The notes under the pieces are model-generated. The model saw only the letters and a list, made by a program, of their open reading frames with translations. It made no database searches and was not told the origin of the DNA. Of a stretch of DNA of 39,012 bases, positions 1-39,012 are shown one piece after another (position 1 is the first letter of the stretch; the number at the start of each line of letters is the position of its first letter). Source of the DNA: a virus; the IMG/VR virus record IMGVR_UViG_3300025652_000187, positions 1 through 39,012 of that record. The stretch is one strand, 5' to 3'. Both the position numbers and the translations under genes were made by a program.

Positions 1-1019
1 TAGATAGTCCAGCTCCTTTTCACTACAGCTACGACCCAATAGAGGAACACCTGTTTATTACAAGTAAGGATACGGAGCTTCCAGCGAAATGTTTAGCACT
101 AGGTATGTCAACTAAACGTGACGAGGAAGAGTCTGTAGGAGTCCATGGTGAAGGTTTACTGGTAGCCCTTGGGGTAGCCCTACGTGAGGGTTTATCAGTC
201 CTAATCCGTAATGGCAGCAAGCAATGGGAGCCCTACTACGAGTGGGATAATAATATAGAGGAAGAAGTGCTAGTTATTGAGGAAACTCAACTACTTGACA
301 ACAGTGACCTGACCTTCATTGTCGGTAATGTGGATGAAGAGTTGATGAACGAGGTGTCAGATAATTGCCTGTACCTAGCAGGCGACTTAGGCGAGGTTAT
401 AGAGACAGAGATGGGGCGTATCTTCAAGGATATCCCTGGAAAGTTGTTCGTTGGTGGCATCTTCGTTACTAAAACGTCACAGACCTACACCTACGACTTT
501 AAACCAAAATACCTCAAGCTAAATAGAGACAGGAAAGCCGTAGACACATGGGATCTTACTGTGGCTACTGCCAAGATGTGGGCAATGGCTGACAGGCCCA
601 GTGAGGTGGCTGTTTTATTAGAAAAAGGGTTGACAGACGTGGATAAGTTGCAGTATGGTTTTACTAATGTAACACCAGAGATTAGGGAAGCATGTTACAG
701 TGTGTACAAGGAACAGTACGAAGGGAAGTTTTTAGCTGGCAGCTACGCTGAAGAAGAAGAACTTAGGGAGAAAGGTGTTAAGGATGTTATATATATAGGG
801 AAGACTGCTTTCACTGATATTGTGAGGAGTCATAGTAGCTATGAAGAGCCTATAGTAGACGAGGAGGAACCAGAGGAAGATCCTCTTGTGTTATTACAGG
901 ATGCTATTGATCTTACAGTGTGTAACCTAATAGATAAAGGTTATGATGAAGATTGTTTAGATTCACTTAACGATCTTCTTGACAAGTTTAAATCTAAAGG
1001 GGTAAGATGGGATGATTAA
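1..1019 (+). CDS. rIIA-like GHKL ATPase-domain protein, 5' end cut by window edge
   Basis: The reading frame is open from base 3 to the TAA at 1017-1019, so the gene begins outside the window; the first internal ATG (105) is not the real start. Just after it lies GVHGEGLLVALGVALREG, which fits the second glycine-rich box of GHKL (gyrase/Hsp90/MutL-type) ATPases. A later FVGGIFV and a KYLKLNRDRKAVD stretch resemble what I remember of phage rIIA-like proteins. The first ATP-binding motifs would lie in the missing N-terminus. The C-terminus is acidic and has no domain I recognise. rIIA-type proteins act at the membrane in exclusion and lysis timing; that role here is inference. It ends 23 nt before the next gene. 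Confidence 0.6.
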   Translation, partial: DSPAPFHYSYDPIEEHLFITSKDTELPAKCLALGMSTKRDEEESVGVHGEGLLVALGVALREGLSVLIRNGSKQWEPYYEWDNNIEEEVLVIEETQLLDNSDLTFIVGNVDEELMNEVSDNCLYLAGDLGEVIETEMGRIFKDIPGKLFVGGIFVTKTSQTYTYDFKPKYLKLNRDRKAVDTWDLTVATAKMWAMADRPSEVAVLLEKGLTDVDKLQYGFTNVTPEIREACYSVYKEQYEGKFLAGSYAEEEELREKGVKDVIYIGKTAFTDIVRSHSSYEEPIVDEEEPEEDPLVLLQDAIDLTVCNLIDKGYDEDCLDSLNDLLDKFKSKGVRWDD

Positions 1020-1042
1020 AATTAAGAAGGTTTGGAGAACTT

Positions 1043-2104
1043 ATGAGTAGAAGTAATATTAAAAATGAGGGGGTTTCTCAGGCAGTACCGAACAACACTA
1101 CAGTTAAGTTTGTAGGTATAGAGCAGGCCAATGGTGCTGAACTTGATACGTGGGGAGTGATGGTCAGTAGCGGCAGAAAAGGTATGGAAGATGTTGACTA
1201 CAGAGCGTCTTTACTGCACCACAGGTCAGGCCCTATAGCTGCTTCTACTGTCTTACCAAAGAGTGACAGGGATGACCGGTTTAATAAGGCATACATAGAG
1301 TGGTGCTTTAGCCAGAGCCCAGCAGGGCAACCCTTTAAGGTTGATATGGGTGAGATAGAGGACAAAGTGTCGGATCGCTTAGTAAGTTGGCAGCACTGTA
1401 GCACAACAGTTAAACTTGAAGCCCTAGAGGGAGTAGTGTTTGCTTTTAGGACGATAGACGCTACAAAAACCGCTATAAGGTATACGGTTAAGGGTGGAGA
1501 TAAGAAGGAGATAGCCAAGGTAATTTGGTTAGACAAAGGCCTTGGGGAGGAATTACTAGGGAGCACGGAAGTTTTGGTTGATGACCTACTAGTGTCCACT
1601 GCTATCATGGTGAGGTTTGACTACCATGAAGTTACAGGAGAACTTGCCTATCCAGAGCTTAAAGACCAGATGGCTAATTTGCACGATGAGAAGCAGGGCT
1701 ACCTTGTATCAAAAGATGAGTGTAGTGAGTTTACAGATAAACAGATAAAGTGGTTACTACAACGTAACAATCAGACACCAGTAGATCTTAAATTAAATTT
1801 AAACAACGAGGAGAGCAATATGAGCAACACACGACGAGTAGTAAAAGTACAACTGATTGACGATGATAAGGGTTTACCAGTTGAGAATAGCCTAGTGCTA
1901 GATCTGGATGGTATAGTTACCCAGGATAATGATGAGACAACTATCCGAGAGGTATTAATGGGTTACGAGGTGGGTGATCTTCTAAACAATCATAATGAAT
2001 TACGGGCTACTATAGTAGATAATGAAATCCTTTGTCGAACAGGAAACGAGGTTAAACTACGACCTATTAATCTCAAAGACCTTCGGTGGGTTGTTACTGG
2101 GTAG
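1043..2104 (+). CDS. Unknown protein, probably two ancestral genes fused (353 aa)
   Basis: The ATG at 1043 follows a GGAGA Shine-Dalgarno. I recognise no domain. It follows the rIIA-like gene, so it sits where rIIB would be, but I see no resemblance to T4 rIIB. Residues 1-255 run to LNLNN. There the sequence AAC AAC GAG GAG AGC AAT ATG (1802-1822) places a strong SD (GAGGAG, 1808-1813) six bases before an in-frame ATG at 1820, which would open a self-contained 94-residue protein. The junction matches 14788-14821, where the same bases carry a TAG stop instead of GAG. The likely reading is a lost stop codon, so both a 353-aa fusion and a separate 94-aa product may be made. Confidence 0.8.
   Translation: MSRSNIKNEGVSQAVPNNTTVKFVGIEQANGAELDTWGVMVSSGRKGMEDVDYRASLLHHRSGPIAASTVLPKSDRDDRFNKAYIEWCFSQSPAGQPFKVDMGEIEDKVSDRLVSWQHCSTTVKLEALEGVVFAFRTIDATKTAIRYTVKGGDKKEIAKVIWLDKGLGEELLGSTEVLVDDLLVSTAIMVRFDYHEVTGELAYPELKDQMANLHDEKQGYLVSKDECSEFTDKQIKWLLQRNNQTPVDLKLNLNNEESNMSNTRRVVKVQLIDDDKGLPVENSLVLDLDGIVTQDNDETTIREVLMGYEVGDLLNNHNELRATIVDNEILCRTGNEVKLRPINLKDLRWVVTG
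1820..2104 (+). CDS. Candidate internal gene: 94-aa product from in-frame start
   Basis: This is the 3' part of the 353-aa frame, read from its own ATG at 1820. The SD GAGGAG at 1808-1813 has ideal spacing and is stronger than the one for the full-length frame. The product starts MSNTRRVVKVQLIDDDKG and is a compact charged protein with no recognised domain. Independent translation is inferred from the SD and from the similarity of this junction to ordinary gene junctions elsewhere in the window. The two-base difference from a TAG stop suggests it was once a separate gene. Confidence 0.45.
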   Translation: MSNTRRVVKVQLIDDDKGLPVENSLVLDLDGIVTQDNDETTIREVLMGYEVGDLLNNHNELRATIVDNEILCRTGNEVKLRPINLKDLRWVVTG

Positions 2105-2150
2105 TACTGAAAGACCTTAAAACAATAAACATAATAACTAATAAATCTTA

Positions 2151-2180
2151 AAAGCTCCTCACGGGGCTTTGTTTTTGTTT
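2151..2180 (+). terminator. Rho-independent terminator
   Basis: An 8-bp stem pairs AAAGCTCC (2151-2158) with GGGGCTTT (2163-2170), with one G-T wobble and a TCAC loop. It is followed by GTTTTTGTTT (2171-2180). It lies 46 nt after the stop at 2104 and directly before a promoter, so it closes the rIIA-side operon. Confidence 0.85.
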
Positions 2181-2206
2181 GACATACGTACTAATACTGT
2201 TAAACT
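2179..2206 (+). promoter_or_regulatory. Sigma70-type promoter
   Basis: A perfect TTGACA (-35) lies at 2179-2184. After a 16-nt spacer, TAAACT at 2201-2206 is preceded by TG at 2198-2199 (extended -10). It overlaps the T-tract of the upstream terminator and lies about 28 nt upstream of the gene starting at 2235, so host RNA polymerase probably starts a new transcript here. Confidence 0.7.
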
Positions 2207-2234
2207 GAGTATATAGAACCAAGAGGAGATGTTT

Positions 2235-2504
2235 ATGAGCACCACCATTACTGAGTTAGATATAGACCTAGAGTTGAAGGATATGTACGAAAAAGACCTA
2301 GAGTCAGGTACTGAAAGTGAAGCTCTAGAGTATGCATTAGACGATTGTGCAAATGATCTTCTTAAACTACTAAGAGCAGGTTGTATGTATGACTCGGTAG
2401 CTGATAAGGTGAAGCTGGAAATAGCTAACAGCATTATATCAACAGCACGTAGCACATTCTTTGAGCAAAATAGAGAGGAAGCTGTAGAGAACCTCGCTTC
2501 ATAA
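2235..2504 (+). CDS. Small acidic hypothetical protein (89 aa)
   Basis: There are two ATGs, at 2229 and 2235. The SD AGAGGAG (2222-2228) abuts the first, so the second, six bases downstream, is the better start. The product is acidic and predicted largely helical, with no recognisable domain, signal peptide or membrane segment. It is the first gene after the promoter at 2179-2206 and is probably an early phage protein. Function unknown. Confidence 0.75.
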   Translation: MSTTITELDIDLELKDMYEKDLESGTESEALEYALDDCANDLLKLLRAGCMYDSVADKVKLEIANSIISTARSTFFEQNREEAVENLAS

Positions 2505-2532
2505 CACCATGAAAACTTAAAAGGAGAAGAAT

Positions 2533-3156
2533 ATGAATTTTGAACCATTTTGTATAGAAATTGAAGGGTTAACAGAACAGCAAGTAAAGAGTATTGAACG
2601 TAAAGCCGTGACTGCTGGAGCAAAAACCGAGGAGTCTGTGGAGATGATGTCTGACTATTCAGAGTGGAGATTTTATGGTGTGGATTATGAAAATCAAGTA
2701 GTATTTTATGACAATATAGGGGACTACGCTAACAGCCGGTACGAAAAATTAAGACTACTAACACTAGATCAGCTAGATGCTCATTTGGGACTAGAGCCCG
2801 AAAAACACCCTTTACGGGATGTTAAGCTAAAGGTGTTAGACAATGAGCATAGTGAAGCTTTCCAAGAGGCTGTGTTTGCTAGTGGTGGCCGTTGGAGGTC
2901 TGGCAGTACGGAGGTAGATAGTGAGGTTGGAAGTGCCTTGTACGTTGATTACAACGGAGAAATGTCAGCCAGCTTTAATTTATGTCTTACTTTTGACAAG
3001 GCGGCAGGAGAGGAAGTAGAGTTCACTTACGAGCGACAGCTTACATACTCCATAAATAAAGTTACCCCAAAGGTTGAAGTGTTAGGTAAGCTCTATAACA
3101 AGGAAGATGTAGAGAAAGCAATAGCCTCCATACCTTATCAAGGTAAACCCACGTAG
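2533..3156 (+). CDS. Hypothetical protein (207 aa)
   Basis: The start has a good SD (AAAGGAGAAGAATATG). The protein has two similar halves: a segment near residues 5-60 that begins with an IEGLTEQQVKSIERKAVTAG stretch, and one near residues 92-140 (LKVLDNEHSEAFQEAVFASG). Each reads like beta-alpha 'residue pushed to edge of sheet' modules common in small phage proteins. It ends with a short lysine-rich helix (YNKEDVEKAIASIPYQGK). I do not recognise a family. Its stop codon lies inside the left arm of the hairpin at 3151-3203. Confidence 0.75.
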   Translation: MNFEPFCIEIEGLTEQQVKSIERKAVTAGAKTEESVEMMSDYSEWRFYGVDYENQVVFYDNIGDYANSRYEKLRLLTLDQLDAHLGLEPEKHPLRDVKLKVLDNEHSEAFQEAVFASGGRWRSGSTEVDSEVGSALYVDYNGEMSASFNLCLTFDKAAGEEVEFTYERQLTYSINKVTPKVEVLGKLYNKEDVEKAIASIPYQGKPT

Positions 3157-3203
3157 GTTGGCCTATGTTTAACGATAGACTGGCTAATAGCCAACAACTA
3201 CGT
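3151..3203 (+). promoter_or_regulatory. Long hairpin spanning a stop codon and the intergenic gap
   Basis: ACGTAG plus GTTGGC (3151-3162) pairs with GCCAAC, AA bulge, CTACGT (3190-3203), giving 12 bp with a two-base bulge. The 27-nt loop contains a smaller stem CTAT/ATAG (3163-3166 with 3175-3178). No T-run follows, so it is not a standard terminator. It could be an RNA processing or stability element between the 207-aa gene and the lysozyme-like gene. Confidence 0.5.
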
Positions 3204-3237
3204 AAGTAGGATTGGATCACAACAAGAGGTACAAGGT

Positions 3238-3771
3238 ATGAAAAGTAAAGTGTGGCTATTAATCGTTATTATTTGTTTTGTCGTCTCAGGAATAGCTGAA
3301 GTAAGGGCTTGCACCTTATACACCACTGAACAACAACATTCAATAGAGAGGGCGTATATAAAAGGGTTGCCCCACGACCTGGGCTACACCTTGGCCTCTA
3401 TTGTTATACAAGAGAGTTTTGTTGGTTCCTATATCGTCAGAGTTAACAGCAAGGATGGTGAGTACGGAAGCTACGGTATAACACATATAGAGCTTAGAAC
3501 AGCTATGTGGCTGGAAGGTTACGAGAGTTCTTGGAGGGCTAAGCAAGACCTAGTGCCTAAGCTAATAAGTGATGACGACTATGCAATGGATTTAGCTATA
3601 ACTAAACTACTTAAGAATAAAAGTAAGGGTTGGTTACGTATGTGGAGTAGCTATAATGGCAGGGGGAGTAAAGCCCTGGAGTACGGTAACAAGATAAAGG
3701 GTCATATAGCTATACTAAAAGAATGTTACTCCTCAGAGTATAGGTTCTTAGATAGAGGAAGTTGGTATTAG
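3238..3771 (+). CDS. Exported lytic transglycosylase-like lysozyme (177 aa)
   Basis: The N-terminus has a lysine start and a 16-residue hydrophobic core ending near EVRA-C25, a Sec signal peptide or signal anchor. From residue 50, the order ASIVIQES (E59-S60), GEYGSYGITHI and later WSSYNGRG follows the SLT/goose-lysozyme pattern: catalytic Glu followed by Ser, then an S-x-G-x-x-Q/H-I stretch, then YNG. The role is cleavage of peptidoglycan in the periplasm. Its place in the early arm, about 28 kb from the holin/spanin genes, is like some myoviruses that keep the endolysin apart from the lysis cassette. It could instead be an exported hydrolase used at another stage. The family call rests on motifs only. 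Confidence 0.6.
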   Translation: MKSKVWLLIVIICFVVSGIAEVRACTLYTTEQQHSIERAYIKGLPHDLGYTLASIVIQESFVGSYIVRVNSKDGEYGSYGITHIELRTAMWLEGYESSWRAKQDLVPKLISDDDYAMDLAITKLLKNKSKGWLRMWSSYNGRGSKALEYGNKIKGHIAILKECYSSEYRFLDRGSWY

Positions 3772-4022
3772 GTCTTTTATCCTTATAGTCATCCTTACAG
3801 TAAGCACGATAAGCATCTTGTAAAGGTATCCTGTAGAGGTAGTCTTGTAGGTATTGTAATCTTCTACAGCACTCTTCTACAATAATCCTTTACAAGTATA
3901 CTTATAAGGGATATAGTAGTAGGTAATTACACTATACCTTTTGTGTTTACAAGGCTATTTTATCATGGGTTTTCTTATTTGTCAATAGAAGGGTAAAAAT
4001 AAATATTTATTAAGTGTATTAC
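3772..4022. other. Non-coding region with nested inverted repeats
   Basis: About 308 bases (3772-4079) carry no gene; the last part is a promoter and leader. The core has a perfect 10-bp inverted repeat, CTTGTAAAGG (3817-3826) with CCTTTACAAG (3887-3896). Nested inside are CTGTAGA (3831-3837) with TCTACAG (3863-3869), and TTGTAG (3845-3850) with CTACAA (3878-3883). The last two pairs cross, so a pseudoknot or two alternative folds are possible. A further hairpin around GGATATAGT (3910s) and ACTATACC (about 3943-3950) is followed by AT-rich DNA. It could be a structured RNA, a transcript end, or a replication-origin element; the sequence alone does not decide. Confidence 0.5.
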
Positions 4023-4050
4023 TTGACAGTTGTTGTATGTGTGGTAAGAT
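4023..4050 (+). promoter_or_regulatory. Strong sigma70-type promoter
   Basis: TTGACA (4023-4028), a 16-nt spacer, then TAAGAT (4045-4050) preceded by TG (extended -10). It sits at the end of the non-coding region, 30 nt before the zinc-ribbon ORF, and would drive the 4080-6199 genes. Its architecture is the same as the promoter at 2179-2206. Confidence 0.75.
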
Positions 4051-4079
4051 ACTTATAGCTTAATTACAGGAGAGCATTT

Positions 4080-4256
4080 GTGTGCAGTGTTTGTGAGTTT
4101 TGTGGAGAAAGTCTAAGCAGGTCAGTATTAATAAGAACATGCTTTATCCGTGTATGTATCTATTGCGGAAAAGAAAACCCATGGCCTCTAGCTAAAGATC
4201 AAAAGCCTGTAGGTTATTCAATTGATAAAGAGAAGGATAATAGCAATGACAGATAA
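4080..4256 (+). CDS. Small double zinc-knuckle protein (58 aa)
   Basis: A GTG start at 4080 follows AGGAGAG (4068-4074). The 58-residue product has two cysteine clusters, CSVCEFCG near residues 2-9 and CFIRVCIYCG near 21-30, which fit a small zinc ribbon. The C-terminus is polar. Its end overlaps the next gene by 11 nt. It is the first gene after the promoter at 4023-4050. Zinc-ribbon miniproteins in phages often bind host proteins or nucleic acid; no specific role can be given. Confidence 0.7.
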   Translation: MCSVCEFCGESLSRSVLIRTCFIRVCIYCGKENPWPLAKDQKPVGYSIDKEKDNSNDR

Positions 4257-4599
4257 TAATGAACAGAAGATATTTCCAACAGAAACAGACCTGATTAATT
4301 TAATATACGATACAATAGCTACAAAGGAAGATAGTGCAGTCTACTTAGCACTACTCCCACAAGTGGCAGCGCTTGTTTTGGCTAATGTCCTACTACAAGA
4401 CGATAAGTTCGACCCGACTGGTAAAACTGCTGTGTGGTTGACTAAAACAAGGACTGGCAGTGCCACTGTTGCTGTAGACTACAACATACTAGAATTTGTT
4501 GAAGCGTGCTCAAGAGGTGGTGTTGTTGATATGGCACCAGGAGAGTGTATTGTTTTTGATGAAAACAGCTTGACAAGTGCTAACGACGTGGTACACTAA
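4246..4599 (+). CDS. Hypothetical protein (117 aa)
   Basis: The ATG at 4246 has an AGAAGGA SD at 4231-4237; an upstream in-frame ATG at 4222 has none, so 4246 is preferred. The product starts MTDNNEQKIFPTETDLINL and has a helical N-terminal half (PQVAALVLANVLLQ) and a more polar C-terminal half. No known domain, signal or membrane segment was recognised. It overlaps the zinc-knuckle gene and is likely translated in coupling with it. Confidence 0.7.
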   Translation: MTDNNEQKIFPTETDLINLIYDTIATKEDSAVYLALLPQVAALVLANVLLQDDKFDPTGKTAVWLTKTRTGSATVAVDYNILEFVEACSRGGVVDMAPGECIVFDENSLTSANDVVH

Positions 4600-4626
4600 C
4601 TGAAATTAGATTAATAGGAGGGTATT

Positions 4627-4824
4627 ATGGATAATGTGTTTTTGTTTGGTGTAACATTTTTAATAACCGTACTTAATGGTGTGAACCTATTGGGGCTTAC
4701 TCTTGGTAATAGTTTCTCATATCCACATGCTGGTCTATTAGATCCAACATCTTGGATATTCTTTTACCCGAGTATTACATACCAAGCCATATACTGGGCT
4801 CCAGTATTAATGTACAATACGTAA
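4627..4824 (+). CDS. Small membrane protein (65 aa)
   Basis: The start follows TAGGAGGG with good spacing. Residues 4-28 form a strong hydrophobic helix, and a second aromatic-rich apolar stretch covers about residues 40-62 (IFFYPSITYQAIYWAPVL). It is probably an inner-membrane miniprotein. Function unknown. It lies in the early operon between two other small ORFs. Confidence 0.65.
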   Translation: MDNVFLFGVTFLITVLNGVNLLGLTLGNSFSYPHAGLLDPTSWIFFYPSITYQAIYWAPVLMYNT

Positions 4825-4838
4825 TAGGAAGTCCATAA

Positions 4839-4991
4839 ATGGCGGTGTTAGTAGGAGAAACTAAAACTAGGTCCTGGTACGGTAAAAAATTCACCTTTGA
4901 ACGGGTTGCTAAAGGCGAGTGGAGATGCACTTATAAGGAGTCGCAAGTAATACCAGAAGCAATACTTTCAGAAATTAAGCAATGGACATAG
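4839..4991 (+). CDS. Small hypothetical protein (50 aa)
   Basis: The ATG at 4839 follows a weak SD (TAGGAAG). The 50-residue product has an aromatic, basic N-terminal half with SWYGKKFTFERVAKGEWRC and a helical C-terminus (PEAILSEIKQWT). Its stop TAG at 4989-4991 supplies the first bases of the ligase SD, GAGGAG (4991-4996), a tight coupling that supports it being a real gene. No family recognised. Confidence 0.6.
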   Translation: MAVLVGETKTRSWYGKKFTFERVAKGEWRCTYKESQVIPEAILSEIKQWT

Positions 4992-5002
4992 AGGAGAAAA
5001 TA

Positions 5003-6199
5003 ATGTTCGAACAGAATCAAATACTGTATAAAGTTAGCGCATCAACACAAAAGGTTCAAACTTGGAAAGGTTGGCTAGTAGATAATGAAGTCTGTGTAGC
5101 ATACGGGCAAGAAGGTGGTAAGATGCAAGTTAGCATGTACGATGCCGAACCAAAGAATATAGGTAAGGTTAATGAGACTACAGCAAACGAGCAAGCAGTA
5201 GTAGAGCTACAAGCACTCTACCAAGCTCAGATAGACAACTGCCACTACCACCTAACGCGTGATGCAGCAGTGTCCTCTAAGGCTATAATTCCTCGTAAAA
5301 TTAAGAATTACAAAGACCATTGGAAAAGTATGTCAAGTACACTGCTATCTAGTACAAAGAAGAATGGTAGTAGGGCTTGTGTTATTAGTGGGGTGTTGTA
5401 TAGTAAAATAGGCAAAGAAGAGGAAGTTAAGGTTGAGCATCTTAGAAATGCTCTATGTGCCTTAAAAGAAGTTGCAACATTTGATGCTGAAGTATATGCA
5501 CATGGTCTATCTTTGCAGCGCATAAGAAGCGCTTGGCTTAAGCCTGTTAAGACAGCTAAAGAGGTAGCTAAGATTAAGGCAGAGTATTTAAACAAAACAG
5601 GTAAAGATTTACCCTACGACCCTAACGAAGACGCCCTTAGATTAAAGTTCCACATATTTGATGTTCCTGTAGAAGGTTTGCCATTCAACGAGCGTATAAA
5701 GTTAATGCGTACACTTGAGAATCACATTAAGATAGCTAAATTATCAGACTGTTTTGAGTTTATTTACCCAGGATTGACAATGAATGGATCTCAACGTCTA
5801 TTATTACGAGACAAAGTAGTTGCACAAGGTTATGAAGGTATGGTACACTACGAGCCAAAGGGTGTTTATGAGTTTGGTGTACGGTCTTCAAACACGCAGA
5901 AGGATAAGCCGCGGTATGACTCTGAAGCATTAGTTCTTGGTATTGAGAGATGTAAGAATGGTGATGGTAAACTTATGTTAATGGCTTGTGATGAGCTTGA
6001 CAACGTAGAGTTTAAGACTATGATGAAGGTTGATCGGAGAGATGGTATAAAGTATCCGCGAGATATGGAAAGTATGCGGGAGATGATTGGTAAGTGGATT
6101 ACCTTCTCTTATGAAGAACTTAGTGATAAAGGTATTCCAACTAAGCCTGTCGGAGAAGAGGTGAGGAAGTGTGATAGTTTTGGAAACCCATTAGAATAG
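5003..6199 (+). CDS. ATP-dependent DNA ligase with WGR-like N-terminus (398 aa)
   Basis: It seals nicks in DNA by transferring AMP to its active-site lysine and then to the 5' phosphate. Nucleotidyltransferase motifs are in order: motif I KKNGSR (K119), motif III FDAEVY (E163), motif IIIa FHIFDV, motif IV EGMV (E278), motif V KDK (K300, K302). Residues 1-75 (LYKVSASTQKVQTWKGWLV and on) look like a WGR-type domain fused upstream. The ATG at 5003 is chosen because GAGGAG at 4991-4996 is six bases away; the ATG at 4982 has no SD. Its last 10 codons reappear as a relic at 8713-8742. Confidence 0.85.
   Translation: MFEQNQILYKVSASTQKVQTWKGWLVDNEVCVAYGQEGGKMQVSMYDAEPKNIGKVNETTANEQAVVELQALYQAQIDNCHYHLTRDAAVSSKAIIPRKIKNYKDHWKSMSSTLLSSTKKNGSRACVISGVLYSKIGKEEEVKVEHLRNALCALKEVATFDAEVYAHGLSLQRIRSAWLKPVKTAKEVAKIKAEYLNKTGKDLPYDPNEDALRLKFHIFDVPVEGLPFNERIKLMRTLENHIKIAKLSDCFEFIYPGLTMNGSQRLLLRDKVVAQGYEGMVHYEPKGVYEFGVRSSNTQKDKPRYDSEALVLGIERCKNGDGKLMLMACDELDNVEFKTMMKVDRRDGIKYPRDMESMREMIGKWITFSYEELSDKGIPTKPVGEEVRKCDSFGNPLE
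6170..6199 (+). repeat. Direct repeat, copy 1: 3' end of the ligase gene
   Basis: These 30 bases encode the last nine ligase residues (CDSFGNPLE) and its TAG stop. An exact copy lies at 8713-8742. The preceding three codons also encode VRK in both copies but with different codons, so the second copy came from a diverged ligase gene and not from a fresh duplication. Confidence 0.9.
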
Positions 6200-6220
6200 T
6201 TCAGTGTCTTAGTAAATAAA

Positions 6221-6252
6221 TTGTAACGTGACTGTAACTTTTGTGTTATAGT
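6221..6252 (+). promoter_or_regulatory. Extended -10 promoter for the two-gene cassette
   Basis: TATAGT at 6247-6252 is preceded by TG at 6244-6245. The -35 region is weak (TTGTAA at 6221-6226 is too far, TAACGT at 6224-6229 fits spacing only). It lies between the ligase stop and the gene starting at 6283, inside the segment bounded by the ligase-tail repeats. The cassette may therefore bring its own promoter. Confidence 0.5.
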
Positions 6253-6282
6253 TCCTATACATACTCAAGAGGAGCAGTTATT

Positions 6283-8286
6283 ATGAATTTTATAAACCTT
6301 AAAGAAGCAGTACAGTCTCAGTTTGACACAATGGTAGGAAATGAACTATTCTACATAAAAACTGATAAAGACGTTATTTGGAACCTGTACCTAGACAGCT
6401 TTCCAGAAGGGACTAACAATATTTACAGAGAGAGGCGGGAATTCGACTGTAACTGTTGTAAGCAGTTTATACGTAGCTGTGGAAACGTGGTATCTATTGT
6501 TAATGGTGAGTTAGTTTCTATCTGGGACATAGACGTAGGTGGCCACTTTCAAGTAGTTGCTAACGCTCTATCTACCTTTGTTAAAGAACAAGCCATAGAC
6601 AATATTTATCGCAGTGATACTAGAGTACTAGGAACAGACCGAAGCCATCAACAAACAGATGACGGGGTTATCAAGTGGGATCACTTCTATTATAAATTAC
6701 CAAGCAAGTTCGTTAGTACTGAGGTTGGGTCTTTTAAAGGCATTGCTACCGCAAACAAAGAGATTCTTCAACGTAGTTTAGAGGAGATCTCAACAGAATC
6801 TATTGAAATCGTGTTAGAGTTAATTGCACAAAACTCCCTATATCGTGGCGAAGAACATAAAAAGACCGTCCAAGCCTTGAAAAAAGCTAAGAAAGGGTGT
6901 GAGTCAAAATCAGGCAAAGACAAAGATCTGTACTTGTGGTATACTTCTGCTAACTTGAAAGAGGCTGGACGATTTAAGAACACCGTGATAGGGACTCTTC
7001 TGGTAGATATATCTTCAGGTGTTGAGTTAGAAGCTGCTGTTAGAATGTTTGAATCTAAGGTTGCTCCTCAGAACTATAAACGCTCTAGTGCACTGATTAC
7101 TCAAGGAATGATTAAGAAAGCAGAGCAAAAGGTAGCTGAACTTGGTATCGAAGATGCTTTATACCGTCGTTATGCAGTGACTGAGGACGTTACAATTAAT
7201 AACGTATTGTTCGCAGACAGGTCAGCTAAGAAAGCCATGGGAGTATTCGACCAACTAGGGGAGACTGTCAAGGACAGTAAACCAAACCTAGATAAAATAG
7301 AAGAAGTTGGTATCAAAGATTTCATTCACAACATACTACCCAAGGCTAACACTCTTGAGTTAATGGTTGAGAACTCTCATATTAATAACTTTACGAGCTT
7401 GATTTCACCAATAAACAAAGACGCTAAACCTATCCTAAAATGGGGCAACAACTTCTCTTGGTCTTATAACGGCGAAGTCGCAGACTCAATGAAAGAACGA
7501 GTTAAGAAGGCTGGGGGTAATGTGGACGGTGTTTTGCGGTTCTCAATCCAGTGGAATGATGGTGACAACAACCAAAATGATTTTGATGCCCACTGTATTG
7601 AACCAAAAGGAAACCTAATTAGTTTTAATAATAAAGGTCGAAGGCAAGCCTCTTCAGGTATGCTAGACGTAGATGTCGTAAGCCCAAAAGGAAACGTAGC
7701 TGTTGAGAATATCATCTACACAGATAAAAACAAAATGCCTAATGGTGATTATGAGTTCTTGGTTCACAATTTCTCCCATAATGGTGGTATGACTGGATTT
7801 ACGGCTGAAATTGAGTACGAAGGAAAAGTATACTCTTACACTTATGATAGGAACCTAAAAAACAGGGAAAGAGTTTCAGTTGCTAAAATCAACTTTAGTA
7901 AAGAGAGAGGTATGAGGTTTATTAGTTCACTCCCGTCAACAGAATCCACTAAGGAGGTTTGGGGCATTAGTACCAATAAGTGGCAAAAGGTGTCTATGTT
8001 AATGAATTCCCCTAATCACTGGGATGGTAATGAAACTGGGAATAAGCACTGGTTCTTTATACTCCAAGGTTGTGTTAATCCAGACAAGGCTAGAGGGTTT
8101 TATAACGAGTTTTTAACTAACGATCTACTGGAGCATCGTAAAGTGTTCGAGGTACTGGGATCTAAGCTTAAGGTAGGGGAATCAAACAACCAATTAAGCG
8201 GGTTAGGGTTTTCTTCCACACAGAACAACCACGTACTTTGCAAGGTTAGTGGTAATTTTAATCGAGTAATAAAAATCAACTTTTAA
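6283..8286 (+). CDS. Large conserved phage protein with YfaP/DUF2135-like domain (667 aa)
   Basis: The ATG at 6283 follows AGAGGAG with good spacing; the in-frame start at 6241 has no SD. The N-terminal part has a CNCC cluster near residue 57. The middle is helical and lysine-rich. From about residue 410, RFSIQWNDGDNNQNDFDAHC, then an EPKGNLISFNNK stretch, LDVDVVSPKG and ENIIYTD, resembles the YfaP/DUF2135 beta-sandwich (D-x-D plus P-x-G pattern), possibly metal-binding. From memory, proteins of this kind occur in many large phages next to a partner like the one at 8301. The role is unknown; virion or host-takeover functions are both possible. With its neighbour it sits between copies of the ligase tail. 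Confidence 0.75.
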   Translation: MNFINLKEAVQSQFDTMVGNELFYIKTDKDVIWNLYLDSFPEGTNNIYRERREFDCNCCKQFIRSCGNVVSIVNGELVSIWDIDVGGHFQVVANALSTFVKEQAIDNIYRSDTRVLGTDRSHQQTDDGVIKWDHFYYKLPSKFVSTEVGSFKGIATANKEILQRSLEEISTESIEIVLELIAQNSLYRGEEHKKTVQALKKAKKGCESKSGKDKDLYLWYTSANLKEAGRFKNTVIGTLLVDISSGVELEAAVRMFESKVAPQNYKRSSALITQGMIKKAEQKVAELGIEDALYRRYAVTEDVTINNVLFADRSAKKAMGVFDQLGETVKDSKPNLDKIEEVGIKDFIHNILPKANTLELMVENSHINNFTSLISPINKDAKPILKWGNNFSWSYNGEVADSMKERVKKAGGNVDGVLRFSIQWNDGDNNQNDFDAHCIEPKGNLISFNNKGRRQASSGMLDVDVVSPKGNVAVENIIYTDKNKMPNGDYEFLVHNFSHNGGMTGFTAEIEYEGKVYSYTYDRNLKNRERVSVAKINFSKERGMRFISSLPSTESTKEVWGISTNKWQKVSMLMNSPNHWDGNETGNKHWFFILQGCVNPDKARGFYNEFLTNDLLEHRKVFEVLGSKLKVGESNNQLSGLGFSSTQNNHVLCKVSGNFNRVIKINF

Positions 8287-8300
8287 CTAGGAGAATAATA

Positions 8301-8699
8301 ATGAATATGTTTGAATATGCAACAAAGAATAAGGTACGTTTCACTTTAGTTGAGGGATCAGCAGGATTATCTGTTGAAGACCTTTGGGACTTGAAACTAA
8401 CCTCAGGTCGAGTATCCCTAAACGGGTTAGCTAAAGCGATAAATAAGAAGCTTAAAGAAGATACTGAAGAGAGTTTTGTCGTTAAACAAACTGCCACCAA
8501 TACCTTAACTAAACTTAAGTTTGATATTGTTAAGTACATAATAGATATACGACTAGCTGAGCAAGAAGCTAGTAAAAAAGCTGTTGAGACTAAAGCCTAC
8601 AAAGAGAAACTAATGGGTATCTTGGCCTCTAAGAAAGACGAAGCCCTTGAAGGTAAGTCAGTTGAAGAGTTAGAAGCCCTTCTTTCAAGCGTTGGTTAA
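8301..8699 (+). CDS. Conserved phage protein, partner of the 667-aa protein (132 aa)
   Basis: It has a good SD (CTAGGAG) 14 nt after the previous gene. The N-terminal motif KVRFTLVEGSAGLSVEDLWD is one I associate with a family of small phage and prophage proteins (V-R-F then S-V-E-D-L-W-D-L). The C-terminal half is a charged helix ending in DEALEGKSVEELEALLSSVG. No enzyme motif is visible. It is co-transcribed with the 667-aa gene and belongs to the same inserted unit. Function unknown. Confidence 0.75.
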   Translation: MNMFEYATKNKVRFTLVEGSAGLSVEDLWDLKLTSGRVSLNGLAKAINKKLKEDTEESFVVKQTATNTLTKLKFDIVKYIIDIRLAEQEASKKAVETKAYKEKLMGILASKKDEALEGKSVEELEALLSSVG

Positions 8700-8712
8700 T
8701 ACAGTTAGAAAA

Positions 8713-8742
8713 TGTGATAGTTTTGGAAACCCATTAGAATAG
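8713..8742 (+). repeat. Direct repeat, copy 2: relic of a ligase 3' end
   Basis: This is an exact 30-base copy of 6170-6199. It is untranslated: the upstream gene stops at 8699 and no start codon opens this frame. The preceding GTT AGA AAA encodes VRK synonymously with GTG AGG AAG in the intact ligase. It marks the right edge of the inserted two-gene segment. Confidence 0.85.
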
Positions 8743-8751
8743 GAGAACATT

Positions 8752-8928
8752 GTGGATAATCTCAAAAGTACGGTCAGCAATAAAGACACCCATGGAAAGG
8801 TTAGCCCATTCCCGTTTACAAACCTTAAGAAGTTATTACATGGGGTTCGTAAAGGAGAGTTATTAATTATTGCCAGTGGTAGCGGTGGTAGGAGCACATT
8901 TGGCACTGAACCACTCGAAACCAAATAG
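8752..8928 (+). CDS. Truncated P-loop helicase fragment (58 aa), likely degenerate
   Basis: A GTG start at 8752 follows TAGGAGAA, whose TAG is the relic ligase stop. The frame FTNLKKLLHGVRKGELLIIA then GSGGRSTF strongly resembles the entry into the RecA core of DnaB/T7 gp4-type helicases, where GLRKGEL precedes the Walker A loop. Here the loop is one residue short and its lysine is arginine. The frame then ends after GTEPLETK. The intact replicative helicase is at 10752. It may be a decaying pseudogene or a short protein still made, since the SD is intact. Confidence 0.55.
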   Translation: MDNLKSTVSNKDTHGKVSPFPFTNLKKLLHGVRKGELLIIASGSGGRSTFGTEPLETK

Positions 8929-8943
8929 CCATAAGGAGACACT

Positions 8944-9285
8944 ATGAGAAGTATTACCGAGGTGAACCCAAGTTCTGAGGTATTGATAGATTTACTTGAA
9001 GAACTTAACTCATTAGAAGACGATACAAGGGTTGGTGTATGCTTCTCACTTGTGGACTACACATGGGGTAAGTCACTTAAAGTTAATCTAGGAACATTGT
9101 GGGACTCCGAAAACGATGAAAGGGAGCAACTAACTGACCGAGAATACGAGGAGGACGATTACGAGTGTTTAGTGAGTTATGTTAGAAGTGGGTTGTTAGA
9201 GTTATCAGCTCATTTGAACCAACTGGCTACTGTCTTAGTAGCTGTAGAAAGCAAACCGCCAGAGGAGAGTATATTATGCAAGTAA
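8944..9285 (+). CDS. Acidic hypothetical protein (113 aa)
   Basis: The SD ATAAGGAG is followed by ATG at 8944. The protein is acidic, with an EDDTRVGVCFSLVDYTWGKS segment, a cluster of Asp/Glu near residues 55-75, and a helical C-terminus (SYVRSGLLELSAHLNQLATV). No domain recognised. It overlaps the next small gene by 10 nt, so translation is coupled. It belongs to a run of tiny ORFs between ligase and the primase-helicase. Confidence 0.7.
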   Translation: MRSITEVNPSSEVLIDLLEELNSLEDDTRVGVCFSLVDYTWGKSLKVNLGTLWDSENDEREQLTDREYEEDDYECLVSYVRSGLLELSAHLNQLATVLVAVESKPPEESILCK

Positions 9286-9434
9286 ATTATGATTTAAACG
9301 ATATTGTAGATGCACTTGAGAATAATGAAGTGGACTCTAATGAGGTATGCTATGAACCGACTTTTAATGCACTAACTAAACTGATTAAGGCTGCCGATAA
9401 AGCCTCCGACATTATATACGGGAGTAATAAATGA
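9276..9434 (+). CDS. Small hypothetical protein (52 aa)
   Basis: AGAGGAG at 9261-9267 precedes the ATG at 9276. The product MQVNYDLNDIVDALENNEVD... is acidic and helical. Its C-terminal FNALTKLIKAADKASDIIYG is similar in pattern to NNVIKALTKAAELWG in the 75-aa protein at 23419-23646, which could mark a shared small family. It overlaps the genes on both sides (10 and 4 nt). Confidence 0.65.
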   Translation: MQVNYDLNDIVDALENNEVDSNEVCYEPTFNALTKLIKAADKASDIIYGSNK

Positions 9435-9592
9435 GAAACTGGGATAAACTTAAAGAAAAAACTAAACAATTAGAGGATTTGTTGCAGACTGATAGCGATC
9501 TTCTACCAACACTTGGTCAACAAGAGGAAGCAGAGGATCTACTAGAGGAGCTTAGGGAAATTGTAGAGGCCATTTTGGTTGGAGATAAGTGA
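9431..9592 (+). CDS. Small acidic helical protein (53 aa)
   Basis: The ATGA overlap with the previous stop (9431-9434) and a GGGAG SD just upstream support this start. The product is rich in Leu, Glu and Asp and can form a single amphipathic or coiled-coil helix (KLKEKTKQLEDLLQ, then AEDLLEELREIVEAILVG). No family recognised. Its stop overlaps the next ATG. Confidence 0.65.
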   Translation: MRNWDKLKEKTKQLEDLLQTDSDLLPTLGQQEEAEDLLEELREIVEAILVGDK

Positions 9593-9747
9593 TGAAGTTG
9601 TTGATTATTTTGCTGAGTTTACTCCTTTGCTCTTGCTCAGTTGTACAAGTAAGGGGCTCAGTTGGTGTATCTAGTTGCTGTAGCACTATGCACGTATTGA
9701 ACGTAAGGTCACAACAAACATATTACTATGGAAGTGGGTGTTTATGA
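9592..9747 (+). CDS. Small predicted lipoprotein (51 aa)
   Basis: The ATG at 9592 shares its A with the previous TGA. The N-terminus MKLLIILLSLLLCSC ends in a lipobox (L-C-S-C15), so the mature protein of about 37 residues is probably lipid-anchored. It holds three more cysteines (two adjacent near residue 29) and a YYYGSGC end. Phage lipoproteins of this size can act in superinfection exclusion or as o-spanins; a real o-spanin exists at 31983. The role is unassigned. It overlaps the next gene by 4 nt. Confidence 0.6.
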   Translation: MKLLIILLSLLLCSCSVVQVRGSVGVSSCCSTMHVLNVRSQQTYYYGSGCL

Positions 9748-9887
9748 GGGTACTAGTAGCTTGCGAATATTCAGGGCGTGTACGTGACGCTTTTACTAAA
9801 TTAGGGCATGATGCGGTTAGTTGCGATTTACTGCCGAGCGATTCACCTGGAGGTCAGCACTATCAAGGTGACGTTTCGATATTATAG
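9744..9887 (+). CDS. 5' part of a frameshifted DNA-methyltransferase-like gene (47 aa)
   Basis: The ATG at 9744 overlaps the previous TGA. MRVLVACEYSGRVRDAF is the N-terminal strand and SAM-loop-like start of a phage protein family related to cytosine methyltransferases. GHDAVSCDLLPSD follows, as expected. The frame then hits TAG at 9885-9887, while the family sequence continues in the frame one base back (D-I-I-D-D-G-F-D-L). One base seems lost in the T-run at 9874-9876. On its own this 47-residue piece would not be active. Confidence 0.6.
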   Translation: MRVLVACEYSGRVRDAFTKLGHDAVSCDLLPSDSPGGQHYQGDVSIL

Positions 9888-9904
9888 ATGATGGTTTTGA
9901 TTTA

Positions 9905-10465
9905 ATGATAGCCCATCCTCCATGTACATACCTAACGGGAGCGGCAGAGTGGGCCTTTGCCGACTGCCCATTGATAAATGGAGTACCTAGAAAAATACAG
10001 AAGGGTGTATTAATTGGTGAGAGTAGACGTAAAGCGAGAGCAGATGCGTTGGATTTTGTTAATCGACTATGGCGTGCGGATATTAAGAAAAAGTGTATTG
10101 AGAACCCTGTAGGCGTGATTACCAAATATTTACCTAATATGGGCAGGCCGCAGTATATACAGCCTTATTGGTTCGGAGAGGACGCTAGTAAAAAGACAGG
10201 GCTTTGGTTAGATGGCCTGCCAGAGATAACCAAAACAAACTGGATAGACGGTAGAATGGTTTGTTGTGGAGAAGTGGTAGAAGATAAATATGGATGTGCC
10301 AATTGCTGTGGTGAAAAGCGGGTTGTGTACAGGTGGGGGAATCAAACAGATTCGGGGCAAAATAATCTGCCTCCCAGTAATGACCGATGGAAACTAAGAT
10401 CGACAACTTACCAGGGTATAGCTAACGCGATGGCGGAACAGTGGGGTAGATTGCCCGTTCTATAA
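9905..10465 (+). CDS. 3' part of the frameshifted methyltransferase-like gene (186 aa)
   Basis: The frame is open from 9878 and continues the protein begun at 9744. The first ATG (9905) opens MIAHPPCTYLTGAAEW, where H-P-P-C-T matches the catalytic PPC motif of cytosine-5 methyltransferase-like proteins. A zinc-ribbon-like insertion CCGEVVEDKYGCANCCG lies near residues 118-134, and the family C-terminus (SNDRWKLRSTTYQGIANAMA) is present. No SD precedes 9905, so this piece may only be made if the frameshift is bypassed. Joined, the protein would be about 240 aa. It would modify DNA or be an inactive relative; the substrate is unknown. Confidence 0.65.
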   Translation: MIAHPPCTYLTGAAEWAFADCPLINGVPRKIQKGVLIGESRRKARADALDFVNRLWRADIKKKCIENPVGVITKYLPNMGRPQYIQPYWFGEDASKKTGLWLDGLPEITKTNWIDGRMVCCGEVVEDKYGCANCCGEKRVVYRWGNQTDSGQNNLPPSNDRWKLRSTTYQGIANAMAEQWGRLPVL

Positions 10466-10490
10466 CATATTGAGGAGGTGGCTTACAATT

Positions 10491-10748
10491 ATGCCAAGAC
10501 TAAGGTTTAAAAATATTTTCGATGCATTGACTGAAGATAAAGCAGAGGCTGTTGAGTTTAAATGTAAAGCAGATGTAAAGATAATGGTAAGACGACTACT
10601 ACTCTTGTTGAGGGCTCACATAACATCAGAGGAAATAACTACTTATGATGTTGCTAAACTGGCCCCAAGAGGTTTAATAGAGGAGCTTTATGCCGCCGAC
10701 TACGCTCTTCAACAAGAGATGGATAATAGAACTTCAAAACAGGGGTAA
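10491..10748 (+). CDS. Small protein with XRE-like N-terminus (85 aa)
   Basis: ATG at 10491 lies 11 nt after GAGGAGGT (10472-10479); a TTG at 10470 would put the SD inside the gene. The N-terminal FKNIFDALTEDKAEAVEFKC followed by a long leucine helix recalls small phage XRE-like proteins that begin with an F-D-A-I/L segment. The usual recognition helix is not evident, so DNA binding is uncertain. It stops three bases before the primase-helicase start and is probably co-translated with it. Confidence 0.6.
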   Translation: MPRLRFKNIFDALTEDKAEAVEFKCKADVKIMVRRLLLLLRAHITSEEITTYDVAKLAPRGLIEELYAADYALQQEMDNRTSKQG

Positions 10749-10751
10749 TTG

Positions 10752-12380
10752 ATGACGTATACCAAATGGGGCGTAAGTGAAGTGGATAATAACAATACAA
10801 GTAGAGAGTCAGTAGAAGATGTTAAGCAATATAAGAGCTTGATACCGGTAGGTAGAGGGGTTGAGAAGAAAGAGTACGAGGAAGCTGGGGTGGTGTCTGC
10901 TGTTGACCCAAGAGATGGTAAAACAGTAGTAGCGACTTACTTCCCATCATACAGTAAAGATGGCACATTGTCTGGGTTTATTAAACGAGATTGGACTAAG
11001 CAGAAAGACGAGAAGTTCCACTTCTCTGCTGTTGGTGTTGTTAGTGAAAAGAACCAATTATTTAATCAAAATAACGTTCCAAGGGGTGGAAAGCGACTGT
11101 ACATAGCAGAAGGCCATGAAGAAGCGTTGGCGATAAAGCGGGTACTCCTTGATGGTCTGAAAGGGACTAAATGGGCGGGTAAGATTATTCCAAGTGTTGT
11201 TGCACTCCCGCTGGGAACAGGGAACGCTGCTGCCTGTATTGCACATAATTTAGACTTTGTTCAGTCGTTCTCTGAGATAGTTCTAGCTTTTGATTCAGAT
11301 GAGGCAACAAAGATTGAGGCCAAGAAAGGAATAGTAAAAGGGAAGGAAGCCAAGGAGGAAGTTGCTAACCTCTTATTATCAAATAATATATTTACATTCA
11401 AGCATCCAGAGGAGTGTAAGGACTCCAGGGAAGCAGTTGTGAAAGGTTTATCTGGTGAGTTGTATAAGGTACTGTCTTTTGGATTAGAACCTTACAGTCC
11501 AGAAAACATAGTCAGTGGGGATGATGCAGACCTAGATAGTTTACTGGAACCATTGCGAGAAGGTCATTACATAAGCCGTTATCCAAAATTGTGTGAAAAG
11601 ATTCACGGATTTAGGACAGGCAATGAGTTGATAACTTATACAGCTTTCTCAGGGGTTGGTAAGAGTACACTCAACAGGGAGATAGCGTGGGAATTATGTG
11701 CTGACGGTTATAAGGTTGGGTTTATATTCCTGGAAGAACCGTTAAGAAAGACGCAACAAGCATTACTCTCTCTTGAGTTGGGGGTAAACCTGTCGGAATT
11801 CAGGCAGAATCCGCTAGCAATGGCAACTAGAGAGGCTATAGCAGAGGCTAAAGATAAAGTACTTTCAAACGGTAGAACGTTTTTCCTTGACCACTTTGGA
11901 AGCTTGAAGGTGTCTAAGCTGATGCAGCAGATAAAGTATCTCCACTTTATATGTGGCGCTGAGCACATATTTATTGATCATATATCTATGGTTGTTGCAG
12001 GGCTGGAGAGCAATAATGAGCGGAAGGACATAGATATGCTGTATGAAGAGTTGGCAGCTTTTATTACTGTGAACCCAGTTACCATACACGCTGTATGTCA
12101 CCTAAAACGTGTTGAAGATCAAGTACCAAAGGTTAAAGAAGGAGAAGAGCCTAAACCATACTGGCGTCAGGTTAAGAAAGAAATGCTGCGTGGTAGTAGC
12201 GGGATAGAGGCTATGAGCACATGCATAATTGCACTGGAGAATGAGGTATTACCAGACGAGACTAGGGGTAGAGTACGGACTAAGGTGCTTAAAGACAGGG
12301 AGTGGGGTATCTTGGGTATATGCGACACACTTAAACAAAGAGAGGATGGTAGGCTTCACGTAGATGAGGACACATTCTAA
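10752..12380 (+). CDS. T7 gp4-like primase-helicase lacking zinc domain (542 aa)
   Basis: This is the replicative helicase, with a TOPRIM primase fold fused to a RecA-type hexameric motor. TOPRIM: LYIAEGHEEALAIK (E120) and AFDSDE (D181, D183). Helicase: Walker A SGVGKST (K304), Walker B IFIDH (D409), later HAVCHLKR and a basic RVRTKVLKDR stretch. The N-terminal cysteine zinc domain that T7 gp4A uses to read priming sites is absent, so it resembles the short gp4B form. Priming may be altered or depend on another factor. ATG at 10752 is chosen over the TTG at 10749; AGGGGT lies upstream. DNA polymerase follows 15 nt later. Confidence 0.9.
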   Translation: MTYTKWGVSEVDNNNTSRESVEDVKQYKSLIPVGRGVEKKEYEEAGVVSAVDPRDGKTVVATYFPSYSKDGTLSGFIKRDWTKQKDEKFHFSAVGVVSEKNQLFNQNNVPRGGKRLYIAEGHEEALAIKRVLLDGLKGTKWAGKIIPSVVALPLGTGNAAACIAHNLDFVQSFSEIVLAFDSDEATKIEAKKGIVKGKEAKEEVANLLLSNNIFTFKHPEECKDSREAVVKGLSGELYKVLSFGLEPYSPENIVSGDDADLDSLLEPLREGHYISRYPKLCEKIHGFRTGNELITYTAFSGVGKSTLNREIAWELCADGYKVGFIFLEEPLRKTQQALLSLELGVNLSEFRQNPLAMATREAIAEAKDKVLSNGRTFFLDHFGSLKVSKLMQQIKYLHFICGAEHIFIDHISMVVAGLESNNERKDIDMLYEELAAFITVNPVTIHAVCHLKRVEDQVPKVKEGEEPKPYWRQVKKEMLRGSSGIEAMSTCIIALENEVLPDETRGRVRTKVLKDREWGILGICDTLKQREDGRLHVDEDTF

Positions 12381-12395
12381 CAATAGGAGGATACT

Positions 12396-14555
12396 TTGGA
12401 TATTACTAACGGAACAGCCGCAGGTGGACTTGAGGGTTTTGTCTTTGACCTTGAAGCAGATAACTTATACCTGCAATCTAAAAACATATGGACAGGGCAC
12501 TTCAAATCACTTTGCGGTAAACATAACTTAGTAATACAACCGTTCAGGGAAGGTAAAGAAGTTAGCCGAAAAAAGGTTATAGAGTATTTAAAAAACTTTA
12601 AAGAGGGTGTTTTTGTAATCGGACACAACCACCTCGGTTATGATCTATGGATGTTATGGAAATTCTTAGGTATACCTTTTATAAAAGGTTATAAAGGAAA
12701 GGACTATTTGTTTAAGACTGTAGTAAGGTTTATTGATACCTTTGCTTTAAGTCAGTTCTTGTGCTCTGACAGATTCGGCGGTCACTCTCTGGCGGCCCTA
12801 TCCTCTACTAGGGGGTCATATAAGATAGATTTTAGAGCCAGACTGATAGAGGACGGGACAATACTTAAGAGCGACCCAAAAGGGGAAGAGTTCAGAAAGT
12901 ATCACCCATACATGGAGGAATACTGTGATCAGGATAGAGAGGCTACAAAGGTTGTGTTCTTTGATTTCTCTGAACACATGAGTGCGATATACGGAGAGTA
13001 TTGGTATGAGCATAGAGCGTTCCTTAACCACCAGAAAGACCATTACTTATACGCTGCACAATCATTCGCTGGTGTGAGGTTCAAGAGGGAGAGGGCTATC
13101 GAGTTAGTTGAGGAGATAACTGTCACAATGTTACAGTTAGAGGAAGAAGTTCTTCCACAACTCCCACCACGTAAGCTTAAGAAGGGAGAAGAGAGTTTTT
13201 ATAGTATGCCTGCTAAGCCATTCCTTGCTAGTGGTGGTTTATCCAAGACAATGCTTTCGTGGGTAGAGAAGCACAAAGGTAAAGTTAACGAGGACAATAC
13301 AGAAGTTGAGGTCTACGGGGACACCTACCCAATAAAGGCTAAACTACTAATAGATATGAAGTTGCCTATGGAAATAAAAGATGGTAACGATATTAAACAG
13401 TGGTTTATGGAGGTTGGTGGTTGGGAGCCCACTTTTTGGAATATAAAAAAAGGTGCAGACGGTAAACCTGTTAGGGATAACAAAGGAGAACCAGTGAAGA
13501 CTTCTCCTAAGATACAGGAGATGGGTAATATCTGTCCAAATCTATTAGAAATTGATGGGGAGTTGCCTAAAAAGATAGTTAAGTTCCTATCGCTACGTAA
13601 CAGGAGATCAGTTTTAGAAGGTTGGCTGAAAAACTGGCGTCTTGATTTTGATGGTAGGCTGAGCGGTAAAATAACCGGCTACACTCCTACTTTTAGGGTC
13701 TGTCACCAAGAAGTCACCAACGTACCAAAAGCCCAGAAGGAGGTTCTTTTAGGAGAGGAGTTTAGGGATTTATTCTATGTAGACGAAGGCAACTGGTTTG
13801 TAGGAACGGACGCTACAGCACTAGAGAATAGAACATTAGGTCACTACACTTACAGGTATGATGGAGGAGACTTTGCTAAATTGATGTTGGAAGGCGACCC
13901 ACACACAGCTTCCGCTTTTGCATTTTTTCCAGAAGAAACGGAAGGGTTTGATAAAGACGATCCAGATATTAAAGAGAATCCTAAGTTTAAGCCGTTTCGT
14001 AACGGTGGGAAGACAGGAAACTACCTTCTAGCTTACGGCGGGTCAGCCAACAAACTGGGTAAATCTCTGGGGTTATCTAAAGAAAGAGGTCAAGTAGCTT
14101 ATGACAATTATTGGAAGCTTATGGTCGGTTTAAAAGGACTTAAAGATGCTTTGGAGAATCATTGGGAACATAAAGGGAAAAAGAGGTATATCCCCGCTAT
14201 TGATGGAAGGTTCTTAGGGATAAGATCAAAACATGTATTGATAAACTGTGCTGGGCAGTCTTGCGGGGCCATTGTAATGTCTATGGCTGCTTGTCTTGTG
14301 GATGAAAAACTAGGAGGTATGAGAAATATCGATGAGTTAGGTAGACCTTACTACAATTATAAAGGTAACAAAGTTAAGCGGATTTTAATGGTTCACGATG
14401 AGTACTCTTTTGAATCGGAAGGGACTAAAGAATTTGCAGAAGAATTGGCAGAGCTGACAAGACAAGCAATTATACAAGCAGGGGTTGACCTTAACTTGAG
14501 ATTGGATCTGGATGGAGAAGGTAAGGTAGGTAAATCTTGGAAAGAGGTTCATTAA
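12396..14555 (+). CDS. Family A DNA polymerase with 3'-5' exonuclease (719 aa)
   Basis: This is the replicative polymerase of the T7 gp5 type. Exonuclease motifs are intact: FDLEADN (D18, E20), GHNHLGYD (N78, D83) and YCDQD (Y176, D180). Polymerase motifs are intact: A, DATALE (D472); B, K539 with Y543 and Y547 in the K-x3-Y-x3-YG spacing; C, VHDE (H667, D668, E669). It starts with TTG (12396) after AATAGGAGG. The length is close to T7 gp5. It forms a replication block with the primase-helicase, SSB and flap exonuclease. No intein or interruption is seen. Confidence 0.95.
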   Translation: MDITNGTAAGGLEGFVFDLEADNLYLQSKNIWTGHFKSLCGKHNLVIQPFREGKEVSRKKVIEYLKNFKEGVFVIGHNHLGYDLWMLWKFLGIPFIKGYKGKDYLFKTVVRFIDTFALSQFLCSDRFGGHSLAALSSTRGSYKIDFRARLIEDGTILKSDPKGEEFRKYHPYMEEYCDQDREATKVVFFDFSEHMSAIYGEYWYEHRAFLNHQKDHYLYAAQSFAGVRFKRERAIELVEEITVTMLQLEEEVLPQLPPRKLKKGEESFYSMPAKPFLASGGLSKTMLSWVEKHKGKVNEDNTEVEVYGDTYPIKAKLLIDMKLPMEIKDGNDIKQWFMEVGGWEPTFWNIKKGADGKPVRDNKGEPVKTSPKIQEMGNICPNLLEIDGELPKKIVKFLSLRNRRSVLEGWLKNWRLDFDGRLSGKITGYTPTFRVCHQEVTNVPKAQKEVLLGEEFRDLFYVDEGNWFVGTDATALENRTLGHYTYRYDGGDFAKLMLEGDPHTASAFAFFPEETEGFDKDDPDIKENPKFKPFRNGGKTGNYLLAYGGSANKLGKSLGLSKERGQVAYDNYWKLMVGLKGLKDALENHWEHKGKKRYIPAIDGRFLGIRSKHVLINCAGQSCGAIVMSMAACLVDEKLGGMRNIDELGRPYYNYKGNKVKRILMVHDEYSFESEGTKEFAEELAELTRQAIIQAGVDLNLRLDLDGEGKVGKSWKEVH

Positions 14556-14566
14556 TAGGAGAGGGT

Positions 14567-14806
14567 ATGAATAGCAAGAAAGCAAAAGCACTACGTAAAC
14601 AAGCAAAGGTATTAGCAGAGGGTTACAACTTCCCAAAGCTTGTATATACAAAGAAAACTTATAATCCAAGACGGGAGGTACTGTTTGATAAAGCAGGAGG
14701 AGGGTATCGTGAAGTAGTGATTAAACGGGAGACGTTATTGCTTGGGGAGTGCGAGCGTAAAGTTTATAAAGTTTTGAAACAACAGAGTATTAATTTAAAC
14801 AACTAG
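14567..14806 (+). CDS. Small basic protein (79 aa)
   Basis: ATG at 14567 follows TAGGAGAGGG; the TTG at 14537 lies inside the polymerase gene and has no SD. The protein is strongly basic (NSKKAKALRKQAKVLAEGYN, YTKKTYNPRRE, REVVIKRETLL) and ends in QQSINLNN. It probably binds nucleic acid or a replication protein, judged only from charge and position between polymerase and SSB. Its final bases, AAC AAC TAG GAG, form the stop-embedded SD of the next gene. Confidence 0.7.
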   Translation: MNSKKAKALRKQAKVLAEGYNFPKLVYTKKTYNPRREVLFDKAGGGYREVVIKRETLLLGECERKVYKVLKQQSINLNN

Positions 14807-14818
14807 GAGAAACAAAAG

Positions 14819-15553
14819 ATGAGTACAGTAGAAATAGTGGTAGAGGGTAAAGGTACTAACAAAGAGTTTAAGAAAGGGACTATTAAGGATGTGGTGTTTG
14901 CATACACAAAACTACAAGATGGTGCTTTTACTTACGGGTCTAAAGTAGATAAGGAGTATACAACTGATGTTATCCTTACAGAGGATCAAGCAGATGACTT
15001 TGAAGAGGCTTTTCCTAAAAACAAGGTAAAGCAGATCAAGACAGATGTATTCGAGGATAAGTATAAATTCTCCCCTCCTTATCCAAAACAGAAGAAGCAG
15101 TATGTTGCTAAATTTAAGGTTGGTACTAAGGTAACTAAGGACTACCCTACACACAACTTAGAGAAGGGTGTTGATGATGTGCCTTATACTTGGCCTAACC
15201 GTCCCAAAGTCTTTTTACCTGTAGAGGGGGGAGTACAGGACGTTACTATGAGCACGCTAATAGGTAATGGTAGTAAGGGTATTGTTAAGTTTAACATAAC
15301 CACACACCCAACCTATGGTGAGTTCCCCAAGCTGACAGCAATGTTGGTAACAGAGCTGGTTCCTTATGAAGCCAAGGCTTCTGCTAGTGCTGGAGAGTTC
15401 GGGGAAATTATTGGTGGGCTCAATGAAGGTGATGGTACTACTCAACAGAAGGCTGCTTATAACGCACCTACTGAATCTGAAGATGAGTCGGAAGAGGAAT
15501 CATCAAGTAGTACAGAAGAGGTGAATTTCGATGATGATGCGCCTTTTAAGTAA
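14819..15553 (+). CDS. gp2.5-like single-stranded DNA-binding protein (244 aa)
   Basis: The size, the position next to the polymerase, a beta-rich OB-type N-terminal region (GTIKDVVFAYTKLQDGAF, then YTTDVILTEDQADDFEE) and a very acidic serine-rich tail ending NFDDDAPFK together fit the phage gp2.5-type SSB. It would coat single-stranded DNA, and its acidic tail would contact polymerase and helicase. The final phenylalanine-lysine differs from the bare terminal Phe of T7. It has a good SD (TAGGAGAAA). The call comes from architecture more than a catalytic motif. Confidence 0.75.
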   Translation: MSTVEIVVEGKGTNKEFKKGTIKDVVFAYTKLQDGAFTYGSKVDKEYTTDVILTEDQADDFEEAFPKNKVKQIKTDVFEDKYKFSPPYPKQKKQYVAKFKVGTKVTKDYPTHNLEKGVDDVPYTWPNRPKVFLPVEGGVQDVTMSTLIGNGSKGIVKFNITTHPTYGEFPKLTAMLVTELVPYEAKASASAGEFGEIIGGLNEGDGTTQQKAAYNAPTESEDESEEESSSSTEEVNFDDDAPFK

Positions 15554-15598
15554 CCCTATTTTAGTTAGTCTACTAGGTATTGTAGATAAGGTAGGGGT

Positions 15599-16090
15599 AT
15601 GAAAGAGTGTTTTAAATGCAATAAAGTAAAAGTCATGGACGACTTTTATAACCACAATGGAATGAAGGACGGTAAGCTAGGGAAGTGCAAAGAGTGTTGC
15701 AAAACTGACACTAAAGCTAACGTAGCTGTTAACAAACAATACTACAAGGACTATGACAAGAAGCGAGCAAGTATGCCTCACAGAGTGCAGGCAGCAAAAC
15801 TGTATGTAAACACCTCAAGAGGTAAAGAAAAGGCCAATAGAGCAAAGATAGCATGGATAGAAAGAAACCCAGTGAAGCGTGTTGCAAATGTGATAGTGGG
15901 TAATGCTGTTAGGGACGGTACACTGCTTAAGCCAAGTAGTTGTGAGGTTTGCCATAAAGTGGTAGGTAGGATTAATGGACACCACGATGACTATGCATAC
16001 CCACTTATTGTACGGTGGTTGTGTTCTAAGTGCCACGCCGAGCGGCATAAAGCGAATGGAGAGGGAGCTAATGCACACTCTGATCACTGA
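15599..16090 (+). CDS. HNH endonuclease with zinc ribbons (163 aa)
   Basis: Start: GGTAGGGGT then ATG. The N-terminal KECFKCNKVKVMDDFYNH and KCKECC form one CxxC pair set. The C-terminal CEVCHKVVGRINGHHDDY, then VRWLCSKCHAERH, is the typical phage HNH motif (H-H-D-D-Y and W-L-C-x-x-C-H). It probably cuts DNA as a free-standing homing endonuclease. It sits between SSB and small ORFs, where such genes commonly insert. No intron is evident next to it. Confidence 0.85.
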   Translation: MKECFKCNKVKVMDDFYNHNGMKDGKLGKCKECCKTDTKANVAVNKQYYKDYDKKRASMPHRVQAAKLYVNTSRGKEKANRAKIAWIERNPVKRVANVIVGNAVRDGTLLKPSSCEVCHKVVGRINGHHDDYAYPLIVRWLCSKCHAERHKANGEGANAHSDH

Positions 16091-16137
16091 TATGCACAAG
16101 TGGGTTAAAGCTCCCTTATGTAGGCACATTTACAGAT

Positions 16138-16159
16138 AAAGCATCCTATGTGGTGCTTT
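16138..16159 (+). terminator. Weak terminator-like hairpin
   Basis: AAAGCA (16138-16143) pairs with TGCTTT (16154-16159), with inner T-G and C-G pairs possible. The start resembles the strong terminator at 2151 (AAAGC...GCTTT), but the following bases CTAATCG give no T-run. It may attenuate transcription or stabilise an RNA end in the gap between the HNH gene and the next operon segment. Confidence 0.35.
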
Positions 16160-16188
16160 CTAATCGTTAAACAAATTAGGAGAATAAT

Positions 16189-16452
16189 ATGTTACCAGAA
16201 GCAATTGATAAACGAACTTTACTAGCCAAGTATGTAAACCAATCCGTAGCTCTTCACAAAGAACTTGAAACAATTAAAGAAGATATTGCTGAGCTAAGCA
16301 ACATGGTTGAACAAGAGGTTGGTAAAGATTTTGTCAAAGAACTTAAAATCCTCACCCAGGCTCGACTACAACAAAGTAAGTTTATTCACGAAGTTGGTAA
16401 GAAAAGCACTGCTCTCGAAGAAAGTGAAATACTAAAGCAATATGCTAAGTAG
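16189..16452 (+). CDS. Small coiled-coil protein (87 aa)
   Basis: TAGGAG precedes the ATG. Residues 15-75 are a charged helix with heptad character (NQSVALHKELETIKEDIAEL). No cysteine, membrane segment or enzyme motif is seen. It starts a run of small genes leading to the flap exonuclease. Function unknown. Confidence 0.7.
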   Translation: MLPEAIDKRTLLAKYVNQSVALHKELETIKEDIAELSNMVEQEVGKDFVKELKILTQARLQQSKFIHEVGKKSTALEESEILKQYAK

Positions 16453-16458
16453 GCCTAT

Positions 16459-16662
16459 ATGAAGAGGTTTGTAAGATTAATAGAAGCAGGCAGCAGCTAC
16501 CCATGCTATCTAGATGTTGATAGTATTACAGGTATACACGTGCATTCTACCCACCCAGACCTAAGAAGTGTAGTTACTCGTGAGAGAGAGCAACCAAGGG
16601 TTGTTAAGGGACACCCCGATGATATATTTAAACTAATGAGTAAGGGAGATACTAATGACTAG
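16459..16662 (+). CDS. Small hypothetical protein (67 aa)
   Basis: The start is 7 nt after the previous stop, and TAGG within that gap is a modest SD. The sequence FVRLIEAGSSYPCYLDVDSI has the short strand-turn-strand feel of FlbD-like small proteins and is similar in outline to the next gene product, with which it overlaps by 8 nt. That resemblance is weak. Function unknown. Confidence 0.6.
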   Translation: MKRFVRLIEAGSSYPCYLDVDSITGIHVHSTHPDLRSVVTREREQPRVVKGHPDDIFKLMSKGDTND

Positions 16663-16888
16663 CCTGCCCCCAATAAAGCCAGTACCTAAAATTAAAAGCA
16701 ACCCACTGACGAAGATAGTCCTAACGTACTCTAACGATCCTATGTACATCCTAAAAGAAGATATCGCAGCTATCGTTCCGGTAGAGGGTAAGTGCTCAAT
16801 CCTACTGAAAAGCGGTGAGCACCTTAGTATAAGAGACATTACAGTTGGGGAAGTTTGTAGACAACTTTACGGAGATTATGATGAATGA
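16655..16888 (+). CDS. Small hypothetical protein, FlbD-like pattern (77 aa)
   Basis: It overlaps the previous gene by 8 nt and the exonuclease start by 8 nt. The pattern IVLTYSNDPMYILKEDIAAI, then CSILLKSGEHLSIRDITVGE, matches the small beta-fold of FlbD-type proteins (strand, residue-specific I, then a G-x-x-h-x-V-x-E segment). I do not claim homology. No catalytic residues are visible. Confidence 0.6.
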   Translation: MTSLPPIKPVPKIKSNPLTKIVLTYSNDPMYILKEDIAAIVPVEGKCSILLKSGEHLSIRDITVGEVCRQLYGDYDE

Positions 16889-17954
16889 AGAAGTAATTAT
16901 AAAAGATAAGATAGGACTGGTTGACATAGATACATTTATCTTCCAGGCAGCAATAAGTGCAGAAGAGAACTATGTTAGGGTTAGTCACAAAGACATTGAC
17001 GCCATCTATGAGTACCCGACTAAAACTTCATTTTACAAGTGTACTAAAAAGGACGGGGAGAGCGGCAAACTACTGGAACTAAGGGAGGAGTTGGGACTAG
17101 ACCTGAAGATGGAGGACTTCACAATAGAGCAGTGCTCAAGGTTGATAAGGGCAGAGGGAGATGCAACACCTCTTATGATGGCAAAGGGACGATTTAACGA
17201 TAAGATGCGAATCATCCTTGAAAAAGATTGGTGCAAGGGGATAATTATTTGCTACGGTCGTGGTGAAAACTTTCGCTATAATTTAGCACAAACCCACCCA
17301 TACAAGAACGATAGGCAACCTAAACCAATTCTACATGCAGAACTTACAAAATGGGTTCTACAGAAGTATAAGAATAAACTGTTCATGGAAGATGGTGTAG
17401 AGACTGATGATATTATTGTTAAACATCTGTACCAAGACTATTCCCAAGCCAAGGGGGACGTTAGTAAGATGAAGTATGTCGGGGTGTTTTTTGATAAGGA
17501 TATACCGGCTAACACACCATTCATAATGTACAACCCCAACAAAGATAGTGAAGGGTTAGTGGTTAACACCCCTCTTGATGCAGCTAGACGCCTATGCACT
17601 CAGATGATCACAGGAGACAGTGTAGATACGATTAAAGGACTCCCTGACATCACGGAAGAGTTACGCTTAAAGTATGGAATGCGTAAGGGCAAGGGAGCTG
17701 GTGATAAGGCTGCTGAGTTACTACTAGAAGGTGCCTCCTCTATAAATGAATGTTTTAGCCGAGTGGTTGAAGCATACAAGGCGTTTTATGGTAGTGAAGC
17801 TACACTAGTAAAGGGATTTAGAGGTAATGACCTACACTGGACTTGGATAGACCACATGAATGAGCAGTATAGTTTACTTCGTATGCGTTGCAATTCAGAA
17901 CCTGTTGCCTATATTAGCAAGGTACTTGATAAATTAGGAGTGGCTTATGAGTGA
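16881..17954 (+). CDS. 5'-3' exonuclease / flap endonuclease (357 aa)
   Basis: This is a FEN/PIN-type nuclease that would remove RNA primers or degrade DNA 5'-3'. LVDIDTFIF near residue 11 gives the first metal aspartates, VETDDIIVKHLY the central acidic pair, and QMITGDSVDTIKGLPDI with GKGAGDKAAELLLEG the D-x-x-D and helix-hairpin-helix region. ATG at 16881 is chosen for spacing from GGAG at 16871-16874. It overlaps the next gene by 8 nt. It fits the replication block with ligase and polymerase. Confidence 0.8.
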   Translation: MNEEVIIKDKIGLVDIDTFIFQAAISAEENYVRVSHKDIDAIYEYPTKTSFYKCTKKDGESGKLLELREELGLDLKMEDFTIEQCSRLIRAEGDATPLMMAKGRFNDKMRIILEKDWCKGIIICYGRGENFRYNLAQTHPYKNDRQPKPILHAELTKWVLQKYKNKLFMEDGVETDDIIVKHLYQDYSQAKGDVSKMKYVGVFFDKDIPANTPFIMYNPNKDSEGLVVNTPLDAARRLCTQMITGDSVDTIKGLPDITEELRLKYGMRKGKGAGDKAAELLLEGASSINECFSRVVEAYKAFYGSEATLVKGFRGNDLHWTWIDHMNEQYSLLRMRCNSEPVAYISKVLDKLGVAYE

Positions 17955-18492
17955 TAAGCCATGGGAGACACCAGAGGGAGCTGAGGTATGGAAGACAGAG
18001 GCCCAGTATTGGACGTGGTTAAGAGGCGCTGTTAGACGTATATGGGCTGACTACCCGTTACGCAAGGTGTGGAAACGGGGTCAACTACGCCCTGTTACTA
18101 CTGAAGAGCGATTAGCTAAAGTGTTTCACCCATCTACAAAAAATGTTGGTCAGTGTTCTTTCTGTGAAGAGTGGATGGCTGGTAGTAAACTTGAGTGTGA
18201 CCATCTAGTAGAATCTGATGGTTGTACATCTAAAGCTACGGCTGAATCGTTTCTATGGCATTGTGCTGGGCTCGTAGCAGAGCACTTTAGGTTAGCTTGT
18301 AAACCATGCCATAAGATACAATCTTATGCTCAGAAGATGGACATACCTTTCGAAGAAGCAGTTACAGAAAAGAAGGTTATAGCAATATGTAAAGGGGATG
18401 AGGCTGACTGGCTTCGTAATAGAGGGATAGAGCCCGAGAGTAATGCGCCTAAGCGTAAGATCCAGGTTAGAAAGTATATCTTAAACCACTAA
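17947..18492 (+). CDS. HNH/EndoVII-like nuclease (181 aa)
   Basis: It overlaps the exonuclease gene by 8 nt. Residues 72-125 contain CSFCEEWM, then ECDHL and ACKPCHKI, a CxxC...DH...CxxC arrangement of beta-beta-alpha-metal nucleases, including HNH and recombination endonuclease VII types. The N-terminus is Trp-rich (WETPEGAEVWKTEAQYWTWL). Joint location with the flap exonuclease suggests DNA processing or packaging resolution over homing, but either is possible. Confidence 0.7.
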   Translation: MSDKPWETPEGAEVWKTEAQYWTWLRGAVRRIWADYPLRKVWKRGQLRPVTTEERLAKVFHPSTKNVGQCSFCEEWMAGSKLECDHLVESDGCTSKATAESFLWHCAGLVAEHFRLACKPCHKIQSYAQKMDIPFEEAVTEKKVIAICKGDEADWLRNRGIEPESNAPKRKIQVRKYILNH

Positions 18493-18505
18493 TAGGAGGT
18501 GAGTC

Positions 18506-18940
18506 TTGGAAACAATTACATTAAGAAATATAGGACTGGATGAAGAGGACTTCTACCACTTGATCGGAGGGTACTTTGCCGTTGACGGTAATAATGTTGG
18601 TATTGTTCACCAAGACTTACCAACCTTTGAGGAGTACACCACGGATGCAGGGAGAGTTGAGAGGTGGACAAGCAGTAAGAATCAGATGATGGTCACTACA
18701 GATGCCATTAAGCTTAATAATGGGTTCTATAATGTCCACACCAAGGATTTGATCTTTAGGGTGGTGAGGGAGTACTACGCTGTAGAGCACATAACTCTCA
18801 CCGAGGAACAGTTCACTGCCTTTAAAGAAGCTGTTGACAACCCGAAACCACTTAATCAAAAGATGAAAGACGCTATAGCGTACCATGATTCGGTTATTAC
18901 TATAAACGACACACCAGAAGAGGATACTACTATTGGATAA
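18506..18940 (+). CDS. Hypothetical protein (144 aa)
   Basis: TTG start after AGGAGGTGA. The protein is acidic, with an LRNIGLDEEDFYHLIGGYFA start and alternating strands and helices; no domain is recognised. It overlaps the following metallophosphoesterase gene by 8 nt. Function unknown. Confidence 0.7.
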   Translation: METITLRNIGLDEEDFYHLIGGYFAVDGNNVGIVHQDLPTFEEYTTDAGRVERWTSSKNQMMVTTDAIKLNNGFYNVHTKDLIFRVVREYYAVEHITLTEEQFTAFKEAVDNPKPLNQKMKDAIAYHDSVITINDTPEEDTTIG

Positions 18941-19850
18941 GTCAATTTCAAAAGACATACTAGAGAAATACATTTCAATGACAGAGAAGGGGAAGTCTCG
19001 CCGAGAGATAGGACGTACTCTTGGTGTTGCAGAGAGCACACTACGTTATTGGGAAAGTAAAGGGTGGTTGAAGAAAGGAGTAAAGTCTAAAAAAATGGTT
19101 GTGTTGAGAACACCCAGTAATGACATACATTTTAAAGATACTGGAGAGGATAATAGCAGGATACTCCTTATCAGCGACCTTCACATCCCGTACCACCACA
19201 CAGATGCTCTAGAGTTCTTAGCTCACTTAAAGGCCAAGTACAAACCAACCAGAGTAATTTGTCTTGGAGATGAGCTTGATAAACACAGCTTGAGTTTTCA
19301 TGATAGTGATCCAGACCTGTTCTCAGCGGGGGATGAATTAAAGGCGTCTTTGCCTGTTATTGCCAAGCTCAGAAGTTTGTTCCCTACGATGGATATTCTT
19401 GAATCAAACCACGGATCTCTAGTGTATAGGAAAGCAAACCATTGTGGGATACCTAGACAGTATATAAAGACCTACAACGAGGTACTGGGTGTTGACGATA
19501 AGTGGAAGTGGTGGCACGACATGACTATCACACTTCCAAACGGAAACAAGTGTTATCTTCATCACGGTAAGTCTAATAATGTTACTAAGACATCCCAGGC
19601 AATGAGTATGTGCAGCGTGGCTGGACACTATCATGAAACATTTAAAATAGAGTACTGGGCAAACCCAACATCCCTCTATTGGGCTATGCAGTGTGCTTGC
19701 TTGATAGACGACAGTAAGTATGCTTTTAATTACAACAACTGCAACCTGAAAAGACCAATAGTAGGCACTGGCCTAATAATTGAGTCTATGCCTGTGCTTG
19801 AGCCTATGGTTTTGGATAGTGATGGTAGATGGGTAGGAAGGGCGAAGTGA
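18933..19850 (+). CDS. Calcineurin-like metallophosphoesterase with N-terminal HTH (305 aa)
   Basis: Residues 8-45 read as a helix-turn-helix (KSRREIGRTLGVAESTLRYW). From residue 77 the two-metal phosphoesterase motifs are in order: LISDLHIPYHH (D82, H84), LGDELD (D113), ESNHGS (N159-H160), LHHG (210-212) and GHYH (231-234). It could hydrolyse phosphodiesters in DNA or nucleotides. A specificity module that binds DNA is unusual and suggests acting on DNA. It starts at TTG 18933 after AGAGGA. It overlaps the intein-like gene by 4 nt. Confidence 0.75.
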   Translation: MDKSISKDILEKYISMTEKGKSRREIGRTLGVAESTLRYWESKGWLKKGVKSKKMVVLRTPSNDIHFKDTGEDNSRILLISDLHIPYHHTDALEFLAHLKAKYKPTRVICLGDELDKHSLSFHDSDPDLFSAGDELKASLPVIAKLRSLFPTMDILESNHGSLVYRKANHCGIPRQYIKTYNEVLGVDDKWKWWHDMTITLPNGNKCYLHHGKSNNVTKTSQAMSMCSVAGHYHETFKIEYWANPTSLYWAMQCACLIDDSKYAFNYNNCNLKRPIVGTGLIIESMPVLEPMVLDSDGRWVGRAK

Positions 19851-20806
19851 CTAGACAATCTGGACTGTTGCGTGGGGTAGAGGCACTAACTCCAACCGGC
19901 TTCGTTGACGTTGAGAAGTTAGATATAGGTGTACCTCTCTTCTCAATAGGTGTTGGTGGTGTTGGCTATTGGAGTGGTCTTGTAAAAGTAGACAGGTATA
20001 GCTACAAGGGTCTAGTAGTTTCATTGGATTCCAGGTCACTGAGTCTCAGTTGTACAAGAGACCACCCGATAGCCACCTACTCTGGTAAACTAACCCATAG
20101 GGTAGCAGGCACCTTACCAAAAAACTTCACCACGTGGTCTAGTGGTAGAGCAAGCAACTATCCTGAAGTAGAACCGAAGAGGGAGTTAGAACTGAGGTTG
20201 GCTGCTTGGTTCTGTACAGACTCTTATTTTTCAAGCTATGACGCCGTCTACCTGTACCAAAGAGAGAGTAACGCTTATAAAATAAGAGAGCTGCTGGACT
20301 ACTTAGGAATCCCTTACAAAGAGAAAAACAGGTTTAGGGATATAAAGCAAATATGTGGTAAGATTCTTAAGAAATCTCCAGAAGCGCTTGTAACATTCAC
20401 TATGAGTAGGTTGGTAGCAAACTCGGTAGGGGTTTACAACAACCACAGATTACCAGATCTGTGCAGAGGTTTGTCATTCAACGAATGGGATATTTTCCTG
20501 GATACCTTGGTGGAGGCAGATGGTACGCTTCCAACAGGGTATGTTAATTCACGTGTTGTTTATGGTAGCAAGGAGTTCTGCGATTCAGTACAGGCGGTAG
20601 CCGTGACTAAAGGGTGGAGCGCTTCCTTGACAGAGTATAGGGAAGGTCACTGGAGAGTTAACCTAAATAAACGACAAACCAGAAAGCAAAGCTGTGAAAC
20701 CCAGTTGGTTGAGTATAGCGGCCCAGTAACCTCTATACACGTAAGTAGTGGAAATTTATTAGTTAGGGTCAGTAACAAATGCCATTTTACAGGCAACAGT
20801 GTGTAA
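19847..20806 (+). CDS. Free-standing intein-like Hint/LAGLIDADG protein (319 aa)
   Basis: GTG at 19847 overlaps the previous TGA (GTGA) and follows AGGAAGG; ATG 19829 is an alternative with a poorer SD. LLRGVEALTPTGFVDVEKL matches intein block A except that the essential first Cys is missing. SCTRDHPIATYSG is block B (T-x-x-H-P). FLDTLVEADG is a LAGLIDADG motif, with a degenerate first one near LAAWFCTDS. The C-terminus LLVRVSNKCHFTGN-S-V is a complete block F/G end (G-N, then Ser). Only two residues follow, so there is no C-extein and no host protein is split. It probably works as a homing endonuclease derived from an intein. Confidence 0.75.
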   Translation: MTRQSGLLRGVEALTPTGFVDVEKLDIGVPLFSIGVGGVGYWSGLVKVDRYSYKGLVVSLDSRSLSLSCTRDHPIATYSGKLTHRVAGTLPKNFTTWSSGRASNYPEVEPKRELELRLAAWFCTDSYFSSYDAVYLYQRESNAYKIRELLDYLGIPYKEKNRFRDIKQICGKILKKSPEALVTFTMSRLVANSVGVYNNHRLPDLCRGLSFNEWDIFLDTLVEADGTLPTGYVNSRVVYGSKEFCDSVQAVAVTKGWSASLTEYREGHWRVNLNKRQTRKQSCETQLVEYSGPVTSIHVSSGNLLVRVSNKCHFTGNSV

Positions 20807-20818
20807 TAGGAGATAATA

Positions 20819-21337
20819 ATGAACAGTATACTAATCGTAGGCCATGCTCGCCATGGAAAGGACACCGTAGCCGAGATCCTACGGGACTCTTACGGCTATA
20901 CTTTTGAGAGCAGTAGTCATGCGTGTCTAAGGATTTTCATATATGAGCTACTTAAAGATAAGTACGGGTACACTACACTTGAGGAATGTTTTCAAGATAG
21001 GGTCAACCATAGAGCCGAATGGAAACAGTTGATAACGATGTACAACACCCCAGATAAGACAAGACTGGCTAGGGCTATTATAAAGGACAATGACATCTAC
21101 GTTGGGATGCGTTGTGAGGATGAACTTGCAGCTTGTGACCTTATTGGTTTGTTTGATTACGTTATCTGGGTTGATGCTGATAAAAGAAAACCACCAGAAA
21201 GTGAAGAATCTATGACAATAAAGCTTGACGACAGTATGTATGTAGTAGATAATAACGGCACTGAAGATGATTTGATAAAGCAAGTTGAGAAATTGGTAAG
21301 ATTTATGAAGGTCGATAACATATTGGAGGGTTTATGA
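20819..21337 (+). CDS. Deoxynucleoside monophosphate kinase-like P-loop protein (172 aa)
   Basis: LIVGHARHGKDTVAEIL at residues 5-21 is a P-loop (G-x4-GKD-T), as in T4 gp1-type dNMP kinases. NDIYVGMRCEDELAAC is the usual V-G-x-R...E segment after the lid, and FDYVIWVDADKRKPP is a dNMP kinase-type D-A/D-R loop. It phosphorylates dNMPs for DNA synthesis. Size (172 aa) is small but plausible. TAGGAG precedes the ATG. It overlaps the next gene by 4 nt. Confidence 0.75.
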   Translation: MNSILIVGHARHGKDTVAEILRDSYGYTFESSSHACLRIFIYELLKDKYGYTTLEECFQDRVNHRAEWKQLITMYNTPDKTRLARAIIKDNDIYVGMRCEDELAACDLIGLFDYVIWVDADKRKPPESEESMTIKLDDSMYVVDNNGTEDDLIKQVEKLVRFMKVDNILEGL

Positions 21338-21519
21338 AAGAGTTGTTTATCAGGTATCACGTTACTTCCACACATGGTGGGTATACAGGGTGGGATATTA
21401 TAAAGTATGACCCAACCATACAAAATGCAAGACACAAAGTACTTGACTTTTTGTATGATATTCATATACTAGATGGTGTTACTGATGTTGATGTACTTGC
21501 TGTAAACACAATTAATTAG
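21334..21519 (+). CDS. Small hypothetical protein (61 aa)
   Basis: ATG at 21334 shares four bases with the previous stop and follows GGAGGG. The sequence has a beta-rich N-terminus (ELFIRYHVTSTHGGYTGWDI) and a C-terminal helix. No domain is recognised. Its TAG stop is the first part of the TAGGAG SD of the next gene. Confidence 0.65.
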   Translation: MKELFIRYHVTSTHGGYTGWDIIKYDPTIQNARHKVLDFLYDIHILDGVTDVDVLAVNTIN

Positions 21520-21528
21520 GAGATAAAT

Positions 21529-22122
21529 ATGGGCCAGAGGTATATAATAGGTGATTGTCACTTAGACCATAAAGGTATTTCTAAGTTCAGGAAGCGTAAG
21601 AACGGGCTCACAGGTATGCCGTATACATCCGAGGAGCAACATGAGCTTATGTACGAAGCGTTGGCCCAAGTTAATAAAAGGGATCACCTGTTTCTCATGG
21701 GGGATATAGCCTTTAGTAAGGAAGCTCTTGCGCGTATTAAAGCTCTACCTTGTAGGGATAAGATACTACTTGTTGGTAATCATTGCCGAGAGTTTGGTAT
21801 AAAGATGGAGGATTTAGTGGAAGCTTATGATAAAGTCTATTCTCTTCGTTCATATAAAGGGTTTTGGCTAAGCCATGCTCCTATCCACCCACAAGAGCTT
21901 CGTGGTAAGCTTAACATACATGGCCACCTACACTACCACCACATACTGACAGAAGCTGCTATGCTTGATAGTCGGTATATTAATGTTAGTGCTGAGTACA
22001 CTGGGTATAAGCCTATTCTGTTTGAACATGTCATATCGGCACAATATTATGAAGAATGCCAAGAAAAGTTTGACGAGTATGTTAAATTAGGCTATGCTGA
22101 CAACACTTGTATAATCAATTAG
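21529..22122 (+). CDS. Second metallophosphoesterase (197 aa)
   Basis: Motifs: GDCHLDH (D9, H11), LMGDIAF, LVGNHCREF, SHAPIHP and NIHGHLHYH. This is a complete calcineurin-like set in a single small domain. It lacks the HTH of the protein at 18933 and is closer in layout to short phage/bacterial MPEs that act on nucleotides or small phosphates. TAGGAG precedes the start. It also ends in AATTAGGAG, the SD for the next gene. Confidence 0.8.
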   Translation: MGQRYIIGDCHLDHKGISKFRKRKNGLTGMPYTSEEQHELMYEALAQVNKRDHLFLMGDIAFSKEALARIKALPCRDKILLVGNHCREFGIKMEDLVEAYDKVYSLRSYKGFWLSHAPIHPQELRGKLNIHGHLHYHHILTEAAMLDSRYINVSAEYTGYKPILFEHVISAQYYEECQEKFDEYVKLGYADNTCIIN

Positions 22123-22132
22123 GAGAAATACT

Positions 22133-22480
22133 ATGATAGAACCTTACAACTCCAGTAAAACTATCGACGAAAACACTTGGTTTAATCACCTACTATTGCA
22201 GTCAGATATAATGCCCCTAGTTAAATTAGAGGGGTTTGATTCAAGCTGTATGATGATTAATCTAACCATAAACAACGTACCTGTACGTATTCAGAACTTC
22301 AATGAAGTGTTAGAAGAGTGGAGTGATAGGATAGAGGCACAGATAAAGGGTGATCTCGATTACTTCAAAGCCGAGGAAGCTGTAACTAAAAGGGCAGAAG
22401 AGCTTATCAAGGACAAGTTGCATAATATTTCTGAGGTACTACGTGAAGTGGAGGATAGTCTATGGAAACTGGAGTCATAG
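22133..22480 (+). CDS. Hypothetical helical protein (115 aa)
   Basis: The SD is TAGGAGAAATACT. The first half is mixed (FNHLLLQSDIMPLVKLEGFD) and the second half a long charged helix (FKAEEAVTKRAEELIKDKLH). No domain is recognised. It overlaps the next gene by 19 nt. It begins a run of small unknown genes with no recognised enzyme. Confidence 0.65.
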   Translation: MIEPYNSSKTIDENTWFNHLLLQSDIMPLVKLEGFDSSCMMINLTINNVPVRIQNFNEVLEEWSDRIEAQIKGDLDYFKAEEAVTKRAEELIKDKLHNISEVLREVEDSLWKLES

Positions 22481-22791
22481 GGGCTAGTGATAATGGTTTA
22501 GGAAAGCTACTTAAAGAGTATAATGAAGGTAAGATACAGATCTATGAAGGAGGGATACAGTACGACGGTTGGGTAAAGACTGGGTTTGGTAGTACCAACA
22601 GGAAAGCCATGCCTATTAATAGTCCTAATTACATCTACAACTACTTAGAGTCCTTTGGCATAGTACCAGAAGAGTATGGTATAATTCACCCAATAGCAGA
22701 GAAGTATGCTCATATGGACAAGTCTGAGTTGATGGTTGAACTCACTCAACTTGAGTTGGAGATCGAAAACTACAGAAGTATGTTTGGTTAA
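22462..22791 (+). CDS. Hypothetical protein (109 aa)
   Basis: ATG 22462 lies inside the previous gene, preceded by GTGGAGGA. The N-terminal half is mixed and Tyr/Gly-rich (YEGGIQYDGWVKTGFGSTN). The C-terminus is helical (KSELMVELTQLELEIENYRS), suited to oligomerisation. No domain recognised. Confidence 0.65.
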   Translation: METGVIGASDNGLGKLLKEYNEGKIQIYEGGIQYDGWVKTGFGSTNRKAMPINSPNYIYNYLESFGIVPEEYGIIHPIAEKYAHMDKSELMVELTQLELEIENYRSMFG

Positions 22792-22805
22792 TATAGGAGG
22801 GTACT

Positions 22806-23012
22806 ATGACAACACTGGATATACACGCAATAGAAGATGCAAATGTAAGCAGGCTGGTAGAGGATGCTATAACAAGAGTGAAAGGCACGTCTAGCCATGT
22901 TAGTATCATTAATAGCATAGTTTCACTCAATACAGCAACTTATGAAATTATTGATGATGACTCCCGTAAGGTGTATGTGGTTCGAATTCAATTTGAGGGG
23001 TTAGGAGAATGA
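22806..23012 (+). CDS. Small hypothetical protein (68 aa)
   Basis: TATAGGAGGG precedes the ATG. The protein is acidic with a helix (VSRLVEDAITRVKGTSS) followed by strands. Nothing further is recognised. It overlaps the next gene by 4 nt (ATGA). Confidence 0.6.
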   Translation: MTTLDIHAIEDANVSRLVEDAITRVKGTSSHVSIINSIVSLNTATYEIIDDDSRKVYVVRIQFEGLGE

Positions 23013-23422
23013 ATAATGGCCGTATCACTATAAGTAGACCAACGTGTGGTAATGGTGATGAATATATCAGCATAACCATAAAGGATTCCACGTCAAAGGA
23101 GAGGTTCTTAGATATAAGGGTTAGTTACGAGGATTTTGCAAAAGCGTTAACAGGACTTTCAGAGGTAGAATGTAATATTATCACAAGGAACCTTGATAGG
23201 GTTGGTAAGAAAAAGGAGTCAATGGAGATAGTGTTTAAATTGCGAGAGTACAGGGAGATGGAAAATCTTAATGGGACTGTAGAGGCACTGGCGTATGCAG
23301 CAACGCCAGAGGGCTGGGAACCTAGTTTGTACTTCGGGAGTAAGAATTCATTCTTCGAGGAAGATGGCGCGTACTGGGCAAGAACCACTGCTAATAGATG
23401 GGTTGAGGAGGGCAGTATATGA
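23009..23422 (+). CDS. Conserved small phage protein (137 aa)
   Basis: Start ATGA overlaps the previous stop; TAGGAG lies upstream. The pattern ITISRPTCGNGDEYISITIK, then FLDIRVSYEDFAKALTGLSE, is one I recall from several enterobacterial phage and prophage proteins of unknown role (beta-sheet followed by D-x-x-x-A-L-T-G). The C-terminal part (EGWEPSLYFGSKNSFF) is aromatic. Function unknown. It overlaps the next gene by 4 nt. Confidence 0.65.
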   Translation: MNNGRITISRPTCGNGDEYISITIKDSTSKERFLDIRVSYEDFAKALTGLSEVECNIITRNLDRVGKKKESMEIVFKLREYREMENLNGTVEALAYAATPEGWEPSLYFGSKNSFFEEDGAYWARTTANRWVEEGSI

Positions 23423-23646
23423 GTATATTGAATTTAGACACAGGTGAAGTATCTTCAGCGATTGAGGAGATAGTGTGGGATGGTGGTAGAGTTGGGCAGT
23501 GTAAAGTAAGGCTCGATAAAGATGAAGACTTAATTGAGTATCTTGAAGAGAATGGGGATAGTCTTTACCTTGATCTCAGTAACCTGAATAATGTTATTAA
23601 AGCTTTAACAAAAGCTGCTGAGTTGTGGGGAACTGCTGATGAGTAG
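23419..23646 (+). CDS. Small acidic protein (75 aa)
   Basis: The ATGA overlap continues the coupled run. It ends in LYLDLSNLNNVIKALTKAAE, similar in pattern to the C-terminus of the 52-aa protein at 9276. No domain recognised. It overlaps the next membrane miniprotein by 8 nt. Confidence 0.6.
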   Translation: MSILNLDTGEVSSAIEEIVWDGGRVGQCKVRLDKDEDLIEYLEENGDSLYLDLSNLNNVIKALTKAAELWGTADE

Positions 23647-23794
23647 GTACTGGGTCGTAGTAGGGATCTCTATGATTACACAGATTCTTATGTGGACAGG
23701 GGCTACACTACAACCAGAGCATGTGTTGTACTATGGCGTTTCAAGTGTATTTGTTACTATGAACCTGCTTACGGAGTTGAGAGATGAAAAGTAA
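23639..23794 (+). CDS. Small membrane protein (51 aa)
   Basis: ATG 23639 overlaps the end of the 75-aa gene. It has two hydrophobic helices, near residues 4-20 (YWVVVGISMITQILMW) and 28-44 (HVLYYGVSSVFVTMNLL), joined by a polar loop, with a positively and negatively charged C-terminus. It is one of several phage miniproteins expected in the inner membrane. It overlaps the nucleotidase gene by 11 nt. Confidence 0.6.
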   Translation: MSRYWVVVGISMITQILMWTGATLQPEHVLYYGVSSVFVTMNLLTELRDEK

Positions 23795-24380
23795 ACCCCT
23801 TATAGCTGTAGACTGTGACCTGACCCTAGTTGACTCTGATAAACACTGGATTGATTGGTTGGAGAAGGTTACGGGTACTAAGTTAGAATATAAAGACCGC
23901 CTGGACTACGACTTAACTAAATACTTTAAAGCTGAACTAGCATACGAAGGGCTAACCGGATATGAATTCTGGAACTCTCCCACCCTCTACGACCATATGG
24001 AGCCCATGCAAGGCTCTATAGAAGCTCTCCAGCACATCAAATCACTAGGCGTTGACCTAGTATGTCTATCACGTGTTATGGGCCACCACGGCGCATCCAA
24101 GCGTGCCTTTATCGAACGTTACTTCCCTTTCTTTGACGCTACATATTTATGCGGTAAGAATCAAAAATCCTTCCTCCACTGTGATATTATTATTGAGGAT
24201 AGGTGTGAAGAGTTAAAAGGCTTTACAAAAGACACCACAGGTATTATCCTCTACAACAGATACATAGAGTTGTGTCCTATAGACTGTTTGCTATATGTAG
24301 CGAGAGACTGGAGTGATGTGGCTAAATGGTGTCAGTTGTTATTAGATAAAACTGAGGAGAAAGTGTATGGGTGTATTTGA
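23784..24380 (+). CDS. HAD-family deoxyribonucleotidase-like protein (198 aa)
   Basis: Motif I is VDCDLTLVDSD (D9 nucleophile, D11 acid). CLSRVMG supplies motif II with a Ser. KNQKSFLHCD and then IIIEDRCEE supply the lysine and the terminal acidic motif. This arrangement matches 5'(3')-deoxyribonucleotidases of the 5NTC type. The reaction is dephosphorylation of dNMPs; together with ThyX and dNMP kinase it would reshape the nucleotide pool. The overlap with the previous gene is 11 nt and with the next 14 nt. Confidence 0.75.
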   Translation: MKSKPLIAVDCDLTLVDSDKHWIDWLEKVTGTKLEYKDRLDYDLTKYFKAELAYEGLTGYEFWNSPTLYDHMEPMQGSIEALQHIKSLGVDLVCLSRVMGHHGASKRAFIERYFPFFDATYLCGKNQKSFLHCDIIIEDRCEELKGFTKDTTGIILYNRYIELCPIDCLLYVARDWSDVAKWCQLLLDKTEEKVYGCI

Positions 24381-24603
24381 AGTAGTTATGTTATATTGGG
24401 TTTTACCAAGTTTAATAGTGTTCCTTATACATTGTGAAGTAGCTAGAAGACTAAAAGACCCTATTGATGGGTGGGATTGGTTTACGTGGCTTATGGCTAT
24501 GATAATGATTGTGTGTTGGCCACTTAGCTCATTATTCTTTATATCTAATTTCTTCCCGTACCTGCTTACTCCAATCACATTTAAGGGGAGAGACGATGTA
24601 TAA
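24367..24603 (+). CDS. Small membrane protein (78 aa)
   Basis: AGGAGAAAG precedes the ATG inside the end of the nucleotidase gene. Two strong hydrophobic segments, residues 4-24 and 40-68, are joined by a charged loop with RRLKDPIDGWD. The C-terminus is positively charged and probably cytoplasmic. Function unknown. It overlaps the next gene by 8 nt. Confidence 0.65.
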   Translation: MGVFEVVMLYWVLPSLIVFLIHCEVARRLKDPIDGWDWFTWLMAMIMIVCWPLSSLFFISNFFPYLLTPITFKGRDDV

Positions 24604-25210
24604 CTTAACAGAACAACAGAAAGAGCTTTGCGCTAAAGAGGTGATTATGTTTAATCGTCTTATTACAACAGAAGAACAGAGAAGTACAAAAGAGTACATT
24701 ACACTTTGTGACAACTTGCTTAAGGAGGAGTTTAACGAGATGCTGGATGCAAGTACAAAAGAAGACCAAGTACAGTACTTAGATGGTGTGTGTGATACGT
24801 TCGTTACCTTGGTGCAACTACAGGATGCATTAGGTAAGGACTCCTTTACATCAGAGCTACTAGAGGATTATGTAGTAGTACCACACGTATCTGGCTACTA
24901 TTGTTGGCCCACACCCGCTAAGCGCAGACGCGACTATTACGGAGCTATACTAGAAGTGTGCAGAAGTAATCTAACTAAAGTACCTACTATTAGGGAGGTG
25001 ATAGGGATGTATGGGCCTGATCTGGCTATTGCCTGTGAAGCAGCTAAGGATTGGGTAGAAACTCATAGATCGTACAAAGGTATATGGTGGGATACTGTGG
25101 TAGATGCAGATTGGACATGGAGGGTGGTATTTAAGGATGAGAATAACAAAGTAATGAAGCCGTGGTGTTTTGAAGAACCACAATTAGAGCAGTTCATCAG
25201 CTCGTACTAA
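24596..25210 (+). CDS. MazG-like nucleotide pyrophosphohydrolase (204 aa)
   Basis: ATG at 24596 follows AAGGGGAGAG; the upstream ATG at 24509 lies far inside the previous gene. LKEEFNEMLDASTKEDQ, then LDGVCDTFVTLV, is the E-E-x-x-E ... D-x-x-x-D pattern of the all-alpha NTP-PPase superfamily. It would cleave NTPs to NMP and pyrophosphate. The C-terminal half (about residues 95-204) is aromatic and has no recognised family. Its position between the nucleotidase and ThyX supports a nucleotide role. Confidence 0.6.
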   Translation: MYNLTEQQKELCAKEVIMFNRLITTEEQRSTKEYITLCDNLLKEEFNEMLDASTKEDQVQYLDGVCDTFVTLVQLQDALGKDSFTSELLEDYVVVPHVSGYYCWPTPAKRRRDYYGAILEVCRSNLTKVPTIREVIGMYGPDLAIACEAAKDWVETHRSYKGIWWDTVVDADWTWRVVFKDENNKVMKPWCFEEPQLEQFISSY

Positions 25211-25225
25211 GAGAGAGGGGGTGAT

Positions 25226-25360
25226 TTAGCTGTTCTTATAGACTACTCAGAAGAGCCTAAGTGGTTGGTGTCTTTTTGTTTATTGGGCGTTTCCTTTGTC
25301 TGGACTCTTTTAGAATCTGGTTTTGTTGAGCAACTGTTAAATAAAAAGGAGAGAGTATGA
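25226..25360 (+). pseudogene. Small membrane ORF with a possible lost start codon
   Basis: A strong purine SD, GAGAGAGGGGG (25211-25221), is followed by an open frame that would start at TTA (25226). It reads LAVLIDYSEEPKWLVSFCLL, continues through a hydrophobic helix, and ends at TGA 25358-25360, sharing bases with the next ATG. TTA is not a start codon; TTG would be. The nearest usable start is TTG 25265 (31 aa). It lies in the same frame as the MazG-like gene, whose TAA is at 25208. Confidence 0.35.
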
Positions 25361-25539
25361 AACTAAGTAGTGTTTTGTTAATAGTAGGAGCAGCCCCGCT
25401 AGTGTTAGCTGCTTATACTATATTAGGAATTGAGGCGTATAGCGCCTTAACAGAGCGACCTATCTATAGCACAGCGGTATTTATTGTCAGTCTGTGTCTT
25501 GTTATAGGGGTTTTGATGAAGATAGAGGAGGAAGTATGA
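25357..25539 (+). CDS. Small membrane protein (60 aa)
   Basis: GGAGAGAGT precedes the ATG. Two hydrophobic helices, residues 5-27 and 37-55, make it a likely inner-membrane protein. The acidic C-terminus MKIEEEV is cytoplasmic or periplasmic, orientation uncertain. It overlaps the next gene by 4 nt. Function unknown. Confidence 0.65.
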   Translation: MKLSSVLLIVGAAPLVLAAYTILGIEAYSALTERPIYSTAVFIVSLCLVIGVLMKIEEEV

Positions 25540-25838
25540 GCACAACATATGATATTGTAGAAGGGTACAGGGTGTTACACGGTACAAAGGTGCACACTGG
25601 TTACACACTAGAACGTTACCACGAAGGAGGTGGTACAGTAAGAAACCCAGGTACTGGTGAGATGGTAGAACGCAAACCTACTTGGGCGTTGATTGGGTAT
25701 TACCCCAATATGAAGCAATGTATAGCTACCGTAGTGGAGGAGCTTACACTAGCCAACAAGCAAGTAACTACCGTTGAAGGTTACTTAAACAAAGCCACGG
25801 AGTTGGGTAAACAAATAGGAGGACGATTTGCAAACTGA
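25536..25838 (+). CDS. Hypothetical protein (100 aa)
   Basis: GAGGAGGAAGT precedes ATG 25536; the earlier in-frame ATG at 25494 has no SD. The pattern is a strand-rich core (HTGYTLERYHEGGGTVRN, later PTWALIGYYPN) followed by a helix. This resembles small phage proteins of unknown role. No domain is claimed. It overlaps ThyX by 11 nt. Confidence 0.65.
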   Translation: MSTTYDIVEGYRVLHGTKVHTGYTLERYHEGGGTVRNPGTGEMVERKPTWALIGYYPNMKQCIATVVEELTLANKQVTTVEGYLNKATELGKQIGGRFAN

Positions 25839-26712
25839 TGATATTGTACCAGGAAAGATTATAAAGCATACCAAGTTTGGTGACACAGAGTTGGTTACTG
25901 TAGAGGTGGAGCTACACCGCTTTGTGTTAGCCCAAGTAAACACACATAGAACATTCTCACGTAATTACCAAAGCTCAAGGGCCATGCCGATCCTTAAACA
26001 ACTTGAGCAGATTAAGAACAATCCAGCTATGCCGCTACACTATGGTACAGCTAAGAAGGGGATGGTAGCAGGAGAGCCATTATCAGGTGAGAGTTTAGAG
26101 AAGGCTAAAGAGATTATCTTAAGTATCAGGGACTTTAGTATTAAAGGTGTTGAGCAATTACAAGAACTGGGGCTCAGCAAAGAGACAGCAAACCGTTATC
26201 TGGAGCCTTGGATGTACACTAAAGGCATCATTACAGCAACTAAGAAGCATTGGGAGTGGTTCTTTAAACTTCGTAGTTACCCTGACGCACAGAAGGAGAT
26301 ACGTGTCGTATCAGACTGTATCCGTGATGCGCTACGTACCTCTAAACCAGAAATGGTGGGGATTGGTGAATGGCACCTACCATACGTGGATCTCAAGGAT
26401 GGTAAGTACATGGTCAATGGTATTGTTGTTAGTAAAGCGCAAGCTATAAGAACCTCTACAGCAGCGTGTGCTCAGATTAGTTATCGAACACTAGACCTAA
26501 CAGAAGATAAGATTAACAATATATATGAGATGCTTAAACTACCCAAAGGAGGTGTAGTACCCAAAGAAGCTCCTCACTACAGCGCTGCTGAGCACCAAGC
26601 CATGGCATCCACACCAAGGTCTCTAACGTGGAGTGGAAACTTTTATACACCTGACTATAAGCAATATCGGAAAATGTTAGAATCTGGGATTGAACAAGAA
26701 TTTATAAACTGA
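25828..26712 (+). CDS. thyX: FAD-dependent thymidylate synthase (294 aa)
   Basis: This enzyme makes dTMP from dUMP using methylene-THF and reduced FAD. The ThyX motif appears as H40-R41-x-x-S44-x-N46-x-x-S49-x-R51 (THRTFSRNYQSSR), with Thr in place of the first Arg. A second region, FFKLRSYPDAQKEIRVVS, is the L-R...A-Q-x-E-I-R dUMP/FAD segment. Length is somewhat above the usual 220-250, with a longer middle helical part. TTG start after ATAGGAGG. It lies with dNMP kinase, deoxynucleotidase and MazG-like genes. Confidence 0.85.
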   Translation: MQTDDIVPGKIIKHTKFGDTELVTVEVELHRFVLAQVNTHRTFSRNYQSSRAMPILKQLEQIKNNPAMPLHYGTAKKGMVAGEPLSGESLEKAKEIILSIRDFSIKGVEQLQELGLSKETANRYLEPWMYTKGIITATKKHWEWFFKLRSYPDAQKEIRVVSDCIRDALRTSKPEMVGIGEWHLPYVDLKDGKYMVNGIVVSKAQAIRTSTAACAQISYRTLDLTEDKINNIYEMLKLPKGGVVPKEAPHYSAAEHQAMASTPRSLTWSGNFYTPDYKQYRKMLESGIEQEFIN

Positions 26713-26728
26713 TAATTAAGGGGTCATA

Positions 26729-27229
26729 GTGGAGGATAATGTGGTTAATATAGAAGAGTGGAAAAAAGAATTAGAGGGCTTGAAATCGGATTATCAAGAT
26801 TTATATAATGACTTAATTGAGAGTGGGAAGACACTCAGTGAAGCACTAACAATTGTTAGGCATGTTAAGAGGCAAGAGCCTGAGTATTGGGCTGCTACTG
26901 AGTTTATGGATATACAGTTAAGTTTTCTAGTTGAAGATTTGAACGGGTATGGTTGGGGTGGTAAGAGTAAGAAAGAGAGAGCAGATATGCTTTGGGAGCT
27001 TGGCATGAATACCAAGACAGGGAAGTGGACACAATCTCTACGTCGTAAGATGGTAGGAACTAAACTAGAGTGGAAAGAGGTTGTGTGGGGAGGAGAGCGT
27101 TTAGATAAGGGTTGGTTAACTAAGCGTAGAGAAGACTTCACACACTATGCCTCCGACGAAGCCAGAGACATATACAGAATGCGTAAGGATTACGGATATA
27201 AACAAGAGGTTATGAAGTTAGGTTATTGA
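26729..27229 (+). CDS. Hypothetical protein (166 aa), last rightward gene
   Basis: GTG start after AAGGGGT. The N-terminal half is a long helix with EEWKKELEGLKSDYQDLYND; the middle has NGYGWGGKSKKERADMLWEL; the C-terminus is basic and Tyr-rich (RRKMVGTKLEWKEVVW, KDYGYKQEVMKLGY). No family is recognised. Its stop lies 5 nt from the stop of the leftward gene at 27235, a convergent junction. Confidence 0.7.
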   Translation: MEDNVVNIEEWKKELEGLKSDYQDLYNDLIESGKTLSEALTIVRHVKRQEPEYWAATEFMDIQLSFLVEDLNGYGWGGKSKKERADMLWELGMNTKTGKWTQSLRRKMVGTKLEWKEVVWGGERLDKGWLTKRREDFTHYASDEARDIYRMRKDYGYKQEVMKLGY

Positions 27230-27234
27230 TGTGT

Positions 27235-27594
27235 CTACTCCCCTGGTTGTTTGGCTTTAGCTTTTCTAGGCCAGGGGAAACCGAACCCACCATTTGGACG
27301 CCAGCCAGCGTACCACTCCCACCGCTCGCCTCGATAAGACATAAACGGGAGACAAAAATATTTAGTGCATACTTTAGAGAATCGGAATCCTCCATTAGGA
27401 TTCCATAGAGAATCGACGCGTTCCACTACGTAATCGTGAATACCGATCCAATGAAACGTGAAGTTGTGCAGAGGGTTTCGCCACCACCAAAGTAACTGCC
27501 TCACCCAGTAATAACAGTCTGGGTAAAAGGGCGGGGGAGGTAGATCTTCTGCATTTCCGAATGGGTTATACTTACTATTGATATTAATTTTCAT
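27235..27594 (-). CDS. Aromatic-rich small phage protein, DUF7338-like (119 aa)
   Basis: The product is dense in Trp, Tyr, Phe and Pro. Its signature RNPLHNFTFHWIG lies near residues 39-51, followed by many Gly-Phe-Pro turns (FGFPWPRKAKA). I recall this signature from a DUF-type family of small phage proteins (DUF7338, from memory). The role is unknown. A weak SD is seen (GGAAGCGGAG, far from the ATG). The hairpin at 27239-27278 lies within its 3' end. It is the last gene of the leftward arm. Confidence 0.65.
   Translation of the reverse strand: MKININSKYNPFGNAEDLPPPPFYPDCYYWVRQLLWWWRNPLHNFTFHWIGIHDYVVERVDSLWNPNGGFRFSKVCTKYFCLPFMSYRGERWEWYAGWRPNGGFGFPWPRKAKAKQPGE
27239..27278. terminator. 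Hairpin at the convergent junction
   Basis: TCCCCTGG (27239-27246) pairs perfectly with CCAGGGGA (27271-27278), with a 24-nt loop. Neither side has a T-run, so it is not a classical intrinsic terminator. Its place just beyond the last rightward gene suggests a transcript-end or insulation role for both arms. The bases also encode the end of the leftward gene. Confidence 0.4.
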
Positions 27595-27669
27595 TTTGTC
27601 TTATAACTCCGCTTCCAATTATATCGTCTGTACTTTTATCTACGACGTTATACACACAACTTGTCCTGT

Positions 27670-27717
27670 TCAAATATCTTCCTCCCGCTCACCCAAACAA
27701 CCTGAAAATATATGCAT
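27670..27717 (-). pseudogene. Relic of an adhesin gene start (15 codons)
   Basis: One base after the stop of the upstream fibre gene lies ATG, reading MHIFSGCLGEREEDI then TGA. The start of the SPRY-like gene at 31981 reads MHIFSGCMGGELLPAF and also begins one base after a stop. About 30 bases match with three differences. The rest of the gene is gone here. It marks a removed or exchanged adhesin. Confidence 0.55.
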
Positions 27718-27718
27718 A
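27685..27718 (-). repeat. Adhesin-locus direct repeat A, copy 1
   Basis: This covers the start region TATGCATATATTTTC and the GGTTGT and TGGGTG that follow, with two single-base differences inside. Copy 2 is at 31949-31982. Both are in the same orientation and bound the segment containing the SPRY-like, G8 and small fibre genes, so recombination between them could delete or swap that whole block. Confidence 0.7.
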
Positions 27719-28168
27719 TTATGATCCGTTCTTTATGAAGTCCCACGTATTATTACCGGCGTATATAAGCTGACCAGTTTGTCCTGCATCAGGTAAGTCT
27801 AATCCACTAGCTGCTGGGTTAACTGTCACTCCTGCTGCCCCAGCCACTGTGACAACACCATCTCCTGCTCTACGTAGCACTATAGAGTCACCTAGTGTCC
27901 AAGGGATGTCGTCAGTATGTGGTACAGTTAGTGCTATAGCAGCCGCGTTTGTGAACCTAATATACCCACTCTTATCAGACAGGAGTAGAGTCCTTGCAGT
28001 GGTGGATTCTTCTAGTATGTTGACATTAAATGGATTTCCACCATTCAGGGCTGCTATTAGAACATCAGCAGATATTCTTTTATCAATACCTCCTTGAGAG
28101 ATGTGTATAAAGTCGCTACTGTTTATTGCCGTAGCAGCAGGTAATTGATCTATTCTTTTATCGGCCAT
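27719..28168 (-). CDS. Small tail-fibre-like protein with anchor motif (149 aa)
   Basis: The start MADKRIDQLPAATAINSSDF matches the pattern of the fibre at 33360-34025 (MTKQISELPATPGLVTTDL), a short N-terminal element likely used to dock to the virion. The rest is beta-rich (TLLLSDKSGYIRFTNAAAIA, then SIVLRRAGDGVVTVAG) and ends in ntWDFIKNGS, as in phage collar/fibre proteins. It probably is a short fibre or adaptor for the adjacent G8 protein. The bases around its ATG recur at 31231-31250. Confidence 0.65.
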   Translation of the reverse strand: MADKRIDQLPAATAINSSDFIHISQGGIDKRISADVLIAALNGGNPFNVNILEESTTARTLLLSDKSGYIRFTNAAAIALTVPHTDDIPWTLGDSIVLRRAGDGVVTVAGAAGVTVNPAASGLDLPDAGQTGQLIYAGNNTWDFIKNGS

Positions 28169-28241
28169 TATTGTTTCTCTATTCTGTTATTGGCTAAACC
28201 TAGTGCGCTGTACACCAGATTTTCTAGGTTCAGTGGAGTAT

Positions 28242-31127
28242 CTACTGAACAGTGACGGTGACTGTGGCCGGTGTAAAGTTACCAAAATAGTCAGTAACCC
28301 AGTACTTAAAAGTATCAACACCGATAAAATCAAAGTCTGGGTGATAAGTAACTGTTCCGTCCTTATTGTCGTATACTCGACCATTTGTCGGTTGGGTAAT
28401 ACCGTCAACTACAATCACATCAAAATCAGCATCAGAGTCATTAACTAGTAAGTCAACCACCACCTCAGTCTCTAACGTAGTAGTGATAGCATCATCAACG
28501 GCAATAGGCGCAACACTGTTTAGGTCAATAACGCCTTTATCAACTGCATCTCTGTAGGCGAAGAAAGGGCTACCTAATTGAACACTATCATCAATTTCAG
28601 CAACCGTCCCATACTTGTGAATCTCACCTGTCACACGATCACTGTAATAATCCTCAAGGATAAAGTACCTCTTCCCATCAGCCGCGGTGTAGTACCCGTC
28701 AGTTTCTAAGATTCTAACTATCTCTGACGATTTAGCACTATTGAGGTCATCACCTGCTGGAATCTCAATAACACCCAAGCTATCGGTTTTAGTCCCCTCC
28801 ATAGGTAATACCCTAGCGGTCGGGTCGCTATTAAGTCCTTCTTTGTAATTTAAGAAACTAGTAATGTTAAGCTCAAAACGAGCATCAACAATCCCATCAC
28901 CAGATAAGACTTGGTAAGCATCATTCACTTCCATATATTCTTGATCAACACTAGTCATTGTTGGGTTCACTACAAATATCCGCTTATACCTGTCGGCAGG
29001 AAGTCCAGGTGAATTGAATACATCCGTGATACGGAAACCATAAGCAAATCCATTAATTTTAGCATTGACAATGGTTACGTCACTTGCATTAGTGCCTACG
29101 TCGATACCTTTGTCAGGGTTAGAGTATTGAGCTGAGGGCCTACCGATCACATCAAAGTTTAACAATAGATAATGTGCCGTGTATGAGATATGGCCCCCGT
29201 TAATTACATTCCAAGCTGTAAAGTCCTTCAACACAGACCGAACATCATGTCCCTGATGTGCGTTTCTTTTCTCAACAAAAACTCCAAGCTTAGATGCAAA
29301 TGTTTCATTGTCGGAGAAGTGCAGGATAGGGACATCATCAACCGTGACTGATGAAGATAAGCCCACAGCCTCTGGTAAATCAAAGAAGGAAGAGTCAATT
29401 GGAATCACACCGTCTAAACCATTTTCTGGATCTTCAGCGCGGCCACGATGAAAATAAGCAAACCCGCTATTAACACTCGCTGCAATATTATTTCTAGCTT
29501 TCACCATACGACCTTCGAAATAAAAACCACTCCCGCTTCTACCGTTATCTAGTTCTGATGGGACGTTACAACATGATTTAGGTGTTCCCCAACCCATACC
29601 TTCAGCGTAGATTGCTATATTATTACTCCAACTACCAATTTCGTTACCTGTTTCAGCAACAAAACCAGAACCAAAAGTTTTATATGATGCGTTGTTATGG
29701 AGAATTGCGTTACCATCGTGATGGACATAACCCCAACCTGGAGAGCCAAACACAGCGTTACCAATAGCGATTGCTGGGTTACGTATATCTTCAAGACCTG
29801 GGCGGTGGAAGTGCATAGAGTAGCGACCCTTGACATTACTGTCTGGCATAATTGGGTCAAACTCATGGGGATTTTTAGCTGATATTGATTTATTCGTTCT
29901 ACCTAACTCTTTAAACTCAACGTAACGTACATCCACGTCGTCGTTGTGCATAAACATCATGTGACCACGGTGGTGTATCTGAGTAGATGCACCATTTTCA
30001 CTTTCAATAGATATGTTGCGTGTATGGTTTGCCACTGAAGTTTTTAAATCAGCCCTTGGTGTTCCATGGTCATACTGCAAGGCACTAGAGAACGTTACGA
30101 CATTACCGTTCACTTGCGTTATGGTTAACACCTCATCTTGAGGGGGTTGTGGAGAGGTCTGTACACCATCCCATCTGTGTCCATCATATATTGTCCCTGC
30201 TAAAACGATTGTATCTCCGACTTGCCAGTTTTGTGGTGCAAAAGCTAACGTTATCGAGTTATCGCCTATTTTGGGGTCAATAAGAACTTTCAAGTGGGTC
30301 GTCTTTTCTTGACCATGCATTCTTGTTGGGCCATGAGCAATTAAGCTACGACTGACTAAAGTTGTATCCCAAGTAGTATCAATATCACCGTTATCAGCAA
30401 TGATAAGATCAACGTTAACACCACTTTGTATTGGGTTTTCTTCTGTTCCGATAAGCAAAGTGCCAGTGGTATCCACAAACATAGTATCGAAAATCATCTT
30501 GGAGTCCACATCAGGAGAGAAAGTTAATACACCGTTAACAAGAACCAGAAATAAACGTGCATCAGAAACATTATCATAAGTGACAGTGATACCATCTTTA
30601 ATTAATACTTGTGCATTATCTCCAGGTACTTCACCCTCAGCCCAAGTGTTTGTATCAAACCAAGAGCCGTTATTGGTAGCTTGGTGTGTTACACTCTCAA
30701 GCAAAAATAAACTCAATACAGCAGCATGTTCATCATGCTTAGCAGTTCCAGAAGTATGTGGATTAGTTGGGTCCGGTGTTGGTGTAGGATCTGGGGTTGC
30801 AACAGGCGTTGGTGTCGGGGATGGTGTTGAAACAGGGTTTAATAGATAGTCGCAATGCTTACGCCATTGTGATGGGTTGCCAAAAACCGCACTATTGCAA
30901 GCAATAGAGTCATCCACTTGTAGGTAGAAGTAGTTATTACCAGACCCGTAGCGAACTAATGAGGGAGCAGGGACAATACAGACTTGCTCACCGCGTGAAC
31001 AGAAAACCCAATCCTCTTCAGGGGGAGTGGTCTGGGCATATGAGACACTAGTAACGGCAAGAATTGAAAAAGGAAGTAGCCAATAAAGGGCTTTGTTTAA
31101 AAATTGTCTGGTTCGGGGAGCTATCAT
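28242..31127 (-). CDS. Secreted-type G8/beta-helix protein with C-terminal Ig/cadherin-like domain (961 aa)
   Basis: A bacterial-style Sec signal peptide covers residues 1-31 (basic start, hydrophobic core LLPFSILAVTSV, cleavage at SYA-Q). A PTPTPVATPDPTPTPDPT linker lies near residues 103-122. A G8 domain follows (NGSWFDTNTWAEGEVPGDNA). From about residue 330 to 700 is a right-handed beta-helix as in CEMIP/TMEM2-type proteins, with many H and N residues (HHRGHMMFMHNDD, SMHFHRPG). Residues about 873-961 form a cadherin/Big_9-like fold (VAPIAVDDAI, VNDSDADFD, GTVTYHPD). It probably acts on or binds an extracellular polysaccharide. Signal peptides are not needed for virion proteins, so it looks acquired from a bacterium. 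Confidence 0.8.
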   Translation of the reverse strand: MIAPRTRQFLNKALYWLLPFSILAVTSVSYAQTTPPEEDWVFCSRGEQVCIVPAPSLVRYGSGNNYFYLQVDDSIACNSAVFGNPSQWRKHCDYLLNPVSTPSPTPTPVATPDPTPTPDPTNPHTSGTAKHDEHAAVLSLFLLESVTHQATNNGSWFDTNTWAEGEVPGDNAQVLIKDGITVTYDNVSDARLFLVLVNGVLTFSPDVDSKMIFDTMFVDTTGTLLIGTEENPIQSGVNVDLIIADNGDIDTTWDTTLVSRSLIAHGPTRMHGQEKTTHLKVLIDPKIGDNSITLAFAPQNWQVGDTIVLAGTIYDGHRWDGVQTSPQPPQDEVLTITQVNGNVVTFSSALQYDHGTPRADLKTSVANHTRNISIESENGASTQIHHRGHMMFMHNDDVDVRYVEFKELGRTNKSISAKNPHEFDPIMPDSNVKGRYSMHFHRPGLEDIRNPAIAIGNAVFGSPGWGYVHHDGNAILHNNASYKTFGSGFVAETGNEIGSWSNNIAIYAEGMGWGTPKSCCNVPSELDNGRSGSGFYFEGRMVKARNNIAASVNSGFAYFHRGRAEDPENGLDGVIPIDSSFFDLPEAVGLSSSVTVDDVPILHFSDNETFASKLGVFVEKRNAHQGHDVRSVLKDFTAWNVINGGHISYTAHYLLLNFDVIGRPSAQYSNPDKGIDVGTNASDVTIVNAKINGFAYGFRITDVFNSPGLPADRYKRIFVVNPTMTSVDQEYMEVNDAYQVLSGDGIVDARFELNITSFLNYKEGLNSDPTARVLPMEGTKTDSLGVIEIPAGDDLNSAKSSEIVRILETDGYYTAADGKRYFILEDYYSDRVTGEIHKYGTVAEIDDSVQLGSPFFAYRDAVDKGVIDLNSVAPIAVDDAITTTLETEVVVDLLVNDSDADFDVIVVDGITQPTNGRVYDNKDGTVTYHPDFDFIGVDTFKYWVTDYFGNFTPATVTVTVQ

Positions 31128-31230
31128 GGATATAAGTTTCCGTGTGTTTGGTAATAAACTAGGTATCTATATTAATAGCGAGCTGTTAACAGGCTACCTG
31201 ATCTCGGGTCTTAGGTGGTGTTTAGTTACC

Positions 31231-31250
31231 GGCCATTGTTGTTTCTCTTG
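31231..31250 (-). repeat. Adhesin-locus repeat B: relic of a fibre gene start
   Basis: On the minus strand AGAGAAACAACA is followed by ATG GCC GGT AAC TAA (31236 down to 31222). The same SD-start context (AGAGAAACAATAATGGCC) opens the fibre gene at 28168; 19 of 20 bases match across 31231-31250 and 28163-28182. Only four codons survive here. It lies in the gap between the G8 gene and the SPRY-like gene. The rest of that gap (31128-31312) shows no gene. Confidence 0.6.
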
Positions 31251-31312
31251 TTATGTTCCATTATATCCAGCAGGTATAGCGTAGTTAACTAGTGGGTCTT
31301 GCCAAGGTACAC

Positions 31313-31981
31313 TTAAGAAAATCCGGTAGGAGGCCCATATTGCCAACTCCCAGGCTGAGTTAGTGTTACCCGCCTTTTACCAAGCTCTGCTGTTTGTGCC
31401 ATGCTAACTGCAATATAGTATTCACTGTTATTATTCACAAAATTACCAGGAGCTTTCATGTTGTAACCACCCGTCCCAGTAGAGGGGTCGCCACCAAAAT
31501 GGCCACCCCAATTTTCATTTACCCCGAACCACACCCAATCAATGCTAGTATCTATTGCTATTTTAATAACGTCACCAGCTACTATGACGTTGGGTGGGAA
31601 TATTTGCCAACCAGTACCACCGTTTGGTTGAAAATCAGCCCTGTTTACGAACGCCCACCTGGACGTGTAAAGATCGGAGTGGGTTCCAGAAGGCGTACTT
31701 AGAGCATCCAAAGAAGGTAAGTAACCATGAATCCCAAAATAGACATATTGCTCCGTAGAGGGTGGTGATGTTATTAAATTAAGATCCACTTTCATTTCAA
31801 AGTAGTACTTACCTGTAGGTATCTTACCTGAGCTTCTAAGCCTTCCTAAATTAGTAGCCGAAGAAGCCTCTACAGTGGTTCCATTATTAGTTAAAGAGTA
31901 ACCAGTTGCCACAGAAGTTGGTACTAGCCTTCGGAATGCTGGAAGCAATTCCCCACCCATACAACCAGAAAATATATGCAT
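31313..31981 (-). CDS. SPRY-like adhesin (222 aa)
   Basis: ATG at 31981 lies one base after the o-spanin stop, suggesting coupled translation; the upstream start at 32074 would run through the o-spanin gene. GKYYFEMKVDL, then QYVYFGIHGYLPS, GDVIKIAIDTSIDWVWFGVN and a final YYIAVSMAQTAE form the strand order of SPRY/B30.2-like lectin folds used by phage fibres. It probably binds a host surface sugar or protein. The start is duplicated at 27717. Confidence 0.65.
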   Translation of the reverse strand: MHIFSGCMGGELLPAFRRLVPTSVATGYSLTNNGTTVEASSATNLGRLRSSGKIPTGKYYFEMKVDLNLITSPPSTEQYVYFGIHGYLPSLDALSTPSGTHSDLYTSRWAFVNRADFQPNGGTGWQIFPPNVIVAGDVIKIAIDTSIDWVWFGVNENWGGHFGGDPSTGTGGYNMKAPGNFVNNNSEYYIAVSMAQTAELGKRRVTLTQPGSWQYGPPTGFS

Positions 31982-31982
31982 A
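31949..31982 (-). repeat. Adhesin-locus direct repeat A, copy 2
   Basis: This is the 5' end of the SPRY-like gene and the base before it. It matches 27685-27718 over TATGCATATATTTTC, GGTTGT and TGGGTG with a few substitutions. The intact gene follows here, whereas copy 1 is truncated. Confidence 0.7.
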
Positions 31983-32294
31983 CTAATTAACCCTGTCTTC
32001 CTGTTTATCGTTATACCACTCAACCCAGCTATTATGCATGTAAAAGCACTCCTTGAACCTGTTATGGTTCTCAATGTTAGTTTTGGCCAGTGCCTCCATG
32101 GTTGGTGCTTCTATTCCAACCTCTTCCTCACATAGTCCTAAGAACCCTGGAGGAGTGTATTGTTCTATCAGTTTTATCTTTTCCCGTATAACTTCAACTT
32201 GCTCAGGGAGTGGGGTTTGAATAGAGTTGCTTGTACAACTGGTAATAGCTATCACTAAGGTCAGTGCAAGTAGTGGTTTTGTTAAGGGCTTCAT
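31983..32294 (-). CDS. Outer-membrane spanin lipoprotein (103 aa)
   Basis: MKPLTKPLLALTLVIAITSC ends in lipobox I-T-S-C20, so it is lipid-anchored to the outer membrane. A proline-containing periplasmic segment follows. It starts inside the 3' end of the i-spanin gene (92-nt overlap), the classic two-gene spanin arrangement. With the i-spanin it would fuse inner and outer membranes at the last stage of lysis. Confidence 0.75.
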   Translation of the reverse strand: MKPLTKPLLALTLVIAITSCTSNSIQTPLPEQVEVIREKIKLIEQYTPPGFLGLCEEEVGIEAPTMEALAKTNIENHNRFKECFYMHNSWVEWYNDKQEDRVN

Positions 32295-32574
32295 CTAATG
32301 CTTCCTGTAGGGATATTTTGCTTTTATTTATGTCATTGTACTTCTGGTCTAGTTGCCTGATCTTCTCCATACCTTTCTGCTGCACTTCCATAGCAGCTTG
32401 AAGTTCTTCATTAGCCCTGGTAAGCGACTCTTCAAGCTTTATGTCGAAGGCTGTCTTGTACTTTAGCTCCATCTCTGAAGTGGCTGAAGAGTGGCCGACA
32501 TTATACGTGTAATAATAAGAGTAGGAGAAGAGGGCGGCTATTACGAGATAACCGTAATATTTTAATGGTATCAT
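32203..32574 (-). CDS. Inner-membrane spanin (123 aa)
   Basis: An N-terminal helix (YYGYLVIAALFSYSYYYTYN) anchors it in the inner membrane. Residues 35-105 are a long coiled coil (LEESLTRANEELQAAMEVQQ). The C-terminus reaches the o-spanin. It overlaps the holin candidate by 1 nt and the o-spanin by 92 nt. The pair confirms a Gram-negative host. Confidence 0.75.
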   Translation of the reverse strand: MIPLKYYGYLVIAALFSYSYYYTYNVGHSSATSEMELKYKTAFDIKLEESLTRANEELQAAMEVQQKGMEKIRQLDQKYNDINKSKISLQEALDEALNKTTTCTDLSDSYYQLYKQLYSNPTP

Positions 32575-32843
32575 TACTTTATTCCTCTTTTACCTATCAT
32601 ATCAGCTACACTATTACTCATGTACCCAACAATAAAAGCTGTTGATGCTGAAAGCTGTGCTGTGTCTTGTAAGTATATAAAACCAACAACACAACCAAGG
32701 ACACTAATAAGTGATTGGTAAGGGTTTCCCATCCAGTACTGAATAGGAGTTGGCCGCTTCTTAGTCTCTATTGATATCCTTATCATATCTTTCATAAAGT
32801 GTATCAATAGACCGGCTACTGCCATAATTATAAGACTAGTCAT
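32574..32843 (-). CDS. Holin candidate (89 aa)
   Basis: Apolar helices cover residues 1-17 (SLIIMAVAGLLIHF) and about 45-62 (ISVLGCVVGFIYL), and a third weak one 70-84 (STAFIVGYMSNSVADM). The basic loop ISIETKKRPTPIQYW lies between. The ending ADMIGKRGIK is of a kind I recall in phage holin-type proteins. Position directly before the spanins supports a holin that would permeabilise the inner membrane. It overlaps its neighbours by 8 and 1 nt. Confidence 0.65.
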   Translation of the reverse strand: MTSLIIMAVAGLLIHFMKDMIRISIETKKRPTPIQYWMGNPYQSLISVLGCVVGFIYLQDTAQLSASTAFIVGYMSNSVADMIGKRGIK

Positions 32844-33360
32844 TTTCTCGCCTACCTTCTGATTTAAGTTGGCCCTTGATTAAACTCAGGTCGTTGCTTA
32901 GTTGTCTCATTATATCTGATAACTGATTCAACCCTGTCCAAACTTCCCTTGTTATCTCTGTTGCAGTCTCTTTCAACTCCTTGTTTATGTCCTTGGTGAC
33001 TTCCCTCACCTCTCGTTCCAATAGTTTCAAACTATCTTCTATAGGGCGTACACGATCCGTTAGTAGAGACTTAACCTCTTCCTTTGTAATCTGCTGGTGT
33101 TCAAGGTATCTTACCCTTTTTTCAATATCCTTGTACTCCTCTTGGATACTCTTTATCCTGTCCTCTGCCCTAGCCTCAAGTTCAGATAAAGATTTCTCAG
33201 AGCCCTTATGCACATTCTCAATTGCATCTGAAAATAGTTGTCGCTCCTCTTTTACTTGCTTTTCTCGCCTATTTACATTAAATATAACATAAGTCAAAAG
33301 TAGACCTATTACACTCGCTATAACACTTACATATGCCAGCACTACTGATTGAACATCCAT
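32836..33360 (-). CDS. Membrane-anchored coiled-coil protein (174 aa)
   Basis: Residues 5-27 (VVLAYVSVIASVIGLLLTYV) form one membrane helix; the remainder is a long charged coiled coil (EKSLSELEARAEDRIKSIQE, then REVREVTKDINKELKETATE). It lies between the gp53-like fibre and the holin candidate. It may be a lysis regulator, antiholin or second spanin-like component; none of these is shown by motif. It overlaps both neighbours by 1-8 nt. Confidence 0.6.
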   Translation of the reverse strand: MDVQSVVLAYVSVIASVIGLLLTYVIFNVNRREKQVKEERQLFSDAIENVHKGSEKSLSELEARAEDRIKSIQEEYKDIEKRVRYLEHQQITKEEVKSLLTDRVRPIEDSLKLLEREVREVTKDINKELKETATEITREVWTGLNQLSDIMRQLSNDLSLIKGQLKSEGRREND

Positions 33361-34025
33361 TAATATTTCCCTATGGCTATCCAGTTTGCTCTGACAGTAT
33401 CCGAACCAGAACGGCTAGTTCTTATTGTACTGGCTTTGAATTGACTTAAACTGACATACCATGGGCGTACATCAAGTTCGACATTAAAATAAGGTGTCGA
33501 ATTACCTGTAGCACCACTCCAACCATCCCTCTTGCACTGCGGGGTTACTATTAGTATAGGCTCATTGGCATTGGTAAGTCCACTAGCAAATGCTACCGGA
33601 AATGTAGTAACAATATCCCTACTCTCAGTGTAGTAATCAGTTACACCAAACTGTATCATTATACGATTTAAGCCAAATATGAAGGTGGGGAACTGTATAT
33701 AGTTTTTAGATGATGTTGTGAGTACACTAGATGTAAATGTACCATTAGGTAGCCTAGCATTAGGTGTTGTTCCACTAGCCAGATTACTAGCGTTAACGAA
33801 GTAGTCTGAGCTATTTCCTTGAAGAAAGTTTGCATTCAATCCGCTAGAGTTTGTGTCTAAAGTTTGCACCATAGCCATAATATCGGCAGCAGTTATGCCG
33901 CTCCTTATGAGGGTTCCTAATTGGTCTATAGTTGCCCTGTAGTCTGTAGTACCTTGCTTAGTAGCTATTAGATCAGTAGTTACCAATCCTGGTGTTGCTG
34001 GTAATTCACTTATTTGCTTAGTCAC
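33360..34025 (-). CDS. Tail fibre with gp53-like C-terminus (221 aa)
   Basis: The N-terminus MTKQISELPATPGLVTTDLI is an anchor-like motif shared with the protein at 27719. The middle has SGLNANFLQGNSSDYFVNAS and ARLPNGTF, typical fibre repeats. The C-terminus (IQFPTFIFGLNRIMIQFGVT, then TTFPVAFASGLTNANEPI, final WIAIGKY) matches the gp53-like receptor-binding domain of phage fibres. It probably binds the host cell surface. Confidence 0.75.
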   Translation of the reverse strand: MTKQISELPATPGLVTTDLIATKQGTTDYRATIDQLGTLIRSGITAADIMAMVQTLDTNSSGLNANFLQGNSSDYFVNASNLASGTTPNARLPNGTFTSSVLTTSSKNYIQFPTFIFGLNRIMIQFGVTDYYTESRDIVTTFPVAFASGLTNANEPILIVTPQCKRDGWSGATGNSTPYFNVELDVRPWYVSLSQFKASTIRTSRSGSDTVRANWIAIGKY

Positions 34026-34378
34026 TACACTGTCCTTTCAAATACTTGGTAAGTTTGGCCTGCTATGGTGTCAGTTCCCCGATCTACCCATGTGTTGTTG
34101 AACCTAGCTTCAACAGTCGCCAGAGATGTACCTGCAACAAATAACTTTACATCACCAACCTCACCCTCGTGGGTGTAGGTTAACCATATACCTAATGCAT
34201 TTATGATGTAGTTATAATATTGTCTAGCGAGTGGGGCTCTGGCCCTGAACCCGCTAGTCTTTGCACTTGTTGAGGGCTCTGCCTTGTTAGTAACAAGAAC
34301 AGACTCGCCTAAGTTGTTACTGACGTATTCGGCCACAGTACCCGTGGCCCAGTTATAATCTTCTACTGGTTTGGTCAT
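34025..34378 (-). CDS. Small tail-associated protein (117 aa)
   Basis: It lies between a DUF2612-like protein and the fibre, overlapping both by 1 nt. The sequence has FRARAPLARQYYNYIINALG, helical and basic, then a beta-rich C-terminus (LFVAGTSLATVEARFNNTWV). It may be a fibre adaptor or chaperone. No family recognised. Confidence 0.6.
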   Translation of the reverse strand: MTKPVEDYNWATGTVAEYVSNNLGESVLVTNKAEPSTSAKTSGFRARAPLARQYYNYIINALGIWLTYTHEGEVGDVKLFVAGTSLATVEARFNNTWVDRGTDTIAGQTYQVFERTV

Positions 34379-35145
34379 TAGCTTATCTCTGTGACTATTA
34401 TTCTATTGTTGTTGTTATCTACTACAAAGTTCCCATAACTGTCAAGCAGATATGAGTTGTACGTAGAGTAACCTATTACTACTAGTTCAGCCATTGGTGT
34501 CCACTCAGTGTCAAACAACTCAGCCATCTCGTCTCCAGATGTAACTAACACTTCTCCCAGAGGAGCGCTGATTGTAAGTAAATGAGTGACAGCATCAACC
34601 ACCACTTCGTAGTCGTCTCCACCACCGGTTACTAGCGTATTGTCTATAGTGACTACTTCACTAGGCACCATGGAGTCGAACTGGTTATCTACTAGAAGCC
34701 TTACGTGAACACCCACTGGAGCTATTCTTCGTATTTCCTTTATTAAGCTGTTGTTAAACCCATCCCCAGCCACGGCGTAGACAGTTGCTGGGAAGTACTC
34801 ATAAAAGGTAACGTAAGTTGTTCTACAGAGCGTCCTCATACCAGATAGAAATTTCTCAGTTGTGCCGTCAGCTCCTTCCAATAAACCTCTGGCTAGGATT
34901 CCTAACCTGTACTCAGAGTCTACTCTACCCTCCCTATACACCCCTAACCATTCTCCGACTATATCTAACATAACACCAGAGGCTGTGGATACTCCGTTAG
35001 CAGCCATAAATCCTTGCAGGTCGTCTTCTAGTCCCTGCACTGGTTGTAACCAACTTGATAATATCTCTCTGACTACAGGGGAGCTGTCAAACTCACTGAG
35101 CATAAGAGCTTTTGCTGTTTCCGTATGGTCTACTGTAGTCACCAT
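34378..35145 (-). CDS. DUF2612-like tail/baseplate protein (255 aa)
   Basis: The N-terminal half has LSSWLQPVQGLEDDLQGFMA, VMLDIVGEWLGVYREGR, then YRLGILARGLLEGADGTTEK, a pattern of the DUF2612 / P2 gpI-like baseplate wedge proteins (long helices then Y-R-x-x-L...G-T). The C-terminal half is beta-rich and acidic (about residues 155-255) and ends in NNNNRIIVTEIS. It is next to baseplate J, consistent with a wedge or tail-fibre hub role. Confidence 0.65.
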   Translation of the reverse strand: MVTTVDHTETAKALMLSEFDSSPVVREILSSWLQPVQGLEDDLQGFMAANGVSTASGVMLDIVGEWLGVYREGRVDSEYRLGILARGLLEGADGTTEKFLSGMRTLCRTTYVTFYEYFPATVYAVAGDGFNNSLIKEIRRIAPVGVHVRLLVDNQFDSMVPSEVVTIDNTLVTGGGDDYEVVVDAVTHLLTISAPLGEVLVTSGDEMAELFDTEWTPMAELVVIGYSTYNSYLLDSYGNFVVDNNNNRIIVTEIS

Positions 35146-35147
35146 AA

Positions 35148-36599
35148 TTAAACCTCAGCTATATATACGTCTATCGTTTCTATAAAGGCATACTCAGCAG
35201 CAGCAATTGCTATTGGTGTAGTTACCCAACTCCCACCACCAGGGGCGTCACCTGATGTGGCTATCACCTGAACTTCTACCGTTATCTGCTCCATACCCTC
35301 AGCGGCTGTGTAGATTGGGCCATACATTCTTGATGGTATAACGTCTTTACCTAGTGGTAGTGAGGTTATGTGGTTAACCACAGCAGCTACTACTAAATCC
35401 TCACCGTTGGTTGGGAATATTTCTTCACTATATAGGGTGTACGTTATGTTGACAGCGAAGCTTATCTTAGCTGGTCTGCTGTAGTCAATCGACCTAGAGA
35501 CATTAGATGAATCCGTTATGACTGTCGTCGTGTTCCCGAACAATTCTATACCTATGGGCTTAGTGTTCCAGATTGATGTGGCTACATCATCATCTGTCCC
35601 ACCAACAACCAAACACTCGTAACTATGTATAGGACGTCCATCACCATCTACGGGAGAGGTGTCTGTATTCTCTACAACGTCCACCACACTAACACCTGGA
35701 ACAGCCTCTAAGGCACCTTTAACGCTAAGGAGTGTACCTGTGCACCCGTCATTACTACCCTCTTGTATCCTTACCCGAAGTTCAGCGTCAGTCTCTAACG
35801 CTACACCGAACGTATAGTCGGAGTCGTTATTGGTTTCTATTAAACCAACAACAGGAGTTTGAACAGAATCCATAGTGTTGGCTGGTAAGCTTAGTGCTCC
35901 GAGCCCGACAGATTCTGCATAGAAATACACCTTAACTTCTGTGATATCTAGTAATGACGTTGCAATACTTACTGACAGCTCTGTATCTACATCAGCAATT
36001 AATTCTATGTAAGTGGCTTCTTCTACGTATGTAAAAGTCCTAGTAACGTCTGCATCTATTTCTGCTAATATGCCAGCTATAATCTCAGCTTCCGTAGCAC
36101 TTGCATCTGAGACGTAAGTATAACCTACAGAATTTATAGTTATAGTGTAGCTGGTTGAGTCACTGACAACTTTAACAACAAACCGGACACTATTACACTC
36201 TGTGGCATCGCCTGTTATAGCTGCTGTGTTAACCGCTGTACTAGATAACGTTGATGATTTAAACACTGTCCCAGAAGGGACTACTCTACCTTCCTCTAAC
36301 CACACGTATTGAGTGGATGTTGACGATGGTAGTGCGGGCTGTCTATATACGCCCCGCAATAAACCAAGCTCCTCTAGGTGTCTCCCCTCAGCTCTTGAGA
36401 GTTTAACACTGTCAAATGCAGCTTCAATAAGATCTGCTAGGGAGGCTGCTTGGAGGGAGTATACAGAGTTTAATTGGTGGATTAGTTTGTTATTTTGGTA
36501 CTTAAACTTCTTAGCTACATTAGCTATTTGATAGTCTTGTATGTTCGCTATTATTTCAGGAGAGCGAGGAACCACTAAACCGTTTTCATCAAAAGCCAT
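35148..36599 (-). CDS. Baseplate J-like wedge protein (483 aa)
   Basis: The order gp25-like, then J-like, matches contractile phage baseplates. The sequence shows SLADLIEAAFDSVKLSRAEG, EELGLLRGVYRQPA and WLEEGRVVPSGTVFKSSTL, followed by ELRVRIQEGSNDGCTGTLLS, typical of P2 gpJ/Mu gp47 proteins. It would form baseplate wedges joining the tail tube to the fibres. No truncation is seen; the size is normal for the family. Confidence 0.85.
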   Translation of the reverse strand: MAFDENGLVVPRSPEIIANIQDYQIANVAKKFKYQNNKLIHQLNSVYSLQAASLADLIEAAFDSVKLSRAEGRHLEELGLLRGVYRQPALPSSTSTQYVWLEEGRVVPSGTVFKSSTLSSTAVNTAAITGDATECNSVRFVVKVVSDSTSYTITINSVGYTYVSDASATEAEIIAGILAEIDADVTRTFTYVEEATYIELIADVDTELSVSIATSLLDITEVKVYFYAESVGLGALSLPANTMDSVQTPVVGLIETNNDSDYTFGVALETDAELRVRIQEGSNDGCTGTLLSVKGALEAVPGVSVVDVVENTDTSPVDGDGRPIHSYECLVVGGTDDDVATSIWNTKPIGIELFGNTTTVITDSSNVSRSIDYSRPAKISFAVNITYTLYSEEIFPTNGEDLVVAAVVNHITSLPLGKDVIPSRMYGPIYTAAEGMEQITVEVQVIATSGDAPGGGSWVTTPIAIAAAEYAFIETIDVYIAEV

Positions 36600-36976
36600 T
36601 AGGAAACCTCTTCACTGATTGTTATAGACCCATCTAGAATTTCCAACTTAGTATCAATTGTAATCTTACCTGTAAACTGGTCTAGTGTGCTGGTGTACGA
36701 GATTATTGAAAGTATCTCTTCATTTGACAGTATTGCCTCTCTGATGTATGAATCAAATACAGCTTTGGGTGTTTTACCTAAAATGGCGACACTGTTGTTG
36801 TCGTTCTCCACCCAGGGAACCCCATAGTTTATATCTTTAAACCACTCACCCCTGAACGCCCTCATAGTCATAACAACAGCTTGCCTAGCTAGGAGGGCAT
36901 TAGTGTCTATAAAGACCAGATCCCCGTCCTCTATGGCTAAGTCCCAAGTATCATAATCTAAATATAAATCACTCAT
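36599..36976 (-). CDS. gp25-like baseplate wedge protein (125 aa)
   Basis: DTWDLAIEDGDLVFIDTNAL, then RQAVVMTMRAFRGEWFKDIN and GVPWVENDNNSVAILGK, is the GP25/gpW-type pattern (GD, then R/Q...L...GEWF-D, then G-x-P-W). This small protein starts baseplate assembly and belongs to the sheath-docking region of contractile tails. It overlaps the J-like gene by 1 nt. Confidence 0.8.
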   Translation of the reverse strand: MSDLYLDYDTWDLAIEDGDLVFIDTNALLARQAVVMTMRAFRGEWFKDINYGVPWVENDNNSVAILGKTPKAVFDSYIREAILSNEEILSIISYTSTLDQFTGKITIDTKLEILDGSITISEEVS

Positions 36977-36987
36977 TAATTAATGCC

Positions 36988-37827
36988 CTATGCTGTAGGA
37001 ATAGGAATGGTGGCAACACCTGTGCTATTCGCTTTATCGTGTATGTGTTGGTTGTAAGCTGAGAACAATGCGTCTAAGTCTGACCCAGAAGCTGTTGTAA
37101 CGTTACCAGATACACTTACAATGCACCCATTAAGATCCCAACTACCGCCAGCGGATAATGTACCATCACCGCTTGCATTGGTTATAACCACAGATCCGTT
37201 TGGGTTCTGAGTAATTGAGCAGTTAGCGTTGCTTGAAGTTATAGTTCCATCTGGTGATTTAACTGTTGTACCACTTCCATTGGTAGTAGTTATAGTCCCA
37301 TCTTCTAGTATCTCTATGTAGTTATTATCGCCCGATTGTGCCTTTATAGCATTAGTGGATGTTAGGGTTATCTGACAGTTCCTGTACTTCCAAAAGGCAT
37401 CATCCAAGCTTACAGGGAGGTCTAGTCCAGCTTGACCGTAGTAGCCAAGAACAACAACATCTGTACTACCAAACACGCGTTTATCAATGGGTAAGTACTG
37501 GTCAGCAGTGCTGCCGTAAGTGAATTCTTCGATGCTCCTCTTAGCATAACCAATAAGAACCTTATCACCAACCTTCAGGGGAAAGGAGAAAACACCCTCT
37601 TGTGTTGCTTGGAGAATAACTGGACAATTGTAGATATTATCTGGGACTATAATATCCCCATCACTCTGCTTTTCCATAATCAGTGGTAGGACGTCAACAA
37701 CTCTATTAGCTTCATAGTCGGACACAGAGATAATAACTGCTGGGGCTACGGTTTCTATATTCTCTATGGCCCATTTTGAGGTTACGTTCTCAAATACTTT
37801 TCTAGGGTTTTTATAAGCACCACTCAT
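36988..37827 (-). CDS. Baseplate spike-like protein, gp138-N type (279 aa)
   Basis: The N-terminal part (VAPAVIISVSDYEANRVVDV, then FPLKVGDKVLIGYAKRSIEE) fits the OB-fold domain of phage spike proteins of the gp138/gpV type. The C-terminal half has repeats of NGSGTTVKSPDGTI, SNANCSITQNPNGS and SGDGTLSAGG, a triple beta-helix-type needle. It ends with QHIHDKANSTG, an H-x-H tip as in metal-bound spikes. It would puncture the outer membrane. Confidence 0.75.
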   Translation of the reverse strand: MSGAYKNPRKVFENVTSKWAIENIETVAPAVIISVSDYEANRVVDVLPLIMEKQSDGDIIVPDNIYNCPVILQATQEGVFSFPLKVGDKVLIGYAKRSIEEFTYGSTADQYLPIDKRVFGSTDVVVLGYYGQAGLDLPVSLDDAFWKYRNCQITLTSTNAIKAQSGDNNYIEILEDGTITTTNGSGTTVKSPDGTITSSNANCSITQNPNGSVVITNASGDGTLSAGGSWDLNGCIVSVSGNVTTASGSDLDALFSAYNQHIHDKANSTGVATIPIPTA

Positions 37828-38927
37828 TACAGTTTCCTTAATGTTACTTCTGTATCCCAGGCATTTCCCCTGAAGTCTAGGTTATGAATTACGCTTGTTA
37901 TCTCATAATCACCATTGTACTCTAACTCAGAGAAGCCTCTTAGCCGCATAACCCTGTCCGTACTTATCCTACCGTCAAGGTATGTGGTTAGTTTCAGACT
38001 AGTCTTATCAACACCATCGTTGGCATTGGAGGCTGTACCAGAGTTGTCATCCATTGGTTGGATAGTATTCTTTACATTCTCTGGAGTTACTGTGAAAATT
38101 ACTGCGCTTTTTGATAACGGGGTTTTTACTATTGTAGTATTACTAGAGTCTGTGGAAACCTTTAAAAGGGTGTCCTTTATGGATACCGTTTTCAATGGCT
38201 CTACATAAAGCTTACCAAGCGCTGTGTAAGCCCTCATTTCTAAGCTCGCACAGAACCTGTCTATCTCATCGAACAAGTTCCCCTTAGCTGTGTAGCCAGA
38301 GAGGAAGGAACTGTTAATTATAGCTAACCCATTACTGCCTTCCTCTGGCAACCTGATACTTCCTATTGGCACCCCTTGAGTCTTGGCTAAGTCCAGCAGA
38401 TCTCTAAGGACAGCAAGCCTTCTAGTATCTGGGCCGTAGGATTTGCTAATCTTGCTGTTCTTCTTTGTTGTTACACTATCACCACATAAAATGCTAGTGA
38501 CTTTATCTGACCCTGAGAATGCAGTTGACACTCTTATAACTTGACCAACCATTATGTTTGGTTGTTGATCGTCTTCAATTAGACTTTGATTTTGTAAGTA
38601 ATCTCCAGATGTTTGCCTGTACCCAGCTCGAAGGATAATAGTATCATCCTTCTTTATCCTTTTAATACTATCATCAGAGATGTTAGTTATAGTTATTTCA
38701 TTAACTGGTGACTGGTCTTTAGTTTGACCTATCTTAGCTGTTATCTGGAAGTCCCTAAACACCATAAAGTTTGCAGGAACACTGTTGAAGTCCTGTGCCG
38801 GTACTCCTACGCTGTTAGTTCCTTTTGAGATTAATCTGGCCCCTCCCACTTTAGGGATTATTTTATCCTTTAGTGGGGTGGCCCTGCCTATCAGAAGCTC
38901 GTACTCTTTACCAAACCTAATAGCCAT
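37827..38927 (-). CDS. Baseplate hub protein (366 aa)
   Basis: It overlaps the spike gene by 1 nt, a usual hub-spike pairing. The protein is beta-rich: FMVFRDFQITAKIGQTKDQS, NEITITNISDDSIKRIKK and ILRAGYRQTSGD resemble the gp27/gpD-like hub domains. The C-terminus (LSKSAVIFTVTPENVKN, then LDGRISTDRVMRLRGF) is family-like in pattern. It would form the central ring between tube and spike. Confidence comes mainly from position. Confidence 0.7.
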   Translation of the reverse strand: MAIRFGKEYELLIGRATPLKDKIIPKVGGARLISKGTNSVGVPAQDFNSVPANFMVFRDFQITAKIGQTKDQSPVNEITITNISDDSIKRIKKDDTIILRAGYRQTSGDYLQNQSLIEDDQQPNIMVGQVIRVSTAFSGSDKVTSILCGDSVTTKKNSKISKSYGPDTRRLAVLRDLLDLAKTQGVPIGSIRLPEEGSNGLAIINSSFLSGYTAKGNLFDEIDRFCASLEMRAYTALGKLYVEPLKTVSIKDTLLKVSTDSSNTTIVKTPLSKSAVIFTVTPENVKNTIQPMDDNSGTASNANDGVDKTSLKLTTYLDGRISTDRVMRLRGFSELEYNGDYEITSVIHNLDFRGNAWDTEVTLRKL

Positions 38928-39012
38928 TTAACTCACCAGTTCAGAATAAGAGGAATACACCAACTCATACTCCTTGTTGACACCGAGGTTGTTTCTTCCA
39001 GCTACTTCATCA
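38928..39012 (-). CDS. 3' end of another late gene, cut by window edge
   Basis: The minus-strand frame ends DEVAGRNNLGVNKEYELVYS...SELVS with TAA at 38930-38928, directly before the hub ATG (38927). Only about 28 codons are visible. It is probably a tail protein. Nothing further can be said. Confidence 0.7.
   Translation of the reverse strand, partial: DEVAGRNNLGVNKEYELVYSSYSELVS

Follow-up and report, generated by a model that had tools for sequence, protein, structure and literature searches.

The 39-kb virus record analysed here over its full 39,012 nucleotides, hereafter the window, encodes a DnaB-type helicase, a family A DNA polymerase, ThyX, DNA ligase, NT5C, and baseplate hub and wedge proteins; no capsid or terminase gene was found among the window ORFs examined. 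The nearest named relative is the seawater Pseudomonas phage vB_PsaM_M1, whose DNA polymerase shares 43% identity with the one encoded here. That phage, an 89-kb myovirus of the Ounavirinae (Felix-O1-like), has its early and late arms in the convergent arrangement also seen in the window. The window represents part of the genome of a marine Felix-O1-like myovirus. In the direction of transcription, its late arm runs from the baseplate genes through an anchor-type fibre (33360-34025), a membrane coiled-coil ORF, a small membrane ORF, two overlapping spanin-like ORFs, and an adhesin-like ORF to the gene studied here, which encodes a G8/beta-helix protein and is followed by a short fibre and a DUF7338-like ORF (Table 1). 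The sequence-only reading had placed this gene between a SPRY-like adhesin and a fibre; the fibre is borne out by PHROG tail-fibre and virion families, whereas the upstream ORF has no Pfam match, hence none to SPRY. The two fibres are related at the N-terminus (motif KxIxxLPA..., E value 2e-5), and neither this anchor motif nor any other late protein tested resembles the G8 protein. Genes in this arm are tightly packed, and the 185-nt gap preceding the G8 gene (31128-31312) is long by comparison. No RNA structure beyond that of shuffles was detected in this leader, and no terminator was found for the gene.

Table 1. Features of the G8 gene and its surroundings, in the direction of transcription (positions in the window)
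Feature	Position	Strand	Basis
Putative inner-membrane spanin-like ORF (TM + coiled region)	32203..32574	(-)	Sequence and position
Putative outer-membrane spanin-like lipoprotein ORF (AITSC lipobox-like), overlapping the ORF above	31983..32294	(-)	Sequence and position
Start of upstream adhesin-like gene (MHIFSGCMG)	31954..31985	(-)	29/32 identity to 27690-27721
Upstream adhesin-like ORF ("SPRY-like" label unsupported)	31313..31981	(-)	ORF; one weak PHROG, function unknown
Promoter-like site TTAACT-17-TATAAT (sigma-70-like, 10/12), suggestive only	31260..31288	(-)	Window total equals that of shuffles
Apparent vestigial fibre-gene start (RBS + ATGGCCGGTAACTAA), upstream of G8 gene	31226..31248	(-)	21/23 identity to 28158-28180
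Whole gene, G8/beta-helix protein (intact 961-aa ORF, ATG at 31127)	28242..31127	(-)	ORF list, Pfam, AlphaFold model, PDB structure match
Predicted Sec-type signal peptide, residues 1-31, cleavage between SYA and QT	31035..31127	(-)	Sequence features; N-termini of gammaproteobacterial homologues
Orphan four-cysteine segment (C43, C50, C77, C92), residues 35-97	30837..31025	(-)	Sequence; pLDDT <50
Pro/Thr linker, residues 98-125	30753..30836	(-)	Composition, 68% Pro+Thr
G8 domain, residues 161-278	30294..30647	(-)	Pfam PF10162, 1.7e-16
Right-handed beta-helix and following strands, residues 279-870	28518..30293	(-)	PF24606, model, conservation, TMEM2 alignment
Big_9/cadherin-like domain, residues 873-961	28245..28511	(-)	Pfam
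RBS and start of intact downstream fibre gene	28158..28180	(-)	One copy of first repeat
Short tail fibre with N-terminal anchor motif, 149 aa, downstream	27719..28168	(-)	PHROG tail-fibre/virion families
Apparent vestigial second start (MHIFSGCLGEREEDI, then stop), just after fibre gene	27690..27721	(-)	Repeat copy of 31954-31985

The order of signal peptide, Pro-Thr linker, G8 domain, beta-helix, and cadherin-like end proposed from the letters alone was confirmed by Pfam, composition, and N-terminal features. Residues 1-31 (MIAPRTRQFLNKALYWLLPFSILAVTSVSYA, with cleavage before QT) combine a net charge of +3, the hydrophobic core ALYWLLPFSILAV, and an AXA-type site, as in Sec signal peptides; this assignment was judged from sequence features, not by a trained predictor, and such an N-terminus is rare among the window genes. 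Four of the protein's six cysteines fall within the segment that follows, which has no confident homologue and gave no match in phages or in 16 homologue genomes, its weak matches lying in Cupriavidus (E value 0.007) and Glaciecola (E value 0.8) plasmids. The HMM search for G8/CEMIP profiles that the sequence-only reading had called for gave 60.7 bits for G8 (cut-off, 22.9) and, on residues 432-560, a CEMIP_beta-hel match (PF24606, 3.7e-06) of 27.3 bits, exactly at the cut-off, compared with 39.2 bits for one bacterial homologue (L034). Residues R387/H389, R435-Y436..H439.H441, H470, and E492/E496 of the beta-helix are invariant in the family, and the C-terminal region matches Big_9 (5.5e-16), Cadherin_5 (1.6e-15), and also Cadherin_4. 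No PHROG family was matched by the protein, and a PDB search by its single sequence gave no meaningful match. Of 138 family-conserved positions, 133 are retained, which argues for a working protein.

An AlphaFold2 model built from 48 sequences had a pLDDT of 83.6 and a pTM of 0.83, with residues 1-125 below a pLDDT of 50. Its top structural match in the PDB was the human TMEM2 ectodomain (8c6i; E value 3.8e-16), the next being at 4.4e-8, and tailspikes and capsule lyases ranked behind TMEM2 at 4e-8 or weaker. TMEM2 was also recovered by sequence with the family profile (1.6e-6), and its GHIMIM and GRYPVHFH stretches align with family-invariant residues. The claim of a G8 protein thus survived structure prediction, the model containing the G8 fold and being closer to TMEM2 than to any tailspike. 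As modelled, the fold is of the human TMEM2/CEMIP type: as in TMEM2 (CEMIP2) and CEMIP, the G8 domain opens a right-handed beta-helix that carries GHxMxM and RYPVHFH-type motifs. The phage protein differs from TMEM2 in lacking its lectin-like domains, one of which is inserted in the helix; TMEM2 chain residues 160-336 are unmatched in the profile alignment, and no lectin-like Pfam match was obtained on the phage protein. Absent with the insert are R265/D273/D286, as borne by the CEMIP/TMEM2 hyaluronidases proper, and the TMEM2 residues reported to affect activity sit in this inserted domain (PMC10206443). The same study found no measurable hyaluronidase activity of the TMEM2 ectodomain, and the hyaluronan activity of TMEM2 is disputed (PMC10206443). 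With the domain missing and TMEM2 itself inactive in that study, there are no grounds for transferring a hyaluronan substrate or catalysis to the phage protein, and any link to hyaluronan was not upheld, the sugar-binding lectin-like domain of TMEM2 being absent here.

Searches for similar proteins in viruses returned little. By tblastn against 50,697 phage records, the G8 protein matched no named phage or other entry, and a single-protein scan of viral contigs recovered only a near-identical contig, 3300006920_000267. This second IMG/VR contig agrees with the window over 8,727 bases (one mismatch, 99.99% identity) and encodes G8 protein residues 1-280 next to the same phage genes, a matching junction that makes a chimera very unlikely. 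A profile search of viral contigs gave only two remote IMG/VR contigs (L093 and L094), with 26% identity over part of the query and a G8-like stretch below the Pfam G8 cut-off. The L093 protein (6833-9766, 977 aa) has a weak G8-like start without a signal peptide, follows a collagen-like fibre, and has a relative annotated as a tail fibre in Curvibacter phage PCA1; it is possibly a virion version of the G8 fold. Homologues without signal peptides in many phages, which would have spoken against the sequence-only reading, were not found. No G8 protein was present in vB_PsaM_M1 and 11 other phage records related by the wedge gene, several of which are fragments; in these related phages, the genes downstream of the wedge gene include fibre or spike genes that encode no signal peptide. 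The G8 gene, absent from the related phages examined, resembles in this respect a phage moron (an acquired cargo gene). A literature search on the G8 domain in phages gave 12 hits, none of them a paper on phage G8 proteins. Already known are the G8 protein family in bacteria, the fold in animals, and phage depolymerases; no other phage protein combining a G8 domain and an export signal at a fibre-cassette site turned up in the phage records, viral contigs, and literature searched, save on the near-identical contig of the same phage.

A scan of bacterial genomes yielded 153 confirmed relatives, and the best 80 of these came from marine Rhodobacteraceae, Parvularculaceae, Marinicella, Teredinibacter, Microbulbifer, Gilvimarinus, and cyanobacteria. 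The distribution is patchy, with G8 genes in 8 of 58 relatives of Teredinibacter. Teredinibacter waterburyi carries two tandem G8/beta-helix genes (L025, 531-7460), both approximately 45-47% identical to the phage protein. The proteins of marine Rhodobacteraceae and Gammaproteobacteria are 38-53% identical to it over its last ~840 residues, 53% being the closest homologue. Secreted G8 proteins of T. waterburyi, Marinicella, Microbulbifer, Gilvimarinus, and a Ruegeria plasmid (WP_260026581.1) share with it the G8 domain, CEMIP-type helix, and Big_9, the last found at the C-terminal end of the relatives scanned, in the same plan as in the phage protein. Most gammaproteobacterial relatives begin with a Sec signal or lipobox, and several have a Ser- or Pro/Thr-rich linker before G8; some alphaproteobacterial ones carry RTX repeats, pointing to type I secretion, unlike the predicted Sec signal of the phage protein. 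The bacterial proteins differ further in being bacterially encoded, often beside exopolysaccharide (EPS) genes, and in giving no match to the four-cysteine segment. EPS or capsule genes adjoin 9 of the 14 homologue loci inspected, a convenience sample biased by six loci from plasmids. The neighbours comprise glycosyltransferases, CpsD, sulfotransferases, O-antigen ligase, and an export protein in L003-L008, Wza-like, Wzz/kinase, and CpsB proteins in L028, and a flippase and glycosyltransferases in L019 and L026; in the other five loci (L013, L015, L027, L029, and L034), no EPS gene was present among the neighbours tested.

A phylogenetic tree places the phage protein with 11 alphaproteobacterial sequences (SH-aLRT 94), next to 13 from Gammaproteobacteria (99); the branch of the phage protein is long, at 0.67. 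The GC content of the gene (42.4%) and its overall codon distance are ordinary for the phage; its codon distance to the late arm is 0.19 against a sampling-null maximum of 0.07, and the wedge gene, which has no null of its own, lies at 0.12. The long branch and phage-like composition indicate that capture was not recent or that the true donor is unsampled. Of the alternatives offered by the sequence-only reading, recent capture or export, the former was rejected, given the 53% identity of the closest homologue, the branch length, the phage-like GC, and the near-phage codon use; a bacterial origin stands, as does export as the likeliest fate.

Two direct-repeat pairs flank the G8 gene, and neither occurs in shuffled windows (0). 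A copy of the RBS and start of the downstream fibre gene lies past the SPRY-like ORF and ahead of the G8 gene, leading into a four-codon dead end, ATG GCC GGT AAC TAA, and the start of the upstream adhesin-like gene recurs after the fibre gene as a 15-codon dead end. We infer that these boundary repeats are what remains of former gene starts, a pattern expected at a site of exchange between fibre and adhesin cassettes. The first could partly reflect a common RBS-start sequence, and we place more weight on the second, as the first is short, contains the RBS, and has a similar generic MADK fibre start in an unrelated phage (viral contig L120). The best reading of the G8 gene is that of an acquired secreted bacterial protein at a cassette site. 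In the early arm, a 39-nt direct repeat (92%; 6161-6199 and 8704-8742) located at gene ends flanks the genes at 6241-8286 (phrog_1735) and 8301-8699; its resemblance to the G8-gene boundary repeats suggests a similar cassette insertion.

Altogether, the results favour the view that the G8 protein is an exported polysaccharide-processing or polysaccharide-binding protein that would act outside the cell or at lysis, to which we assign a probability of roughly 55%. Export by the infected host is likely, judging from the sequence features and the export signals of the bacterial kin, while the link to polysaccharide is drawn from the fold and the gene neighbourhood of these kin. An exported beta-helix protein can act on the polymer of its EPS cluster, as exemplified by the Pantoea stewartii glycosidase WceF, which has a tailspike fold and an export signal and is encoded in an EPS cluster (PMC7949094). 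Catalysis by the G8 protein is a guess, supported by its conserved His, Arg, and acidic residues. We envisage that a cassette encoding a secreted bacterial G8/beta-helix protein was taken up into the fibre/lysis arm of this marine Felix-O1-like myovirus; synthesized late, the protein would be exported by Sec to the periplasm, its four N-terminal cysteines would be oxidised there, and it would be released via host secretion or at lysis, the spanin-like genes lying just upstream. Outside, the beta-helix groove would bind and cut, or otherwise remodel, host exopolysaccharide or capsule, and the matrix around the dying cell would be loosened, allowing progeny to escape the debris and reach neighbouring cells. 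The probable export, the secreted bacterial kin, and the TMEM2/CEMIP-type fold hint that the virus loosens or alters the host sugar coat from the outside, beyond what the tail alone does. More tentatively, the protein may be a G8/CEMIP-type enzyme exported by the host via Sec before lysis, opening the matrix as a shared good for progeny, i.e., a non-virion depolymerase encoded in a tail-fibre cassette locus.

The chief rival to export, which we consider unlikely, is a virion tailspike whose beta-helix would serve as an adsorption depolymerase, the N-terminal hydrophobic/cysteine segment being a leftover or an unusual attachment module. The gene does lie in the fibre arm beside a fibre, where spikes are expected, yet the protein lacks the anchor motif common to the two fibres of this phage. 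Residues 1-125, with their low pLDDT, could serve virion binding, but they comprise an export-type N-terminus, four cysteines, and a Pro/Thr linker. A right-handed beta-helix is present and phage tailspikes are the second-best structural matches, although TMEM2 is a far better one than any of them. Finally, the remote G8-like phage proteins (that of L093 and the PCA1 tail fibre) have no signal peptide, as far as the former shows, whereas the homologues of the G8 protein are secreted, non-phage proteins.

If exported, the protein might instead be a non-enzyme, a binder coating or cross-linking the sugar layer for superinfection exclusion or for keeping progeny off debris; this, too, appears improbable. 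Strongly conserved His/Arg/Glu/Asp positions in the helix suit an active or metal site, but catalytic residues are not assignable in the protein. By general knowledge, beta-helix proteins of such type are mostly enzymes (compare PMC10206443), but the TMEM2 ectodomain, as noted above, lacks measurable hyaluronidase activity, and WceF aggregates with its polymer (PMC7949094). That the gene is a passenger, i.e., a bacterial gene misassembled onto a phage contig or a non-functional insertion, is highly improbable and already largely refuted: the gene is found in no other named phage, but the identical phage junction recurs on the second contig, GC and codon use are those of the phage or nearly so, the frame is intact with its conserved positions retained, and vestiges of phage gene starts lie on both sides.

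Phages are usually seen as attacking capsule and biofilm with spikes, either borne on the virion or released in free form. If true, export of a bacterial-type protein would be a second phage route against capsule and biofilm, and phages would then acquire whole secreted matrix proteins including the export signal, unlike the GH32 enzymes of Bacillus phages SP10, phiNIT1, and SPG24 (PMC4595243). The latter are likewise phage-borne, host-type enzymes for extracellular polysaccharide, of another fold and without the signal peptide present in the G8 protein. Tailspike depolymerases such as LKA1 gp49 and those of Klebsiella phages share the right-handed beta-helix and the gene's place in the tail-fibre arm, and differ in being virion-anchored and in lacking an export signal, a G8 domain, and a cadherin-like end. 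WceF shares the right-handed beta-helix and an export signal, together with its tie to an EPS cluster, and differs in being exported by Tat rather than Sec, in being bacterial rather than phage-borne, and in its tailspike fold and trimer (PMC7949094). The G8 protein also offers a handle on the function of the widespread, poorly characterised bacterial G8 proteins in EPS clusters and on why the active site of their human relatives is so hard to find.

Two other ORFs of the window were observed. A 144-aa ORF (18506-18940, plus strand) gave a sub-threshold match to the TacA1 antitoxin (18.2 bits; cut-off, 21). In the early arm, a 177-aa ORF (3238-3771, plus strand; phrog_600, function unknown) has an N-terminus, MKSKVWLLIVIICFVVSGIAEVRAC, that strongly resembles a signal peptide or signal anchor; from the transglycosylase-like appearance of its GYTLASIVIQES stretch, the product may be an exported or SAR-type endolysin.
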